Shown here: in pieces, positions 1 to 39,060 of the stretch | Position numbering within the stretch: position 1 is the first letter of the stretch | Layout of the letters: every line of letters begins with the position of its first letter | NCBI RefSeq assembly: GCF_030149425.1 | Contig: NZ_JASBRQ010000003.1 | Span: 1-39,060, forward strand | DNA: 39,060 bases | Direction: 5' to 3' | Source: Maricaulis sp. | GTDB taxonomy: Bacteria > Pseudomonadota > Alphaproteobacteria > Caulobacterales > Maricaulaceae | Made by a program: the position numbers and the translations under genes | The notes under the pieces: generated by a model | The model's database searches: none | The model's input: the letters and a program-made list of their open reading frames with translations, nothing else | Told to the model about the DNA's origin: nothing

Positions 1-174
1 AACATCCTCCAGCGCTTCGGCCGAGCTGGGATAGGACCACATGCGGCAGCCGCCGGCGCCGGGGCCGGTTGCGGTGGAGTGCACGCCGATGATGGCCTTG
101 AGGCCGGTCTTCTCATCGGTCGCAAACAGGATTTTTTCGTGATTGTCGTAGGACGGGTGTTCGAAAACACTCAT
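1..174 (-). CDS. Glu/Leu/Phe/Val dehydrogenase, N-terminal part (runs off the window)
   Basis: Reading down the minus strand from ATG at 174 gives 58 residues before the window edge. They begin MSVFEHPSYDNHEKILFATD and continue with a GLKAIIGVHSTATGPGAGGCRMW segment (written here as GLKAIIGVHS then TATGPGAGGCRMW), the signature start of leucine/phenylalanine/valine dehydrogenases. These NAD-dependent cytosolic enzymes interconvert branched-chain or aromatic amino acids and 2-oxo acids. In the family the Gly-rich GPxxGG stretch lies in the substrate-binding domain; the catalytic Lys and the Rossmann domain would lie beyond the window. Which amino acid is used cannot be told from this fragment. 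Confidence 0.85.
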   Translation of the reverse strand, partial: MSVFEHPSYDNHEKILFATDEKTGLKAIIGVHSTATGPGAGGCRMWSYPSSAEALEDV

Positions 175-277
175 GACGCGCAAAACCTTTCTGTGCGAGG
201 CCAGCTAGAGCGCTGTAAAATCGGGCGTGGGATACCCCCTCAAGCCGCTTGCCGCAAGCGTCAGACACCGCTTGTGA

Positions 278-898
278 TCAAGCTGGGGATAACAAGTCCT
301 GAATGCGGCGGCGCAGCAAAGGGAGGATTCTTTCCTCAAACCACGGGTTTTTCTTCAGCCATGCATTATTCCGCCACGAAGGGTGAGGTAACGGCAGAAA
401 ATCCGGTTGGTAGCGCTCACCTTGGCGCACTGTCTCGGTCAGTGTTTTTTGCATTTGCGAACGCAGATGAAAGCGCTGGGCATACTGTCCGACAAGCAGG
501 GTCAGCCCAATCGTTGGCAATTGCGCCCTCACCTGTTCTTGCCAGAGCGGCGCACATTCCTTGCGCGGCGGCAGGTCACCGCCCTTGGCATCGAGACCGG
601 GAAAACAGAACCCCATCGGCGCAATGGCGATACGGCTGGCATCATAGAACACCGCCTCGTCCACGCCCATCCAGTCCCGCAAGCGGTCACCGGAGGGATC
701 GGTAAAAGGACGGCCGGAGGCCTGCACCCGCGTCCCCGGCGCCTGGCCGATGATGAGAATGCGCGCCCCCGCCCCAGCCTGGATCACCGGGCGCGGCTCA
801 TGCGGCATGGCGGGCGCACAGACCCGGCAGGCGCGGATATCCGCGAGAAGTTGATTAAGGTCAGGCCCGGCCAAGGCGGTAGACGCCTTTGAGGGCAT
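278..898 (-). CDS. Uracil-DNA glycosylase family protein (family 4/Fe-S type)
   Basis: A 206-residue protein of the uracil-DNA glycosylase superfamily, which removes uracil from DNA in base-excision repair. Visible motifs are GQAPGT (51-56, motif A region), GRPFTDPSG (62-70) and HPSWRN (172-177, motif B-like loop). Cysteines at 24 and 27 (CRVC), 98 (GFCFPG) and 115 (RKECAP) have the order and near-spacing of the four ligands of the 4Fe-4S cluster of family 4 enzymes, so a cluster is likely retained. Motif A has Gln-Ala-Pro-Gly-Thr instead of the usual Glu-Ala-Pro-Gly-Glu/Gln, so activity should not be assumed. The chosen ATG at 898 lies 38 bases inside the upstream DUF3253 gene; a longer frame to 1027 exists but its extra residues are just the shifted DUF3253 reading. 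Third gene of a minus-strand group with the thioesterase and DUF3253. Confidence 0.8.
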   Translation of the reverse strand: MPSKASTALAGPDLNQLLADIRACRVCAPAMPHEPRPVIQAGAGARILIIGQAPGTRVQASGRPFTDPSGDRLRDWMGVDEAVFYDASRIAIAPMGFCFPGLDAKGGDLPPRKECAPLWQEQVRAQLPTIGLTLLVGQYAQRFHLRSQMQKTLTETVRQGERYQPDFLPLPHPSWRNNAWLKKNPWFEERILPLLRRRIQDLLSPA

Positions 899-1106
899 CA
901 AGATCTTCCACCGGCTTGCCCTTGCGCAAGATCTGGATTCGCCCGGCCTTGGCCAGGCGCAGGGCTGCCTGGCGCACATGGCCGAAGCGCTTGTGGTGAT
1001 TGTCCGGATCAATCGCCTTGGCGACATCGGCCGGGGCGATAGACCGCCCCTCCGGCGCGGCCGCGACCAGTTCGAGAATGGCGGTTTCGATAGGATCGTC
1101 GGTCAT
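861..1106 (-). CDS. DUF3253 domain protein (small winged-helix-like)
   Basis: An 81-residue protein starting MTDDPIETAILELVAAAPEG, with the pattern of DUF3253: a helical start, a central AIDPDNHHKRFGHVRQAALRL segment (written AIDPDNHHKR then FGHVRQAALRL), and a basic RIQILRKGKPVED wing. The family is predicted to fold as a small winged helix; its role is unknown. Here it starts 4 bases after the thioesterase stop and overlaps the glycosylase start by 38 bases, so the three genes are probably co-transcribed and translationally coupled. An ATG at 1160 would extend it into the thioesterase gene and is not favoured. Confidence 0.8.
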   Translation of the reverse strand: MTDDPIETAILELVAAAPEGRSIAPADVAKAIDPDNHHKRFGHVRQAALRLAKAGRIQILRKGKPVEDLDALKGVYRLGRA

Positions 1107-1110
1107 GGGT

Positions 1111-1554
1111 TTAAGCCTTTCTCGCTTCCGGCAAGGAATAGGTCGCGCTTGCCTGGGCAATCACCGCGTCCTCGTCCTGATCCGTGGTGATGATACAGTC
1201 AACGACCGCGAGCCGCTTTCCGAGCTTGAGCAGGCGCGCCCGGCAGATCAGATCGCCCGGCCCGGCCTTGCGCAGATAGTTGATATTGATGTTGGTGGTC
1301 ACCGCCAGGGCCTGGCGCCCGACATGTCCGAGGATGACCGCATAGGCGGCCAGGTCGGCCAGGGCCATAATGGTCGGCCCTGACACAGTTCCGCCCGGGC
1401 GCAGATTATCTTCCCCGGCACTATAGCGCAGGCGGGCCGCGCCCGGTGTGATGTCTTCAATGGCATATTGCCGGCCACGCTGGTGTATTTGCGGGAAGAC
1501 CTCGTCGAGGAAATCGCTAACCTCGCTTGCACTCATCACCACTGTTTCGCTCAC
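1111..1554 (-). CDS. PaaI-family (hotdog-fold) thioesterase
   Basis: About 147 residues with a hotdog-fold thioesterase pattern: LRPGGTVSGPTIMALADLAA (near 53-72) matches the substrate-binding helix of the PaaI/YbgC-like group, followed by AVTTNININYLRKAGPGDL and a VIAQASATYSLP end strand. Such enzymes hydrolyse acyl-CoA thioesters in the cytosol; the substrate is not predictable. Two starts are possible. GTG at 1554 has an AGGA-type ribosome site at good distance, while ATG at 1536 (MSASEVSDF) has none clear; the GTG is preferred. It lies divergent from the acyltransferase gene, with 78 bases between the starts, and heads the DUF3253 and glycosylase group. Confidence 0.8.
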   Translation of the reverse strand: MSETVVMSASEVSDFLDEVFPQIHQRGRQYAIEDITPGAARLRYSAGEDNLRPGGTVSGPTIMALADLAAYAVILGHVGRQALAVTTNININYLRKAGPGDLICRARLLKLGKRLAVVDCIITTDQDEDAVIAQASATYSLPEARKA

Positions 1555-1632
1555 GCGTTCATCCTCGCTCGACCGGTCGAATCCGCGGGCATCATCGTGA
1601 GACGGCGCGCGAAACACAATCGGGGACCTGAC

Positions 1633-2355
1633 ATGCGGCGCGATCACCGCCCTTACTGGATGCACCGGCTCTGGGAGAATTTCGAGAATGCCTGGACCGG
1701 GCATTTCCTGGCGCCGCATTTCGAAGCGCTGGGCCCAAAGCCGAAAATTGTCCGGCCCTGGCATGTCGAGGTGTTCGGGCCGAATATCCGCGCGGGCGCG
1801 CATATCCACCTGATCGCCAGCGCTGCAGATCCGATCCGTTTCACCGTCTGGTCGCCCAAGGACCAGGCGGGGCGGATCGATATCGGCGATTTCGTTTTCA
1901 TGGCCGGCGGCACCCGCATTCTTGCCGCGGGCCAGATCGAGATCGGCGATAACTGTCTCATTGCCCGCGAGGCGACGATTACCGATTGCGACTGGCACTC
2001 GCTCTATGATCGTGTCGATCCCGACCCGCCCTTCAAGCCGGTCAAGCTGGGCCATAATGTCTGGATCGGTGATGGCGCCTTCATCGGCAAGGGTGTCACG
2101 ATTGGCGACCATGCCGTGGTCGGCGCCCGTTCAATCGTGACCAAGGATGTCGAACCCTATGCCGTGGTGGCGGGCAATCCGGCCCGGGTGGTCAAACGGC
2201 TCGATCCGGACACGCCGATGCGGACCCGCGCCGACCTGCTCGGCGCCGGCCCGGACACGGACCGCTTTTTCGAAAACGCCTATCGCAATACCATGGCCGG
2301 CAATTCGACCTGGGGCTGGGTCCGCTCGAAACTGTTTCCGAAACGCGGGGATTAG
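1633..2355 (+). CDS. Left-handed beta-helix (hexapeptide) acyltransferase
   Basis: A 240-residue protein with the repeating hexapeptide pattern of WbbJ/LacA-type acyltransferases: IDIGDFVFMAGGTRI, IEIGDNCLIAREATI, VKLGHNVWIGDGAFIGKGVT and IGDHAVVGARSIVTKDV, closing with the typical PYAVVAGNPARVVKRL loop. These trimeric cytosolic enzymes transfer acetyl or other acyl groups from acyl-CoA to sugars or other small molecules. The segment TDCDWHSLYD holds the His expected to be catalytic in this group. The N-terminal roughly 60 residues (YWMHRLWENFENAW) precede the helix and the C-terminal tail is about 35 residues. The start at 1633 is chosen because the helix-preceding domain begins there; upstream in-frame sequence overlaps the divergent thioesterase. 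Its stop overlaps the stop of the opposing transporter gene by four bases. Confidence 0.85.
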   Translation: MRRDHRPYWMHRLWENFENAWTGHFLAPHFEALGPKPKIVRPWHVEVFGPNIRAGAHIHLIASAADPIRFTVWSPKDQAGRIDIGDFVFMAGGTRILAAGQIEIGDNCLIAREATITDCDWHSLYDRVDPDPPFKPVKLGHNVWIGDGAFIGKGVTIGDHAVVGARSIVTKDVEPYAVVAGNPARVVKRLDPDTPMRTRADLLGAGPDTDRFFENAYRNTMAGNSTWGWVRSKLFPKRGD

Positions 2356-3638
2356 AGCCCGAACATCTCCATTGGCAGGGCGCCAATGGCCGCGCCCGTC
2401 ATCAGCGTCGCCAGCGTCCCCGAGATCAAAGCGCGCGGGGCGAGCTTGAGAATATCCTCCCGGCGTGACGGTGCGATCGCTACCAGCCCCCCGGTCAGAA
2501 TGCCGATCGAGGAAAAATTGGCGAAGCCGCACAGGGCATAGGTCATGATCAGCGCTGTGCGCGGCGACAGCTCATCGCCGGCCTCAGCCAGGGCAATATA
2601 GGCAAAGACCTCGTTGAGCGCGGTTTTCAGCCCCATCAGCGAGCCGGCCTGGAACGCCTCATTCCAGGGGATGCCGGCGAGCCAGACCACCGGGCCGAAA
2701 ACCCAGCCCAAAATGCGCTCAACCGAGAGCGGTGCACCGGCAAATTCTGGCGCCAAGGCCAGCAGTACATTCACCAGCGCCACCAAAGCGGTGAAGACGA
2801 GCAGCATGAAAATGATGTTGAAATAGAGCCGCATCCCGTCCGAGACGCCGGTGGTCAGCGCGTCCATGGAGGAATGGTAGATGGTCTGCGGGATTTTCTC
2901 CTTGGTGGCCGGCTCATCGGTTTCCGCTTCCGGCGGCATCATCAGACGCGCCAGCAATACAGCGGCGGGGACGGAGATCAGCGAGGCGGTGAAGATATGC
3001 CCCGCAGCGCCCTCGATGACATCGCCAAGGAGGCCGACATAGAGCGCCATGACCGAGCCGGCGACGGTGGAAAAGCCCACCGTCATGATCAGGAAAAGGT
3101 CAGACCGGCTCATATCCGGCAGGCGGGGCCGGATCAGCACCGGGCTTTCGGTCATGCCCAGGAAAATATTGGCAGCCGCGCCAAGACTGGCAGCGCCGGA
3201 CAGGTTCAACAGACGCCGGAAGATGAGCGCGAAGACGCGTACCAGGACTTCCAGTATGCGCCAGCGCCAGAGCAGGGCTGACAGGGCCGATAAGACAATT
3301 ACCATCGGCAGGGCGCGGAAGGCAAACAGGTAAGCAGCGCCGGGATCGGCATCCGGATTGGGGATCCAGGGGGCTTCACTGCCGGAGAGATAGCCGAAGA
3401 CGAATTGTGCGCCCTGATCGGTGACGGCCTGCAGTACGGCGACAACACCGGTCAGCGACTGCAGGAAGGCGCGGAAGGGAGCAAAACTGTAGAGTGCCCA
3501 GGCCAGGCCGAGCTGCAGGCCGATGGCGCCGAGTACGAGCAGAACCGGAATACGCTTGCGCGGACCGAGCAGCCAGGCAATCGCGGCCAGCGCGAACAAG
3601 CCGATCAAGCTGCGCATCTGCAGCGACACATCTTCCAT
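2352..3638 (-). CDS. Concentrative nucleoside transporter (CNT / NupC family)
   Basis: A 428-residue polytopic inner-membrane protein of the CNT family, which imports nucleosides with H+ or Na+. It shows the N-terminal module of three membrane spans (SLIGLFALAAIAWLLG, IPVLLVLGAIGLQLGLAWAL), the FVFGYLSG loop, and the conserved core: GMTESPVLIRP, then GFSTVAGSVMALYVGLLGD, then NEVFAYIAL, and finally MTYALCGFANFSSIGILTGG. The length matches the family. ATG at 3638 follows a GGGGGA ribosome site; the longer upstream frame overlaps DUF1289 and is rejected. It is transcribed toward the acyltransferase, with stop codons overlapping. Which nucleosides are carried is not deducible. Confidence 0.9.
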   Translation of the reverse strand: MEDVSLQMRSLIGLFALAAIAWLLGPRKRIPVLLVLGAIGLQLGLAWALYSFAPFRAFLQSLTGVVAVLQAVTDQGAQFVFGYLSGSEAPWIPNPDADPGAAYLFAFRALPMVIVLSALSALLWRWRILEVLVRVFALIFRRLLNLSGAASLGAAANIFLGMTESPVLIRPRLPDMSRSDLFLIMTVGFSTVAGSVMALYVGLLGDVIEGAAGHIFTASLISVPAAVLLARLMMPPEAETDEPATKEKIPQTIYHSSMDALTTGVSDGMRLYFNIIFMLLVFTALVALVNVLLALAPEFAGAPLSVERILGWVFGPVVWLAGIPWNEAFQAGSLMGLKTALNEVFAYIALAEAGDELSPRTALIMTYALCGFANFSSIGILTGGLVAIAPSRREDILKLAPRALISGTLATLMTGAAIGALPMEMFGL

Positions 3639-3735
3639 GACATCCCCCCAGGAAGTTTGGACGCGCACCTTATTCCGCAGGCCCCGGCGGCGGCAAGGAC
3701 TTGCTTCAATCGCACGAAGGCCCAAATGTGACCCC

Positions 3736-3933
3736 ATGAGCCAAGGCATCAAGACACCGTGTGTAAAAGTCTGCTTCGTCGATCCGAAGGCGCAGATCTG
3801 TGTCGGCTGTTTCCGCAAGATGGAAGAGCTCGGCCGCTGGACCAAATATAGCGATGACGAGCGCGCCGTGATCATGGGCGAGCTCGATGCGCGGCGTGAG
3901 GCCTACCTGGCCTCCCGTCCCGCTGCGGGCTGA
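3736..3933 (+). CDS. DUF1289 family protein (small four-cysteine protein)
   Basis: A 65-residue protein beginning MSQGIKTPCVKVCFVDPK and continuing ICVGCFRKMEELGRW, which is the DUF1289 signature: CxxxC followed by CxxC, likely binding a metal (zinc or Fe-S). The conserved RTxxEIxxW-type stretch is here KMEELGRWTKYSDDER. The family is common as a short stand-alone protein in proteobacteria; its function is unknown. ATG at 3736 is chosen because the motif begins at once. It lies divergent to the nucleoside transporter and 12 bases upstream of the retropepsin gene, so the two may be co-transcribed. Confidence 0.85.
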   Translation: MSQGIKTPCVKVCFVDPKAQICVGCFRKMEELGRWTKYSDDERAVIMGELDARREAYLASRPAAG

Positions 3934-3945
3934 GGCGGGTAGTGG

Positions 3946-4689
3946 GTGAACGCGCTCAAACGCCTTTTTCTGCTCGCCGCCATTCCCGCGCTGATCGCCG
4001 CAGTGGCGATGCTGGCGGTGCGTATTTTGGCGGCCCCGCTCTGGCAAAACGTCGATCCGGTGACCGGCATGGCCTATGCCGGGCTGATCCTTGTGCTGCT
4101 GGCCATCGCCCTCACCGGAGGTGCGCTGGCCGGCCGCGATGTCAAATTCCGCCACGTGCTCAGCTGGGGCAGTGTCGCCCTCTCCTTCTTTGCCGTGGCC
4201 CTGCTCGATCGTGACTATACCGCCTGGGAAACCGACCGGTTGTGGGTCGAAGCCCAGCCGGAGTTCACCCACCGGCCACCGCGCAGCATGGCCCCAGGCA
4301 CATCGTTTTCCAGCGTCCGGGCCGGCGAGACCATCATCCTGCAGCGTCAGCCGGACGGGCATTACTATGTCGATGCCTCGATCAACGGGGCTGAGGTGGT
4401 TTTCCTGGTGGACACGGGTGCAACCGGCGTCGCCATCACCGCGGATGATGCGCGGCGCATCGGGGTCAATATGGAGCGGCTGGACTACCGGGTGAATGTC
4501 TCGACCGCCAATGGCCGCGCCCTCGCCGCGCCGATCCTGATCCGCGAGCTCGAACTGCCCAATAACCGCTTCACCGACGTGCCCGCCCTGATCATGCAAT
4601 CGGGTGGCCGATCGCTTCTCGGGATGGAAATCCTGGAAGAGTTCAGATCCGTCGAGATCCGCGATGATCAGCTGATCCTGCGCCGCTAG
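3946..4689 (+). CDS. Membrane-anchored retropepsin-like aspartic protease (clan AA, TIGR02281 type)
   Basis: A 247-residue protein with three predicted N-terminal membrane segments (about 5-30, 43-62 and 70-87) and a C-terminal retropepsin-like domain. The domain has HYYVDASINGAEVVFLVDTG, whose DTG triad (VDTGATG) supplies the single catalytic Asp of a homodimeric aspartic protease, followed by ITADDARRIG and the end strand SLLGMEILEEF, where the LLGM turn is typical. The bacterial TIGR02281 group is inner-membrane anchored with the protease outside the cytosol; substrates are unknown. The start is GTG at 3946 (VNALKRLF), just after the DUF1289 stop. The last four bases overlap the stop codon of the opposing TauE gene. 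Confidence 0.85.
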   Translation: MNALKRLFLLAAIPALIAAVAMLAVRILAAPLWQNVDPVTGMAYAGLILVLLAIALTGGALAGRDVKFRHVLSWGSVALSFFAVALLDRDYTAWETDRLWVEAQPEFTHRPPRSMAPGTSFSSVRAGETIILQRQPDGHYYVDASINGAEVVFLVDTGATGVAITADDARRIGVNMERLDYRVNVSTANGRALAAPILIRELELPNNRFTDVPALIMQSGGRSLLGMEILEEFRSVEIRDDQLILRR

Positions 4690-5501
4690 GCGCCGGTAAT
4701 CGCTTCACGCAGCAACATCACCCCGACCACGGCCAGGCCAATCGCGAACAGGCGCTTGAGGTTCTTTTCGGGCAGGGAATGAGCCAGATGCGCGCCCAGC
4801 GGGGCCACGAAAAAGGCACAGCCGGCCAGGAGGGCAAAACCGGGCAGATTGACGTAACCCAGCGACATCGGCACCGCGTCAGAGCCCCAGCCATTGAGGA
4901 TATAGCCAATGGCGCCGGGCGCACCGATGGCGACACCGAAACCGGCCGAGGTCGCGACGGCGCGGTGAATGGTCTTGCCGCACAGCGTCATCAGGGTCAC
5001 GCCCATCACCCCGCCGCCAATACCCATCAGGGCTGACAGTCCGCCAATCGTATGGCCCAGGGCGATGCGCGGCAGGCCGCCGGGCATCTCATCCGCCAAC
5101 CGCCAATTGGGCCGACCGAAGAAGAATTGCAGCGACAACAACAGCGCCATACCGCCGAACAGGCCGGTGAGACCGCGGCTGGGAATATAGTCAGCCACCA
5201 CCGTACCGATCAGCGTGCCGATAATGATAAAAGGCGCCCAGGCCTTAAGCACCGCGAAATCCACCGCGCCTTTCTTGGCATGGGCCGAGACTGATCGCAG
5301 CGAGGTGGCGACAATCACGGCCAGGGAGGTGCCGACCGCCACATGCATGGTGCGATCACCGTCATAACCCAATGTCTGGAAGACGTAATACATCGCCGGA
5401 ACCATGACGATGCCACCGCCAATACCGAACAGGCCGGCGACCAGCCCGGCCAGCCCGCCGGTCAGGGCCAGGGCGATAATCAGAACACCGTATTCTTCCA
5501 C
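4686..5501 (-). CDS. TauE/SafE family permease (sulfite/organosulfonate exporter type)
   Basis: A 271-residue membrane protein with the two-fold repeat of TauE/SafE permeases. Repeat one has GGLAGLVAGLFGIGGGIVMV; repeat two has GGLSALMGIGGGVMGVTLMT, both with the IGGG glycine motif. Eight or so hydrophobic spans are visible. Members are proposed to export sulfite, sulfoacetate or similar anions, but most are uncharacterised, so the substrate here is open. The start codon is GTG at 5501, which shares its first base with the dusA stop (TAGTG), so translation is likely coupled to dusA. The two functions have no obvious link. Confidence 0.88.
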   Translation of the reverse strand: MEEYGVLIIALALTGGLAGLVAGLFGIGGGIVMVPAMYYVFQTLGYDGDRTMHVAVGTSLAVIVATSLRSVSAHAKKGAVDFAVLKAWAPFIIIGTLIGTVVADYIPSRGLTGLFGGMALLLSLQFFFGRPNWRLADEMPGGLPRIALGHTIGGLSALMGIGGGVMGVTLMTLCGKTIHRAVATSAGFGVAIGAPGAIGYILNGWGSDAVPMSLGYVNLPGFALLAGCAFFVAPLGAHLAHSLPEKNLKRLFAIGLAVVGVMLLREAITGA

Positions 5502-6505
5502 TAGGCCGCCTCGTCCATTTGCTGCGCCACGGCGGCGCGGGCTTCGTCGAGCACCTCAAGCGGCGCCCCGTGGCGCCCACCCTTTTCAGACAGGATGCGA
5601 CGCCAATGGCGGCCGCCAGGCTGGCCATGAAACAGGCCCAGCATGTGCCGACTCATCGCATGCAAGGGAACGCCCTCTGAAATGCGGCTTTCGAGATAGG
5701 GCCGGTAGGCATCCAGCGCTTCGAAGCGGCTCGCTATCGGATCAGCGTCGGCACCGAAAACCAGGCTGTCAGCCTGCGCCAGCACCCAGGGGGTGTGATA
5801 AGCGGCACGGCCGAGCATGAACCCGTCCAAGTCGCCGAGCTCGGACTGGGCGTGGGGAATATCCTCCAGCCCGCCATTGAGGATGATTTCCAGCTCTGGA
5901 CGTTCGGCCTTCAGGCGTCGCACCAGGGCATAATCAAGCGGCGGCACGGTGCGGTTTTCCTTCGGCGACAAGCCCTTTAGCCAGGCCTTGCGGGCGTGCA
6001 CGGTAAAGCTGGTAATACCGGCCGCGGCGACGCGCTCGACGAACTCGAACAGCGCCGTCTCCGGCTCCTGATCATCAACACCGATGCGCGATTTCACCGT
6101 GACCGGAACGCTGACCACATCGAGCATGGCCTTGACGCAATCGGCGACCAGATCCGGCTCGCGCATCAAACAGGCGCCGAAGCGGCCGGATTGTACGCGG
6201 TCAGACGGGCATCCGACATTGAGGTTGATCTCGGCATAGCCGAATTCCTCACCGATCCGCGCCGCCTTGGCCAGATCAGCCGGATCAGACCCGCCCAGCT
6301 GCAGCGCCACCGGCTGTTCCTCCGTCCGGAAGCCGATGAGGTGCTGGCGATCACCATGGATCACCGCCTTATCCACTGCCATCTCGGTATAGAGCAGCGT
6401 CTGGCGTGTCAGGACACGGTGAAACGCCCGGCAATGCCGGTCGGTCCAGTCCATCATCGGCGCCACGCTCAGCTTGCGTGACAGGGGGGCGGCACTCGTC
6501 TTCAT
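5501..6505 (-). CDS. dusA: tRNA-dihydrouridine(20/20a) synthase DusA
   Basis: A 334-residue FMN enzyme that reduces uridine to dihydrouridine in the D-loop of tRNA with NADPH. The DusA form is recognised by APMMDWTDRHCRAFHR near the N-terminus, by EINLNVGCPSDRVQSGRFGA with the catalytic Cys in GCPS, by TVHARKAWLKGLSPKENR, and by ILNGGLED and GFMLGRAAY of the FMN phosphate site. The length fits the family. ATG at 6505 (MKTSAAPLSRKL) is chosen; the frame opens 36 bases earlier but has no motif. The downstream TauE gene starts on the last base of its stop codon. Confidence 0.95.
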   Translation of the reverse strand: MKTSAAPLSRKLSVAPMMDWTDRHCRAFHRVLTRQTLLYTEMAVDKAVIHGDRQHLIGFRTEEQPVALQLGGSDPADLAKAARIGEEFGYAEINLNVGCPSDRVQSGRFGACLMREPDLVADCVKAMLDVVSVPVTVKSRIGVDDQEPETALFEFVERVAAAGITSFTVHARKAWLKGLSPKENRTVPPLDYALVRRLKAERPELEIILNGGLEDIPHAQSELGDLDGFMLGRAAYHTPWVLAQADSLVFGADADPIASRFEALDAYRPYLESRISEGVPLHAMSRHMLGLFHGQPGGRHWRRILSEKGGRHGAPLEVLDEARAAVAQQMDEAA

Positions 6506-6629
6506 GGGGCTTCGGTTATCACGCTTTTCCGCTACGGGCACGGTTGTTCACTGTGATCGCCCGGCCAGGCATTGCGACATGGACGCAGCTGGTGTTGACT
6601 TCACCATTATCAAGTTTGGGAGCGTCTTC

Positions 6630-7307
6630 ATGAAACATCTATGGCTTGTGGTCGGTCTGGCCATGCTCGCCGCCTGCAATGGCGCACCACAGGAAGAGCA
6701 GGCAAGCGAGGTCGCCGTATCCCACTCGGACATGGAAACCCTGCCCCGGGAAAAACGCGTTGCCTTCATGTCGGGACATGTCATGGCCGGTCTCGCGCTT
6801 TATCGCGCCGGGGCGCCCGAAGAAGCGGCGCCTCATTTGCTGCATCCGGTCTCTGAAACCCATGCTGCGGAACGCGCTGGGCTCGAGGAGCTGGGCTTTG
6901 ATCCAGCCACTTTCGAAGCGGTGTCACGGGCGATCGAAGCCGGCCGTCCGGCCAATGAAGTCGAACGCCTGCTCAACGGCGCCGAGGCCAATCTGGCCTC
7001 GATGATGCGCCGCGCCGGTGGCGATCCGATTGAGATCATCAGCTATCTGATGGATGTCCTGGAAGAAGAATACGCGATCGGTGTGAGCGATGGCGTGATC
7101 ACCGACCCGGGCGAATACCAGGACGCTTTCGGCTTTGCCCAGGTCGCCCAGCGTCTCGCCATGCGCGCTGACAATGAACCGCTTGCCGCGGAGCTGGCGG
7201 TTCTGGAAGCCATGTGGCCTGAGACCGGTCCCCTGGCCTCTTCAACCCCGGCCCCGGTGGCCGATGTGAATGCCCAGATTGCCCGTGTGCGCGCTCAGAT
7301 CGGCTGA
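6630..7307 (+). CDS. Putative lipoprotein of unknown function
   Basis: A 225-residue protein with a lipoprotein signal: MKHLWLVVGLAMLAACNGAP, lipobox LAAC and acylated Cys at 16. The mature part is acidic and largely helical by appearance, with FMSGHVMAGLALYRAGAPEE and RAGLEELGFDPATFEAVSRA as its more ordered parts. The HVMAGLALY...APHLLHP pattern suggests a helical bundle; I do not recognise a named family. After +2 the residue is Asn, which does not suggest inner-membrane retention, so outer-membrane anchoring is possible. The gene stands alone, divergent from dusA, with 124 bases between the starts. Confidence 0.75.
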   Translation: MKHLWLVVGLAMLAACNGAPQEEQASEVAVSHSDMETLPREKRVAFMSGHVMAGLALYRAGAPEEAAPHLLHPVSETHAAERAGLEELGFDPATFEAVSRAIEAGRPANEVERLLNGAEANLASMMRRAGGDPIEIISYLMDVLEEEYAIGVSDGVITDPGEYQDAFGFAQVAQRLAMRADNEPLAAELAVLEAMWPETGPLASSTPAPVADVNAQIARVRAQIG

Positions 7308-7384
7308 TACTTCAAATCCAAGACAGTTCATTTAGTGGATTTCAAGACGGCTCTGGTCTGATGCCTCCTGAATGGGAGGGCATC

Positions 7385-7936
7385 ATGGCCAAAGCGATAT
7401 TTCACAAGCATCAGCGCGTCTTCGTTCAGCCGGTGGGCACGTGGGCCTTGGTCGAGCATGTCAAACCGCAATGGGTCAAGGATGTCGAAGAGCCGGTCCG
7501 GGTGTATTATGACTGCGGCCTGGGACGGGATTTCACCGCCGACGAGCTCTCCGCGGAACACACCGAAATTGTCGAGACCGGCCATTGGCGCCTGCTGCGC
7601 GCCAAGAACAAGTGGCAGAGCGACGAGGAATGTGCGCGCCATCCCTATCCGGGCACTTTCCCGGTCATTGTCACCGACAGTATGGATTGGGGCGGCTGGC
7701 GTGTCCCGGCAGCGGAATATGATCGCGACCCGACCCGCATCGAGGCCCAGGCGCGCCTTGTCGTGCAATCCCCGCGTCTGCTTCACATGGCGGAAAAACT
7801 GGTGGAGCTGACCGAGGAAGAAACCGACCTGCCCGCCGACTGGGCGGAGCTTGTGCGCCAGGCCCGGGACATCCTGCAATCGGTCAATACCAAGCCCAAA
7901 TCGGCAGCGTCAGCGCCCAGCGCGAAAGCCGCATAA
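7385..7936 (+). CDS. Conserved hypothetical protein
   Basis: A 183-residue soluble protein without signal peptide or membrane span. It begins MAKAIFHKHQRVFVQPVGTW and holds many aromatic residues: WALVEHVKPQWVKDVEEPVR, VYYDCGLGRDF, HWRLLRAKNKWQSDEEC and SMDWGGWRVPAAEYDRDP. The C-terminus is Ala/Ser/Lys-rich and probably disordered. The ATG at 7385 has a strong GGGAGG ribosome site at about six bases; an ATG 24 bases earlier in frame lies before that site. The protein looks like a conserved Caulobacterales-type hypothetical; I can assign no function. It lies 79 bases upstream of the EAL gene on the same strand. Confidence 0.75.
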   Translation: MAKAIFHKHQRVFVQPVGTWALVEHVKPQWVKDVEEPVRVYYDCGLGRDFTADELSAEHTEIVETGHWRLLRAKNKWQSDEECARHPYPGTFPVIVTDSMDWGGWRVPAAEYDRDPTRIEAQARLVVQSPRLLHMAEKLVELTEEETDLPADWAELVRQARDILQSVNTKPKSAASAPSAKAA

Positions 7937-7951
7937 GAGAATTCCGTTCGC

Positions 7952-7966
7952 TTAAGGCGACCATAA
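7952..7966 (+). promoter_or_regulatory. CtrA-like site, one mismatch (weak candidate)
   Basis: TTAA, seven bases, then ATAA. The CtrA box of Caulobacter and relatives is TTAA-N7-TTAA, so this has one mismatch. It lies 50 bases upstream of the phosphodiesterase / receiver / kinase group, where cell-cycle control would make sense. Short and easily due to chance. Confidence 0.25.
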
Positions 7967-7982
7967 GGTTTTTATTACAAGA

Positions 7983-7995
7983 CTAGAGGCTCTAG
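7983..7995. promoter_or_regulatory. Small perfect inverted repeat upstream of the EAL gene (possible operator)
   Basis: CTAGAG-G-CTCTAG is a perfect 6 + 1 + 6 palindrome, 20 bases before the EAL start codon. CTAG is generally rare in proteobacterial DNA, so two in one dyad stand out. It could be a repressor half-site pair, or a leader hairpin close to the ribosome-binding region. No consensus is recognised. Confidence 0.3.
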
Positions 7996-8015
7996 CGAAC
8001 CGCTCGGGCTTTTAA

Positions 8016-9581
8016 ATGTCGCTGATCGAACAACGCAATCGCTTCCTCTCCTTCGCATTTGCTGCGGCAGATGTTCTGGTGGAGACGGATCGCGAAGGCA
8101 ATGTGCTCTACGCCGCCGGCGCCACCGCCGCGCTGGGCGAGCCTCCGCTGGAGGACTCGCGAGAAGCGTTTGCACGCCGGCTCGACCCGACGTCGCGCCC
8201 GATCATGAAAGCCCTGCTGCGCGGCATGCGCCCCGGCCGCCGGTCCGGACCGGCCCGTGTGAGCTGCAATGGCCGGGCCGCCAATCTGAGCGGCTGGTTC
8301 CTCGGCAGTGATGACCGCATCCGCTGGACGCTCTCCTTTGAAAGCGCCACTCAGCCCGATGAAGTCGACCCGGATGCTTTTGCGCGATCGGCCGAGACCG
8401 CGCTGCAGGAGGCCCGCCGCCAGGGCAAATCCATGCAAATGTCGGTGCTGCGGATCAGCGGCATAGAGGAAATCGAAACCCGGCTTGGCCCCGACGATGC
8501 GGAAATGCTGTGTCATGCCGTGCAATCGGAATGTCAGCTTGCGGTCGGCTCAGACGGTGTCGCGCGGGCCGTGGACGGCAATCGCATCGCCTTGATCCAT
8601 AGCAGTGACTGCAATGTCGCCGGCCTGCGCCGGTCGATCGTGAAAATTCTCCAGGCTCATGGCTTCCCGGATGCCTCGGTCAGCATCGACTCCATGAATG
8701 ATGCAGAGGATGTGGAGCCGGAAATCGCCGTGCGCGCCTTCATCCACGCCGTCAATGAAGCCGCGGATTCCGCCGAGGGGCTGAACATTACCAGCCTCAA
8801 GGAAGCGGCCTCATTGATGATGCAGGAAGCCTCCCGGCAGATGAACCGGCTGCGCACCTCGATCGCGGGCCGGACCTTCGAGCCTTATGCCCAGCCCATC
8901 ATCAATCTTCGCAGCGGCAATGTGCGTCATTACGAGCTCTTGCTGCGCCTGCCCGATGGCGGGTCGATTGATGCCAGTGTCGGTTTCGCCGAAAGCACCG
9001 GGGTGATCCGCGAGATCGACATGGCGATGACCGAGATGGCCCTGAACTTCCTTCTGGAGCATGACAACGCCCCGAACCTGGCCGTCAATCTGTCCGGCAA
9101 TTCCCTGTCGGACAAAGCCTGGACCGACAAATTTCTCGGCCTGCTTGAAGATGTGCGTATTGACCGGAGCCGCCTCTGCTTCGAGCTCACTGAAACGGCG
9201 ACGATCAAGAAGGTGCACGAGGTCAATTCAGTGATCCAGAAAGTCCGCGATCGTGGCCACCGGGTCTGCCTGGATGATTTCGGCACCGGCTCGGCCAGCT
9301 TCCAGTATCTGCGCGACTTCCCGGCCGATATCGTCAAAATCGACGGCTCTTTTGTTGAGCGTGTCGGCAAGACCGATCGCGACACGGCCCTGCTGAAGGG
9401 CATGATCGCTGTTTGCCAGGATCTCGGCGCGGAAACGGTCGCGGAGAAGGTGGAAACCAAAGCCCAGGCGGCCAAGCTCAAAGCCATGGGTGTTACGCTT
9501 GGACAGGGTTACTATTTCGGTAAGCCTATCCCGCTAGAAACGGTGCTAGACCCGAATCACAAGGCGAATCGGGCCGCGTAA
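8016..9581 (+). CDS. PAS - degenerate GGDEF - EAL c-di-GMP phosphodiesterase
   Basis: A 521-residue cytosolic protein. Residues 1-110 look PAS-like (AAADVLVETDREGNVLYAAG). Residues 115-250 resemble a GGDEF domain whose signature has decayed: RAVDGNRIALIHSSD stands where RxGGDEFxxLL is expected, so no cyclase activity. The C-terminal part from about 285 is EAL: YELLLRL (E307), NLSGNSLSD, FELTETA, LDDFGTG (D420, D421), VKIDG (K441), AEKVE (E477) and GQGYYFGKP. All metal and catalytic residues known to matter in EAL enzymes appear present, though EAL reads ELL and AEGVE reads AEKVE. It should hydrolyse c-di-GMP to pGpG. ATG at 8016 is the only plausible start. It is followed after 18 bases by the receiver gene. 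Confidence 0.88.
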   Translation: MSLIEQRNRFLSFAFAAADVLVETDREGNVLYAAGATAALGEPPLEDSREAFARRLDPTSRPIMKALLRGMRPGRRSGPARVSCNGRAANLSGWFLGSDDRIRWTLSFESATQPDEVDPDAFARSAETALQEARRQGKSMQMSVLRISGIEEIETRLGPDDAEMLCHAVQSECQLAVGSDGVARAVDGNRIALIHSSDCNVAGLRRSIVKILQAHGFPDASVSIDSMNDAEDVEPEIAVRAFIHAVNEAADSAEGLNITSLKEAASLMMQEASRQMNRLRTSIAGRTFEPYAQPIINLRSGNVRHYELLLRLPDGGSIDASVGFAESTGVIREIDMAMTEMALNFLLEHDNAPNLAVNLSGNSLSDKAWTDKFLGLLEDVRIDRSRLCFELTETATIKKVHEVNSVIQKVRDRGHRVCLDDFGTGSASFQYLRDFPADIVKIDGSFVERVGKTDRDTALLKGMIAVCQDLGAETVAEKVETKAQAAKLKAMGVTLGQGYYFGKPIPLETVLDPNHKANRAA

Positions 9582-9599
9582 CCGAAGAGGCGAACCGCC

Positions 9600-10166
9600 A
9601 TGGCCGCAGATATGAGCCGCGTCAAAGTGCTGATTGTCGATGACAACGGCTACATGCTCACCATCCTGCGTACAATTCTGCACGGCTTCGGCATCAAGCA
9701 GATCCTGGAATCCCGGGATCCGGCGGATGCGTTCGACATGGTGCGGTCCGACAGCGTCGATATCATCATCACCGATTATCAGATGGAGATTCTCGACGGT
9801 CTCGATTTCGTGCGCCTGGTCCGCACGGCCGATGACAGCCCCAATCCGCTGATCCCGATCATCATGCTGAGCGCCTACTCCGAGAAATCTCGAGTGGAAG
9901 CCGCCCGCGATGCCGGGGTGACCGAGTTTTGCTGCAAGCCGATCACCGCGAAGGAAATGTTCGCCAAGATCGCTTCAGTGATCAACGACCCGCGCCCGTT
10001 TATCCGTAACAAGTCCTATTTCGGACCGGACCGCCGCCGCCAGGACCCCGAGGATTCGACCTATAAGGGACCGGAACGGCGCAAGGGGCTGAAGTCCGTT
10101 GTACCGGATGGCGGTGAAGAAGCTGGCGACGGTATTGATCTGTCGCCGCAAGGCGACGCGGCTTAA
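9600..10166 (+). CDS. Response regulator: receiver domain with repeated GPxRR basic tail
   Basis: A 188-residue protein with one CheY-like receiver (about 7-128): VLIVDDNGYM with the acidic pair, IIITDYQMEILDG with the phospho-acceptor Asp, IIMLSAYSEK, and CCKPITAKEM with the conserved Lys. There is no DNA-binding domain. The 60-residue tail holds two copies of one short motif, YFGPDRRRQ and YKGPERRKG, about 20 residues apart, then an acidic end. A tail of this type suggests protein docking rather than DNA binding. The ribosome site GAGGCG precedes ATG 9600; ATG at 9612 (MSRVKV) is an alternative start. It lies between the phosphodiesterase and the histidine kinase and could be a phosphorelay partner of the latter. 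Confidence 0.88.
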   Translation: MAADMSRVKVLIVDDNGYMLTILRTILHGFGIKQILESRDPADAFDMVRSDSVDIIITDYQMEILDGLDFVRLVRTADDSPNPLIPIIMLSAYSEKSRVEAARDAGVTEFCCKPITAKEMFAKIASVINDPRPFIRNKSYFGPDRRRQDPEDSTYKGPERRKGLKSVVPDGGEEAGDGIDLSPQGDAA

Positions 10167-10227
10167 ACCGTGGATAGACCGCGACGCGTGATCGACATCG
10201 GCGCGCGACGCATTTTAGTTTGTGACC

Positions 10228-12873
10228 ATGAGTCAGTCTGTTTCCGATAGGGCGCCCGCTTCCCAGCGGCGTGCGGCGAACCGTCAGCCGACGGTTAGCG
10301 CACCTGCGGCCGATGGAAAATCAGCCCGTGGCATGGGCGCAGGCTGGATCGTGTTTGCGATGCTGCTCTTCACCCTCGCTTACGGCGGCATCTTCGCGCT
10401 CAAGATCCAGCAGGAACGCGGCGCCCTGATGACCGAGGCGGAACGCTCCCAGGCCAATGCTGCCGGCTATCTCGCCGAGCGCGTATCGGCCCGACTCGGC
10501 GAAGTGCGCTATGCTTTGAGTTTTGCTGGCACGGATTTGTCGGCCGCACCGATGCAGGGACTGACACAGCTGGCGGAAAGCCGGCTCGACACCCTCGTCC
10601 AATCCCCTTTGATCGATAGCGGCATCATCATGCTGCCCGACGGACGCACCTTCATGAGCCGCCCGGGTGATGGCGCCCTGCGCTCAAGCGCCGGTGACGC
10701 TCTGGGCGTTGAATCCGGCATGGTGACCGCCATTGCCGACAGCGGCGATGCCTTCATCGTGCTGGCCGTCCCGGTACCGCTTGAAGATGGAACCGTCGGC
10801 GCCATCGCCGTGCGCGTTCCCGCTCAGCTGGCCCTGCCCGACTGGGGTAGTGACCGGGTCGTGGCGCTGGCGGATAGGGAAGGCCAGATGCTGGCCCTGC
10901 AACCGGTGATGGGCGGTGTCCGGGCGGGCACGCCGCTGGCGGAACGCTTCGGGCTTACCCATGACATTGTCGCCGCCCTCGCCGATGGCGGCGGCGCCAC
11001 ATCGGAAGCGCGCTTTGGCGAAGATCCGGTGACGTTCGCGGTGGCGCCGGTTTCGAACACCGCTTTGCACGTCTATGCCCTTGGCGCCGTTGAAATCAAT
11101 CAAAGCGCCTGGATCCGCACGATCTCCTTCTACAGCCTCATGTTCGTGGCGCCGATCATCGTCGCGCTGGGCCTGGTGGGTCTGATCTTCCTGCAAATGC
11201 GCCGGCTGCGCGCTACACGCGCCCGCCTTGCGGTCAATGAGCAACGCTTCCGCTACGCCATTGAAGGGGCCCGCTGCGGGGTCTGGGACTGGAATCCGGA
11301 CGCCGACACCGTCTTTGTCACCGACAGCCTGGCCCGCATGCTCGGTCTGGACGGCGCAATCGAGTGTTCCGGATCGGACTTCCTGCGCCTGTTCAGCCGC
11401 CCGGATCGCGACAAGTTGCGCGCCGCCATGCGCAGCGCGCCGACCGGCGGCGAGGTCGATCTGGAAGTCATCGCCGCGGTCGCCCCGGTGTGGCTGCAGA
11501 TGCGCGGCCGCATTCTCGGCGACGGCATGGAGCGCACCTCCCGTATTATCGGCGTGGCGATCGATGTGACCGAACGCAAAGGTGCCCAGGCCCGCGTCGC
11601 GGCGGCTGAATCGCGCCTACGCGCGGCGCTGGAATCGATGTCGGAAAGCTTCGTGCTCTGGGACAGCAAGCGCCGTCTTGTGCTCTGGAACCGCAAATTC
11701 CGTGACTATTTCGATTTCTCTGACGGCCAGCTCAAGCCGGGCCTGTCCTACAGTGCCGTCGAGCAGACTGCAGCCCGGGCGATCAAGGCGGTGCACGGCG
11801 AACAGGATACGTCGGAAGCCTATGATATCGAGCTCGCCGATGGCCGCTGGCTGCACTATTCCGAGCGCGCCACCGCCGATGGCGGCCTGGTCAGCTTTGG
11901 CGCCGACATCACCGATCTCAAGCGTCACGAAGCAGCCCTGACCGAGAACGACGCCCAATTGCGCAAGACGGTGGAAGATCTGCGTGAAAGCCAGGCCCGT
12001 ATCGCCGATCTGGCCAAAAAGTACGAAGAAGAGAAAATCCGCGCCGAGGAAGCCAACCGCTCCAAGAGCGAGTTCCTGGCCAACATGTCACACGAGCTGC
12101 GGACCCCACTCAATGCCATCAACGGCTTCTCGGAAATCATGCTGCGCGAAATGTTCGGCCCCTTGGGGGATGAACGCTATGTCGGCTACACCAACGACAT
12201 TCTCTCATCCGGCCAGCACCTGCTCGAACTGATCAACGACATTCTCGACATGTCCAAGATCGAAGCCGGCAAGATGCAGCTGCAGGCCGAGCCGACCGAT
12301 GCGGGCGAGCTGATCGAACATTGCCTGCGCATTGTCCGCGGCCGGGCTGATGAGAAACAGCTGCAATTGCGCGCTGACGTGTCCGAGCTTCCCGAGCTCG
12401 AAGTCGATCCGCGCGCCTTCAAACAGGTCGTCATCAACCTGGTTTCCAATGCAGTGAAATTCACGCCGGAAGGCGGACGCGTAACGGTGCGCGGCTTCCT
12501 CTCCGGCACCGGTGTGATCTTCCAGGTCGCCGATACCGGTATCGGTATCGCCAAGGAAGACCTGCCGCGTCTGGGTCGCCCCTTCGAGCAGATCGAGAGC
12601 CAGCATTCCAAGAGCTATCAGGGCTCCGGCCTTGGCCTGGCTCTGTCCAAATCCCTGATCGAGTTGCACGGTGGTACGATGACCATCGACTCAACCCTGG
12701 GCGAAGGCACGACGGTCAGTTTCGTCCTGCCGCTGTCGCAGGACCAGGACATCGATATCGAGGCGCTGGCCGCCCAGGCGTCCGGTGATGTCGGAAGCGA
12801 AATCGATGATGAGGAGTTGGAATTCGTCGACGGCGAACGCGCCAGTCCGGCGGCAGGCGGTCAGGCCGGCTAG
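10228..12873 (+). CDS. PleC/DivJ-type membrane PAS-PAS sensor histidine kinase
   Basis: An 881-residue kinase: membrane span at about 39-60, an extracytoplasmic sensor of about 235 residues, a second span near 298-322, two PAS domains (about 334-450 and 460-573; MESFVLWD-like MSESFVLWDSKRRLVLWN), a short coiled coil, a HisKA domain with the phospho-accepting His (MSHELRTPLNAINGFSEIM, H622), and a HATPase domain with NLVSNAVKF (N737), DTGIGIAKED, LGRPFEQIES and GSGLGLALS. It lacks its own receiver. The H-box and the FGPLG...GYTNDILSSGQHLL stretch resemble PleC and DivJ, which control DivK/CtrA in Caulobacter, and a neighbouring glnE also occurs near PleC-type kinases in some alphaproteobacteria as far as I recall; PleC orthology is inference. 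ATG at 10228 is preferred to GTG at 10222. The stop overlaps that of the opposing metal-sensor gene. Confidence 0.85.
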   Translation: MSQSVSDRAPASQRRAANRQPTVSAPAADGKSARGMGAGWIVFAMLLFTLAYGGIFALKIQQERGALMTEAERSQANAAGYLAERVSARLGEVRYALSFAGTDLSAAPMQGLTQLAESRLDTLVQSPLIDSGIIMLPDGRTFMSRPGDGALRSSAGDALGVESGMVTAIADSGDAFIVLAVPVPLEDGTVGAIAVRVPAQLALPDWGSDRVVALADREGQMLALQPVMGGVRAGTPLAERFGLTHDIVAALADGGGATSEARFGEDPVTFAVAPVSNTALHVYALGAVEINQSAWIRTISFYSLMFVAPIIVALGLVGLIFLQMRRLRATRARLAVNEQRFRYAIEGARCGVWDWNPDADTVFVTDSLARMLGLDGAIECSGSDFLRLFSRPDRDKLRAAMRSAPTGGEVDLEVIAAVAPVWLQMRGRILGDGMERTSRIIGVAIDVTERKGAQARVAAAESRLRAALESMSESFVLWDSKRRLVLWNRKFRDYFDFSDGQLKPGLSYSAVEQTAARAIKAVHGEQDTSEAYDIELADGRWLHYSERATADGGLVSFGADITDLKRHEAALTENDAQLRKTVEDLRESQARIADLAKKYEEEKIRAEEANRSKSEFLANMSHELRTPLNAINGFSEIMLREMFGPLGDERYVGYTNDILSSGQHLLELINDILDMSKIEAGKMQLQAEPTDAGELIEHCLRIVRGRADEKQLQLRADVSELPELEVDPRAFKQVVINLVSNAVKFTPEGGRVTVRGFLSGTGVIFQVADTGIGIAKEDLPRLGRPFEQIESQHSKSYQGSGLGLALSKSLIELHGGTMTIDSTLGEGTTVSFVLPLSQDQDIDIEALAAQASGDVGSEIDDEELEFVDGERASPAAGGQAG

Positions 12874-13394
12874 CCGCCTCCTGGCGGTGGCGGCGGACGG
12901 CGGCGCGGCCCGGCACGTTCACCCTCTTCCCGGAAAGAACGCCCGCGGGCCTCGCGCAGAACCCGTGCCCGCGTGTCGGCATCGAGGTCCGCCACCAGCT
13001 CGATAAGAACCCCTTCAATATGAGCCTCAACGGCATGCCGGCTGGTCCGCATGTTCGCCAGCGCGGCTTGAGCGGCCTCAGCATCGAAAGGCTCGGCGAT
13101 CATGGCCATTTCGGCCTGGCGGCGGGCCATATGCGATTCACGCATCAAGGCGCGTGAGCGCGGCGCTTCCTCGCGCATGCGGCGGCGCGCCTCGCGCCGG
13201 TCTTCAGGCGGCAGGGCGGCAATAAAGCGGCGGACATTGAAACCACGCGGGCCCGCATCCCGCTCCGGCCCGGCCGCGCGCTCGACAGTCTCGGTCGACG
13301 GCGCGACCTCGCGCTGAATCAGAAACCCGATCAGGGCGCCATTGATCAGAACCGATGCGATCAGGGCGATGATCCAGGGGGTGGGTGAGTTCAA
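12870..13394 (-). CDS. Periplasmic heavy-metal-sensor-like protein (Metal_resist/CnrX type), membrane anchored
   Basis: About 174 residues: an N-terminal anchor (PTPWIIALIASVLINGALIG) followed by a helical periplasmic domain rich in Arg, Glu and Ala, with FNVRRFIAALPPEDRREARR and MREEAPRSRALMRESHMARR. The LPPEDRxxxxxxMRxxxP pattern matches the Metal_resist/CpxP-like helical hairpin family (periplasmic metal sensors and chaperones). The last residues are RRRPPPPPGGG. The start is uncertain: TTG at 13394, which overlaps the anti-sigma stop (TTGA) and follows GGGAGAGGAG, is preferred; ATG at 13421 would add nine residues. It is the third gene of the sigma / anti-sigma / sensor triplet and may act as co-anti-sigma, as CnrX does for CnrY; no His/Cys-rich metal site is obvious. 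Confidence 0.75.
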   Translation of the reverse strand: MNSPTPWIIALIASVLINGALIGFLIQREVAPSTETVERAAGPERDAGPRGFNVRRFIAALPPEDRREARRRMREEAPRSRALMRESHMARRQAEMAMIAEPFDAEAAQAALANMRTSRHAVEAHIEGVLIELVADLDADTRARVLREARGRSFREEGERAGPRRRPPPPPGGG

Positions 13395-13795
13395 ATCTCC
13401 TCTCCCAGCCAATCGGTCCAATCCTCGTCAAAACCACTGAAAGCCTCCGCATAGATCGCTTCGGCCTGATCCGCCGGCGGGGCGATATAGCCACCGGCAA
13501 AGCCGGCAAAGACGCCGATAACCAGGGCCGCAGCAGCGGCCACCGGCGCGCGCCAGCCCCAGACCGCGACCGGCTTGGGCAGGGTTTTGAGAATACGGTG
13601 CTGTAAGAGCTCGCTCGGTTCCGGGTCGGCCATGTCGAGCAATGCGTCGAGCTCGGCTTCCAGGGCGTGCGCCTCGGCCAGAACGTCCGGGTGGTCGAGC
13701 AGAAAGGCCTGCGCCGCCTCGCGCTCGGCCGCCGGCCAGCGCGCCGGATCAGCGCCATACGCTTCGAGAATGTCTTGCATGCGTTCCCGGTTCAT
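13391..13795 (-). CDS. Putative anti-sigma factor with one membrane span
   Basis: A 134-residue protein: a cytosolic helical part of about 78 residues (MNRERMQDILEAYGADPARW, then PAAEREAAQAFLLDHPDVLA), one membrane span (WRAPVAAAAALVIGVFAGFA, about 81-100) and a short acidic periplasmic tail. This is the layout of small membrane anti-sigma factors. It has no zinc-binding HxxxCxxC motif, so it is not a ZAS-type factor. ATG at 13795 overlaps the sigma gene stop by four bases (ATGA), indicating translational coupling, and its own stop overlaps the next start. The role is inferred from position. Confidence 0.75.
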   Translation of the reverse strand: MNRERMQDILEAYGADPARWPAAEREAAQAFLLDHPDVLAEAHALEAELDALLDMADPEPSELLQHRILKTLPKPVAVWGWRAPVAAAAALVIGVFAGFAGGYIAPPADQAEAIYAEAFSGFDEDWTDWLGEEI

Positions 13796-14430
13796 CGCTT
13801 CAGTCCTTCCTGCGATACCGCGACGGTATGATAGCTAGATATGAGATCACCGGCCTGTTCCATCAATAGCGCCTTGAGCTTGCGGCGCCCGCGAGCGAGC
13901 AGGCTTTCCAGCGCTTCGACACTGACCGACATCATCTCGGCAGCGGCGATATTGCTCATCTCCTGAAAATGGACGAGCTCCATTGCAATGCGCTGCCGCT
14001 CCGGCAGCTGATTGACTGCATCAACAACCCTGTTGCCGCTTTCACGGCGGGTCAGATGGGCTTCCTGATCGGGTGTCTCGTCAGCACGCTCGGGCGTTTC
14101 ATCCATCAACACTTCGCGCCGCTTGCGCAAACGGTCATAGCACAGATTGATGGCAATGCGGCTGATCCAGGTGGTGACCTGGGCGCGGCCGCTTTCAAAC
14201 CGGCCCGCCGCTTTCCAGACGCGGATAAACGTCTTCTGGGCCACGTCCTCCGCCTCCACCGGATCGCCCAGCATACGCTGAGCGATCCCGCAGATGCGCG
14301 GCAGACAACGCTGCATCAGGAGCCGGGCGGCATCACGATCGCCGTCAGCAATGCGGCTCAAAAGAGCCTCATCACTGTCGTCGACACCGCGTGAGCGGAT
14401 GCGAAACCCGTTACGGCCCGTCTCGGCCAT
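13792..14430 (-). CDS. ECF-family RNA polymerase sigma factor
   Basis: A 212-residue sigma-70 family protein of the group IV (ECF) type. Region 2 spans about 25-95, with DPVEAEDVAQKTFIRVWKAA and a WISRIAINLCYDRLRKRRE stretch that contacts the -10 element; region 4 spans about 133-187, with NQLPERQRIAMELVHFQEMS and VSVEALESLLARGRRKLKAL as the helix-turn-helix. Regions 1 and 3 are missing, as usual for ECF factors. ATG at 14430 has an AGGAG ribosome site; the longer upstream frame runs through the EF-hand gene and is rejected. The next gene, a membrane anti-sigma, overlaps by four bases. Its own target promoter is not recognisable in this window. Confidence 0.92.
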   Translation of the reverse strand: MAETGRNGFRIRSRGVDDSDEALLSRIADGDRDAARLLMQRCLPRICGIAQRMLGDPVEAEDVAQKTFIRVWKAAGRFESGRAQVTTWISRIAINLCYDRLRKRREVLMDETPERADETPDQEAHLTRRESGNRVVDAVNQLPERQRIAMELVHFQEMSNIAAAEMMSVSVEALESLLARGRRKLKALLMEQAGDLISSYHTVAVSQEGLKR

Positions 14431-14473
14431 CAGAACTCCTGCACTGCGACGCCCATCCAGCGTGCCGGCCGAA

Positions 14474-15010
14474 CTAGTCACGCCACCACATGCGGCGAGA
14501 CTGACGCCGTTCGACGGCAGCGTCCAGCTCATCCGGGGTGATCGCCCCGTTGCCATCGGCGTCCAGCCGTTCAAACAGCGGATGTTCCACGGCCATGAAT
14601 TCAGCCTGGGAGACGCGGCCATCACCATCGCTGTCGGCGCGGCGGTGCTCACCGCCCGGACCATGCCGGCCACGGCCGCCGCGGCCCCGGCGCGGTCCGC
14701 GCGCCTCTTCATCGCCGAGCTCGGCCTGGCGCTGGGCACGCAGGCGCTGATGCATCGGGTTCTGATCCTCGCCATCGAGATAACCGTCGCTATTGCGGTC
14801 CATCCAGGCGAACATTTCTGCTTGTAATTCCTCGACTTCGGCCAGGGTGATCGTGTTGTCACCATTGGCGTCGGACGCGCGGAGCATCATCATGACGCGT
14901 TCCGCGCCTTGGCCGCGATCACGGTCGCCGCCGCGTTGTGCTTCTGCGCTCGCGCCGGTGAAAGCCAGCGCGGACGTGCACAGCAGCACGAGAAGTTGAG
15001 AGCGTTTCAT
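14474..15010 (-). CDS. Secreted four-EF-hand calcium-binding protein
   Basis: A 178-residue protein with a cleavable signal peptide (MKRSQLLVLLCTSALAFTGA, cut likely after AEA) and four EF-hand loops: DANGDNTITLAE (47-58), DRNSDGYLDGED (71-82), DSDGDGRVSQAE (126-137) and DADGNGAITPDE (150-161). All have Asp at loop positions 1 and 3 or 5 and an acidic residue at 12, so calcium binding is likely. Between the pairs lies a Gly/Arg-rich linker, RGPRRGRGGRGRHGPGG. ATG at 15010 is chosen because the signal peptide begins there. It lies 43 bases upstream of the sigma gene on the same strand, and EF-hand proteins often lie next to this kind of sigma/metal-sensor group, so they may share regulation. 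Confidence 0.88.
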   Translation of the reverse strand: MKRSQLLVLLCTSALAFTGASAEAQRGGDRDRGQGAERVMMMLRASDANGDNTITLAEVEELQAEMFAWMDRNSDGYLDGEDQNPMHQRLRAQRQAELGDEEARGPRRGRGGRGRHGPGGEHRRADSDGDGRVSQAEFMAVEHPLFERLDADGNGAITPDELDAAVERRQSRRMWWRD

Positions 15011-15081
15011 GTCTAGGATTTCCTTATCCTGTGGGCCTCGCTTACCTCTCAAACGCAGGCCCACGGAAAATCCGTCGCTTT

Positions 15082-17955
15082 TTATTCAGCTAGATGAACA
15101 TAGCGCTCAAACAGGGCCCGAACGCGCGTCGCCCGCGCGTCCAAATCGTCCTTAAGCGTCGCCAAATCGGTGCTGGAACAGGCCTGACACAGCGCGATAA
15201 TTGCGCCCTTGCTGGCCCGATCCGGGTCGAATCCGGAGCCGTGGGCGACTCGCAGCAGCTGCGACAGGGAGAGATAGAGCAACAGGCTCTCGATGAGAAA
15301 GCGCGCCGGCTCGCGCTCGATCACCCCGGCAGTCGACAGAGCCGTCAGCGCGGCAGAGGTGGACGCCTGGGCCGCGCCGAGCTGTTGCGCATGCACGAGC
15401 TGCAGGGTCTGGGCGATGAACTCGATATCCTGGATACCGCCAAGCCGCGCCTTCAGGTCCCAGGGCGAGCGGGCCGGCTTGGCCTCCTCCAGACGGGTCC
15501 GCATATTGCGCGCATCGGTGACAATCATCGACGCGTCCCCGGCGCCCTTGAGCACGGTCTCAATGGCGGCGGATATCCGGTCTGACAGGCCGGGATCACC
15601 GGTGATCATGCGCGAGCGGGTCAGGGCCATGCGCTCCCAGGTCCAGGCCTCACCACCGTAATAGCTTTCAAACCGGCTGAACTGCACCGCTACCGGCCCG
15701 GCCTTGCCGGAAGGGCGTAATTGCATGTCGACCTGGTAGAGCTCGCCCTCCTCGGTCGGTACCGACAGGGCGGAGACCAGGCGCTGGGTGAAACGGGTAA
15801 ACCAGGTCTGTGCCTCGACCGGCGCGTCGTGCACGACCATGATGTCGAGATCGCTGTCGGCGGAGAGTTCACGCCCGCCCAGCTTGCCCAGACCGATCAC
15901 CGCCCAGCGGCCCGGGGCCGGACCATAGCGGCGCTCCGCCTCGGCCAGGCAGGCCTTGGCGAGGCGTTCAATCGACGCATCCGCCATGTCGGAAAATGCC
16001 GCACCGGCGGTTTGCGCTTCGATCGTGCCGCGCAGGATCTGGGTGCCGACGCGCAAACGCTCCTCGCGCACCGAACGGCGGACCTGGTTGAGGACATCCT
16101 CGAAGGCCATAGCGTCCGGCGTTGCCTCCAGCAGGCGCTGGCGGAAGGCATCGGGCGGATCTGTATCGACCGGGATGGCAAAGCGCTGGTCAAGCATGGC
16201 GTCGATCAATTCCGGCCGCCGCGCCAGATCACTGGCCATGCGCGGCGCCAGCAGCAAAATCCCGATCAGGTCCGCCGCCAGGCCCGGCTCATTCATCAGC
16301 AGGGACAGCGGCTGCACGCCCATGGGCAGGCCTTCAAAAAAGGCCGAGAAGCGGGCGAAGGCAGCATCCGGCTCACCGGTCTCGGCCAGGGTGTCGACGA
16401 GCTGGGGCGCCCATTGGGCAAACAGCCGCCGCGCCCGGTCGGTGCGCAGTGCGCGGATCTTGCCCGCGGCCCAGCCATTGAGCCGGAACCAGATCCGGTC
16501 CGGCTCGGCAAAGCCCAGCTGGGTCAGCGTGGTCAGCGTATCCGGCGTCGGCTCGACCCCGGTCAGCACCAGCGACCCGGCGCGCGAGGCCAGTGGCTTG
16601 TCCTGTTCGAACTGGTCGGAGAAATGCCCGTGCACGCGGGTTAGCACCGCTTCGACCTCGTTTTCGAAGGCCGCCATGGTCTCAAACCCCGCCAGCGCGG
16701 CCAGGCTCGCCCGCGCCGCCTCATCCTCAGGCACGGTCTGGCTGGCCTCGTCCTGGCGCATCTGGATGCGGTGCTCCCACTGACGCAGGCGGATATAATC
16801 CTCCACCAGGGCCTGGGCGATGGGTGCCTCGACCGCACCGGCCGTGGTCAAAGCCGCCAGCGCGTCACGCGTCGCCGGGGTGCGCACATCGCGATTGCGC
16901 CCGCCCATGACGAGTTGCGGGACCTGGACAAAGAATTCGATCTCGCGAATGCCGCCCTGCCCCAGTTTCAGGTCATGCCCGGCCGGACGGATCTCGGCGC
17001 GCCGGCCGACGGTCTGGATCTGGCGGGCCAGAGAGCGGATATCGTCGATCGCGGCATAATCCAGCGCCCGGCGCCAGATGAAGGGCTGCATCGCCTCGAT
17101 ATAGCGCGCCCCGGCCGCAAGATCGCCGGCACAAGGCCGCGCCTTGATCCAGGCCGCCCGCTCCCAGGTCATGCCCAGCGTCTCGTAATAGTGAAAGGCC
17201 GCATCCGTCGACAGCGCCACCGGCGTCGCCCCGGGATCGGGCCGCAGGCGCAGATCGGTGCGGAAGACATAGCCGTCCGCGGTGACATCCTGCAGCGATT
17301 TTGCCACGGCCTGGATCAGGCGCGGTAGGCGTTTGCGCGCCTCCTGACCGTCCGGCAGATCGATCACCTCAGCATCAAACAGCACGACGAGATCGATATC
17401 GGAAGAATAGTTCAGCTCGCCGCCGCCCATCTTGCCCAGGGCCAGCACGAAGAGGCCGGGGAGCGGATTATCCAGCGAGACCGGCGCTGCGCACCGCCCC
17501 AGCGCCGCATTGAACCGGACATGGGCATACAGAGCGGCGCTGACCGCCGCATCGGCAAACCGCGTCACCGCCCCTGTGACCTGGCTCAGCGGCAGCGCCC
17601 CGGCCAGATCGCCCAGCCCGACAGCCAGGTGCATATCCGCCTTGGCCTGGCGCAGGACGGTGTCGAAGGCGGCCACGTCCGCCGCGTTCTGTGCCGCGTC
17701 GAAAGCGGCAGCGATCGCCTTGTCAACAACCGCGCTGACGGGGTTCCCGGTCAGAGCCAGCAAGGTCTCCGGCCGCCGCTGCGCCAGCCGCCCGAGATAG
17801 GGCGCATGGGCGAACACGCTTTCCAGGAAGTCCCGGGCCGAGCCCACCGCCTCCAGCTGTTCCGCATCCCACCCTTCAAAAAACCGCCCCGCCTCCCCGG
17901 CCACAGGGCCGGGCAGCGGTGCAAGATCTCTCAGAAGCGGACGGTCGGACGACAT
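15082..17955 (-). CDS. glnE: Bifunctional glutamine synthetase adenylyltransferase / adenylyl-removing enzyme
   Basis: A 957-residue cytosolic protein that adds AMP to, and removes it from, glutamine synthetase in response to PII state. Both nucleotidyltransferase domains are complete: the N-terminal removing domain has KMGGGELNYSSDIDLVVLFD near residue 185, and the C-terminal adenylating domain has KLGGRELSADSDLDIMVVHD near 698, each with the paired acidic residues. The LGQGGIREIEFFVQ and LGGIQDIEFIAQTLQ stretches of the regulatory helical parts are also present. Length is typical. ATG at 17955 gives the usual start. Confidence 0.95.
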   Translation of the reverse strand: MSSDRPLLRDLAPLPGPVAGEAGRFFEGWDAEQLEAVGSARDFLESVFAHAPYLGRLAQRRPETLLALTGNPVSAVVDKAIAAAFDAAQNAADVAAFDTVLRQAKADMHLAVGLGDLAGALPLSQVTGAVTRFADAAVSAALYAHVRFNAALGRCAAPVSLDNPLPGLFVLALGKMGGGELNYSSDIDLVVLFDAEVIDLPDGQEARKRLPRLIQAVAKSLQDVTADGYVFRTDLRLRPDPGATPVALSTDAAFHYYETLGMTWERAAWIKARPCAGDLAAGARYIEAMQPFIWRRALDYAAIDDIRSLARQIQTVGRRAEIRPAGHDLKLGQGGIREIEFFVQVPQLVMGGRNRDVRTPATRDALAALTTAGAVEAPIAQALVEDYIRLRQWEHRIQMRQDEASQTVPEDEAARASLAALAGFETMAAFENEVEAVLTRVHGHFSDQFEQDKPLASRAGSLVLTGVEPTPDTLTTLTQLGFAEPDRIWFRLNGWAAGKIRALRTDRARRLFAQWAPQLVDTLAETGEPDAAFARFSAFFEGLPMGVQPLSLLMNEPGLAADLIGILLLAPRMASDLARRPELIDAMLDQRFAIPVDTDPPDAFRQRLLEATPDAMAFEDVLNQVRRSVREERLRVGTQILRGTIEAQTAGAAFSDMADASIERLAKACLAEAERRYGPAPGRWAVIGLGKLGGRELSADSDLDIMVVHDAPVEAQTWFTRFTQRLVSALSVPTEEGELYQVDMQLRPSGKAGPVAVQFSRFESYYGGEAWTWERMALTRSRMITGDPGLSDRISAAIETVLKGAGDASMIVTDARNMRTRLEEAKPARSPWDLKARLGGIQDIEFIAQTLQLVHAQQLGAAQASTSAALTALSTAGVIEREPARFLIESLLLYLSLSQLLRVAHGSGFDPDRASKGAIIALCQACSSTDLATLKDDLDARATRVRALFERYVHLAE

Positions 17956-18130
17956 GGCGCCAAGCTGAACCGATCCGCGGGATGAGGGAAGAGGTTTGGG
18001 TGGTGGGTGCGCGGTGGCATCAGGCGGGTTTGGGCTCGCTAGTTAGATCCATCCGCCTCAGTAGCACTTGAATGGTCAGCAACCTCGGGTCAGAGTTCGC
18101 GCAATACGCGAACACCAGAGGGACCTCATC

Positions 18131-20413
18131 ATGCAAAACGCGATTATTCAGTTTGAGACCAAACCCGATTTTGACCGCGGTCCTGACGCACAAAAGGCAT
18201 TGATCGATGCACATCCCGATGCAGCTTCTCTATTCAGCCAGTTTCCGGGTATCGGCATTGAGTATCGCTACTCTGATCTTGGCGGCGATCTCGTAGAGCG
18301 CCTTCTGCTCGATGCGCGAGGCGCCCCGGATTCCAGTTTTCATCCAGATCTCTGTTTCACTCTGAGCTTTGGTAAGGAGGACGTCGCCAAGGTGCTGCAG
18401 GCACTCACAAGCCACCCGAAAGTGGTTTCATGCGAAATGGAGGTTGATGAAACTCCCGAAGCCCGCGCCCCGCTGACGTCCAACAACACGTCCTTCCAAA
18501 ACTATTTCGAAGACTATCCGGCGGGCAATGACCTGTTCTCGGTAGCCGGCAGCGTCTCGAATGCGCGCGGCGAAGGCCTACGCGTATTCACAATCGGATA
18601 CGATTTCTGGCGTGACCATCCAGAGTTCAAAAACACCCGGCACCCGATTGTCACGCCTCAGCCATTGTACGGCAGCCGAAGGGTCGGCACGCCATTTCTG
18701 GCGGTGTTGGCAGCGTCCTTGGGACAAGCGTCAATGACAGGCGGACTGCCATGGGCCGAGCACTATGTGCTTCCCGCATCCAACCCATCGAACCGTCTCG
18801 TTGTCGACCAATCCATCATGGAAGCGATACGCATAGGCGGTGAGGGTGATATCATCGTCATCGCAAGTTGGGCCGCATCTGTGAACGGTTTTAGCGACGT
18901 GCCGGTGGAATGCGCAGAATTCATCTGGAAGGCTATTCGTAAAGCGACGGATTTGGGCTTCGTCGTTGTTGAACCGGCAGGAGACGGTGGGCGCAACCTC
19001 GACGGATTCGTCAACGCCAATAATGAACACGTCCTTGATCCGATGAAGACAACCGAATTCCGCGATAGCGGTGCGGTCATGGTTGGCTCGAGCAAGTTTG
19101 TGCCGGGAACGGGGCTCACACCAAGCGACAAAACAAACCGTGGCGGTCGGATTGATGCATTTGCCGATGGAACCAACATTGTCAGCGCAGAAGACGATCC
19201 GAGCACGCCGGGTACTGGGCTCTATAACGGCTTCTCCGGCAACCAGTATTCCACAGCTGTCGTGGCCGCGGCGGTTGGTGTTGTTCAGAGCGCCTTCAAG
19301 GGCACGATCAATGTTATCCTGCCCGGGAACTCAATGCGCTGGGTTGTCGGCTCGAACGGAAAATATGTGAAAGGTATTGGTAGCCATCCGCGCCTGCGCA
19401 ATGTGCTGCCATCTCTGTTTAGAGTCTTTGATGATGTCTATTTGCGCGACTTTGTGGGCGATGACGGCTCGCGTCACAACCGGCGCCAGGGATTATCCTC
19501 CAGCCCTGACATTGTAATACGATCCCAGCCCTACACTTCGGCGCAGGCGGCGATTGGTCATGGCAGCGGGCAAGAAAACAATAATCGCCTGTCCCAGCCG
19601 GTCCGGCGCGGCCGCGACAGCTATATCTACCTGCGCGGCCTGAACCGGTCACGAAATGATGCGCAGGGCGTGCTGGCTGACATGTATTATGCCAAGCCGA
19701 GCGTGCTCACCACGCCAGACAAATGGAACCGGATAGGTCAGGCGCATTTTGACAGCGCGATCCCGGCCGGCGACAAGCTTCAATGTTCGCGTGCCTATCG
19801 TTGGAATACGGCCAATATCGCCTCCGGGCATTATTGTTTTGTCGCCATCATCTATAGCGTCACCGACCGGCCTCCGAATCTCGGCGCAATCGGACATATT
19901 GCCGACTGGGTCGATTTCATCTCTAGCTCGAACAATGTCGCCTGGCGGAATTTCGATGTCGTGGGCAAGGCGCCCAACGTGCGCCACAAAGAACGCTCGG
20001 AACACCCGGTGGATGTGGGCGTGCGTTTCCCCGTTTCGCTTGGCCTGAAGCTTGAAGTCACCAGCAACTTGCCCGCACGGGCATATGTAGGCTTCGAGAT
20101 CCCGGCGGTTCATGCCGGAATTTTCCAAGGCAACATCTCCTCTATCGACGCGGATACCGCGTGGCTGGAAATCGACCCTGATGGTACGCAAACCCTTATT
20201 GAAGACAACGAGGTACCGCGTCAGCTCGATCTCACACTGGTCTATCAAGACCTGCGTGGCATGGGCGATGATGGGGATAACGAGGAGTATGAGGTTTATC
20301 TGCGTTATCTCTTCAACGGGATCGAGATCGGCCGGCGGACCTGGATTATCAGCTCCTTGGCCGAGGAACCGGACGAGCCCGATCAAGAAGCCAAAGCCAA
20401 CACCTGCGCCTGA
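18131..20413 (+). CDS. Subtilisin-fold pseudopeptidase with N-terminal propeptide-like and C-terminal beta-sandwich domains
   Basis: A 760-residue protein without signal peptide or membrane span. Residues 70-106 resemble the end of an I9-type propeptide (FTLSFGKEDVAKVLQALTSH then PKVVSCEMEVD). Residues 145-390 follow the order of S8 motifs, but each active-site residue is changed: VFTIGYDFW where VAVIDTGVD is expected (Gly156 for Asp), VGTPFLAVLAA where HGTHVAGIIAA is expected (Pro188 for His), EPAGDGGRN where AAAGNSG is expected (Asp285 for the oxyanion Asn), and FSGNQYSTAVVAAAVGVVQS where SGTSMATPHVAGAAA is expected (Gln372 for Ser). Residues 438-615 hold DVYLRDFVGDDGS, SSSPDIVIR, IYLRGLNRS and SGHYCFVAIIYS, a beta-sandwich module. 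By eye the gene is less GC-rich than its neighbours. ATG at 18131 follows AGAGGG; TTG at 18068 is an alternative start. Role unknown. Confidence 0.7.
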   Translation: MQNAIIQFETKPDFDRGPDAQKALIDAHPDAASLFSQFPGIGIEYRYSDLGGDLVERLLLDARGAPDSSFHPDLCFTLSFGKEDVAKVLQALTSHPKVVSCEMEVDETPEARAPLTSNNTSFQNYFEDYPAGNDLFSVAGSVSNARGEGLRVFTIGYDFWRDHPEFKNTRHPIVTPQPLYGSRRVGTPFLAVLAASLGQASMTGGLPWAEHYVLPASNPSNRLVVDQSIMEAIRIGGEGDIIVIASWAASVNGFSDVPVECAEFIWKAIRKATDLGFVVVEPAGDGGRNLDGFVNANNEHVLDPMKTTEFRDSGAVMVGSSKFVPGTGLTPSDKTNRGGRIDAFADGTNIVSAEDDPSTPGTGLYNGFSGNQYSTAVVAAAVGVVQSAFKGTINVILPGNSMRWVVGSNGKYVKGIGSHPRLRNVLPSLFRVFDDVYLRDFVGDDGSRHNRRQGLSSSPDIVIRSQPYTSAQAAIGHGSGQENNNRLSQPVRRGRDSYIYLRGLNRSRNDAQGVLADMYYAKPSVLTTPDKWNRIGQAHFDSAIPAGDKLQCSRAYRWNTANIASGHYCFVAIIYSVTDRPPNLGAIGHIADWVDFISSSNNVAWRNFDVVGKAPNVRHKERSEHPVDVGVRFPVSLGLKLEVTSNLPARAYVGFEIPAVHAGIFQGNISSIDADTAWLEIDPDGTQTLIEDNEVPRQLDLTLVYQDLRGMGDDGDNEEYEVYLRYLFNGIEIGRRTWIISSLAEEPDEPDQEAKANTCA

Positions 20414-20495
20414 CGCATCGGCTGGTGCGCGGACTGGCGTTTCAGCTTTGCTCCGCAGCACCTCAGACCAGGCAAGGAAAGGAAAACACGCACCC

Positions 20496-21050
20496 ATGAG
20501 CCAGACCGAAACCAGTGTCACCGTGGTCGTGGACCGGACCGCCTTGCCGGACAAGATTGCCGAGTTTGAAGAGTATCTGACCCGGATCCGCGCCGCAGCG
20601 GCGGAGTTTCCAGGGTTTCTTGATAGCGATGTCATCCATCCGGAGGGCACGCACCGTTATATCTTGGTATTCCGCTTCGCCTCGCAGCAACAGCTCGATG
20701 ACTGGTCGGCCTCTAAGCCGCGCTGTCACTGGGTGGAAAAGATCGACCAGGTGGTCGAGGAGCCAACCAAGCTGATCACGCTGACCGGGCTGGAAACCTG
20801 GTTCTATGCGCCCGGGGGCGAGACCTACACGCCGCCGCCCAAGTACAAGATGGCGATTATCTCCTATCTCGCCATCGCCCCGACCATCATGGTGTTCAAC
20901 CTGATTTTCGGGCGCTTTCTGGTCGACATACCCGGCTATCTCGCCATCTACATCACCGCCCCGTTCATCGTGCTGCTGATGACCTATGCCGTGATGCCGC
21001 TGATGACGAAGCTGTTCCAGGGCTGGTTGTTTGCCAAGGCCGGGAAGTAG
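20496..21050 (+). CDS. Antibiotic-biosynthesis-monooxygenase (ABM) domain protein with C-terminal membrane spans
   Basis: A 184-residue protein. Residues 1-110 form a dimeric alpha-beta barrel of the ABM type (VTVVVDRTALPDKIAEFEEY, then FPGFLDSDVIHPEG and RYILVFRFASQQQLDDW), similar to COG3224 proteins. Residues 115-180 hold two membrane spans (MAIISYLAIAPTIMVFNLIF and LAIYITAPFIVLLMTYAVMP), so the barrel is tethered on the cytosolic face. The family is annotated as uncharacterised; despite the name no antibiotic link is implied. ATG at 20496 is chosen; a GGAAAGG site lies farther off than usual. It follows the pseudopeptidase by 82 bases, and the two may be expressed together. Confidence 0.8.
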   Translation: MSQTETSVTVVVDRTALPDKIAEFEEYLTRIRAAAAEFPGFLDSDVIHPEGTHRYILVFRFASQQQLDDWSASKPRCHWVEKIDQVVEEPTKLITLTGLETWFYAPGGETYTPPPKYKMAIISYLAIAPTIMVFNLIFGRFLVDIPGYLAIYITAPFIVLLMTYAVMPLMTKLFQGWLFAKAGK

Positions 21051-21099
21051 GCGACGGCCGATTGGCGATCGCAGCCGGGGGCGTTGTTCTGCGCTGCTC

Positions 21100-21174
21100 G
21101 AACCGCACGGTTCGCAAGCGCGACCGCGCGCCGGGCGGTCAGCCCGCCCCATCGGAGGCGTTCGCAAAGCGAAC
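21100..21174. repeat. Cluster of three short hairpins (intergenic)
   Basis: Three dyads lie in a row between the ABM gene and tRNA-Leu: GAACCG-CA-CGGTTC (21100-21113), GGGCGG-TCAGC-CCGCCC (21133-21149) and GTTCGC-AAA-GCGAAC (21160-21174). None is followed by a T-run on the plus strand, so classical termination is doubtful. The hairpins resemble the short palindromes in the mosaic repeats near 31.1-31.9 kb in style, not in sequence. Confidence 0.5.
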
Positions 21175-21192
21175 TGCCGTGAGATCAAAAAA

Positions 21193-21279
21193 TGGTGCGG
21201 GCGGCCGGACTTGAACCGGCACGACCTTGCGGTCGGCAGATTTTAAGTCTGCTGCGTCTACCAATTCCGCCACGCCCGC
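21193..21279 (-). tRNA. tRNA-Leu (anticodon UAA)
   Basis: The minus strand gives an 87-base tRNA with encoded CCA. The acceptor arms GCGGGCG (5') and CGCCCGC (3') pair; the D arm starts TGGCGGAATTGGTAGACGC, typical of leucine tRNAs; the anticodon arm GCAGA-CTTAAAA-TCTGC shows anticodon UAA; a long variable arm follows (CGACCGCAAGGTCG, class II tRNA); and the T arm reads GCCGGTTCAAGTCCGGC. The anticodon reads UUA and UUG. It lies about 50 bases downstream of the vWA gene on the same strand. Confidence 0.97.
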
Positions 21280-21286
21280 GCCGGGT

Positions 21287-21329
21287 AGACGGGCGCGATC
21301 CTACACACCCGTCTGGCGCTGGCCAGCGC
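21287..21329. other. Two adjacent dyads between the vWA gene stop and tRNA-Leu
   Basis: AGACGGG and CCCGTCT pair across 14 bases (21287-21314), and next to the vWA stop is a perfect 14-base palindrome, GCGCTGGCCAGCGC (21316-21329). On the minus strand no T-run follows either, so they may be processing or weak stop structures rather than a classical terminator. Confidence 0.35.
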
Positions 21330-22970
21330 TTAGGGCACCTTCTGGCCGAGGCTGTCATCGAGATAGCCGGCGCGCTCGACCAGGCCGAGGAATTCGGCGC
21401 GGAAGCCGAGCGCATCCTCGCCGGTCAGCCCTGAGGCGCCAGCCCGCACTGCAGCCCAGTCATAGGAAGGATCGCGCAGATAGGGGTCATCGCGCAGGAG
21501 CTGGGCAAAGCCGGCGACATGGACCGAGAAGCGGGCCTCCTCGCCCGCCTCCTCGAAGCGGTCGACGGCGTCGGCGGTGGTCACCGGGCGCTCGATCAGG
21601 CGGCTTTCCGCCTCGCCCGGCCGCTTATAGCGCAGCCGCAGGTGTGCGAACTCATCGCTCAACTCCGCCGGCTGGTCGGCCTGCGGCTGATAGCGCGAGG
21701 GTTCAAGCAGGAGGCCGTCCGAGCCCGGAGCGGCAATCTCGTAGATGGCGGTGACGGAATGGCCGGAGCCGATCTCGCCGGCATCGACGCGGTCATTGTT
21801 GAAATCGGCATTGTCCAGCAGCCGGGTCTCATAGCCGATCAGCCGGTATTCAGAGACGCGGGCCGGGTTGAACTCGATCTGGATTTTCACGTCTTCGGCA
21901 ATCGGGAAGAGTGAGGACGCGCTTTCCTCGACCAGCATGCGACGGGCTTCACGGCGACTGTCGATATAACCCGCCGTGCCATTGCCGGCCTGGGCCAGGG
22001 TCTGCATCAGCTGGTCGTTATAATTGCCACGGCCAAACCCCATGATGGAGAGATAGACACCGCTCTCGCGCTTGCGGGCAACGAAGTCCTCCAGGCTCTC
22101 ATCACGTGTCTGGCCGACATTGAAATCCCCGTCGGTCAAAAGCATGACGCGATTAACGGCTTCGGGGTCGAAATTGCGTTCGGCGAGATCATAGGCCAGC
22201 GCCAGGCCAGCGCCCCCGGCGGTGGAACCACCGGCGGAGAGGCGATCAAGGGCGGTATGGATGCGACGGGCATGACGCGCCTCGGTCGGCTCCAGCACAG
22301 CGCCCGCCGCACCGGCGTAAACGACAATGGCGACGGTATCGTCCGGATCGAGCTCTTCGACCAGCATGTGCATGGCATCGACGGCCAGCGGCAGCTTGTC
22401 CGGCGCCCCCATCGAGCCGGAAACATCGATCAGGAAGACCAGATTGGCGCGCGGGCGCTCCTCCGGCACGATGTCATATCCCTGGATGCCGATATGCAGG
22501 AGCTGGGTGTCTGCATTCCATGGCGTCGGCATGAGTTCGACATGGGTGGCGAACGGCGCATCCGTGCCCTCGGGCAGGGCGTATTCATAGTCGAAATAAT
22601 TCACCATCTCCTCGACACGAATGGCATCCGAGGGCGGCAATTGCCCGTCTTCCAGGCGGCGGCGCACGACGGAATAGGAGGCGGTGTCGACATCAATGGA
22701 GAAGGTGGAGACCGGCTCATCGGCGACCGCGATGACGGGATTGATATCCACATCCTCGAAACGATCGCGATCGACGGTAATGCGCGGCTCGGCTTCGGCC
22801 ATCAACCGAGACCCGGTGACCGCAATCCGCTCAGCCCCATAGGCTGGCGCATAAGCCGGTGGCGGCGGAGGTGGTGGTGAAGGCGGCGGCGGCGATGGCG
22901 GCGGCGGTGTCGAGGCCATACAGGCCGACAACATCAAAACGGATGCGAACGCGAATAGCTTGGATTTCAT
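21330..22970 (-). CDS. von Willebrand factor A domain lipoprotein (YfbK/DUF3520 type)
   Basis: A 546-residue envelope protein. Its lipoprotein signal ends in lipobox LMLSAC (Cys17). A proline-rich stretch (TPPPPSPPPPSPPPPPPP) follows, then the von Willebrand N-terminal module (VSTFSIDVDTASYSVVRRRL, VEEMVNYFDYEY), a vWA domain with a complete metal site DVSGS (182-186), GGSTAGGAGL and LLTDGDFNVG, and the C-terminal DUF3520 region (YRLIGYETRLLDNADFNND). YfbK-type proteins are uncharacterised envelope proteins. Just after the proline part lies IAVTGSRLMAEAEPRITV, whose VTGSR recalls the start of TonB-dependent receptor plug domains. ATG at 22970 has a GAGGAC ribosome site; tRNA-Leu lies 50 bases beyond its end. 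Confidence 0.85.
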   Translation of the reverse strand: MKSKLFAFASVLMLSACMASTPPPPSPPPPSPPPPPPPAYAPAYGAERIAVTGSRLMAEAEPRITVDRDRFEDVDINPVIAVADEPVSTFSIDVDTASYSVVRRRLEDGQLPPSDAIRVEEMVNYFDYEYALPEGTDAPFATHVELMPTPWNADTQLLHIGIQGYDIVPEERPRANLVFLIDVSGSMGAPDKLPLAVDAMHMLVEELDPDDTVAIVVYAGAAGAVLEPTEARHARRIHTALDRLSAGGSTAGGAGLALAYDLAERNFDPEAVNRVMLLTDGDFNVGQTRDESLEDFVARKRESGVYLSIMGFGRGNYNDQLMQTLAQAGNGTAGYIDSRREARRMLVEESASSLFPIAEDVKIQIEFNPARVSEYRLIGYETRLLDNADFNNDRVDAGEIGSGHSVTAIYEIAAPGSDGLLLEPSRYQPQADQPAELSDEFAHLRLRYKRPGEAESRLIERPVTTADAVDRFEEAGEEARFSVHVAGFAQLLRDDPYLRDPSYDWAAVRAGASGLTGEDALGFRAEFLGLVERAGYLDDSLGQKVP

Positions 22971-23094
22971 GCAAGTCCTCCCGCCCCTCAGGGCCCCTGT
23001 CCCGCAAGGCAGACTATTGCACAACCGCGCCATCGCGAGACCAAATCAAGGCCATCTCGCGGCGTTTTGCTGATGATTGGAGTAGAGGGCGGCG

Positions 23095-23877
23095 TTACGC
23101 GTCCGGGTCGATCTGCGGCTCGATGCCGAGATCGGAGACAAAGCCGGCAATGGTGTTGATGACCTCATCGAGCGCTGTCTCATCGGTCGAGCGGACAACC
23201 AGATGGGTGCCGCGGCGGATCTTGCCGTCCTGGATTTCCAGGAAATAGGGATAGGATCCAATCGAGACCTGCGGGAATTGGTCCTGCAGCTCCCCGAGCC
23301 GGGCTGCGACATCGCCTTCGCGCAGGTTTTCGCCCTTCACCGAACGCGAGCGCGTCACCGCACCGCCCTCCAGCCGATGGGCGATATCCTCGAGCATGCC
23401 GCGCGCGATCTTGGGCACGCCGGCGAGGGTGAAGACATTGCCGGTCTGGAAACCGGGTGCACCGGTCACCGGATTGACGATCAGCGAGGCCCCGTCAGGA
23501 ATACGGGCCATGCGCTTGCGGCTCTCGGTCAGCGGCGTGCCGGATTTGAGATACCATTCCTCGATGATCTCCAGTGCATCGGCGCGGACATCGATATGCA
23601 CCCCGAAGGCGGCGGCGATGGCATCAGCGGTGATGTCGTCATGGGTCGGCCCGATGCCGCCCGTGGTGAAGACATAATCAGCCTTGGCGCGCAGGGTGTT
23701 GACGGCGTCGACGATCACATCCTGCTCGTCCGGCACGGTGCGGCACTCGATGACATTAATGCCGATCGGCGCCAGGAAATGCGCGATCTGCTGCAGGTTC
23801 TTGTCTGCGGTGCGGCCGGAGAGGACCTCGTCCCCGATCAGCAGAACTGCTGCTGTGACCCGTTTTGCCTCACTCAT
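23095..23877 (-). CDS. CinA N-terminal-type molybdopterin-binding domain protein
   Basis: A 260-residue cytosolic protein of the MoaB/Mog/CinA fold. It has AAVLLIGDEVLSGRTADKN, the DYVFTTGGIGPTHDDITADA motif that binds pterin or nucleotide in the family, and LAGVPKIARGMLEDI. It corresponds to the N-terminal (COMP/pyrophosphatase-like) half of CinA without the C-terminal PncC nicotinamide-nucleotide amidase, which is common in alphaproteobacteria. Members act on ADP-ribose or are competence-related in other bacteria; here the role is uncertain. ATG at 23877 is chosen, divergent from sfsA with 84 bases between starts. Confidence 0.85.
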   Translation of the reverse strand: MSEAKRVTAAVLLIGDEVLSGRTADKNLQQIAHFLAPIGINVIECRTVPDEQDVIVDAVNTLRAKADYVFTTGGIGPTHDDITADAIAAAFGVHIDVRADALEIIEEWYLKSGTPLTESRKRMARIPDGASLIVNPVTGAPGFQTGNVFTLAGVPKIARGMLEDIAHRLEGGAVTRSRSVKGENLREGDVAARLGELQDQFPQVSIGSYPYFLEIQDGKIRRGTHLVVRSTDETALDEVINTIAGFVSDLGIEPQIDPDA

Positions 23878-23961
23878 GCCTCGTCCGCCCTACTCATGAT
23901 GGTATGTCTCGCCAAATGCGCTTCACCGGTTATATGAGGCGGAAACGCAAAAGGCCCAACC

Positions 23962-24666
23962 ATGAAATTCACCGCCCCTCTGATCGAAGGCCGTCTGGTC
24001 AAACGCTATAAGCGCTTCTTCGCCGATGTCGAATTGCCGGGCGGCGAGGTGGTGACGGCGCATTGTGCCAATACCGGGGCGATGACCGGGATCAAGGAGG
24101 CGGGCCTGCGGGTCTGGCTGTCCAGATCCGACAACCCCAAGCGCAAGCTGAAATACTCCTGGGAGCTGGTCGAGGCTGACAACACGCTGATCGGCGCCCT
24201 GCCCGCCCGCGCCAACGCTATCGCCGAAGAAGCGGTGGCGGCCGGCAAGATCGCCGAGCTGACCGGTTATGCCGGCCTGCGCCGCGAAGTGAAGTATGGT
24301 GAGAACTCGCGCATCGACCTGCTGCTGGAAGACGATGCGCGCCCGCCCTGCTGGGTCGAGGTCAAGAATGTGCACTGGATGCGTGCGCCCGGCGTGGCAG
24401 AGTTTCCCGACGGGGTCACCTCGCGCGGGGCCAAGCACCTGGGTGAGCTGGCGCTGAAGGCCGAGGCGGGGGAACGCGCGGTACAGCTCTTTGTCGTCCA
24501 GCGCAGCGATTGCACTGTGCTGCGCCCGGCCGAGGATATCGACCCCACCTATGCCGAGGCCCTGCGCGATGCGGCTCGCCGCGGCGTCGATGTGCTCGCC
24601 TATGGCTGCGACGTCACAACCGACGGGATCACCCTGGCCCAGGCCATGCGCGTGGAAACCGGCTGA
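23962..24666 (+). CDS. sfsA: DNA/RNA nuclease SfsA
   Basis: A 234-residue protein of the SfsA family, formerly called sugar fermentation stimulation protein and now regarded as a nucleic-acid binding nuclease with a PD-(D/E)XK-like core. Visible motifs are LIEGRLVKRYKRFFADVEL and CANTGAMTGI at the N-terminus, then RIDLLLED and CWVEVKNVHWM, where the Asp and the ExK form the nuclease site, and FPDGVTSRGAKHLGELALKA. Length is typical. The start MKFTAPLIEG is as usual in the family. Confidence 0.93.
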   Translation: MKFTAPLIEGRLVKRYKRFFADVELPGGEVVTAHCANTGAMTGIKEAGLRVWLSRSDNPKRKLKYSWELVEADNTLIGALPARANAIAEEAVAAGKIAELTGYAGLRREVKYGENSRIDLLLEDDARPPCWVEVKNVHWMRAPGVAEFPDGVTSRGAKHLGELALKAEAGERAVQLFVVQRSDCTVLRPAEDIDPTYAEALRDAARRGVDVLAYGCDVTTDGITLAQAMRVETG

Positions 24667-24769
24667 ACCCTTTCCTCTCTGAAATTTAACACCGCGCCGC
24701 GTTGTCCGGCCCGCACTTATCCTTATAGTCGCGCGGGTTTTTTGGCACCTCTCGGGGGAGGTTGAGTTT

Positions 24770-26440
24770 ATGAAGTATCTGGTTCCGGTTCTTGCCGGTT
24801 TGGCGTTGACGGCTTGCGACCTTGAAGGTCTGCAGACCTCCGCATCGAATGAGCCCTTCACGCCGGATGTCAGCGTCGAGAATATCGAGGCGCATATCCG
24901 TTTCCTGGCGTCGGATTATATGGGCGGGCGCGATGCCGGCTCGGAAGGCTATGAAATCGCCGCCAATTACGTTGCCGCGCAAATGCGTCTGCTCGGTCTC
25001 GAACCGGCCGGTGATGGCGAGAATTCCTATTTCGCAGCCGTTCCTATGCAGGACATGCGCGCCGATGGCGAGTTCAACCAGCTCAGCTTCAACGGCGAGA
25101 CCTATGCCCAGGGCGAAGGCGTGGTGATCTGGGCCAACCCGATCCACGGTGAGGCAGAGATTACCGGCGAGCTGGTCTTTGCCGGCTATGGCGTTTCCGC
25201 TGCCAATCGCGGCCATGACGACTATGCCGACCTCGATGTCGAGGGCAAAATTGTCGTCACCATGAATGGCGTCCCGGCGGGCTTCCCCAGCGAGGAACGC
25301 GCACACCACAATTCCGGCAGCACCAAGCGCGCTGTCGCCGCCGCTCGCGGCGCGATCGGCATGATCACGGTCAACTCGATGACGGATGAGCAGGCCGCCG
25401 GCTGGGCCTCCGGCTTTGCCACGCGCGAGTTCACCGCTCTGACCACGGCAACCGGTGCCTCGCCCTTCGACAGCATCGCAGCACACGCCACGGTCGGCAC
25501 GACGCTGGGCACCGCCTTCTTCGACGGCGCCGAAATGTCGCTGGAAGAGGTCCGCGCCGCCATGACGGCAGACGAGCCGAGCTATCCGGTATTCGACCTG
25601 CCGCATTCCGTGACGCTGCGCCAGCGCACGCTGTCCGAATCCTTCTCCGACCCGAATGTCGTCGGCATGATCCGCGGCACGGATCCGGAACTGGCCGATG
25701 AATATGTCGTCCTGACCGCCCACCTCGACCATATCGGCCAGGTCGCGGAAGTCATGCGTGGTAGCGGCGGTTGCCGCTCCAGCGATGAGCAGGACGGGAT
25801 TTGTAACGGCGCCGTCGACAATGCCTCGGGCATCTCGATCATGCTGGAAACCGCACGCACCTTCCTGGCCCAGGGCGCCCCGCGCCGCTCGATCCTCTTC
25901 GTGGCCCTGGCTGCGGAAGAAAAAGGCCTGCTGGGCTCCGAGCATTTCGCCCGCAATCCGACGGTTCCGGCCGAGAGCATGGTGGCCAACGTCAATCTCG
26001 ACATGCCGGTGATCGTCTATGACTTCGCCGATGTCGTCGCCTTCGGCTCCGACCACTCCAATCTCGGCCCGATCGCCACGCGCGCCGCGGCCCGCATGGA
26101 TATCGCCGTCAGCGAAGACCCGATCCCGGAACAGTCGCTTTTCGTCCGCTCGGACCACTACAACTTCGTGCGTGTCGGCGTGCCCTCGCTCTTCCTGATG
26201 ACGGGTTTTGCCTCTCCGGATCCGCGCTGGGATGGCGGGGAAGGCTTTATGGGCTTCCTCAACACCTATTATCACCGCCAGACCGACCAGCTCGATGGCG
26301 AGCTTGAGGTGTTGTTCGACCAGGGCGCCAAATTCGCCAATATCAACTACATGATTGCGCGCGAAATCGCCGATAGCGACGAGACCCCGGCCTGGAATGA
26401 GGACAGCTTCTTCGGAAATATGTTCGCAGCCCAAGACTAG
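24770..26440 (+). CDS. M28-family zinc aminopeptidase-like lipoprotein with PA domain
   Basis: A 556-residue envelope protein. MKYLVPVLAGLALTACDLEG is a lipoprotein signal (lipobox LTAC). A protease-associated (PA) insert lies at about 125-270 (ITGELVFAGYGVSA, VEGKIVVTMNGVPAGF). The peptidase domain has the M28 metal ligands in order: HLDHIG (about 317), NGAVDNASG (about 345), the EEKG pair (about 382), the NLDMP Asp (about 409) and the His in SDHYNF (about 462). Two zinc ions and aminopeptidase activity outside the cytosol are expected. ATG at 24770 follows GGGGGAGG. A hairpin terminator lies downstream. Confidence 0.9.
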   Translation: MKYLVPVLAGLALTACDLEGLQTSASNEPFTPDVSVENIEAHIRFLASDYMGGRDAGSEGYEIAANYVAAQMRLLGLEPAGDGENSYFAAVPMQDMRADGEFNQLSFNGETYAQGEGVVIWANPIHGEAEITGELVFAGYGVSAANRGHDDYADLDVEGKIVVTMNGVPAGFPSEERAHHNSGSTKRAVAAARGAIGMITVNSMTDEQAAGWASGFATREFTALTTATGASPFDSIAAHATVGTTLGTAFFDGAEMSLEEVRAAMTADEPSYPVFDLPHSVTLRQRTLSESFSDPNVVGMIRGTDPELADEYVVLTAHLDHIGQVAEVMRGSGGCRSSDEQDGICNGAVDNASGISIMLETARTFLAQGAPRRSILFVALAAEEKGLLGSEHFARNPTVPAESMVANVNLDMPVIVYDFADVVAFGSDHSNLGPIATRAAARMDIAVSEDPIPEQSLFVRSDHYNFVRVGVPSLFLMTGFASPDPRWDGGEGFMGFLNTYYHRQTDQLDGELEVLFDQGAKFANINYMIAREIADSDETPAWNEDSFFGNMFAAQD

Positions 26441-26467
26441 ACAAATCGGCCTTTAGGGCACAGTTGG

Positions 26468-26498
26468 AAGCACGCGCTGTTTTGTACGGCGCGTGCTT
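26468..26498 (+). terminator. Rho-independent-type terminator after the M28 peptidase gene
   Basis: AAGCACGCGC (26468-26477) and GCGCGTGCTT (26489-26498) form a ten-base-pair stem with an 11-base loop, ending in TTTCTT. It starts 28 bases after the peptidase stop and ends 46 bases before map, so it separates the two transcripts. Confidence 0.75.
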
Positions 26499-26543
26499 TC
26501 TTATAGGCTGGCCAGCCCGAGATGGGGCGACCGGAGGCTCTCA

Positions 26544-27380
26544 GTGACGACCGCATACGAAACCGTTTCCGACTATGATGATGGCCCGGCCCGTGACGGC
26601 CGGATCAAATTGCATAATGAGGAAGGTTTCGAGGGCATGCGCAAAGCCGGCCATCTGGCCGCGTCCGTGCTCGACATGCTGGCCGGTGAAGTCGCCCCCG
26701 GTGTGACCACCGATCATCTCGACCGGCTGACCCGCGAATTTGTCTTTGATCACGGCGCCACTCCGGCGACGCTGTATTATCGCGGCTACCGGCACTCGCT
26801 ATGCACCTCGCTCAACCATGTCGTCTGCCACGGCATTCCGGGCCCGAAACCGCTGCGCAATGGCGATATCGTCAATATCGACGTCACCGTTGTGGTTGAT
26901 GGCTGGCACGGCGATACCAGCCGCATGTTCGTGGCCGGCGAGCCCAAGCGCAAAGCCGAGCTGCTGATCGACACCACCTATGACGCCATGATGGCCGGCA
27001 TCAACGCGATCAAGCCGGGCGTCACCCTGGGCACGATCGGCGCCATCATCCAGGAACACGCCGAAACCCGCCGCTGCTCCATCGTGCGCGAGTTCTGCGG
27101 CCATGGGCTTGGCCGCCTCTTCCATGACAGCCCGAATGTGCTGCATTTCGGCACCCGCGGCGAAGGCCCCGAACTCAAGCCGGGCATGTTCTTCACCGTC
27201 GAGCCTATGCTCAATCTGGGCCGACCGGACGTGAAAATCCTCGCCGATGGCTGGACCGCCGTGACCCGCGACAAGTCGCTCTCGGCCCAGTTCGAGCACT
27301 CGGTCGGCGTCACGGAAGACGGTGTCGAGATCTTCACCAAGTCGCCCAAGGGCCTGGATAAGCCGCCCTATTCGCTCTAG
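26544..27380 (+). CDS. map: Methionine aminopeptidase type I
   Basis: A 278-residue metalloenzyme that removes the initiator Met from nascent proteins. The metal ligands are visible: the Asp pair in IVNIDVTVVVDGWHGDTS, the His in REFCGHGLGRLFHDSP, the Glu in FFTVEPML and the Glu in QFEHSVGV. The substrate His lies in HSLCTSLNHVVCHGIPGP. There is no N-terminal zinc-finger extension, though the first 30 residues (ETVSDYDDGPARDGRIKLH) are longer than in E. coli. GTG at 26544 has a GGAGG ribosome site at six bases and is preferred to the longer frame from 26493. Confidence 0.95.
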   Translation: MTTAYETVSDYDDGPARDGRIKLHNEEGFEGMRKAGHLAASVLDMLAGEVAPGVTTDHLDRLTREFVFDHGATPATLYYRGYRHSLCTSLNHVVCHGIPGPKPLRNGDIVNIDVTVVVDGWHGDTSRMFVAGEPKRKAELLIDTTYDAMMAGINAIKPGVTLGTIGAIIQEHAETRRCSIVREFCGHGLGRLFHDSPNVLHFGTRGEGPELKPGMFFTVEPMLNLGRPDVKILADGWTAVTRDKSLSAQFEHSVGVTEDGVEIFTKSPKGLDKPPYSL

Positions 27381-27450
27381 GCGAAAACACCCCTGACTTG
27401 CACTTCTTGTCCGCACAATCCAGATTGATGCGAACAGGGAGGCTGTCGAC

Positions 27451-28140
27451 ATGCCCGTGCGCGAAGCGCCACCTCATGAACAGGGCCATCGCGGCCGCTT
27501 GCGATCGCGCCTGCTCAATGCGGGCGGAGACGCGTTGCATGATTACGAGCTGCTGGAGCTCTACCTCTTCCTCGCCATCCCGCGCAAAGACGTCAAACCG
27601 ATCGCTAAGGCGCTGATCGCCCGGTTCGGGGATCTCGGCGGTGTCGCCACCGCGCCGGTCGAGCAATTGCTCCAGGTCGACGGTGTCGGAGAAAAGACCG
27701 CTGCCGAGCTGCGCCTGATCCAGGCCCTGGCGGAACGTCTGGCGCGCGAACAGGTCATTGGCCGCCCGGTGATCTCCTCCTGGTCCGCGCTGATCAGCTA
27801 TTGCCGCACCGCCCTGCAGCACGCCATGACCGAGCAGTTCCGCGTGCTCTTCCTCGATCGCAAGAACCGGCTCATTGCTGATGAAGTCCTCGGCCAGGGC
27901 ACGATCGACCACGCCCCGGTCTATCCCCGCGAAATCGTCAAACGCGCCCTCGCCCACGAGGCCTCAGCCCTGATCCTGGTGCACAATCATCCCTCCGGCG
28001 ATGCCACGCCGAGCCAGGCCGATATCGAGATGACCCGCTCGCTGATCGAGGTCTGCGCGCCCTTTGATATCGTGGTGCATGATCACCTCGTGATCGCGCG
28101 CGAAAACACGGCGAGCTTCAAGACGCTGGGCTTGTTGTGA
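27451..28140 (+). CDS. radC: RadC family JAB-domain protein
   Basis: A 229-residue protein with a helix-hairpin-helix-like N-terminus (GDLGGVATAPVEQLLQVDGV) and the JAB1/MPN-type RadC domain with HNHPSGDATPSQAD, which supplies the two His and the Asp of the metal site, together with the conserved Glu in EIVKRAL. The name reflects an old repair gene assignment that was withdrawn; the function is unknown, and the domain is common both in chromosomal loci and in mobile elements. ATG at 27451 starts a family-typical N-terminus. Its stop lies one base from the opposing VOC gene stop. Confidence 0.9.
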   Translation: MPVREAPPHEQGHRGRLRSRLLNAGGDALHDYELLELYLFLAIPRKDVKPIAKALIARFGDLGGVATAPVEQLLQVDGVGEKTAAELRLIQALAERLAREQVIGRPVISSWSALISYCRTALQHAMTEQFRVLFLDRKNRLIADEVLGQGTIDHAPVYPREIVKRALAHEASALILVHNHPSGDATPSQADIEMTRSLIEVCAPFDIVVHDHLVIARENTASFKTLGLL

Positions 28141-28141
28141 T

Positions 28142-28534
28142 TTAGCCTTTGGGCTCAATCGGCTGCCATAGTTCGACCTTGACCCCATTGGGGTCCATCA
28201 CCCAGGCAAAACGGCCATAGTCGAAGTTCTGCGGTTCGCCTTCCAGCGGCACGCCCTTCTCGTTCAAACGCACGAGCATGGCGTCCATGTCGTCAATGAT
28301 GAGATTGATCATGAAGACGTGTTTGGAGGGCGCGAAATAGTCGGTCTCGGGTTTGAAGCCGGAGAAGATCGTGCGGGCGCCCTGCGGGAAGGCCTTGGCG
28401 CTATCGGCGTGCAGGAAGTCCGCCCCGCCATAATCATTGAGCTTGAGCCCCAGCGTGTCGCGATACCAGGCCATCAGGCCTTCCGGATCATCGCATTTGA
28501 AGAACACCCCACCGACGCCAATTACCTGAGCCAT
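28142..28534 (-). CDS. VOC family (glyoxalase/dioxygenase-fold) protein
   Basis: A 130-residue protein of the vicinal-oxygen-chelate fold: GVGGVFFKCDDPEGLMAWYR (first strand with DTLGL), then ARTIFSGFKPETDYF and VMDPNGVKVELWQP, the conserved end motif with the Glu metal ligand. It has one two-module unit that would dimerise or pair internally. No substrate can be assigned; glyoxalase I activity should not be assumed. ATG at 28534 follows GAGGCGG. Confidence 0.85.
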   Translation of the reverse strand: MAQVIGVGGVFFKCDDPEGLMAWYRDTLGLKLNDYGGADFLHADSAKAFPQGARTIFSGFKPETDYFAPSKHVFMINLIIDDMDAMLVRLNEKGVPLEGEPQNFDYGRFAWVMDPNGVKVELWQPIEPKG

Positions 28535-28598
28535 ATCCGCCTCCCCGGTTGCGGGAGCAGCCTAGAGGCCCGATGGCCTTCTTGCACGGGAGAAATAG

Positions 28599-28955
28599 CT
28601 AGGCCGCCAGACGCAGGGATTGAGCCCGGTCATCGAGGGAGCGGCCGGTGATGGCCAGGATTTGCGTCAATGCCGAGGGCAGGTTGAGAAACTCCAAGGC
28701 AAGGCCCGCCTTGGCGGCTTCGTCCTGCACCAGCAGGATCATGCCCACACCGCACATATCCATGTGCGTGATCTGGGCCAGGTCGAACTGGGCCTGACGG
28801 CATTCAGTGTTTCTCAGAGCCTGGATGAAAGGGCGAAATTGCGGATGCGCAGCGAAGACTAGCTCCCCCCTCGCGCGCATCCGCAATATCCCACCACCCT
28901 CTGCAATCTCGCAGAACACGCTTCCACTCCACACACCCAAACCTCTTGTTGGCAT
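28599..28955 (-). CDS. STAS-domain protein (anti-anti-sigma-like) with altered phospho-site
   Basis: A 118-residue protein with the STAS fold of SpoIIAA/RsbV-like regulators: ILRMRARGELVFAAHPQFRP, then AQFDLAQITHMDMCGVGMIL. In SpoIIAA-like proteins the loop reads DSSG or DSTG and the first Ser after Asp is phosphorylated; here Asp66 is followed by Met67 and Cys68, so that Ser is absent. The start at 28955 lacks a clear ribosome site. An AT-rich stretch lies upstream (28977-29009), possibly the promoter region. A phosphorylation-independent partner role is inference. Confidence 0.75.
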   Translation of the reverse strand: MPTRGLGVWSGSVFCEIAEGGGILRMRARGELVFAAHPQFRPFIQALRNTECRQAQFDLAQITHMDMCGVGMILLVQDEAAKAGLALEFLNLPSALTQILAITGRSLDDRAQSLRLAA

Positions 28956-28976
28956 GAGGTTATGCGGGCGCGCATA

Positions 28977-29009
28977 AAAAATAAATTAAAGCCGATTTCT
29001 ATTTTAGAA
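28977..29009. promoter_or_regulatory. AT-rich promoter-like stretch between the STAS and zinc-ribbon genes
   Basis: Thirty-odd bases with very few G or C stand out against the GC-rich background and lie just upstream of the STAS gene start on the minus strand. A dyad TTCTA-TTT-TAGAA occupies 28997-29009. Promoter or binding-site status is unproven; no -35/-10 pair matches well. Confidence 0.35.
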
Positions 29010-29018
29010 GCAGCGCGT

Positions 29019-29474
29019 TCAGCGCCTCGCGACGGCCCGGTCCAGGCCTAGCACCTTGTCGATCTTGCGCACGACCTCATCGCGCGATTTGGCGTCCAGG
29101 AAGAGCGCGGGAATGCGTGACAGAATGCGGCGGTTTTCACCTTGGACCCGGGACCGGTCCGCCCCGGCCGCAACGAAACGGCGGATCAGCACCATCATCT
29201 CGCGATCGAGAGCCCAGAGCGTCTGCCCGCCATGCTCGATCGCATAATAAGAATCCTCCGGCCAGCTGAGTTCATGCCGGCCCATCTTGGTGCAGCTCAA
29301 ACAGCGGACCTCCCCCGACCAGTCCGGCGCGCCGGCCTCGAAATGCCGCTTGCCCGCGCGCCGCACCGGCAGCGCATGGCTGTGCCCGGTCTCAAACCGT
29401 GCCTCCAGGCCGCAGGCCGGGCAGCGGATCGACAGCGGTGCAACCAGCAGCGGATATTCGTAAAGCTCGGTCAT
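29019..29474 (-). CDS. Zinc-ribbon-like conserved hypothetical protein
   Basis: A 151-residue cytosolic protein. Two CxxC pairs (RCPACGLEARF near 17-20 and RCLSCTKMG near 58-61) would form a zinc ribbon. The middle reads HELSWPEDSYYAIEHGGQTL and WALDREMMVLIRRFVAAGAD, and the C-terminus is basic (IPALFLDAKSRDEVVRKIDK). It resembles a family common in Caulobacterales and relatives; no function is known to me. ATG at 29474 is chosen; no strong ribosome site is seen. Confidence 0.75.
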   Translation of the reverse strand: MTELYEYPLLVAPLSIRCPACGLEARFETGHSHALPVRRAGKRHFEAGAPDWSGEVRCLSCTKMGRHELSWPEDSYYAIEHGGQTLWALDREMMVLIRRFVAAGADRSRVQGENRRILSRIPALFLDAKSRDEVVRKIDKVLGLDRAVARR

Positions 29475-29566
29475 GTCAGAACACTAGCGCCCGCTTTTGC
29501 GCTGAGAAAGCACTGGCGAAATCTGCGTGCATGACTAGCCTCGCCGGATACCGATCCGAGGGCCCC

Positions 29567-30787
29567 ATGTACCGCAATTACTTCACCCATCTGGAATGCT
29601 CCGCCACCGGCACGCATTACGACAAGGACCAGCCGCAAAACCTCTCCGAGGCCGGCAAGCCCCTGCTTGCGCGCTATGATTTCGAGCGCGCCAAGGGCGA
29701 GATAGATCGCGATGAAATTGCAGCGCGTGAGGGCGGCTTTTGGAAGTGGCGCGAGCTGCTGCCGGTCCGGGATGACAAGGATGTGTGCGCCCTCGGCGAG
29801 CTCGACACGCCGATGATCGATGTTCCGGCGACGGCCCGGGCAAGCGGTGCGACGGGTAAGGTCTGGGTCAAGGATGAGGGCCGTCTGCCAACGGGAAGCT
29901 TCAAGGCGCGCGGTCTCGGCCTTGCGGTCGCCATGGCGCACTCTTTCGGCATCAAGCGCATGGCCATGCCCACCAATGGCAATGCCGGGGCCGCCCTGTC
30001 GGCCTATTGCTCGCGCATGGGTATGGAAAGCTATTGTTTCGCCCCGGAAGACACGCCCGAGGTCAATCTGCGCGAGATGGCGCGGCAGGGCGCCAAGGTC
30101 TTCAAGGTCAACGGCTATATCCACCATTGCGGCGCTCTGGTCGGGGCCGGTAAGGCGGAAATGGGCTGGTTTGACGTCTCCACCCTGAAAGAACCCTACC
30201 GGATCGAGGGCAAGAAAACGATGGGGGTCGAGCTGGCCATGCAGATGGGCTGGACCTTGCCCGATGCCATCTTCTACCCGACCGGCGGCGGCACCGGCCT
30301 GATCGGCATGTGGAAGGCGTTCGACGAAATGGAACGCCTGAGCTGGATCGGGTCGGAGCGCCCGAAAATGATCGCTGTGCAGGCCGAGGGCTGTGCTCCG
30401 ATCGTGCGCGCCTGGGACAAGGGCGAAACCCACGCCGAGGAATGGCTCGAGGCCGACACCCACGCCATGGGCATCCGCGTCCCCAAGGCGATCGGCGACT
30501 TCCTCATTCTCGAGGCCTGCCGGGACAGCGGCGGTTTCGCCATGAGCGTCTCAGAGGATGAAATCCAGGCCGCCCGCGTCACCTGCGCGCAAGAAGACGG
30601 TCTCTTGCTTTGCCCGGAAGGCGCCGCCACGCTGGCCGCCATGGAAAAGGCCATGGCCAACGGCCAGATCGAACGCGATGCGGAATGCGTCCTGTTCAAT
30701 TGCGGCTCAGGCCTGAAATACGACATGCCGGAGGGGGCCAAGCCGCTGGACCGGCATGGGGAAATTGATTGGGGGAGCCTGAAATGA
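29567..30787 (+). CDS. Threonine synthase (fold type II PLP enzyme)
   Basis: A 406-residue PLP enzyme of the plant/archaeal/Thermus-type threonine synthase group, which makes threonine from O-phosphohomoserine. The PLP lysine is K113 in LPTGSFKARG, followed by MAMPTNGNAGAALSAYCSRM and the phosphate-binding YPTGGGTGLIGMWKAF. The N-terminus (YFTHLECSATGTHYDKDQPQ) matches the family's opening zinc ribbon but keeps only one Cys, so that ribbon is lost. ATG at 29567 has GAGGG just upstream; an in-frame ATG at 29531 has none. A related activity on a phospho-serine-like substrate cannot be excluded. The DUF1330 gene starts on its last codon (ATGA). Confidence 0.82.
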   Translation: MYRNYFTHLECSATGTHYDKDQPQNLSEAGKPLLARYDFERAKGEIDRDEIAAREGGFWKWRELLPVRDDKDVCALGELDTPMIDVPATARASGATGKVWVKDEGRLPTGSFKARGLGLAVAMAHSFGIKRMAMPTNGNAGAALSAYCSRMGMESYCFAPEDTPEVNLREMARQGAKVFKVNGYIHHCGALVGAGKAEMGWFDVSTLKEPYRIEGKKTMGVELAMQMGWTLPDAIFYPTGGGTGLIGMWKAFDEMERLSWIGSERPKMIAVQAEGCAPIVRAWDKGETHAEEWLEADTHAMGIRVPKAIGDFLILEACRDSGGFAMSVSEDEIQAARVTCAQEDGLLLCPEGAATLAAMEKAMANGQIERDAECVLFNCGSGLKYDMPEGAKPLDRHGEIDWGSLK

Positions 30788-31098
30788 CCGACACACCCGT
30801 CTACATCGTCGCCAACCTGCATATCGAAGACGCGGACGAATACCGCAAATATGAGAAAGGGTTCTTCCCGGTCTTCACCAAGCATGGCGGCGAGTTTGTC
30901 ACCTTTGACGACAACACCCACACCTTTGAAGGCCAGGCGCCGCGCCAGGGCCGCATGATTATCGGCAAATTCCCCAATGAGGCGGCCGCCCGGGCCTGGT
31001 ATGACGATCCGGAATACCAGGCCATCTCGGAGCACCGCCGCGCCGGCACCCAATTGCAATTCCTGACCATGGTGCATGGAATGCCAACGCGGGGATGA
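30784..31098 (+). CDS. DUF1330 family protein
   Basis: A 104-residue protein with the DUF1330 pattern (ferredoxin-like dimeric alpha-beta barrel): PVYIVANLHIEDADEYRKYE, then FFPVFTKHGGEFVTFDD, then IIGKFPNEAAARAWYDDPEY and QAISEHRRAGTQLQFLTMVHG. Function is unknown. It overlaps the threonine synthase stop by four bases, so the two are translationally coupled. The first mosaic repeat begins 11 bases after its stop. Confidence 0.88.
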   Translation: MTDTPVYIVANLHIEDADEYRKYEKGFFPVFTKHGGEFVTFDDNTHTFEGQAPRQGRMIIGKFPNEAAARAWYDDPEYQAISEHRRAGTQLQFLTMVHGMPTRG

Positions 31099-31109
31099 GC
31101 TTTTTTTTT

Positions 31110-31261
31110 GCGCCTTTGGCGCGTCACCCACTCCCCCGCTTCGCGGGACCTCGCCCATCAAGGGCGAGGAGGGAGATACATCGCCCCTCCTTCCCCTTGA
31201 TGGGGAAGGTGGCGGGCTGCGCAGCAGCACGGCGGATGGGGTGACGCGGCAAAGCCGCGTC
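31110..31261. repeat. Mosaic palindromic repeat, copy 1
   Basis: About 152 bases built of short palindromes: GCGCCTTTGGCGC (31110-31122), CCCGCTTCGCGGG (near 31134-31147), CTCGCCCATCAAGGGCGAG (near 31150-31168), CCTTCCCCTTGATGGGGAAG (near 31189-31208) and GACGCGGC-AAA-GCCGCGTC (31243-31261). Copy 2 lies at 31769 in the same orientation with over 85 percent identity by eye, apart from one insert. It starts after a run of nine T. Mosaic spacers of this kind are common in alphaproteobacteria. Confidence 0.85.
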
Positions 31262-31340
31262 TAAAAACTCGCCTCAAACACGTATTTTTGCTAAGGTCAC
31301 CGCGTACATAACTGTTCAATCAGCAAGAGGAAGGGATGCG

Positions 31341-31760
31341 ATGACGCGTTTGATTTTCACCTCTGTAAGCTTGGTAACAGCGATGTTCGTGGCCAGCCTG
31401 GGTGCGGGTTCCGCCCTGGCCGACGGCGACACCGTTATTCTTCAACTCTACGGCCAGCGCGCCTGGGAAGTCTCCTGCCAGATGGAACAGGATGATGGCG
31501 ACCGGATTGCCAGCCGCGAACGTGGCGGCGGCGCCGGCAGCACAGGGCGCATCCTGGCCCAGGATGTCATGCTCGGTACCTGTGAGTATCGCGTCGGCCA
31601 TAATGGCATGCTTCGGGTCACGCTGGTCCTCGACCAGACCGGACTGGACTGCCCCTTCACCATGACGGATGAGGGCCTGTGCCGCGGCTATTTCGCTGGC
31701 GGTACATCCGGTTCCTTCACGGTCACGGCAACGCCTGTCGCAGCGGACACCGGTAGCTGA
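31341..31760 (+). CDS. Small secreted protein of unknown function
   Basis: A 139-residue protein with a signal peptide (RLIFTSVSLVTAMFVASLGA, cut after ALA before DGDTVI). The mature part of about 110 residues has four Cys (SCQMEQ, GTCEYR, LDCPFT and GLCRGYF), probably forming two disulfides, and beta-rich sequence such as LRVTLVLDQTGLDCPFTMTD and SGSFTVTATPVA. I do not recognise the family. A strong AAGAGGAAGGG ribosome site precedes ATG 31341. The gene lies exactly between the two direct repeat copies, which could delete it by recombination. Confidence 0.7.
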   Translation: MTRLIFTSVSLVTAMFVASLGAGSALADGDTVILQLYGQRAWEVSCQMEQDDGDRIASRERGGGAGSTGRILAQDVMLGTCEYRVGHNGMLRVTLVLDQTGLDCPFTMTDEGLCRGYFAGGTSGSFTVTATPVAADTGS

Positions 31761-31768
31761 TTTTGAGT

Positions 31769-31941
31769 GCGCCTTTGGCGCGCACCCACTCTCCCGCTTC
31801 GCGGGACCTCGCCCATCAAGGGCGAGGAGGGAGACACATCGCCCTCCTTCCCCTTGATGGGGAAGAGCCTGCCCCGGACTTGTTCCGGGGTGGCGGGCTG
31901 CGCAGCAGCACGACGGATGGGGTGCGGCGGCGAAGCCGCCA
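31769..31941. repeat. Mosaic palindromic repeat, copy 2 (with extra hairpin)
   Basis: Same order of palindromes as copy 1, with an extra 25-base insert after TTGATGGGGAAG. The insert contains CCCCGGA-CTTGT-TCCGGGG (31872-31890). The final stem differs: GGCGGC-GAA-GCCGCC (31926-31940). It starts eight bases after the secreted-protein stop. The insert resembles in style the hairpin at 34402-34420. Confidence 0.85.
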
Positions 31942-32001
31942 GGAAAACCGGCCGCGCTCTTGATTTTTGCGCCACTTCGGCGCATCCCCCGCGCTTCTTT
32001 A

Positions 32002-32027
32002 TTCGAATGCTCATTCGAGCATCCGAA
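32002..32027. repeat. Hairpin upstream of purB
   Basis: TTCG-A-ATGCTC-ATTC-GAGCAT-C-CGAA is an imperfect dyad, with one A/C mismatch and a four-base loop. It sits just before the larger palindrome at 32040 and both precede purB. Its sequence style recalls rhizobial intergenic palindromes. Confidence 0.5.
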
Positions 32028-32039
32028 TCCTTAGTGATC

Positions 32040-32084
32040 GCATTTTCGAACCGCAAAACCGGTACCCACTTTTGCTGAAAATGC
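32040..32084. repeat. Rhizobiales-type palindromic element upstream of purB
   Basis: Nested palindrome: outer arms GCATTTTC (32040-32047) and GAAAATGC (32077-32084), inner arms GCAAAA (32053-32058) and TTTTGC (near 32070-32075), centre CCGGTACCCA. It matches by recollection a widespread Rhizobiales intergenic palindrome that reads GCATTTTC, GCAAAACCGG, CCACTTTTGC. Its end lies 22 bases upstream of the purB start. The 345-base stretch from 31761 to 32106 holds only this, the hairpin at 32002 and repeat copy 2; no gene is seen. Confidence 0.65.
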
Positions 32085-32106
32085 TCAGAACGCCCGGAGT
32101 GCGCGC

Positions 32107-33405
32107 ATGATTCCCCGCTATACCCGTCCTGAAATGGCTGCGATCTGGTCGGATCAGAACAAGTACAAGATCTGGTATCTGATCGAGGCGCACGCGACGG
32201 AAAAGCTGGCGGAGCTCGGCGTGGTGCCGCAATCGGTGGTCGATGCGGTCTGGAAGGCCAAGGATGTCGAGTTTGATGTCGACCGGATCAATGAGATCGA
32301 GGCCGAGGTCAAACATGACGTCATCGCTTTCCTGACCCACCTGGCCGAGCATGTCGGTGAGGAAAGCCGCTTCGTACACCAGGGCCTGACCTCGTCGGAC
32401 GTGCTCGATACCTGCCTTGCTGTACAGATGAAACAGTCCGCCGATCTGCTCCTGGTCGCCATGGACCGGGTGCTGGCAGCGCTGAAGGCGCGCGCGGAAG
32501 AGCATAAATTCACCGTCTGCATCGGCCGCTCGCACGGCATCCATGCCGAGCCGACGACAATGGGGCTGAAGTTCGCGCGCTTCTATGCCGAGTTCAAACG
32601 CAATCGCGACCGACTGGTCGCCGCGCGGGACGAGATCGCGACCTGCGCCATTTCCGGCGCCATCGGCACCTTCGCCAATGTCGATCCGTCGGTGGAAGAA
32701 CATGTCGCCGAGCAGATGGGCCTGAGCGTCGAGCCGGTGTCGACCCAGGTCATTCCGCGCGACCGCCACGCCAATTATTTCGCCGTGCTCGGCCTGATCG
32801 CCTCGGCGATCGAGAATATCGCCGTGGAAGTGCGCCATTTGCAGCGCTCGGAAGTGCGTGAGGCCCAGGAGTATTTCTCCAAGGGTCAGAAAGGCTCCTC
32901 CGCCATGCCGCACAAGCGCAATCCGATCCTGACCGAGAACCTGACCGGCCAGGCCCGCCTGGTGCGCTCCGCCGTGGTGCCGGCGATGGAGAATGTGGCG
33001 CTCTGGCATGAGCGGGACATCTCCCACTCCTCCGTCGAGCGCGGCATCGGCCCGGACGCCAATGTCCACCTCGACTTCGCCCTGCACCGCACCGCCGGCA
33101 TGATCGAGAAGCTGATCGTGCACGAGGACCGCTGCCGCGAAAACCTGGAAGCCTATGGCGGCATCCACAATTCCCAGCGCGTCCTCCTCGCCCTCACCCA
33201 GGCCGGCGCCAGCCGCGAGGACAGCTACCGCCTGGTCCAGCGCAATGGCATGAAAACCTGGGATGAAGGCGGCAAGCTGGTCGACCATCTCAAGGCCGAT
33301 GACGGCGTCACCGCCCTGCTCTCGGACGAGCAGATCGAAGCCTGTTTCGACGAGGCCTATCACCTGAAACATGTCGACACGATTTTTGCGCGGGTATTTG
33401 GGTGA
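32107..33405 (+). CDS. purB: Adenylosuccinate lyase
   Basis: A 432-residue homotetrameric enzyme of purine synthesis that removes fumarate from SAICAR and from adenylosuccinate. Key motifs are FVHQGLTSSDVLDTCLAVQM (substrate site), IGRSHGIHAEPTTMG with the general-acid His, and the flexible signature loop KGSSAMPHKRNPILTENLTG with the catalytic Ser. The length and the bacterial short form (without an N-terminal extension) fit. ATG at 32107 follows CGGAG. It lies in the same orientation as the later pur genes but is separated from them by three plus-strand genes and one minus-strand gene. Confidence 0.96.
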   Translation: MIPRYTRPEMAAIWSDQNKYKIWYLIEAHATEKLAELGVVPQSVVDAVWKAKDVEFDVDRINEIEAEVKHDVIAFLTHLAEHVGEESRFVHQGLTSSDVLDTCLAVQMKQSADLLLVAMDRVLAALKARAEEHKFTVCIGRSHGIHAEPTTMGLKFARFYAEFKRNRDRLVAARDEIATCAISGAIGTFANVDPSVEEHVAEQMGLSVEPVSTQVIPRDRHANYFAVLGLIASAIENIAVEVRHLQRSEVREAQEYFSKGQKGSSAMPHKRNPILTENLTGQARLVRSAVVPAMENVALWHERDISHSSVERGIGPDANVHLDFALHRTAGMIEKLIVHEDRCRENLEAYGGIHNSQRVLLALTQAGASREDSYRLVQRNGMKTWDEGGKLVDHLKADDGVTALLSDEQIEACFDEAYHLKHVDTIFARVFG

Positions 33406-33443
33406 CGTGCCACCTTTCATTGCTTTTTAAGGATAGGCCATTA

Positions 33444-33470
33444 CCCTCTTCCTGACGAAAGTCAGGACCC
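33444..33470 (-). repeat. REP-like hairpin A (inverted copy, before GIY-YIG gene)
   Basis: TCCTGAC-GAAA-GTCAGGA (33450-33467) is a perfect 7-base-pair stem with a GAAA loop. Read on the minus strand the unit is GGGTCCTGACTTTCGTCAGG followed by AAGAGGGT. It matches copy B over 27 bases with one mismatch, in opposite orientation. It ends directly before the GIY-YIG start codon, and its AGGA serves as the only ribosome site near. Confidence 0.85.
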
Positions 33471-33764
33471 ATGGCGCAACAGCCTTGCACCTACATCATG
33501 GCCAGCATGAAGCGCGGCACGCTCTATATCGGCGTGACGCGGGACATTGCCATGAGGTGCTGGATGCACCGCGAGGGTAAGGGCTCAAAGTTCTGCGCCC
33601 GGTACAGGGTAAAGCGGCTCGTTCATCTTGAGTTCTTCGACCTGATGGCCGAGGCGATAGCGCGTGAGAAGCAACTGAAAAATTGGCGCCGTCAGTGGAA
33701 GATTGAGCTGATCGAGCGCGACAACCCGGATTGGAGTGATCTGTTCCTGCGGTTGAACCAATGA
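33471..33764 (+). CDS. Stand-alone GIY-YIG nuclease (URI-domain type)
   Basis: A 97-residue protein that is just one GIY-YIG domain: TYIMAS (7-12) and LYIGVTRDIAMR (18-29) form the GIY-YIG motif with Arg29 as the conserved catalytic Arg, His33 follows in WMHREGKG, and Glu66 in EAIAREKQLKNWRRQWK is the metal-binding Glu. It is of the type found as many single-domain copies in alphaproteobacterial genomes, and is related to UvrC N-terminal and homing nuclease domains. Such proteins cut DNA; the target is unknown. ATG at 33471 directly follows hairpin A, and hairpin B begins 16 bases after the stop. Its amino-acid use is Arg/Lys-rich, as usual for these. Confidence 0.88.
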   Translation: MAQQPCTYIMASMKRGTLYIGVTRDIAMRCWMHREGKGSKFCARYRVKRLVHLEFFDLMAEAIAREKQLKNWRRQWKIELIERDNPDWSDLFLRLNQ

Positions 33765-33779
33765 TCATTGCCTCATCTT

Positions 33780-33806
33780 GGGTCCTGACTTTCGTCAGGA
33801 TGAGGG
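33780..33806 (+). repeat. REP-like hairpin B (after GIY-YIG gene)
   Basis: TCCTGAC-TTTC-GTCAGGA (33783-33800), flanked by GGG and TGAGGGT. It is the inverted partner of copy A and matches copy C in the same orientation. With A it brackets the GIY-YIG gene. It lies 31 bases before the start of the next gene. Confidence 0.85.
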
Positions 33807-33837
33807 TTTTAATGCGATCAACCAGACCGAGGATTTC

Positions 33838-34392
33838 ATGGCCAAGCTTCACGACACGATCGACGATCGCATCCGCAAATTCATCGAGGCGCAGAAGATG
33901 TTCTTCGTCGCCACTGCGCCGGCGGGGAGCGCGGGTCATGTGAACATGTCGCCCAAGGGCTATGACAGTTTCCGTATCCTCGGACCGAATGAAGTCGCCT
34001 ATCTCGACCTCGGCGGGTCCGGCATCGAAACCCTCGCCCATGTGCGCGAAAACGGACGTATCACCTTCATGTTCTGCGCCTATGAAGGCGCGGCGAACAT
34101 CCTGCGCCTGTACGGCCAGGGCGAAGCGGTGACCTTCGACGAGCCGGGTTTTGAGGAGAAGCTCGCCCTCTTCCCGCAATTCCCGCATGCCCGGGCCATC
34201 ATCACCGCCAAGATCGACCGCATCCAGGACAGTTGCGGCTGGGGCGTGCCGTTTTACGAGTACAAGGGCGAGCGCGACCAGCTGGTGCGTACCAATGCCA
34301 ACCGGTCGAAGGAGGAGTGGCGCGAGAAACGCTATAAATCCAACGCGGTGTCGATCGATGGTCTCGATGGACTGGTCAAGCCGAACGTTTAA
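33838..34392 (+). CDS. Pyridoxamine 5'-phosphate oxidase family protein
   Basis: A 184-residue FMN-binding split-barrel protein. MAKLHDTIDDRIRKFIEAQK leads into FFVATAPAGSAGHVNMSPKG, then VAYLDLGGSGIETLAHVREN and GRITFMFCAYEGAANILRLY, which match the flavin-binding barrel of the PPOX-like group. Most such proteins are not pyridoxine synthesis enzymes but small flavin or F420 reductases. The C-terminus (YKSNAVSIDGLDGLVKPNV) is typical. GAGGATTTC precedes ATG 33838 as ribosome site. No cofactor specificity can be told. Confidence 0.85.
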   Translation: MAKLHDTIDDRIRKFIEAQKMFFVATAPAGSAGHVNMSPKGYDSFRILGPNEVAYLDLGGSGIETLAHVRENGRITFMFCAYEGAANILRLYGQGEAVTFDEPGFEEKLALFPQFPHARAIITAKIDRIQDSCGWGVPFYEYKGERDQLVRTNANRSKEEWREKRYKSNAVSIDGLDGLVKPNV

Positions 34393-34401
34393 ACGCCCTC
34401 A

Positions 34402-34420
34402 TCCCGGGCCTGCCCCGGGA
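34402..34420. repeat. Intergenic hairpin after the PPOX-family gene
   Basis: TCCCGGG-CCTGC-CCCGGGA, a perfect 7-base-pair stem with five-base loop, 10 bases after the stop codon. No T-run follows. It is in the style of the common alphaproteobacterial TCCCGGG spacer palindrome and of the insert in repeat copy 2 at 31872. Confidence 0.6.
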
Positions 34421-34527
34421 CCCCGGCGCGGCAATGCACCGGCTCTGACGCAAGCGTGATCACACGAGGCGGGAAATCCCAGAACGCCTGCACTATATCT
34501 GGGTAATCTGTTCCACCTCGCGCATCG

Positions 34528-34557
34528 AGGTCCTGACTTTCGTCAGAATGAGGTTTT
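34528..34557 (+). repeat. REP-like hairpin C (before thioredoxin-fold gene)
   Basis: GGTCCTGAC-TTTC-GTCAGAA followed by TGAGGTTTT, same orientation as copy B; one stem base has changed (AA for GA), giving one mismatch. Its GAGG acts as the ribosome site for the gene starting at 34559. Confidence 0.8.
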
Positions 34558-34558
34558 C

Positions 34559-34999
34559 ATGCGTACTGTTCTGATTGTAGCCGCCCTGCTCGGGGCTTTC
34601 CTGGGGCCCAACTTCTTCCGCGCCAGCTGGGATGCCCCGGCCGAGGCGGCGGTGAGCGAAGAACGCCCGCGCCTGGTCGCCGCCATGTTCCGCTCGTCCT
34701 GGTGCGGCGCCTGCCGCATCCTGGAACCGCGCGTCGATGATGTGCGCGAAAACTATACCGACGCGCGGATGGAATTCATCCGCTTCGACTTCACCCTGGG
34801 CCGCCGCGGCGGGCTGCGGGAAAAAGCAGAAGAGGCCGGCATTGCCGACCTCTATGACCAGCTCGAAGGCCGGACCGGGTTTCTCGTCCTCATGGACCGC
34901 GAAAGCGGCCAGGTGTTCGAGATCATCACCACCGATTACGACCGCGACAACATCGCCGCGGCCTTTGATCGCTGGCTGCAGGTGACCGCGGGCTACTAG
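34559..34999 (+). CDS. Thioredoxin-fold secreted protein
   Basis: A 146-residue protein with an N-terminal signal or anchor (MRTVLIVAALLGAFLGPNFF) and a thioredoxin-like domain. LVAAMFRSSWCGACRILEPR has the redox pair C49 and C52 in WCGAC, typical of extracytoplasmic thiol-disulfide proteins, and GRTGFLVLMDRESGQVFEII is the central strand. The cis-Pro normally found before this strand is not obvious (position filled by GRTGF), so the activity may be altered. ATG at 34559 directly follows hairpin C. The last four bases overlap the stop of the opposing DUF1476 gene. Confidence 0.82.
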   Translation: MRTVLIVAALLGAFLGPNFFRASWDAPAEAAVSEERPRLVAAMFRSSWCGACRILEPRVDDVRENYTDARMEFIRFDFTLGRRGGLREKAEEAGIADLYDQLEGRTGFLVLMDRESGQVFEIITTDYDRDNIAAAFDRWLQVTAGY

Positions 35000-35319
35000 C
35001 CCTCAGCGACGATCTGCTCGCGCGCCTGGATGAGGAAATCATCCATCTGCTTGCGGATGATGTGGTCTGAGACGTCGACCGATTTGGCGTCGAGATCGCC
35101 GCGGATCTTGCGGAACACATCCTCATGGCCGGCTTCTTCGAAGTCCGCCATGACCACTTCCTTGGCATAGGCCTCGGCAGCATCACCCTCGATGCCCATT
35201 TCGCCGGCAGCCCACAGGCCCAGAAGCTTGTTGCGGCGGGCGACCGCCTTGAATTCCACTTCCTGATCGTGAGCGTACTTGCTTTCGAAGGCGTTTTCGC
35301 GATCGTCCATTCCAGACAT
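34996..35319 (-). CDS. DUF1476 domain protein
   Basis: A 107-residue acidic helical protein beginning MSGMDDRENAFESKYAHDQE and continuing KLLGLWAAGEMGIEGDAAEA, then YAKEVVMADFEEAGHEDVFR and KIRGDLDAKSVDVSDHIIRK. This is the DUF1476 pattern, an alphaproteobacterial family homologous to the zeta subunit that inhibits F1-ATPase in Paracoccus; whether this member inhibits ATPase is not known. ATG at 35319 follows GGGAG. It opposes the thioredoxin-fold gene and is divergent from purC, with 222 bases between starts. Confidence 0.9.
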   Translation of the reverse strand: MSGMDDRENAFESKYAHDQEVEFKAVARRNKLLGLWAAGEMGIEGDAAEAYAKEVVMADFEEAGHEDVFRKIRGDLDAKSVDVSDHIIRKQMDDFLIQAREQIVAEG

Positions 35320-35541
35320 TGAGGGTCTCCCTGACGGATAAGTGTTTCCTGTTTCCGTATCCCGCCACCCTAGCGAAATCAATCGCTCATGGGCAGGCTG
35401 ACAGCTTGCCGCAGCATGCCATTGCGATTACCCCGCTTCGCGGCTAGTTTCCGGCCTCGACGCGCGGCCTGCTCGATGAGTCGGCCGCGCGAAGCGTTTT
35501 TCGCTCCGGCATGCTGCCGGACCCCCGCAGGAGCGTCGCGC

Positions 35542-36306
35542 ATGTCCCGCCGCAAGAAAATCTACGAAGGCAAGGCCAAGATCCTCTATGAGGGCCCCGA
35601 GCCGGGTACGCTCGTCCAGTATTTCAAGGACGACGCCACCGCCTTTAATGGTGAAAAACACGCCACCCTTGAAGGCAAGGGCGTGCTCAATAATCGCATC
35701 TCCGAGCACATCATGCTCGGACTGCAGCGCATCGGCATTCCGACGCACTTCATCAAACGCCTCAATATGCGCGAGCAATTGATCCGCCAGTGCGAGATCA
35801 TTCCGCTCGAGATCGTGGTGCGCAATGTCGCTGCCGGTTCGATCTCCAAGCGCCTGGGCATTGAAGAAGGCCAGGCCCTGCCGCGCCCGATCGTCGAGTA
35901 CTACTTCAAGAAAGACGAGCTCGGCGATCCGATGATCTCCGAAGAGCATATCAATGCCTTCGGCTGGGCCGCGCCGCACGAGATGGATGAAATGGTCACC
36001 TGCGCCCTGCGCGTGAATGACTTCCTGTCCGGCCTGTTCACCGGCGCCGGCATCCGTCTGATCGATTTCAAGCTGGAATTCGGCCGCGTCTTCGACGGCG
36101 AGATGCAGCGTGTCATCCTGGCTGACGAGATCAGCCCGGACAGCTGCCGCCTGTGGGACATGGAGAGCAATGAAAAGCTCGACAAGGACCGTTTCCGCCG
36201 CGATCTGGGCAATGTCACCGAGGCCTATGCCGAAGTTGCCCGCCGCCTGGGCATTATGCGCCAGAACAATGTTGTAGCCGTTGCCAATGATGAGGGTTCC
36301 TCGTGA
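35542..36306 (+). CDS. purC: SAICAR synthetase (phosphoribosylaminoimidazole-succinocarboxamide synthase)
   Basis: A 254-residue ATP-dependent ligase joining aspartate to CAIR, the eighth step of purine synthesis. [20 protein letters not shown] begins as expected; the typical motifs are [48 protein letters not shown] with the metal-binding Asp/Glu, and [18 protein letters not shown] at 35542 follows CAGGAG. purS begins within its stop codon. The 222 bases upstream have no gene; the start of this leader is short and holds no recognisable riboswitch. Confidence 0.95.
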
Positions 36307-36542
36307 AAGCCAAGATCCACGTTTATCTCAAACCCGGTGTGCTCGACCCGCAGGGCGCCGCCGTGGCCGGCGCGCTTCACACCATGGGCTATGACGAAGT
36401 CACCGCCGCGCGCCAGGGCAAGCTGATCGAGCTTGACCTCAGCGGCGAAGACAGCGATGCCGCCAAGGCCCGCGTCGACGAGATGTGCCAGAAGCTGCTC
36501 GCCAACCCGGTGATCGAGAGCTACTCGATCAAGATGGCTTAA
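36303..36542 (+). CDS. purS: FGAM synthase subunit PurS
   Basis: A 79-residue small subunit that, with PurQ and the small-type PurL, forms FGAR amidotransferase. [20 protein letters not shown] and [20 protein letters not shown] are typical, ending in SYSIKMA. The start is GTG at 36303, overlapping the purC stop by four bases (GTGA), which suggests coupling. The next gene (DUF4253) begins 14 bases after its stop. Confidence 0.95.
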
Positions 36543-36556
36543 GGGCCCAGCGCGGC

Positions 36557-37345
36557 ATGAGTGTGGTCGATTTCTTCCGGCGTCTCCTGGGCCAAGCCCC
36601 GGATCATGACACCGGAAGCGGCCGCGCCGCGTTAAACGCCCAGCTCAACGACACCTTCCCCTATGAAGTCGTCGCCGTTCCGGCCCACCGGGCGGTGAAG
36701 GCGCAGGCCAAGCTCAATGCCCAGCCAGGCCAGTCGGCGGTGATTGCCGGCGATGCCGAGCAATTCTATCGCCTGATCGAAGTCTTCGGCGAAGGCTTCG
36801 AAGACATGCGGGCGCAAGAGCCCGCCGCGCTGATCGCTGCGGCCGACGGGATCAATCCGGCCAAGGACGTCTTCGCCAGGGCCAGCGGTTATGAGGAAGG
36901 CGACTATTCTGCCCTTCTCGAGGAGCTGCGCGATGACTGGCCCGAGGGCGATATCGGCAACCGGGTCGGCCCGCTTATCCTCTACAACCCGTCGAATAAT
37001 CGCCTGCTTGAGCAGGTCTATATCGTCATTATTCCCGTCGATGATGTCATCGACGTCCCGGCACATCTGTTCTGGGGCGGCTGGAATGACAATCACGAAT
37101 CGCCGGCCCACATCGCCGTGCTGCGCGACTGGCGCGAGCGCTATGGCGCCGAGCTGGTGGTCATGGGACCGGACATTATCGAGCTGAAAGTCGCCCGCCG
37201 GCCGCAGACCCAAGACGAAGCCCTGGCGCTTGCCCGGGCCCAGCTGGCTTACTGTCCGGACATTGTCCTGCAGGGCGTCGGCTCAATTGATGCACTCGCC
37301 GCCACGCTGATGCAGAGTGACTGGTGGTATTTTTGGTGGGATTGA
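36557..37345 (+). CDS. DUF4253 domain protein inserted in the purine operon
   Basis: A 262-residue soluble protein. The N-terminal half is variable ([18 protein letters not shown]). The C-terminal half has the DUF4253 pattern: [20 protein letters not shown], then [20 protein letters not shown] and [20 protein letters not shown], ending in [12 protein letters not shown] and the hallmark WWYFWWD. Function is unknown. It lies between purS and purQ with 14 and 47 bases around it, so it is probably co-transcribed. ATG at 36557 is the first Met after the purS stop and fits the family start. It has no role known in purine synthesis. Confidence 0.82.
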
Positions 37346-37392
37346 GGCATGACCTCGCCATACCGCCCCAAACAAAAGGCCCAGACTGTCAG

Positions 37393-38055
37393 ATGAAATC
37401 CGCCGTCATCGTCTTCCCTGGTTCCAATTGCGACCGCGACGCCCATGACGCCATTGCGCGCGTCACCGGCGAGGCTCCGGCCATGGTCTGGCACCAGGAA
37501 ACCGAACTGCCCGCTGGTACCGAGTTTCTCATGGTTCCCGGCGGTTTCTCCTATGGCGACTATCTGCGCTGCGGCGCCATGGCGTCTCGCTCCAACATCA
37601 TGCCGGCGATCATCGCCCATGCGACGAGCGGTGCGCCGGTGCTGGGCGTCTGCAATGGCTTCCAGATCCTCACCGAGAGCGGCCTCCTGCCGGGCTCGCT
37701 GATGCGCAATGCCGGCCTCTCCTTTGTCTGTGAGAAAGCCCCCCTGAGCGTGGCCAATGGCAATACGCGTTTCACCTCGCGCTATGACAGCGAGTCCGAA
37801 CTGATCATCCCGATCGCGCACCATGACGGCAATTACTTCGCCGATGACGAAACCCTCGACCGCATTGAGGGCGACGGCCAGGTCGTGTTCCGCTATGGCA
37901 ACAACCCCAATGGCTCCGCCCGCGACATTGCCGGCATCGTCAATGCCAAGGGCAATGTCCTCGGCATGATGCCCCACCCGGAACGCGCCGTTGACGCCAA
38001 GCATGGCGGCACGGATGGACTGGCGCTGTTTGAGAGCCTGCTGGGGAGTGCTTAG
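37393..38055 (+). CDS. purQ: FGAM synthase glutaminase subunit PurQ
   Basis: A 220-residue class I glutamine amidotransferase. It has the catalytic Cys in [19 protein letters not shown], the oxyanion loop [16 protein letters not shown], and the catalytic His/Glu in [10 protein letters not shown]. It delivers ammonia to PurL for conversion of FGAR to [22 protein letters not shown] is the typical start. The next gene (SUKH-like) begins five bases after its stop. Confidence 0.96.
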
Positions 38056-38060
38056 CGCGC

Positions 38061-38678
38061 ATGCCGGACGCTCTAGATATACTCCTAGAGCGCTCAAGCG
38101 AGGCCATCGGGCGTCCAATCGGAAAGCTGGGTGACTTAGCTGAGCGGTTAGAACCCATCCGCCCCCTTTTGGAGCGGCGTAATGGCTTCTGGGCCGGTTT
38201 AAGTGCCTTGTACATCTTGCCGTTTGACCATCTCGAGAAGCCGAACCTTGAACTCACGGATGCAATCGTTGAGTACGCCGGGCGCTATGAGGCTCTCCGA
38301 CAAGGAACGATTTTCGGTTTCGATCTCTACGGTATGCCTTTTTTGTTCAATGAAAGCGGTTTTGGACACCTCAATTACGAAACCGGCGAGGTCGACGCGA
38401 TGGGCTCCTCGGTCAACGAGTGGGCGCAGGCCCTCGTTGGAGACTTTGGCCGGTTCACGGCTTGGCCGGTCGCAGAGGCTTGGCAAGAGGCCAATGGTCC
38501 AATTCCGAAAGACGCCCGCCTATATCCAGTTCGCCCCTTCATAATGGGTGGCGAGTACGACATATCAAATCTGCGCCCGTGCAAGATTGAGGACGGCTTC
38601 GGCGCCGCCTCTCAGATTTATCAACAAACCAAGGACCTGCCGGAAGGCGCTCAGGTTCGCATCGTGGTATCGGACTGA
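38061..38678 (+). CDS. SUKH / SMI1-KNR4-like protein (immunity-type fold), inside the purine operon
   Basis: A 205-residue soluble protein. Its middle and end follow the SMI1/KNR4 (SUKH) pattern: [20 protein letters not shown], then [20 protein letters not shown], a [20 protein letters not shown] stretch, and [18 protein letters not shown] followed by [13 protein letters not shown]. Many SUKH proteins protect against polymorphic or contact-dependent toxins; the exact role here is unknown. It starts five bases after the purQ stop and ends four bases before purL, so it is tightly embedded. By eye its codon use is less GC-rich than neighbouring pur genes. No toxin gene lies in the window. Confidence 0.75.
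38069..38092 (+). promoter_or_regulatory. Hairpin within the first codons of the SUKH-like gene
   Basis: CGCTCTAG (38069-38076) and CTAGAGCG (38085-38092) pair perfectly across an eight-base loop, eight bases after the ATG. Such a stem next to a start codon could limit translation of the inserted gene relative to purQ and purL. Purely structural inference. Confidence 0.4.
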
Positions 38679-38682
38679 ACCC

Positions 38683-39060
38683 ATGACCCAATACGCTGAC
38701 GGCATTACCGCCGAGATCGTTGCCGAGCACGGCATTACCGAGGACGAATACCAAGTCATTCTCGACCGCGTCGGCCGGGCGCCGAACCTGGTTGAGCTGG
38801 GGATTTTCTCGGTGATGTGGTCCGAGCACTGTTCCTACAAGTCCTCGCGCGCGCATCTGGGCAAATTCCCGGTGACCGGCGAGAAGGTGATCCAGGGCCC
38901 GGGCGAGAATGCCGGCGTCATCGATATCGGTGACGGCCAGGCAGCCATCTTCAAGATGGAGAGCCACAATCCCCCGTCCTACATCGAGCCCTATCAGGGT
39001 GCGGCGACGGGTGTGGGCGGCATCCTGCGCGACGTCTTCACCATGGGCGCGCGCCCGGTG
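38683..39060 (+). CDS. purL: FGAM synthase subunit PurL (N-terminal part, runs off the window)
   Basis: The first 126 codons of the small-type PurL, which binds FGAR and ATP. It has [20 protein letters not shown] with the conserved WSEHCSYK motif, [20 protein letters not shown], then [20 protein letters not shown] and [14 protein letters not shown]. In the family the second motif is ESHNHPSxIEP; here residue 97 is Pro (CCC) instead of His (CAC). The gene starts four bases after the SUKH-like stop, ending the plus-strand purine run in this window. A real substitution or a sequence error is possible. Confidence 0.95.

Follow-up and report, generated by a model that had tools for sequence, protein, structure and literature searches.

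A GIY-YIG gene enclosed by inverted hairpins

In the window, by which we mean the whole analysed stretch of 39,060 nt of Maricaulis sp. DNA, Pfam and ORF calls place a compact unit (33444..33806, no strand assigned) between purB (32107-33405) and a PNPOx-like gene that ends at 34392 and has a probable start at 33838. The unit opens with REP A, a CCTC-tagged REP hairpin on the forward strand (33444..33470) with its head outward and its tail facing the gene, a stem of TCCTGAC and GTCAGGA and a GAAA loop. It continues with a forward-strand gene with an ATG start (33471..33764) for a 97-residue, single-domain, UPF0213-like GIY-YIG endonuclease, a candidate REP-associated nuclease, and closes with REP B on the reverse strand (33780..33806), which is REP A inverted with one mismatch and has a loop that reads TTTC on the forward strand. 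REP A ends at the base immediately before the ATG and REP B begins 16 bases past the final base of the stop, placements already given in a preliminary description of this DNA and confirmed here from the sequence. That description had also claimed inverted 27-base hairpins around the gene, with one mismatch, 7-bp stems and GAAA/TTTC loops, and alignment of the arms and folding against shuffled sequences bear this out: the arms, inverted to each other at 33443-33471 and 33779-33807, each span 29 nt and are 97% complementary (one mismatch), and the two 7-bp stems are perfect, with equal folds in 0 of 200 and 1 of 200 shuffles.

Three copies of the 27-nt REP pattern occur in the window at three or fewer mismatches, compared with none in 100 shuffles. 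The third, absent from the preliminary description, is a diverged REP of the REP A type on the reverse strand (34528..34554, three mismatches). A possible REP of the TCCCGGG arm type, recognized by its likeness to dispersed REPs, lies nearby on the forward strand with a CCCTCAT head (34396..34424); its fold was matched or beaten by 52 of 200 shuffles. It is possible that these last two hairpins would form a heterodimeric, tails-in pair like those dispersed elsewhere in the genome. The window also holds two copies of a palindrome-rich repeat of about 160-180 bp (31102-31258 and 31761-31939), 660-680 bp apart and 92% identical in long blocks, one located 3′ of the gene at 30769-31098 and the other 5′ of purB; these are not of the CGTC type.

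The window protein matches PF01541 (GIY-YIG) as its sole Pfam family, with an E-value of 1.8e-13 and 51 bits against a cut-off of 22.6, in agreement with the preliminary assignment. The catalytic site of GIY-YIG nucleases comprises two tyrosines, an arginine and a glutamate. Residues Y8, Y19, G21, R29, H33 and E66, which we take from the family to be catalytic, are all present in the window protein, and each is kept in 218 or 219 of 220 distinct, nearly full-length genes scoring at least 70 bits (Y8, Y19, R29 and E66 in 218, 218, 218 and 219, respectively). Across 109 gene pairs with protein identity of at least 80% and dS between 0.05 and 1.5, the median dN/dS is 0.085 and no pair reaches 1. 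At the level of sequence, purifying selection is acting on an intact, predicted active site.

The nuclease structure is predicted with a pLDDT of 93.7. A structure search of the PDB with this model gave no match at an E-value of 0.001; the top entry was the UPF0213 protein BH0048 (1zg2, E 0.0024), which is also the sole PDB match by sequence, followed by EF2693, N-terminal domains of UvrC, and Slx1 (rank 5, E 0.06). Four members of the group matched no NCBIfam family at an E-value of 0.001, and phage records contained no match to the nuclease. Among the plasmid records listed, those homologues that carry any annotation are named ‘GIY-YIG nuclease family protein’, ‘excinuclease ABC subunit C’ or simply hypothetical protein.

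The preliminary description had proposed counting the hairpin through the genome, and it proved not to be confined to the unit. The stem pattern TCCTGACNNNNGTCAGGA occurs at 10 places in the window's own genome, two of which adjoin the window nuclease gene, and the reversed-pattern control occurs at none. Beyond the unit, six of the eight REPs fall outside all predicted ORFs of 60 codons or more, and six of the eight have, by eye, a partner REP with a TCCCGGA or similar arm within about 80 bp. These dispersed REPs are mostly tails-in heterodimers of TCCTGAC and TCCCGGA-like hairpins, whereas the window unit contains two TCCTGAC REPs. Pfam identifies three GIY-YIG genes in this genome: the window gene, one in a UvrC-sized frame of 631 residues, and one at C27:104417 that belongs to the window gene's subfamily (110 bits to profile A1). 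The last has an inverted pair of CCCCGG hairpins, one 97 bp upstream of it and the other 4 bp downstream (score 17 with 400-bp flanks; the window unit scores 26 by the same kind of measure, defined below). In this genome, which is 94.9% complete, the two subfamily genes found thus both have hairpin flanks.

Hairpin flanks and REP types of homologous genes

Flanks were scored as the best ungapped inverted match between 200-220 bp on each side of a gene, and all other ORFs predicted in those loci, called greedily as the longest frames and not taken from annotation, served as controls. The score limits of 14 and 18 were fixed after a first look at the data and then kept throughout; flank lengths were 200 bp for the genus and named-contig sets, 220 bp for the family and phylum samples and the clade of weaker homologues, and 400 bp for C27:104417 and a closer look at weaker homologues, having been widened after the data were seen, and the allowed hairpin loop was 3-6 nt and later 4-5 nt. 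Homologues at an E-value of 1e-5 are found in 116 of 137 genomes of the window's family, with up to eight per genome when weaker relatives are included, and in many of these relatives the flanks carry hairpins of like architecture and different sequence.

At a score of at least 14, paired inverted flanks were found at 11 of 22 nuclease genes in twenty genus loci, versus 2 of 384 control ORFs, and at 65 of 104 nuclease genes in the family set, versus 6 of 935 control ORFs (three of the 935 reaching 18). The family set comprises 105 unique genes from 110 loci, including the 22 genus genes, with one gene dropped for short flanks; 30 of its loci were returned by the search and 80 were chosen non-randomly among the matches listed. 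Among named contigs, for which the best 80 of 577 places were analysed and which share at least three genes with the family set, the score was reached by 50 of 80 nuclease genes, mostly alphaproteobacterial, versus 13 of 737 controls. A phylum-wide sample, scored for nuclease genes only and with the window locus left out, gave 19 of 29. The preliminary description had suggested looking for GIY-YIG genes near such hairpins; the two subfamily genes of this genome and over half of the homologues elsewhere are so flanked. Chance was rejected as an explanation by the control ORFs of the genus, named-contig and family sets and by the window shuffles.

By record title, the flanked genes among these best 80 of 577 named-contig places number 41 of 59 in alphaproteobacteria and metagenome-assembled genomes without a class name, 3 of 10 in gammaproteobacteria, 4 of 4 in Nitrospira or Nitrospirota, and 1 of 1 in each of Planctomycetota and Bacteroidetes; at the same score none was seen in deltaproteobacteria (0/1), zetaproteobacteria (0/1), Chloroflexi (0/2) or FCPU426 (0/1). 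Inverted hairpins accompany this nuclease in many bacteria, and the window is no local oddity. Genes below the limit amount to 39 of 104 in the family set and 30 of the 80 best named-contig places, and some below it, among them L092, L093, L120 and L130, nevertheless have CGTC hairpins close by.

The usual flank motif in these best 80 of 577 places, for example CGTCATTCCCGCgaaaGCGGGAATCCAG, is that of the published CGTC REP, and 8-bp stems occur at many of the loci. Tags are CCTC in the window and mostly CGTC or TGTC at homologues. The distance from gene to REP is variable, with medians of 40 bp upstream and 26 bp downstream. A tagged REP is present on each side of 98 of 220 genes, and in 73 of these 98 the nearest REPs are inverted (54 tails-in and 19 heads-in, with 25 in direct order); among 96 successive REPs lying to one side of a gene, 57 are tails-in. 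Given the prevalence of the tails-in order, the unit resembles a REP dimer in which the gene forms the spacer.

The idea that any GIY-YIG gene attracts REPs was tried and rejected. Among weaker homologues of 40-56 bits (21 matches in 20 loci, one counted twice), hairpins flank both sides in 1 of 21 matches. Six reach a score of 14; all are from the window's class, two being weak and the other four involving a different but clear type of palindrome (CCTTCATCCTGAGCTTGTCGAAGGACGAAGG and its relatives). None of the 13 weaker-homologue loci outside that class reaches this score.

REP type and nuclease type are matched. Among 89 hairpin-bearing genes, the 7-nt inner arm diverges as protein identity drops, with a mean arm distance of 0.25 at protein identities of at least 80% and of 2.9 below 50%. 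The Spearman correlation between arm distance and protein identity is -0.31 over 3870 between-genome pairs, a value met by none of 500 shuffles of hairpin sets among same-genome paralogues. When the arm of a gene's nearest foreign homologue is compared with those of its own paralogues, the foreign arm is closer in 36 cases, farther in 13 and tied in 4. Part of this covariation is explained by linked inheritance of whole loci.

REPs and nuclease also co-occur among genomes. One CGTC REP pattern is present in 44 of 199 phylum genomes (control, 0), and profile A1 of the nuclease matches 81 of 199 at an E-value of 1e-8. A strong nuclease match, defined as a best E-value of 1e-19 or lower (a limit chosen once the E-value table was known), is found in 22 of 29 genomes with at least three REPs versus 33 of 170 others (Fisher p=5e-9). 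The corresponding counts at the level of genera are 15 of 20 versus 19 of 105, and label permutation within 12 mixed genera, of which the six with any REP are informative, gives p=1e-4. Strong matches occur in 13 of 16 genomes with at least 10 REPs, so the REPs of the unit itself do not create the co-occurrence. A second REP pattern is found in 70 of 137 genomes of the window's family (control, 0).

The exceptions run in both directions. The nuclease is present in 33 genomes with fewer than three REPs of the single pattern searched. Conversely, four REP-bearing genomes have UvrC-sized GIY-YIG genes only (G173 with 162 REPs, G189 with 48, G233 with 9 and G289 with 7), two (G326 and G137) carry small GIY-YIG genes of another kind alone, at 30-56 bits to A1, and G229 offers no more than a partial match within a frame of 250 residues. 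No flanking hairpins were found at four small GIY-YIG genes, one in G326, two in G137 and one in G213. REP-bearing genomes lacking the nuclease imply that REPs can outlast the gene or spread without it. G213 carries 718 CGTC REPs, an A1-type nuclease in broken pieces (C87:1569-1839) and the one unflanked small GIY-YIG gene, and was counted among the strong-match genomes despite the broken match; a burst of REPs followed by loss of the enzyme is one possible history.

Other GIY-YIG genes are associated with other palindromes. Weaker homologues of this kind are represented in 9 of 77 genomes of the window's class, and of the 14 unique genes of their clade that have flanks on both sides, seven score at least 14, two of these seven with CGTC-like or other motifs. 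In a second alphaproteobacterial clade, GIY-YIG genes at L263 (4968-5198), L262, L264, L311 (the same as L255) and L312 lie between inverted repeats of the CTTCGA...CTCAGGATGA type, likely a parallel pairing of enzyme and palindrome. The GIY-YIG homologue at L239 is flanked by inverted GTCATTGCGAGGAGCGAAGCGACG(A/C)(A/G)GCAATCCAGTCC, a palindrome that may have a GIY-YIG partner of its own.

Unit ends and occupied, REP-only and empty sites

The ends of the unit are best seen in two copies at different sites, one in Bradyrhizobium sp. (L086) and one in G306 (L237), a genome probably of the same genus, which are 92.6% identical over 584 bp. Their homology sets in at the GTC tag of the outermost REP on the left; on the right it runs past the GACG tag of the outermost REP by about 25 bases that match poorly. 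The flanks beyond the unit, about 1.2 kb on each side, gave no blastn match at an E-value of 1e-3. The two proteins are identical in the part compared, with a dS of 0.11. Homology also halts near the gene in many other locus pairs, the ends having been read closely in this pair only. These alignments place the boundaries of the unit at the outer REPs, and REP-gene-REP behaves as a unit.

The preliminary description had proposed comparing syntenic loci in relatives, and sister species differ in the manner it envisaged: at the window's purB site the unit, REPs only, or neither is present, and three further sites vary. Among 17 purB loci from 16 of 19 genomes, the unit is found in G000 and G072, and G071 has the REPs of G072 with the gene partly deleted. 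The closest sister, G075, whose neighbour proteins are 97-98% identical, has a single REP; G073 has two inverted REPs and no gene; both loci of G074 have a 48-bp gap without a hairpin; and the remaining 10 loci have neither the unit nor such REPs, with other palindromes in some.

At the intergenic site occupied in G306, 60 genomes were searched and 57 matched, and among the best 30 loci the unit is present in eight (in G385 as gene matches in two pieces). Another GIY-YIG gene (56%) occupies the site in one; REPs of the same arm without the gene are found in four (G371, G390, G372 and G366); G383 has no hairpin and a REP-like right end; two have no right neighbour within 1.5 kb; and 14 lack both the gene and that REP arm, several of them carrying palindromes of other kinds. 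The unit of Azospirillum lipoferum 4B, which has a REP pair to either side, stands between sufB and sufC, two genes that are adjacent in relatives; the corresponding gap in A. ramasamyi, A. oryzae and strain B510 is 87-129 bp, without a CGTC REP (B510 has another palindrome). The absence of CGTC REPs from these three aligned relatives implies that REPs and gene were gained or lost together there. In Sphingobium, the unit adjoins fnrL in TomMM7A and TomTYG46, and the site has no CGTC REP in TomTYG72 and TomTYG65. By eye, no clear target-site duplication is visible at the Azospirillum and Sphingobium junctions, and the intergenic flanks of the purB site are too diverged for one to be read.

At the same fnrL site, TomTYG64 (L339) and TomTYG74 (L338) have a single palindrome (at about 1130-1165) with a head tag at both ends, diverged in TomTYG74. 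Such a double-headed palindrome is consistent with a deletion across direct repeats in the two stems, or with a site targeted by insertion, and the REP of G075 at the purB site is perhaps another. In a scan of 1.8 Mb, hairpins were called head-tail in 247 cases and head-head in 26, the latter appearing on inspection to be wrongly classified head-tail hairpins or products of chance. In Maricaulis maris, REPs with GCAC and GAAA loops recur every 213 bp beside a nuclease gene (G063:C1:54990-55872; L041/L059), which suggests local tandem growth of a REP pair.

A candidate partner enzyme for CGTC REPs

CGTC-tagged REPs form one of the two large superfamilies of REPs, described without a dedicated transposase and with a CGTC, TGTC or CCTC tag, a stem of 8-9 bp, a loop of 4-5 nt and a CCA-like tail (main text of Di Nocera et al., 2013, PMC3733652). 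The REPs described here share the tag, loop length, CCA-like tail, inverted dimers and alphaproteobacterial bias of that superfamily. The window REP agrees in its unpaired CCTC tag, its 4-nt loop and its CCCA tail, with a stem of 7 bp versus the published 8-9 bp, and is repeated in its genome in mostly intergenic places, often with a partner REP. No dedicated transposase is reported for CGTC REPs in that main text, in which ‘GIY’ does not occur, whereas here a GIY-YIG gene lies between the REPs. A link between GIY-YIG genes and REPs was likewise not found in the open-access literature, as covered by titles and the beginnings of abstracts (a scope that excludes subscription papers and preprints), nor in the parts of PMC10928387 and PMC12306157 consulted, and in the consulted part of PMC9465073 GIY-YIG is merely an entry in a gene table. 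With respect to these sources, what is new is the GIY-YIG partner; the REPs themselves and their missing transposase are known (PMC3733652, main text).

The closest parallel is the system of GTAG REPs and REPINs with their RAYT (TnpA-REP) enzymes, in which a single enzyme gene likewise lies between inverted REPs, REP type is paired to enzyme type, gene-less REP pairs are scattered, and an unpaired tag stands on one side of the stem (features described in part in PMC3733652). The RAYT enzyme is an HUH/Y1 tyrosine transposase and its REPs are GTAG-tagged, whereas the window gene belongs to PF01541 and its REPs, like those of homologues, are CCTC- or CGTC-tagged; the GIY-YIG units, moreover, have several homologues per genome and vary in presence among sister species.

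UPF0213 proteins such as BH0048 resemble the window protein in fold and size and are not known to have a repeat partner. Homing endonucleases, including I-TevI and free-standing enzymes, are small GIY-YIG nucleases carried by mobile units; by comparison, the window protein is a single domain of 97 residues, bounded by hairpins, and intergenic, with no intron seen. Slx1, which cuts branched DNA in a structure-selective manner, matches in fold, and the window protein is single-domain with cutting that is only predicted.

We consider it probable that the window contains one copy of a REP-GIY-YIG-REP element whose nuclease is the dedicated partner of CGTC REPs and mobilises them, as RAYT does for GTAG REPs. 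This reading draws on an association of gene and hairpin far above that at controls, on matched REP and nuclease types, unit ends and site variation, and on purifying selection, and on these grounds the GIY-YIG gene is a strong candidate for the enzyme, so far lacking, by which CGTC REPs are spread. The preliminary suggestion of a REP-associated nuclease unit is thereby supported, as the REPs of the genome itself, the flanks of homologues and the variable sites all fit it. The enzyme would recognise the REP hairpin, either as a cruciform or on single-stranded DNA, and would cut at or near the stem or the tag; repair or replication might then copy either the unit in full or a REP pair lacking the gene, such as the REPIN-like dimers scattered through the genome, to a new site, usually an intergenic one. 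Where the gene was lost from between its REPs, possibly via the direct repeats inherent in palindromic stems, REP-only scars would remain.

It is conceivable, although we regard it as unlikely, that nothing is mobilised and that the hairpins belong, as regulatory or structural elements, to a resident nuclease gene that serves the host, the upstream one perhaps controlling translation, the downstream one ending or stabilising the mRNA, and the nuclease trimming REP cruciforms. Hairpin A does reach the last base before the ATG in the window, the nuclease is under purifying selection, and some sister-species copies (L040 and L042) seem to have been inherited in place, as they have an upstream REP pair in common and 93% protein identity (a sequence likeness rather than synteny). 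Caulobacter crescentus, moreover, is reported to possess three small genes of COG2827, of which one bears an SOS box (consulted part of PMC1839093). However, fixed parts of a host gene would not readily account for REPs at varying distances from it, highly similar units at different sites, a gene present or absent at single sites among relatives, or as many as eight homologues per genome, weaker relatives included.

A role for CGTC REP dimers as mere landing pads, with the nuclease gene entering pre-existing pairs by homing-like cutting or through another enzyme and the REPs spreading otherwise, is quite improbable in our estimation. Relatives with gene-less REPs at a site that elsewhere holds the unit (G073 and G075; G371, G390, G372 and G366), the existence of REP populations without the gene, and the reported insertion of the IS ISPpu9 into REPs (consulted part of PMC8450116) would all suit such a history, but the CGTC REP is absent from the site in three aligned Azospirillum relatives, the homology between L086 and L237 extends to the outer REPs, and REP type tracks nuclease type. 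As for an abundant repeat meeting variable intergenic space by coincidence, a hairpin of some kind does lie beside 268 of 935 control ORFs, but paired inverted flanks are about 100-fold rarer at those ORFs (6/935 vs 65/104) and distant GIY-YIG genes are hairpin-flanked on both sides in 1 of 21 matches; the control ORFs already refute this account, to which we give almost no credence.

The proposed partnership of nuclease and REP makes the question testable with a protein of 97 residues and a hairpin of 27 nt. If true, it would add a second enzyme chemistry for the spread of hairpin repeats in bacteria. The chances seem to us about even for a broader proposal, in which the single-domain GIY-YIG nuclease is the transposition enzyme of CGTC REPs and related clades drive other abundant alphaproteobacterial palindromes, such as those of the CTTCGA...CTCAGGATGA and GTCATTGCGAGGAGCGAAGCGAC types. 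If that were true, much of the repeat load of alphaproteobacteria would derive from a second, independent class of REP enzyme with a non-HUH chemistry.
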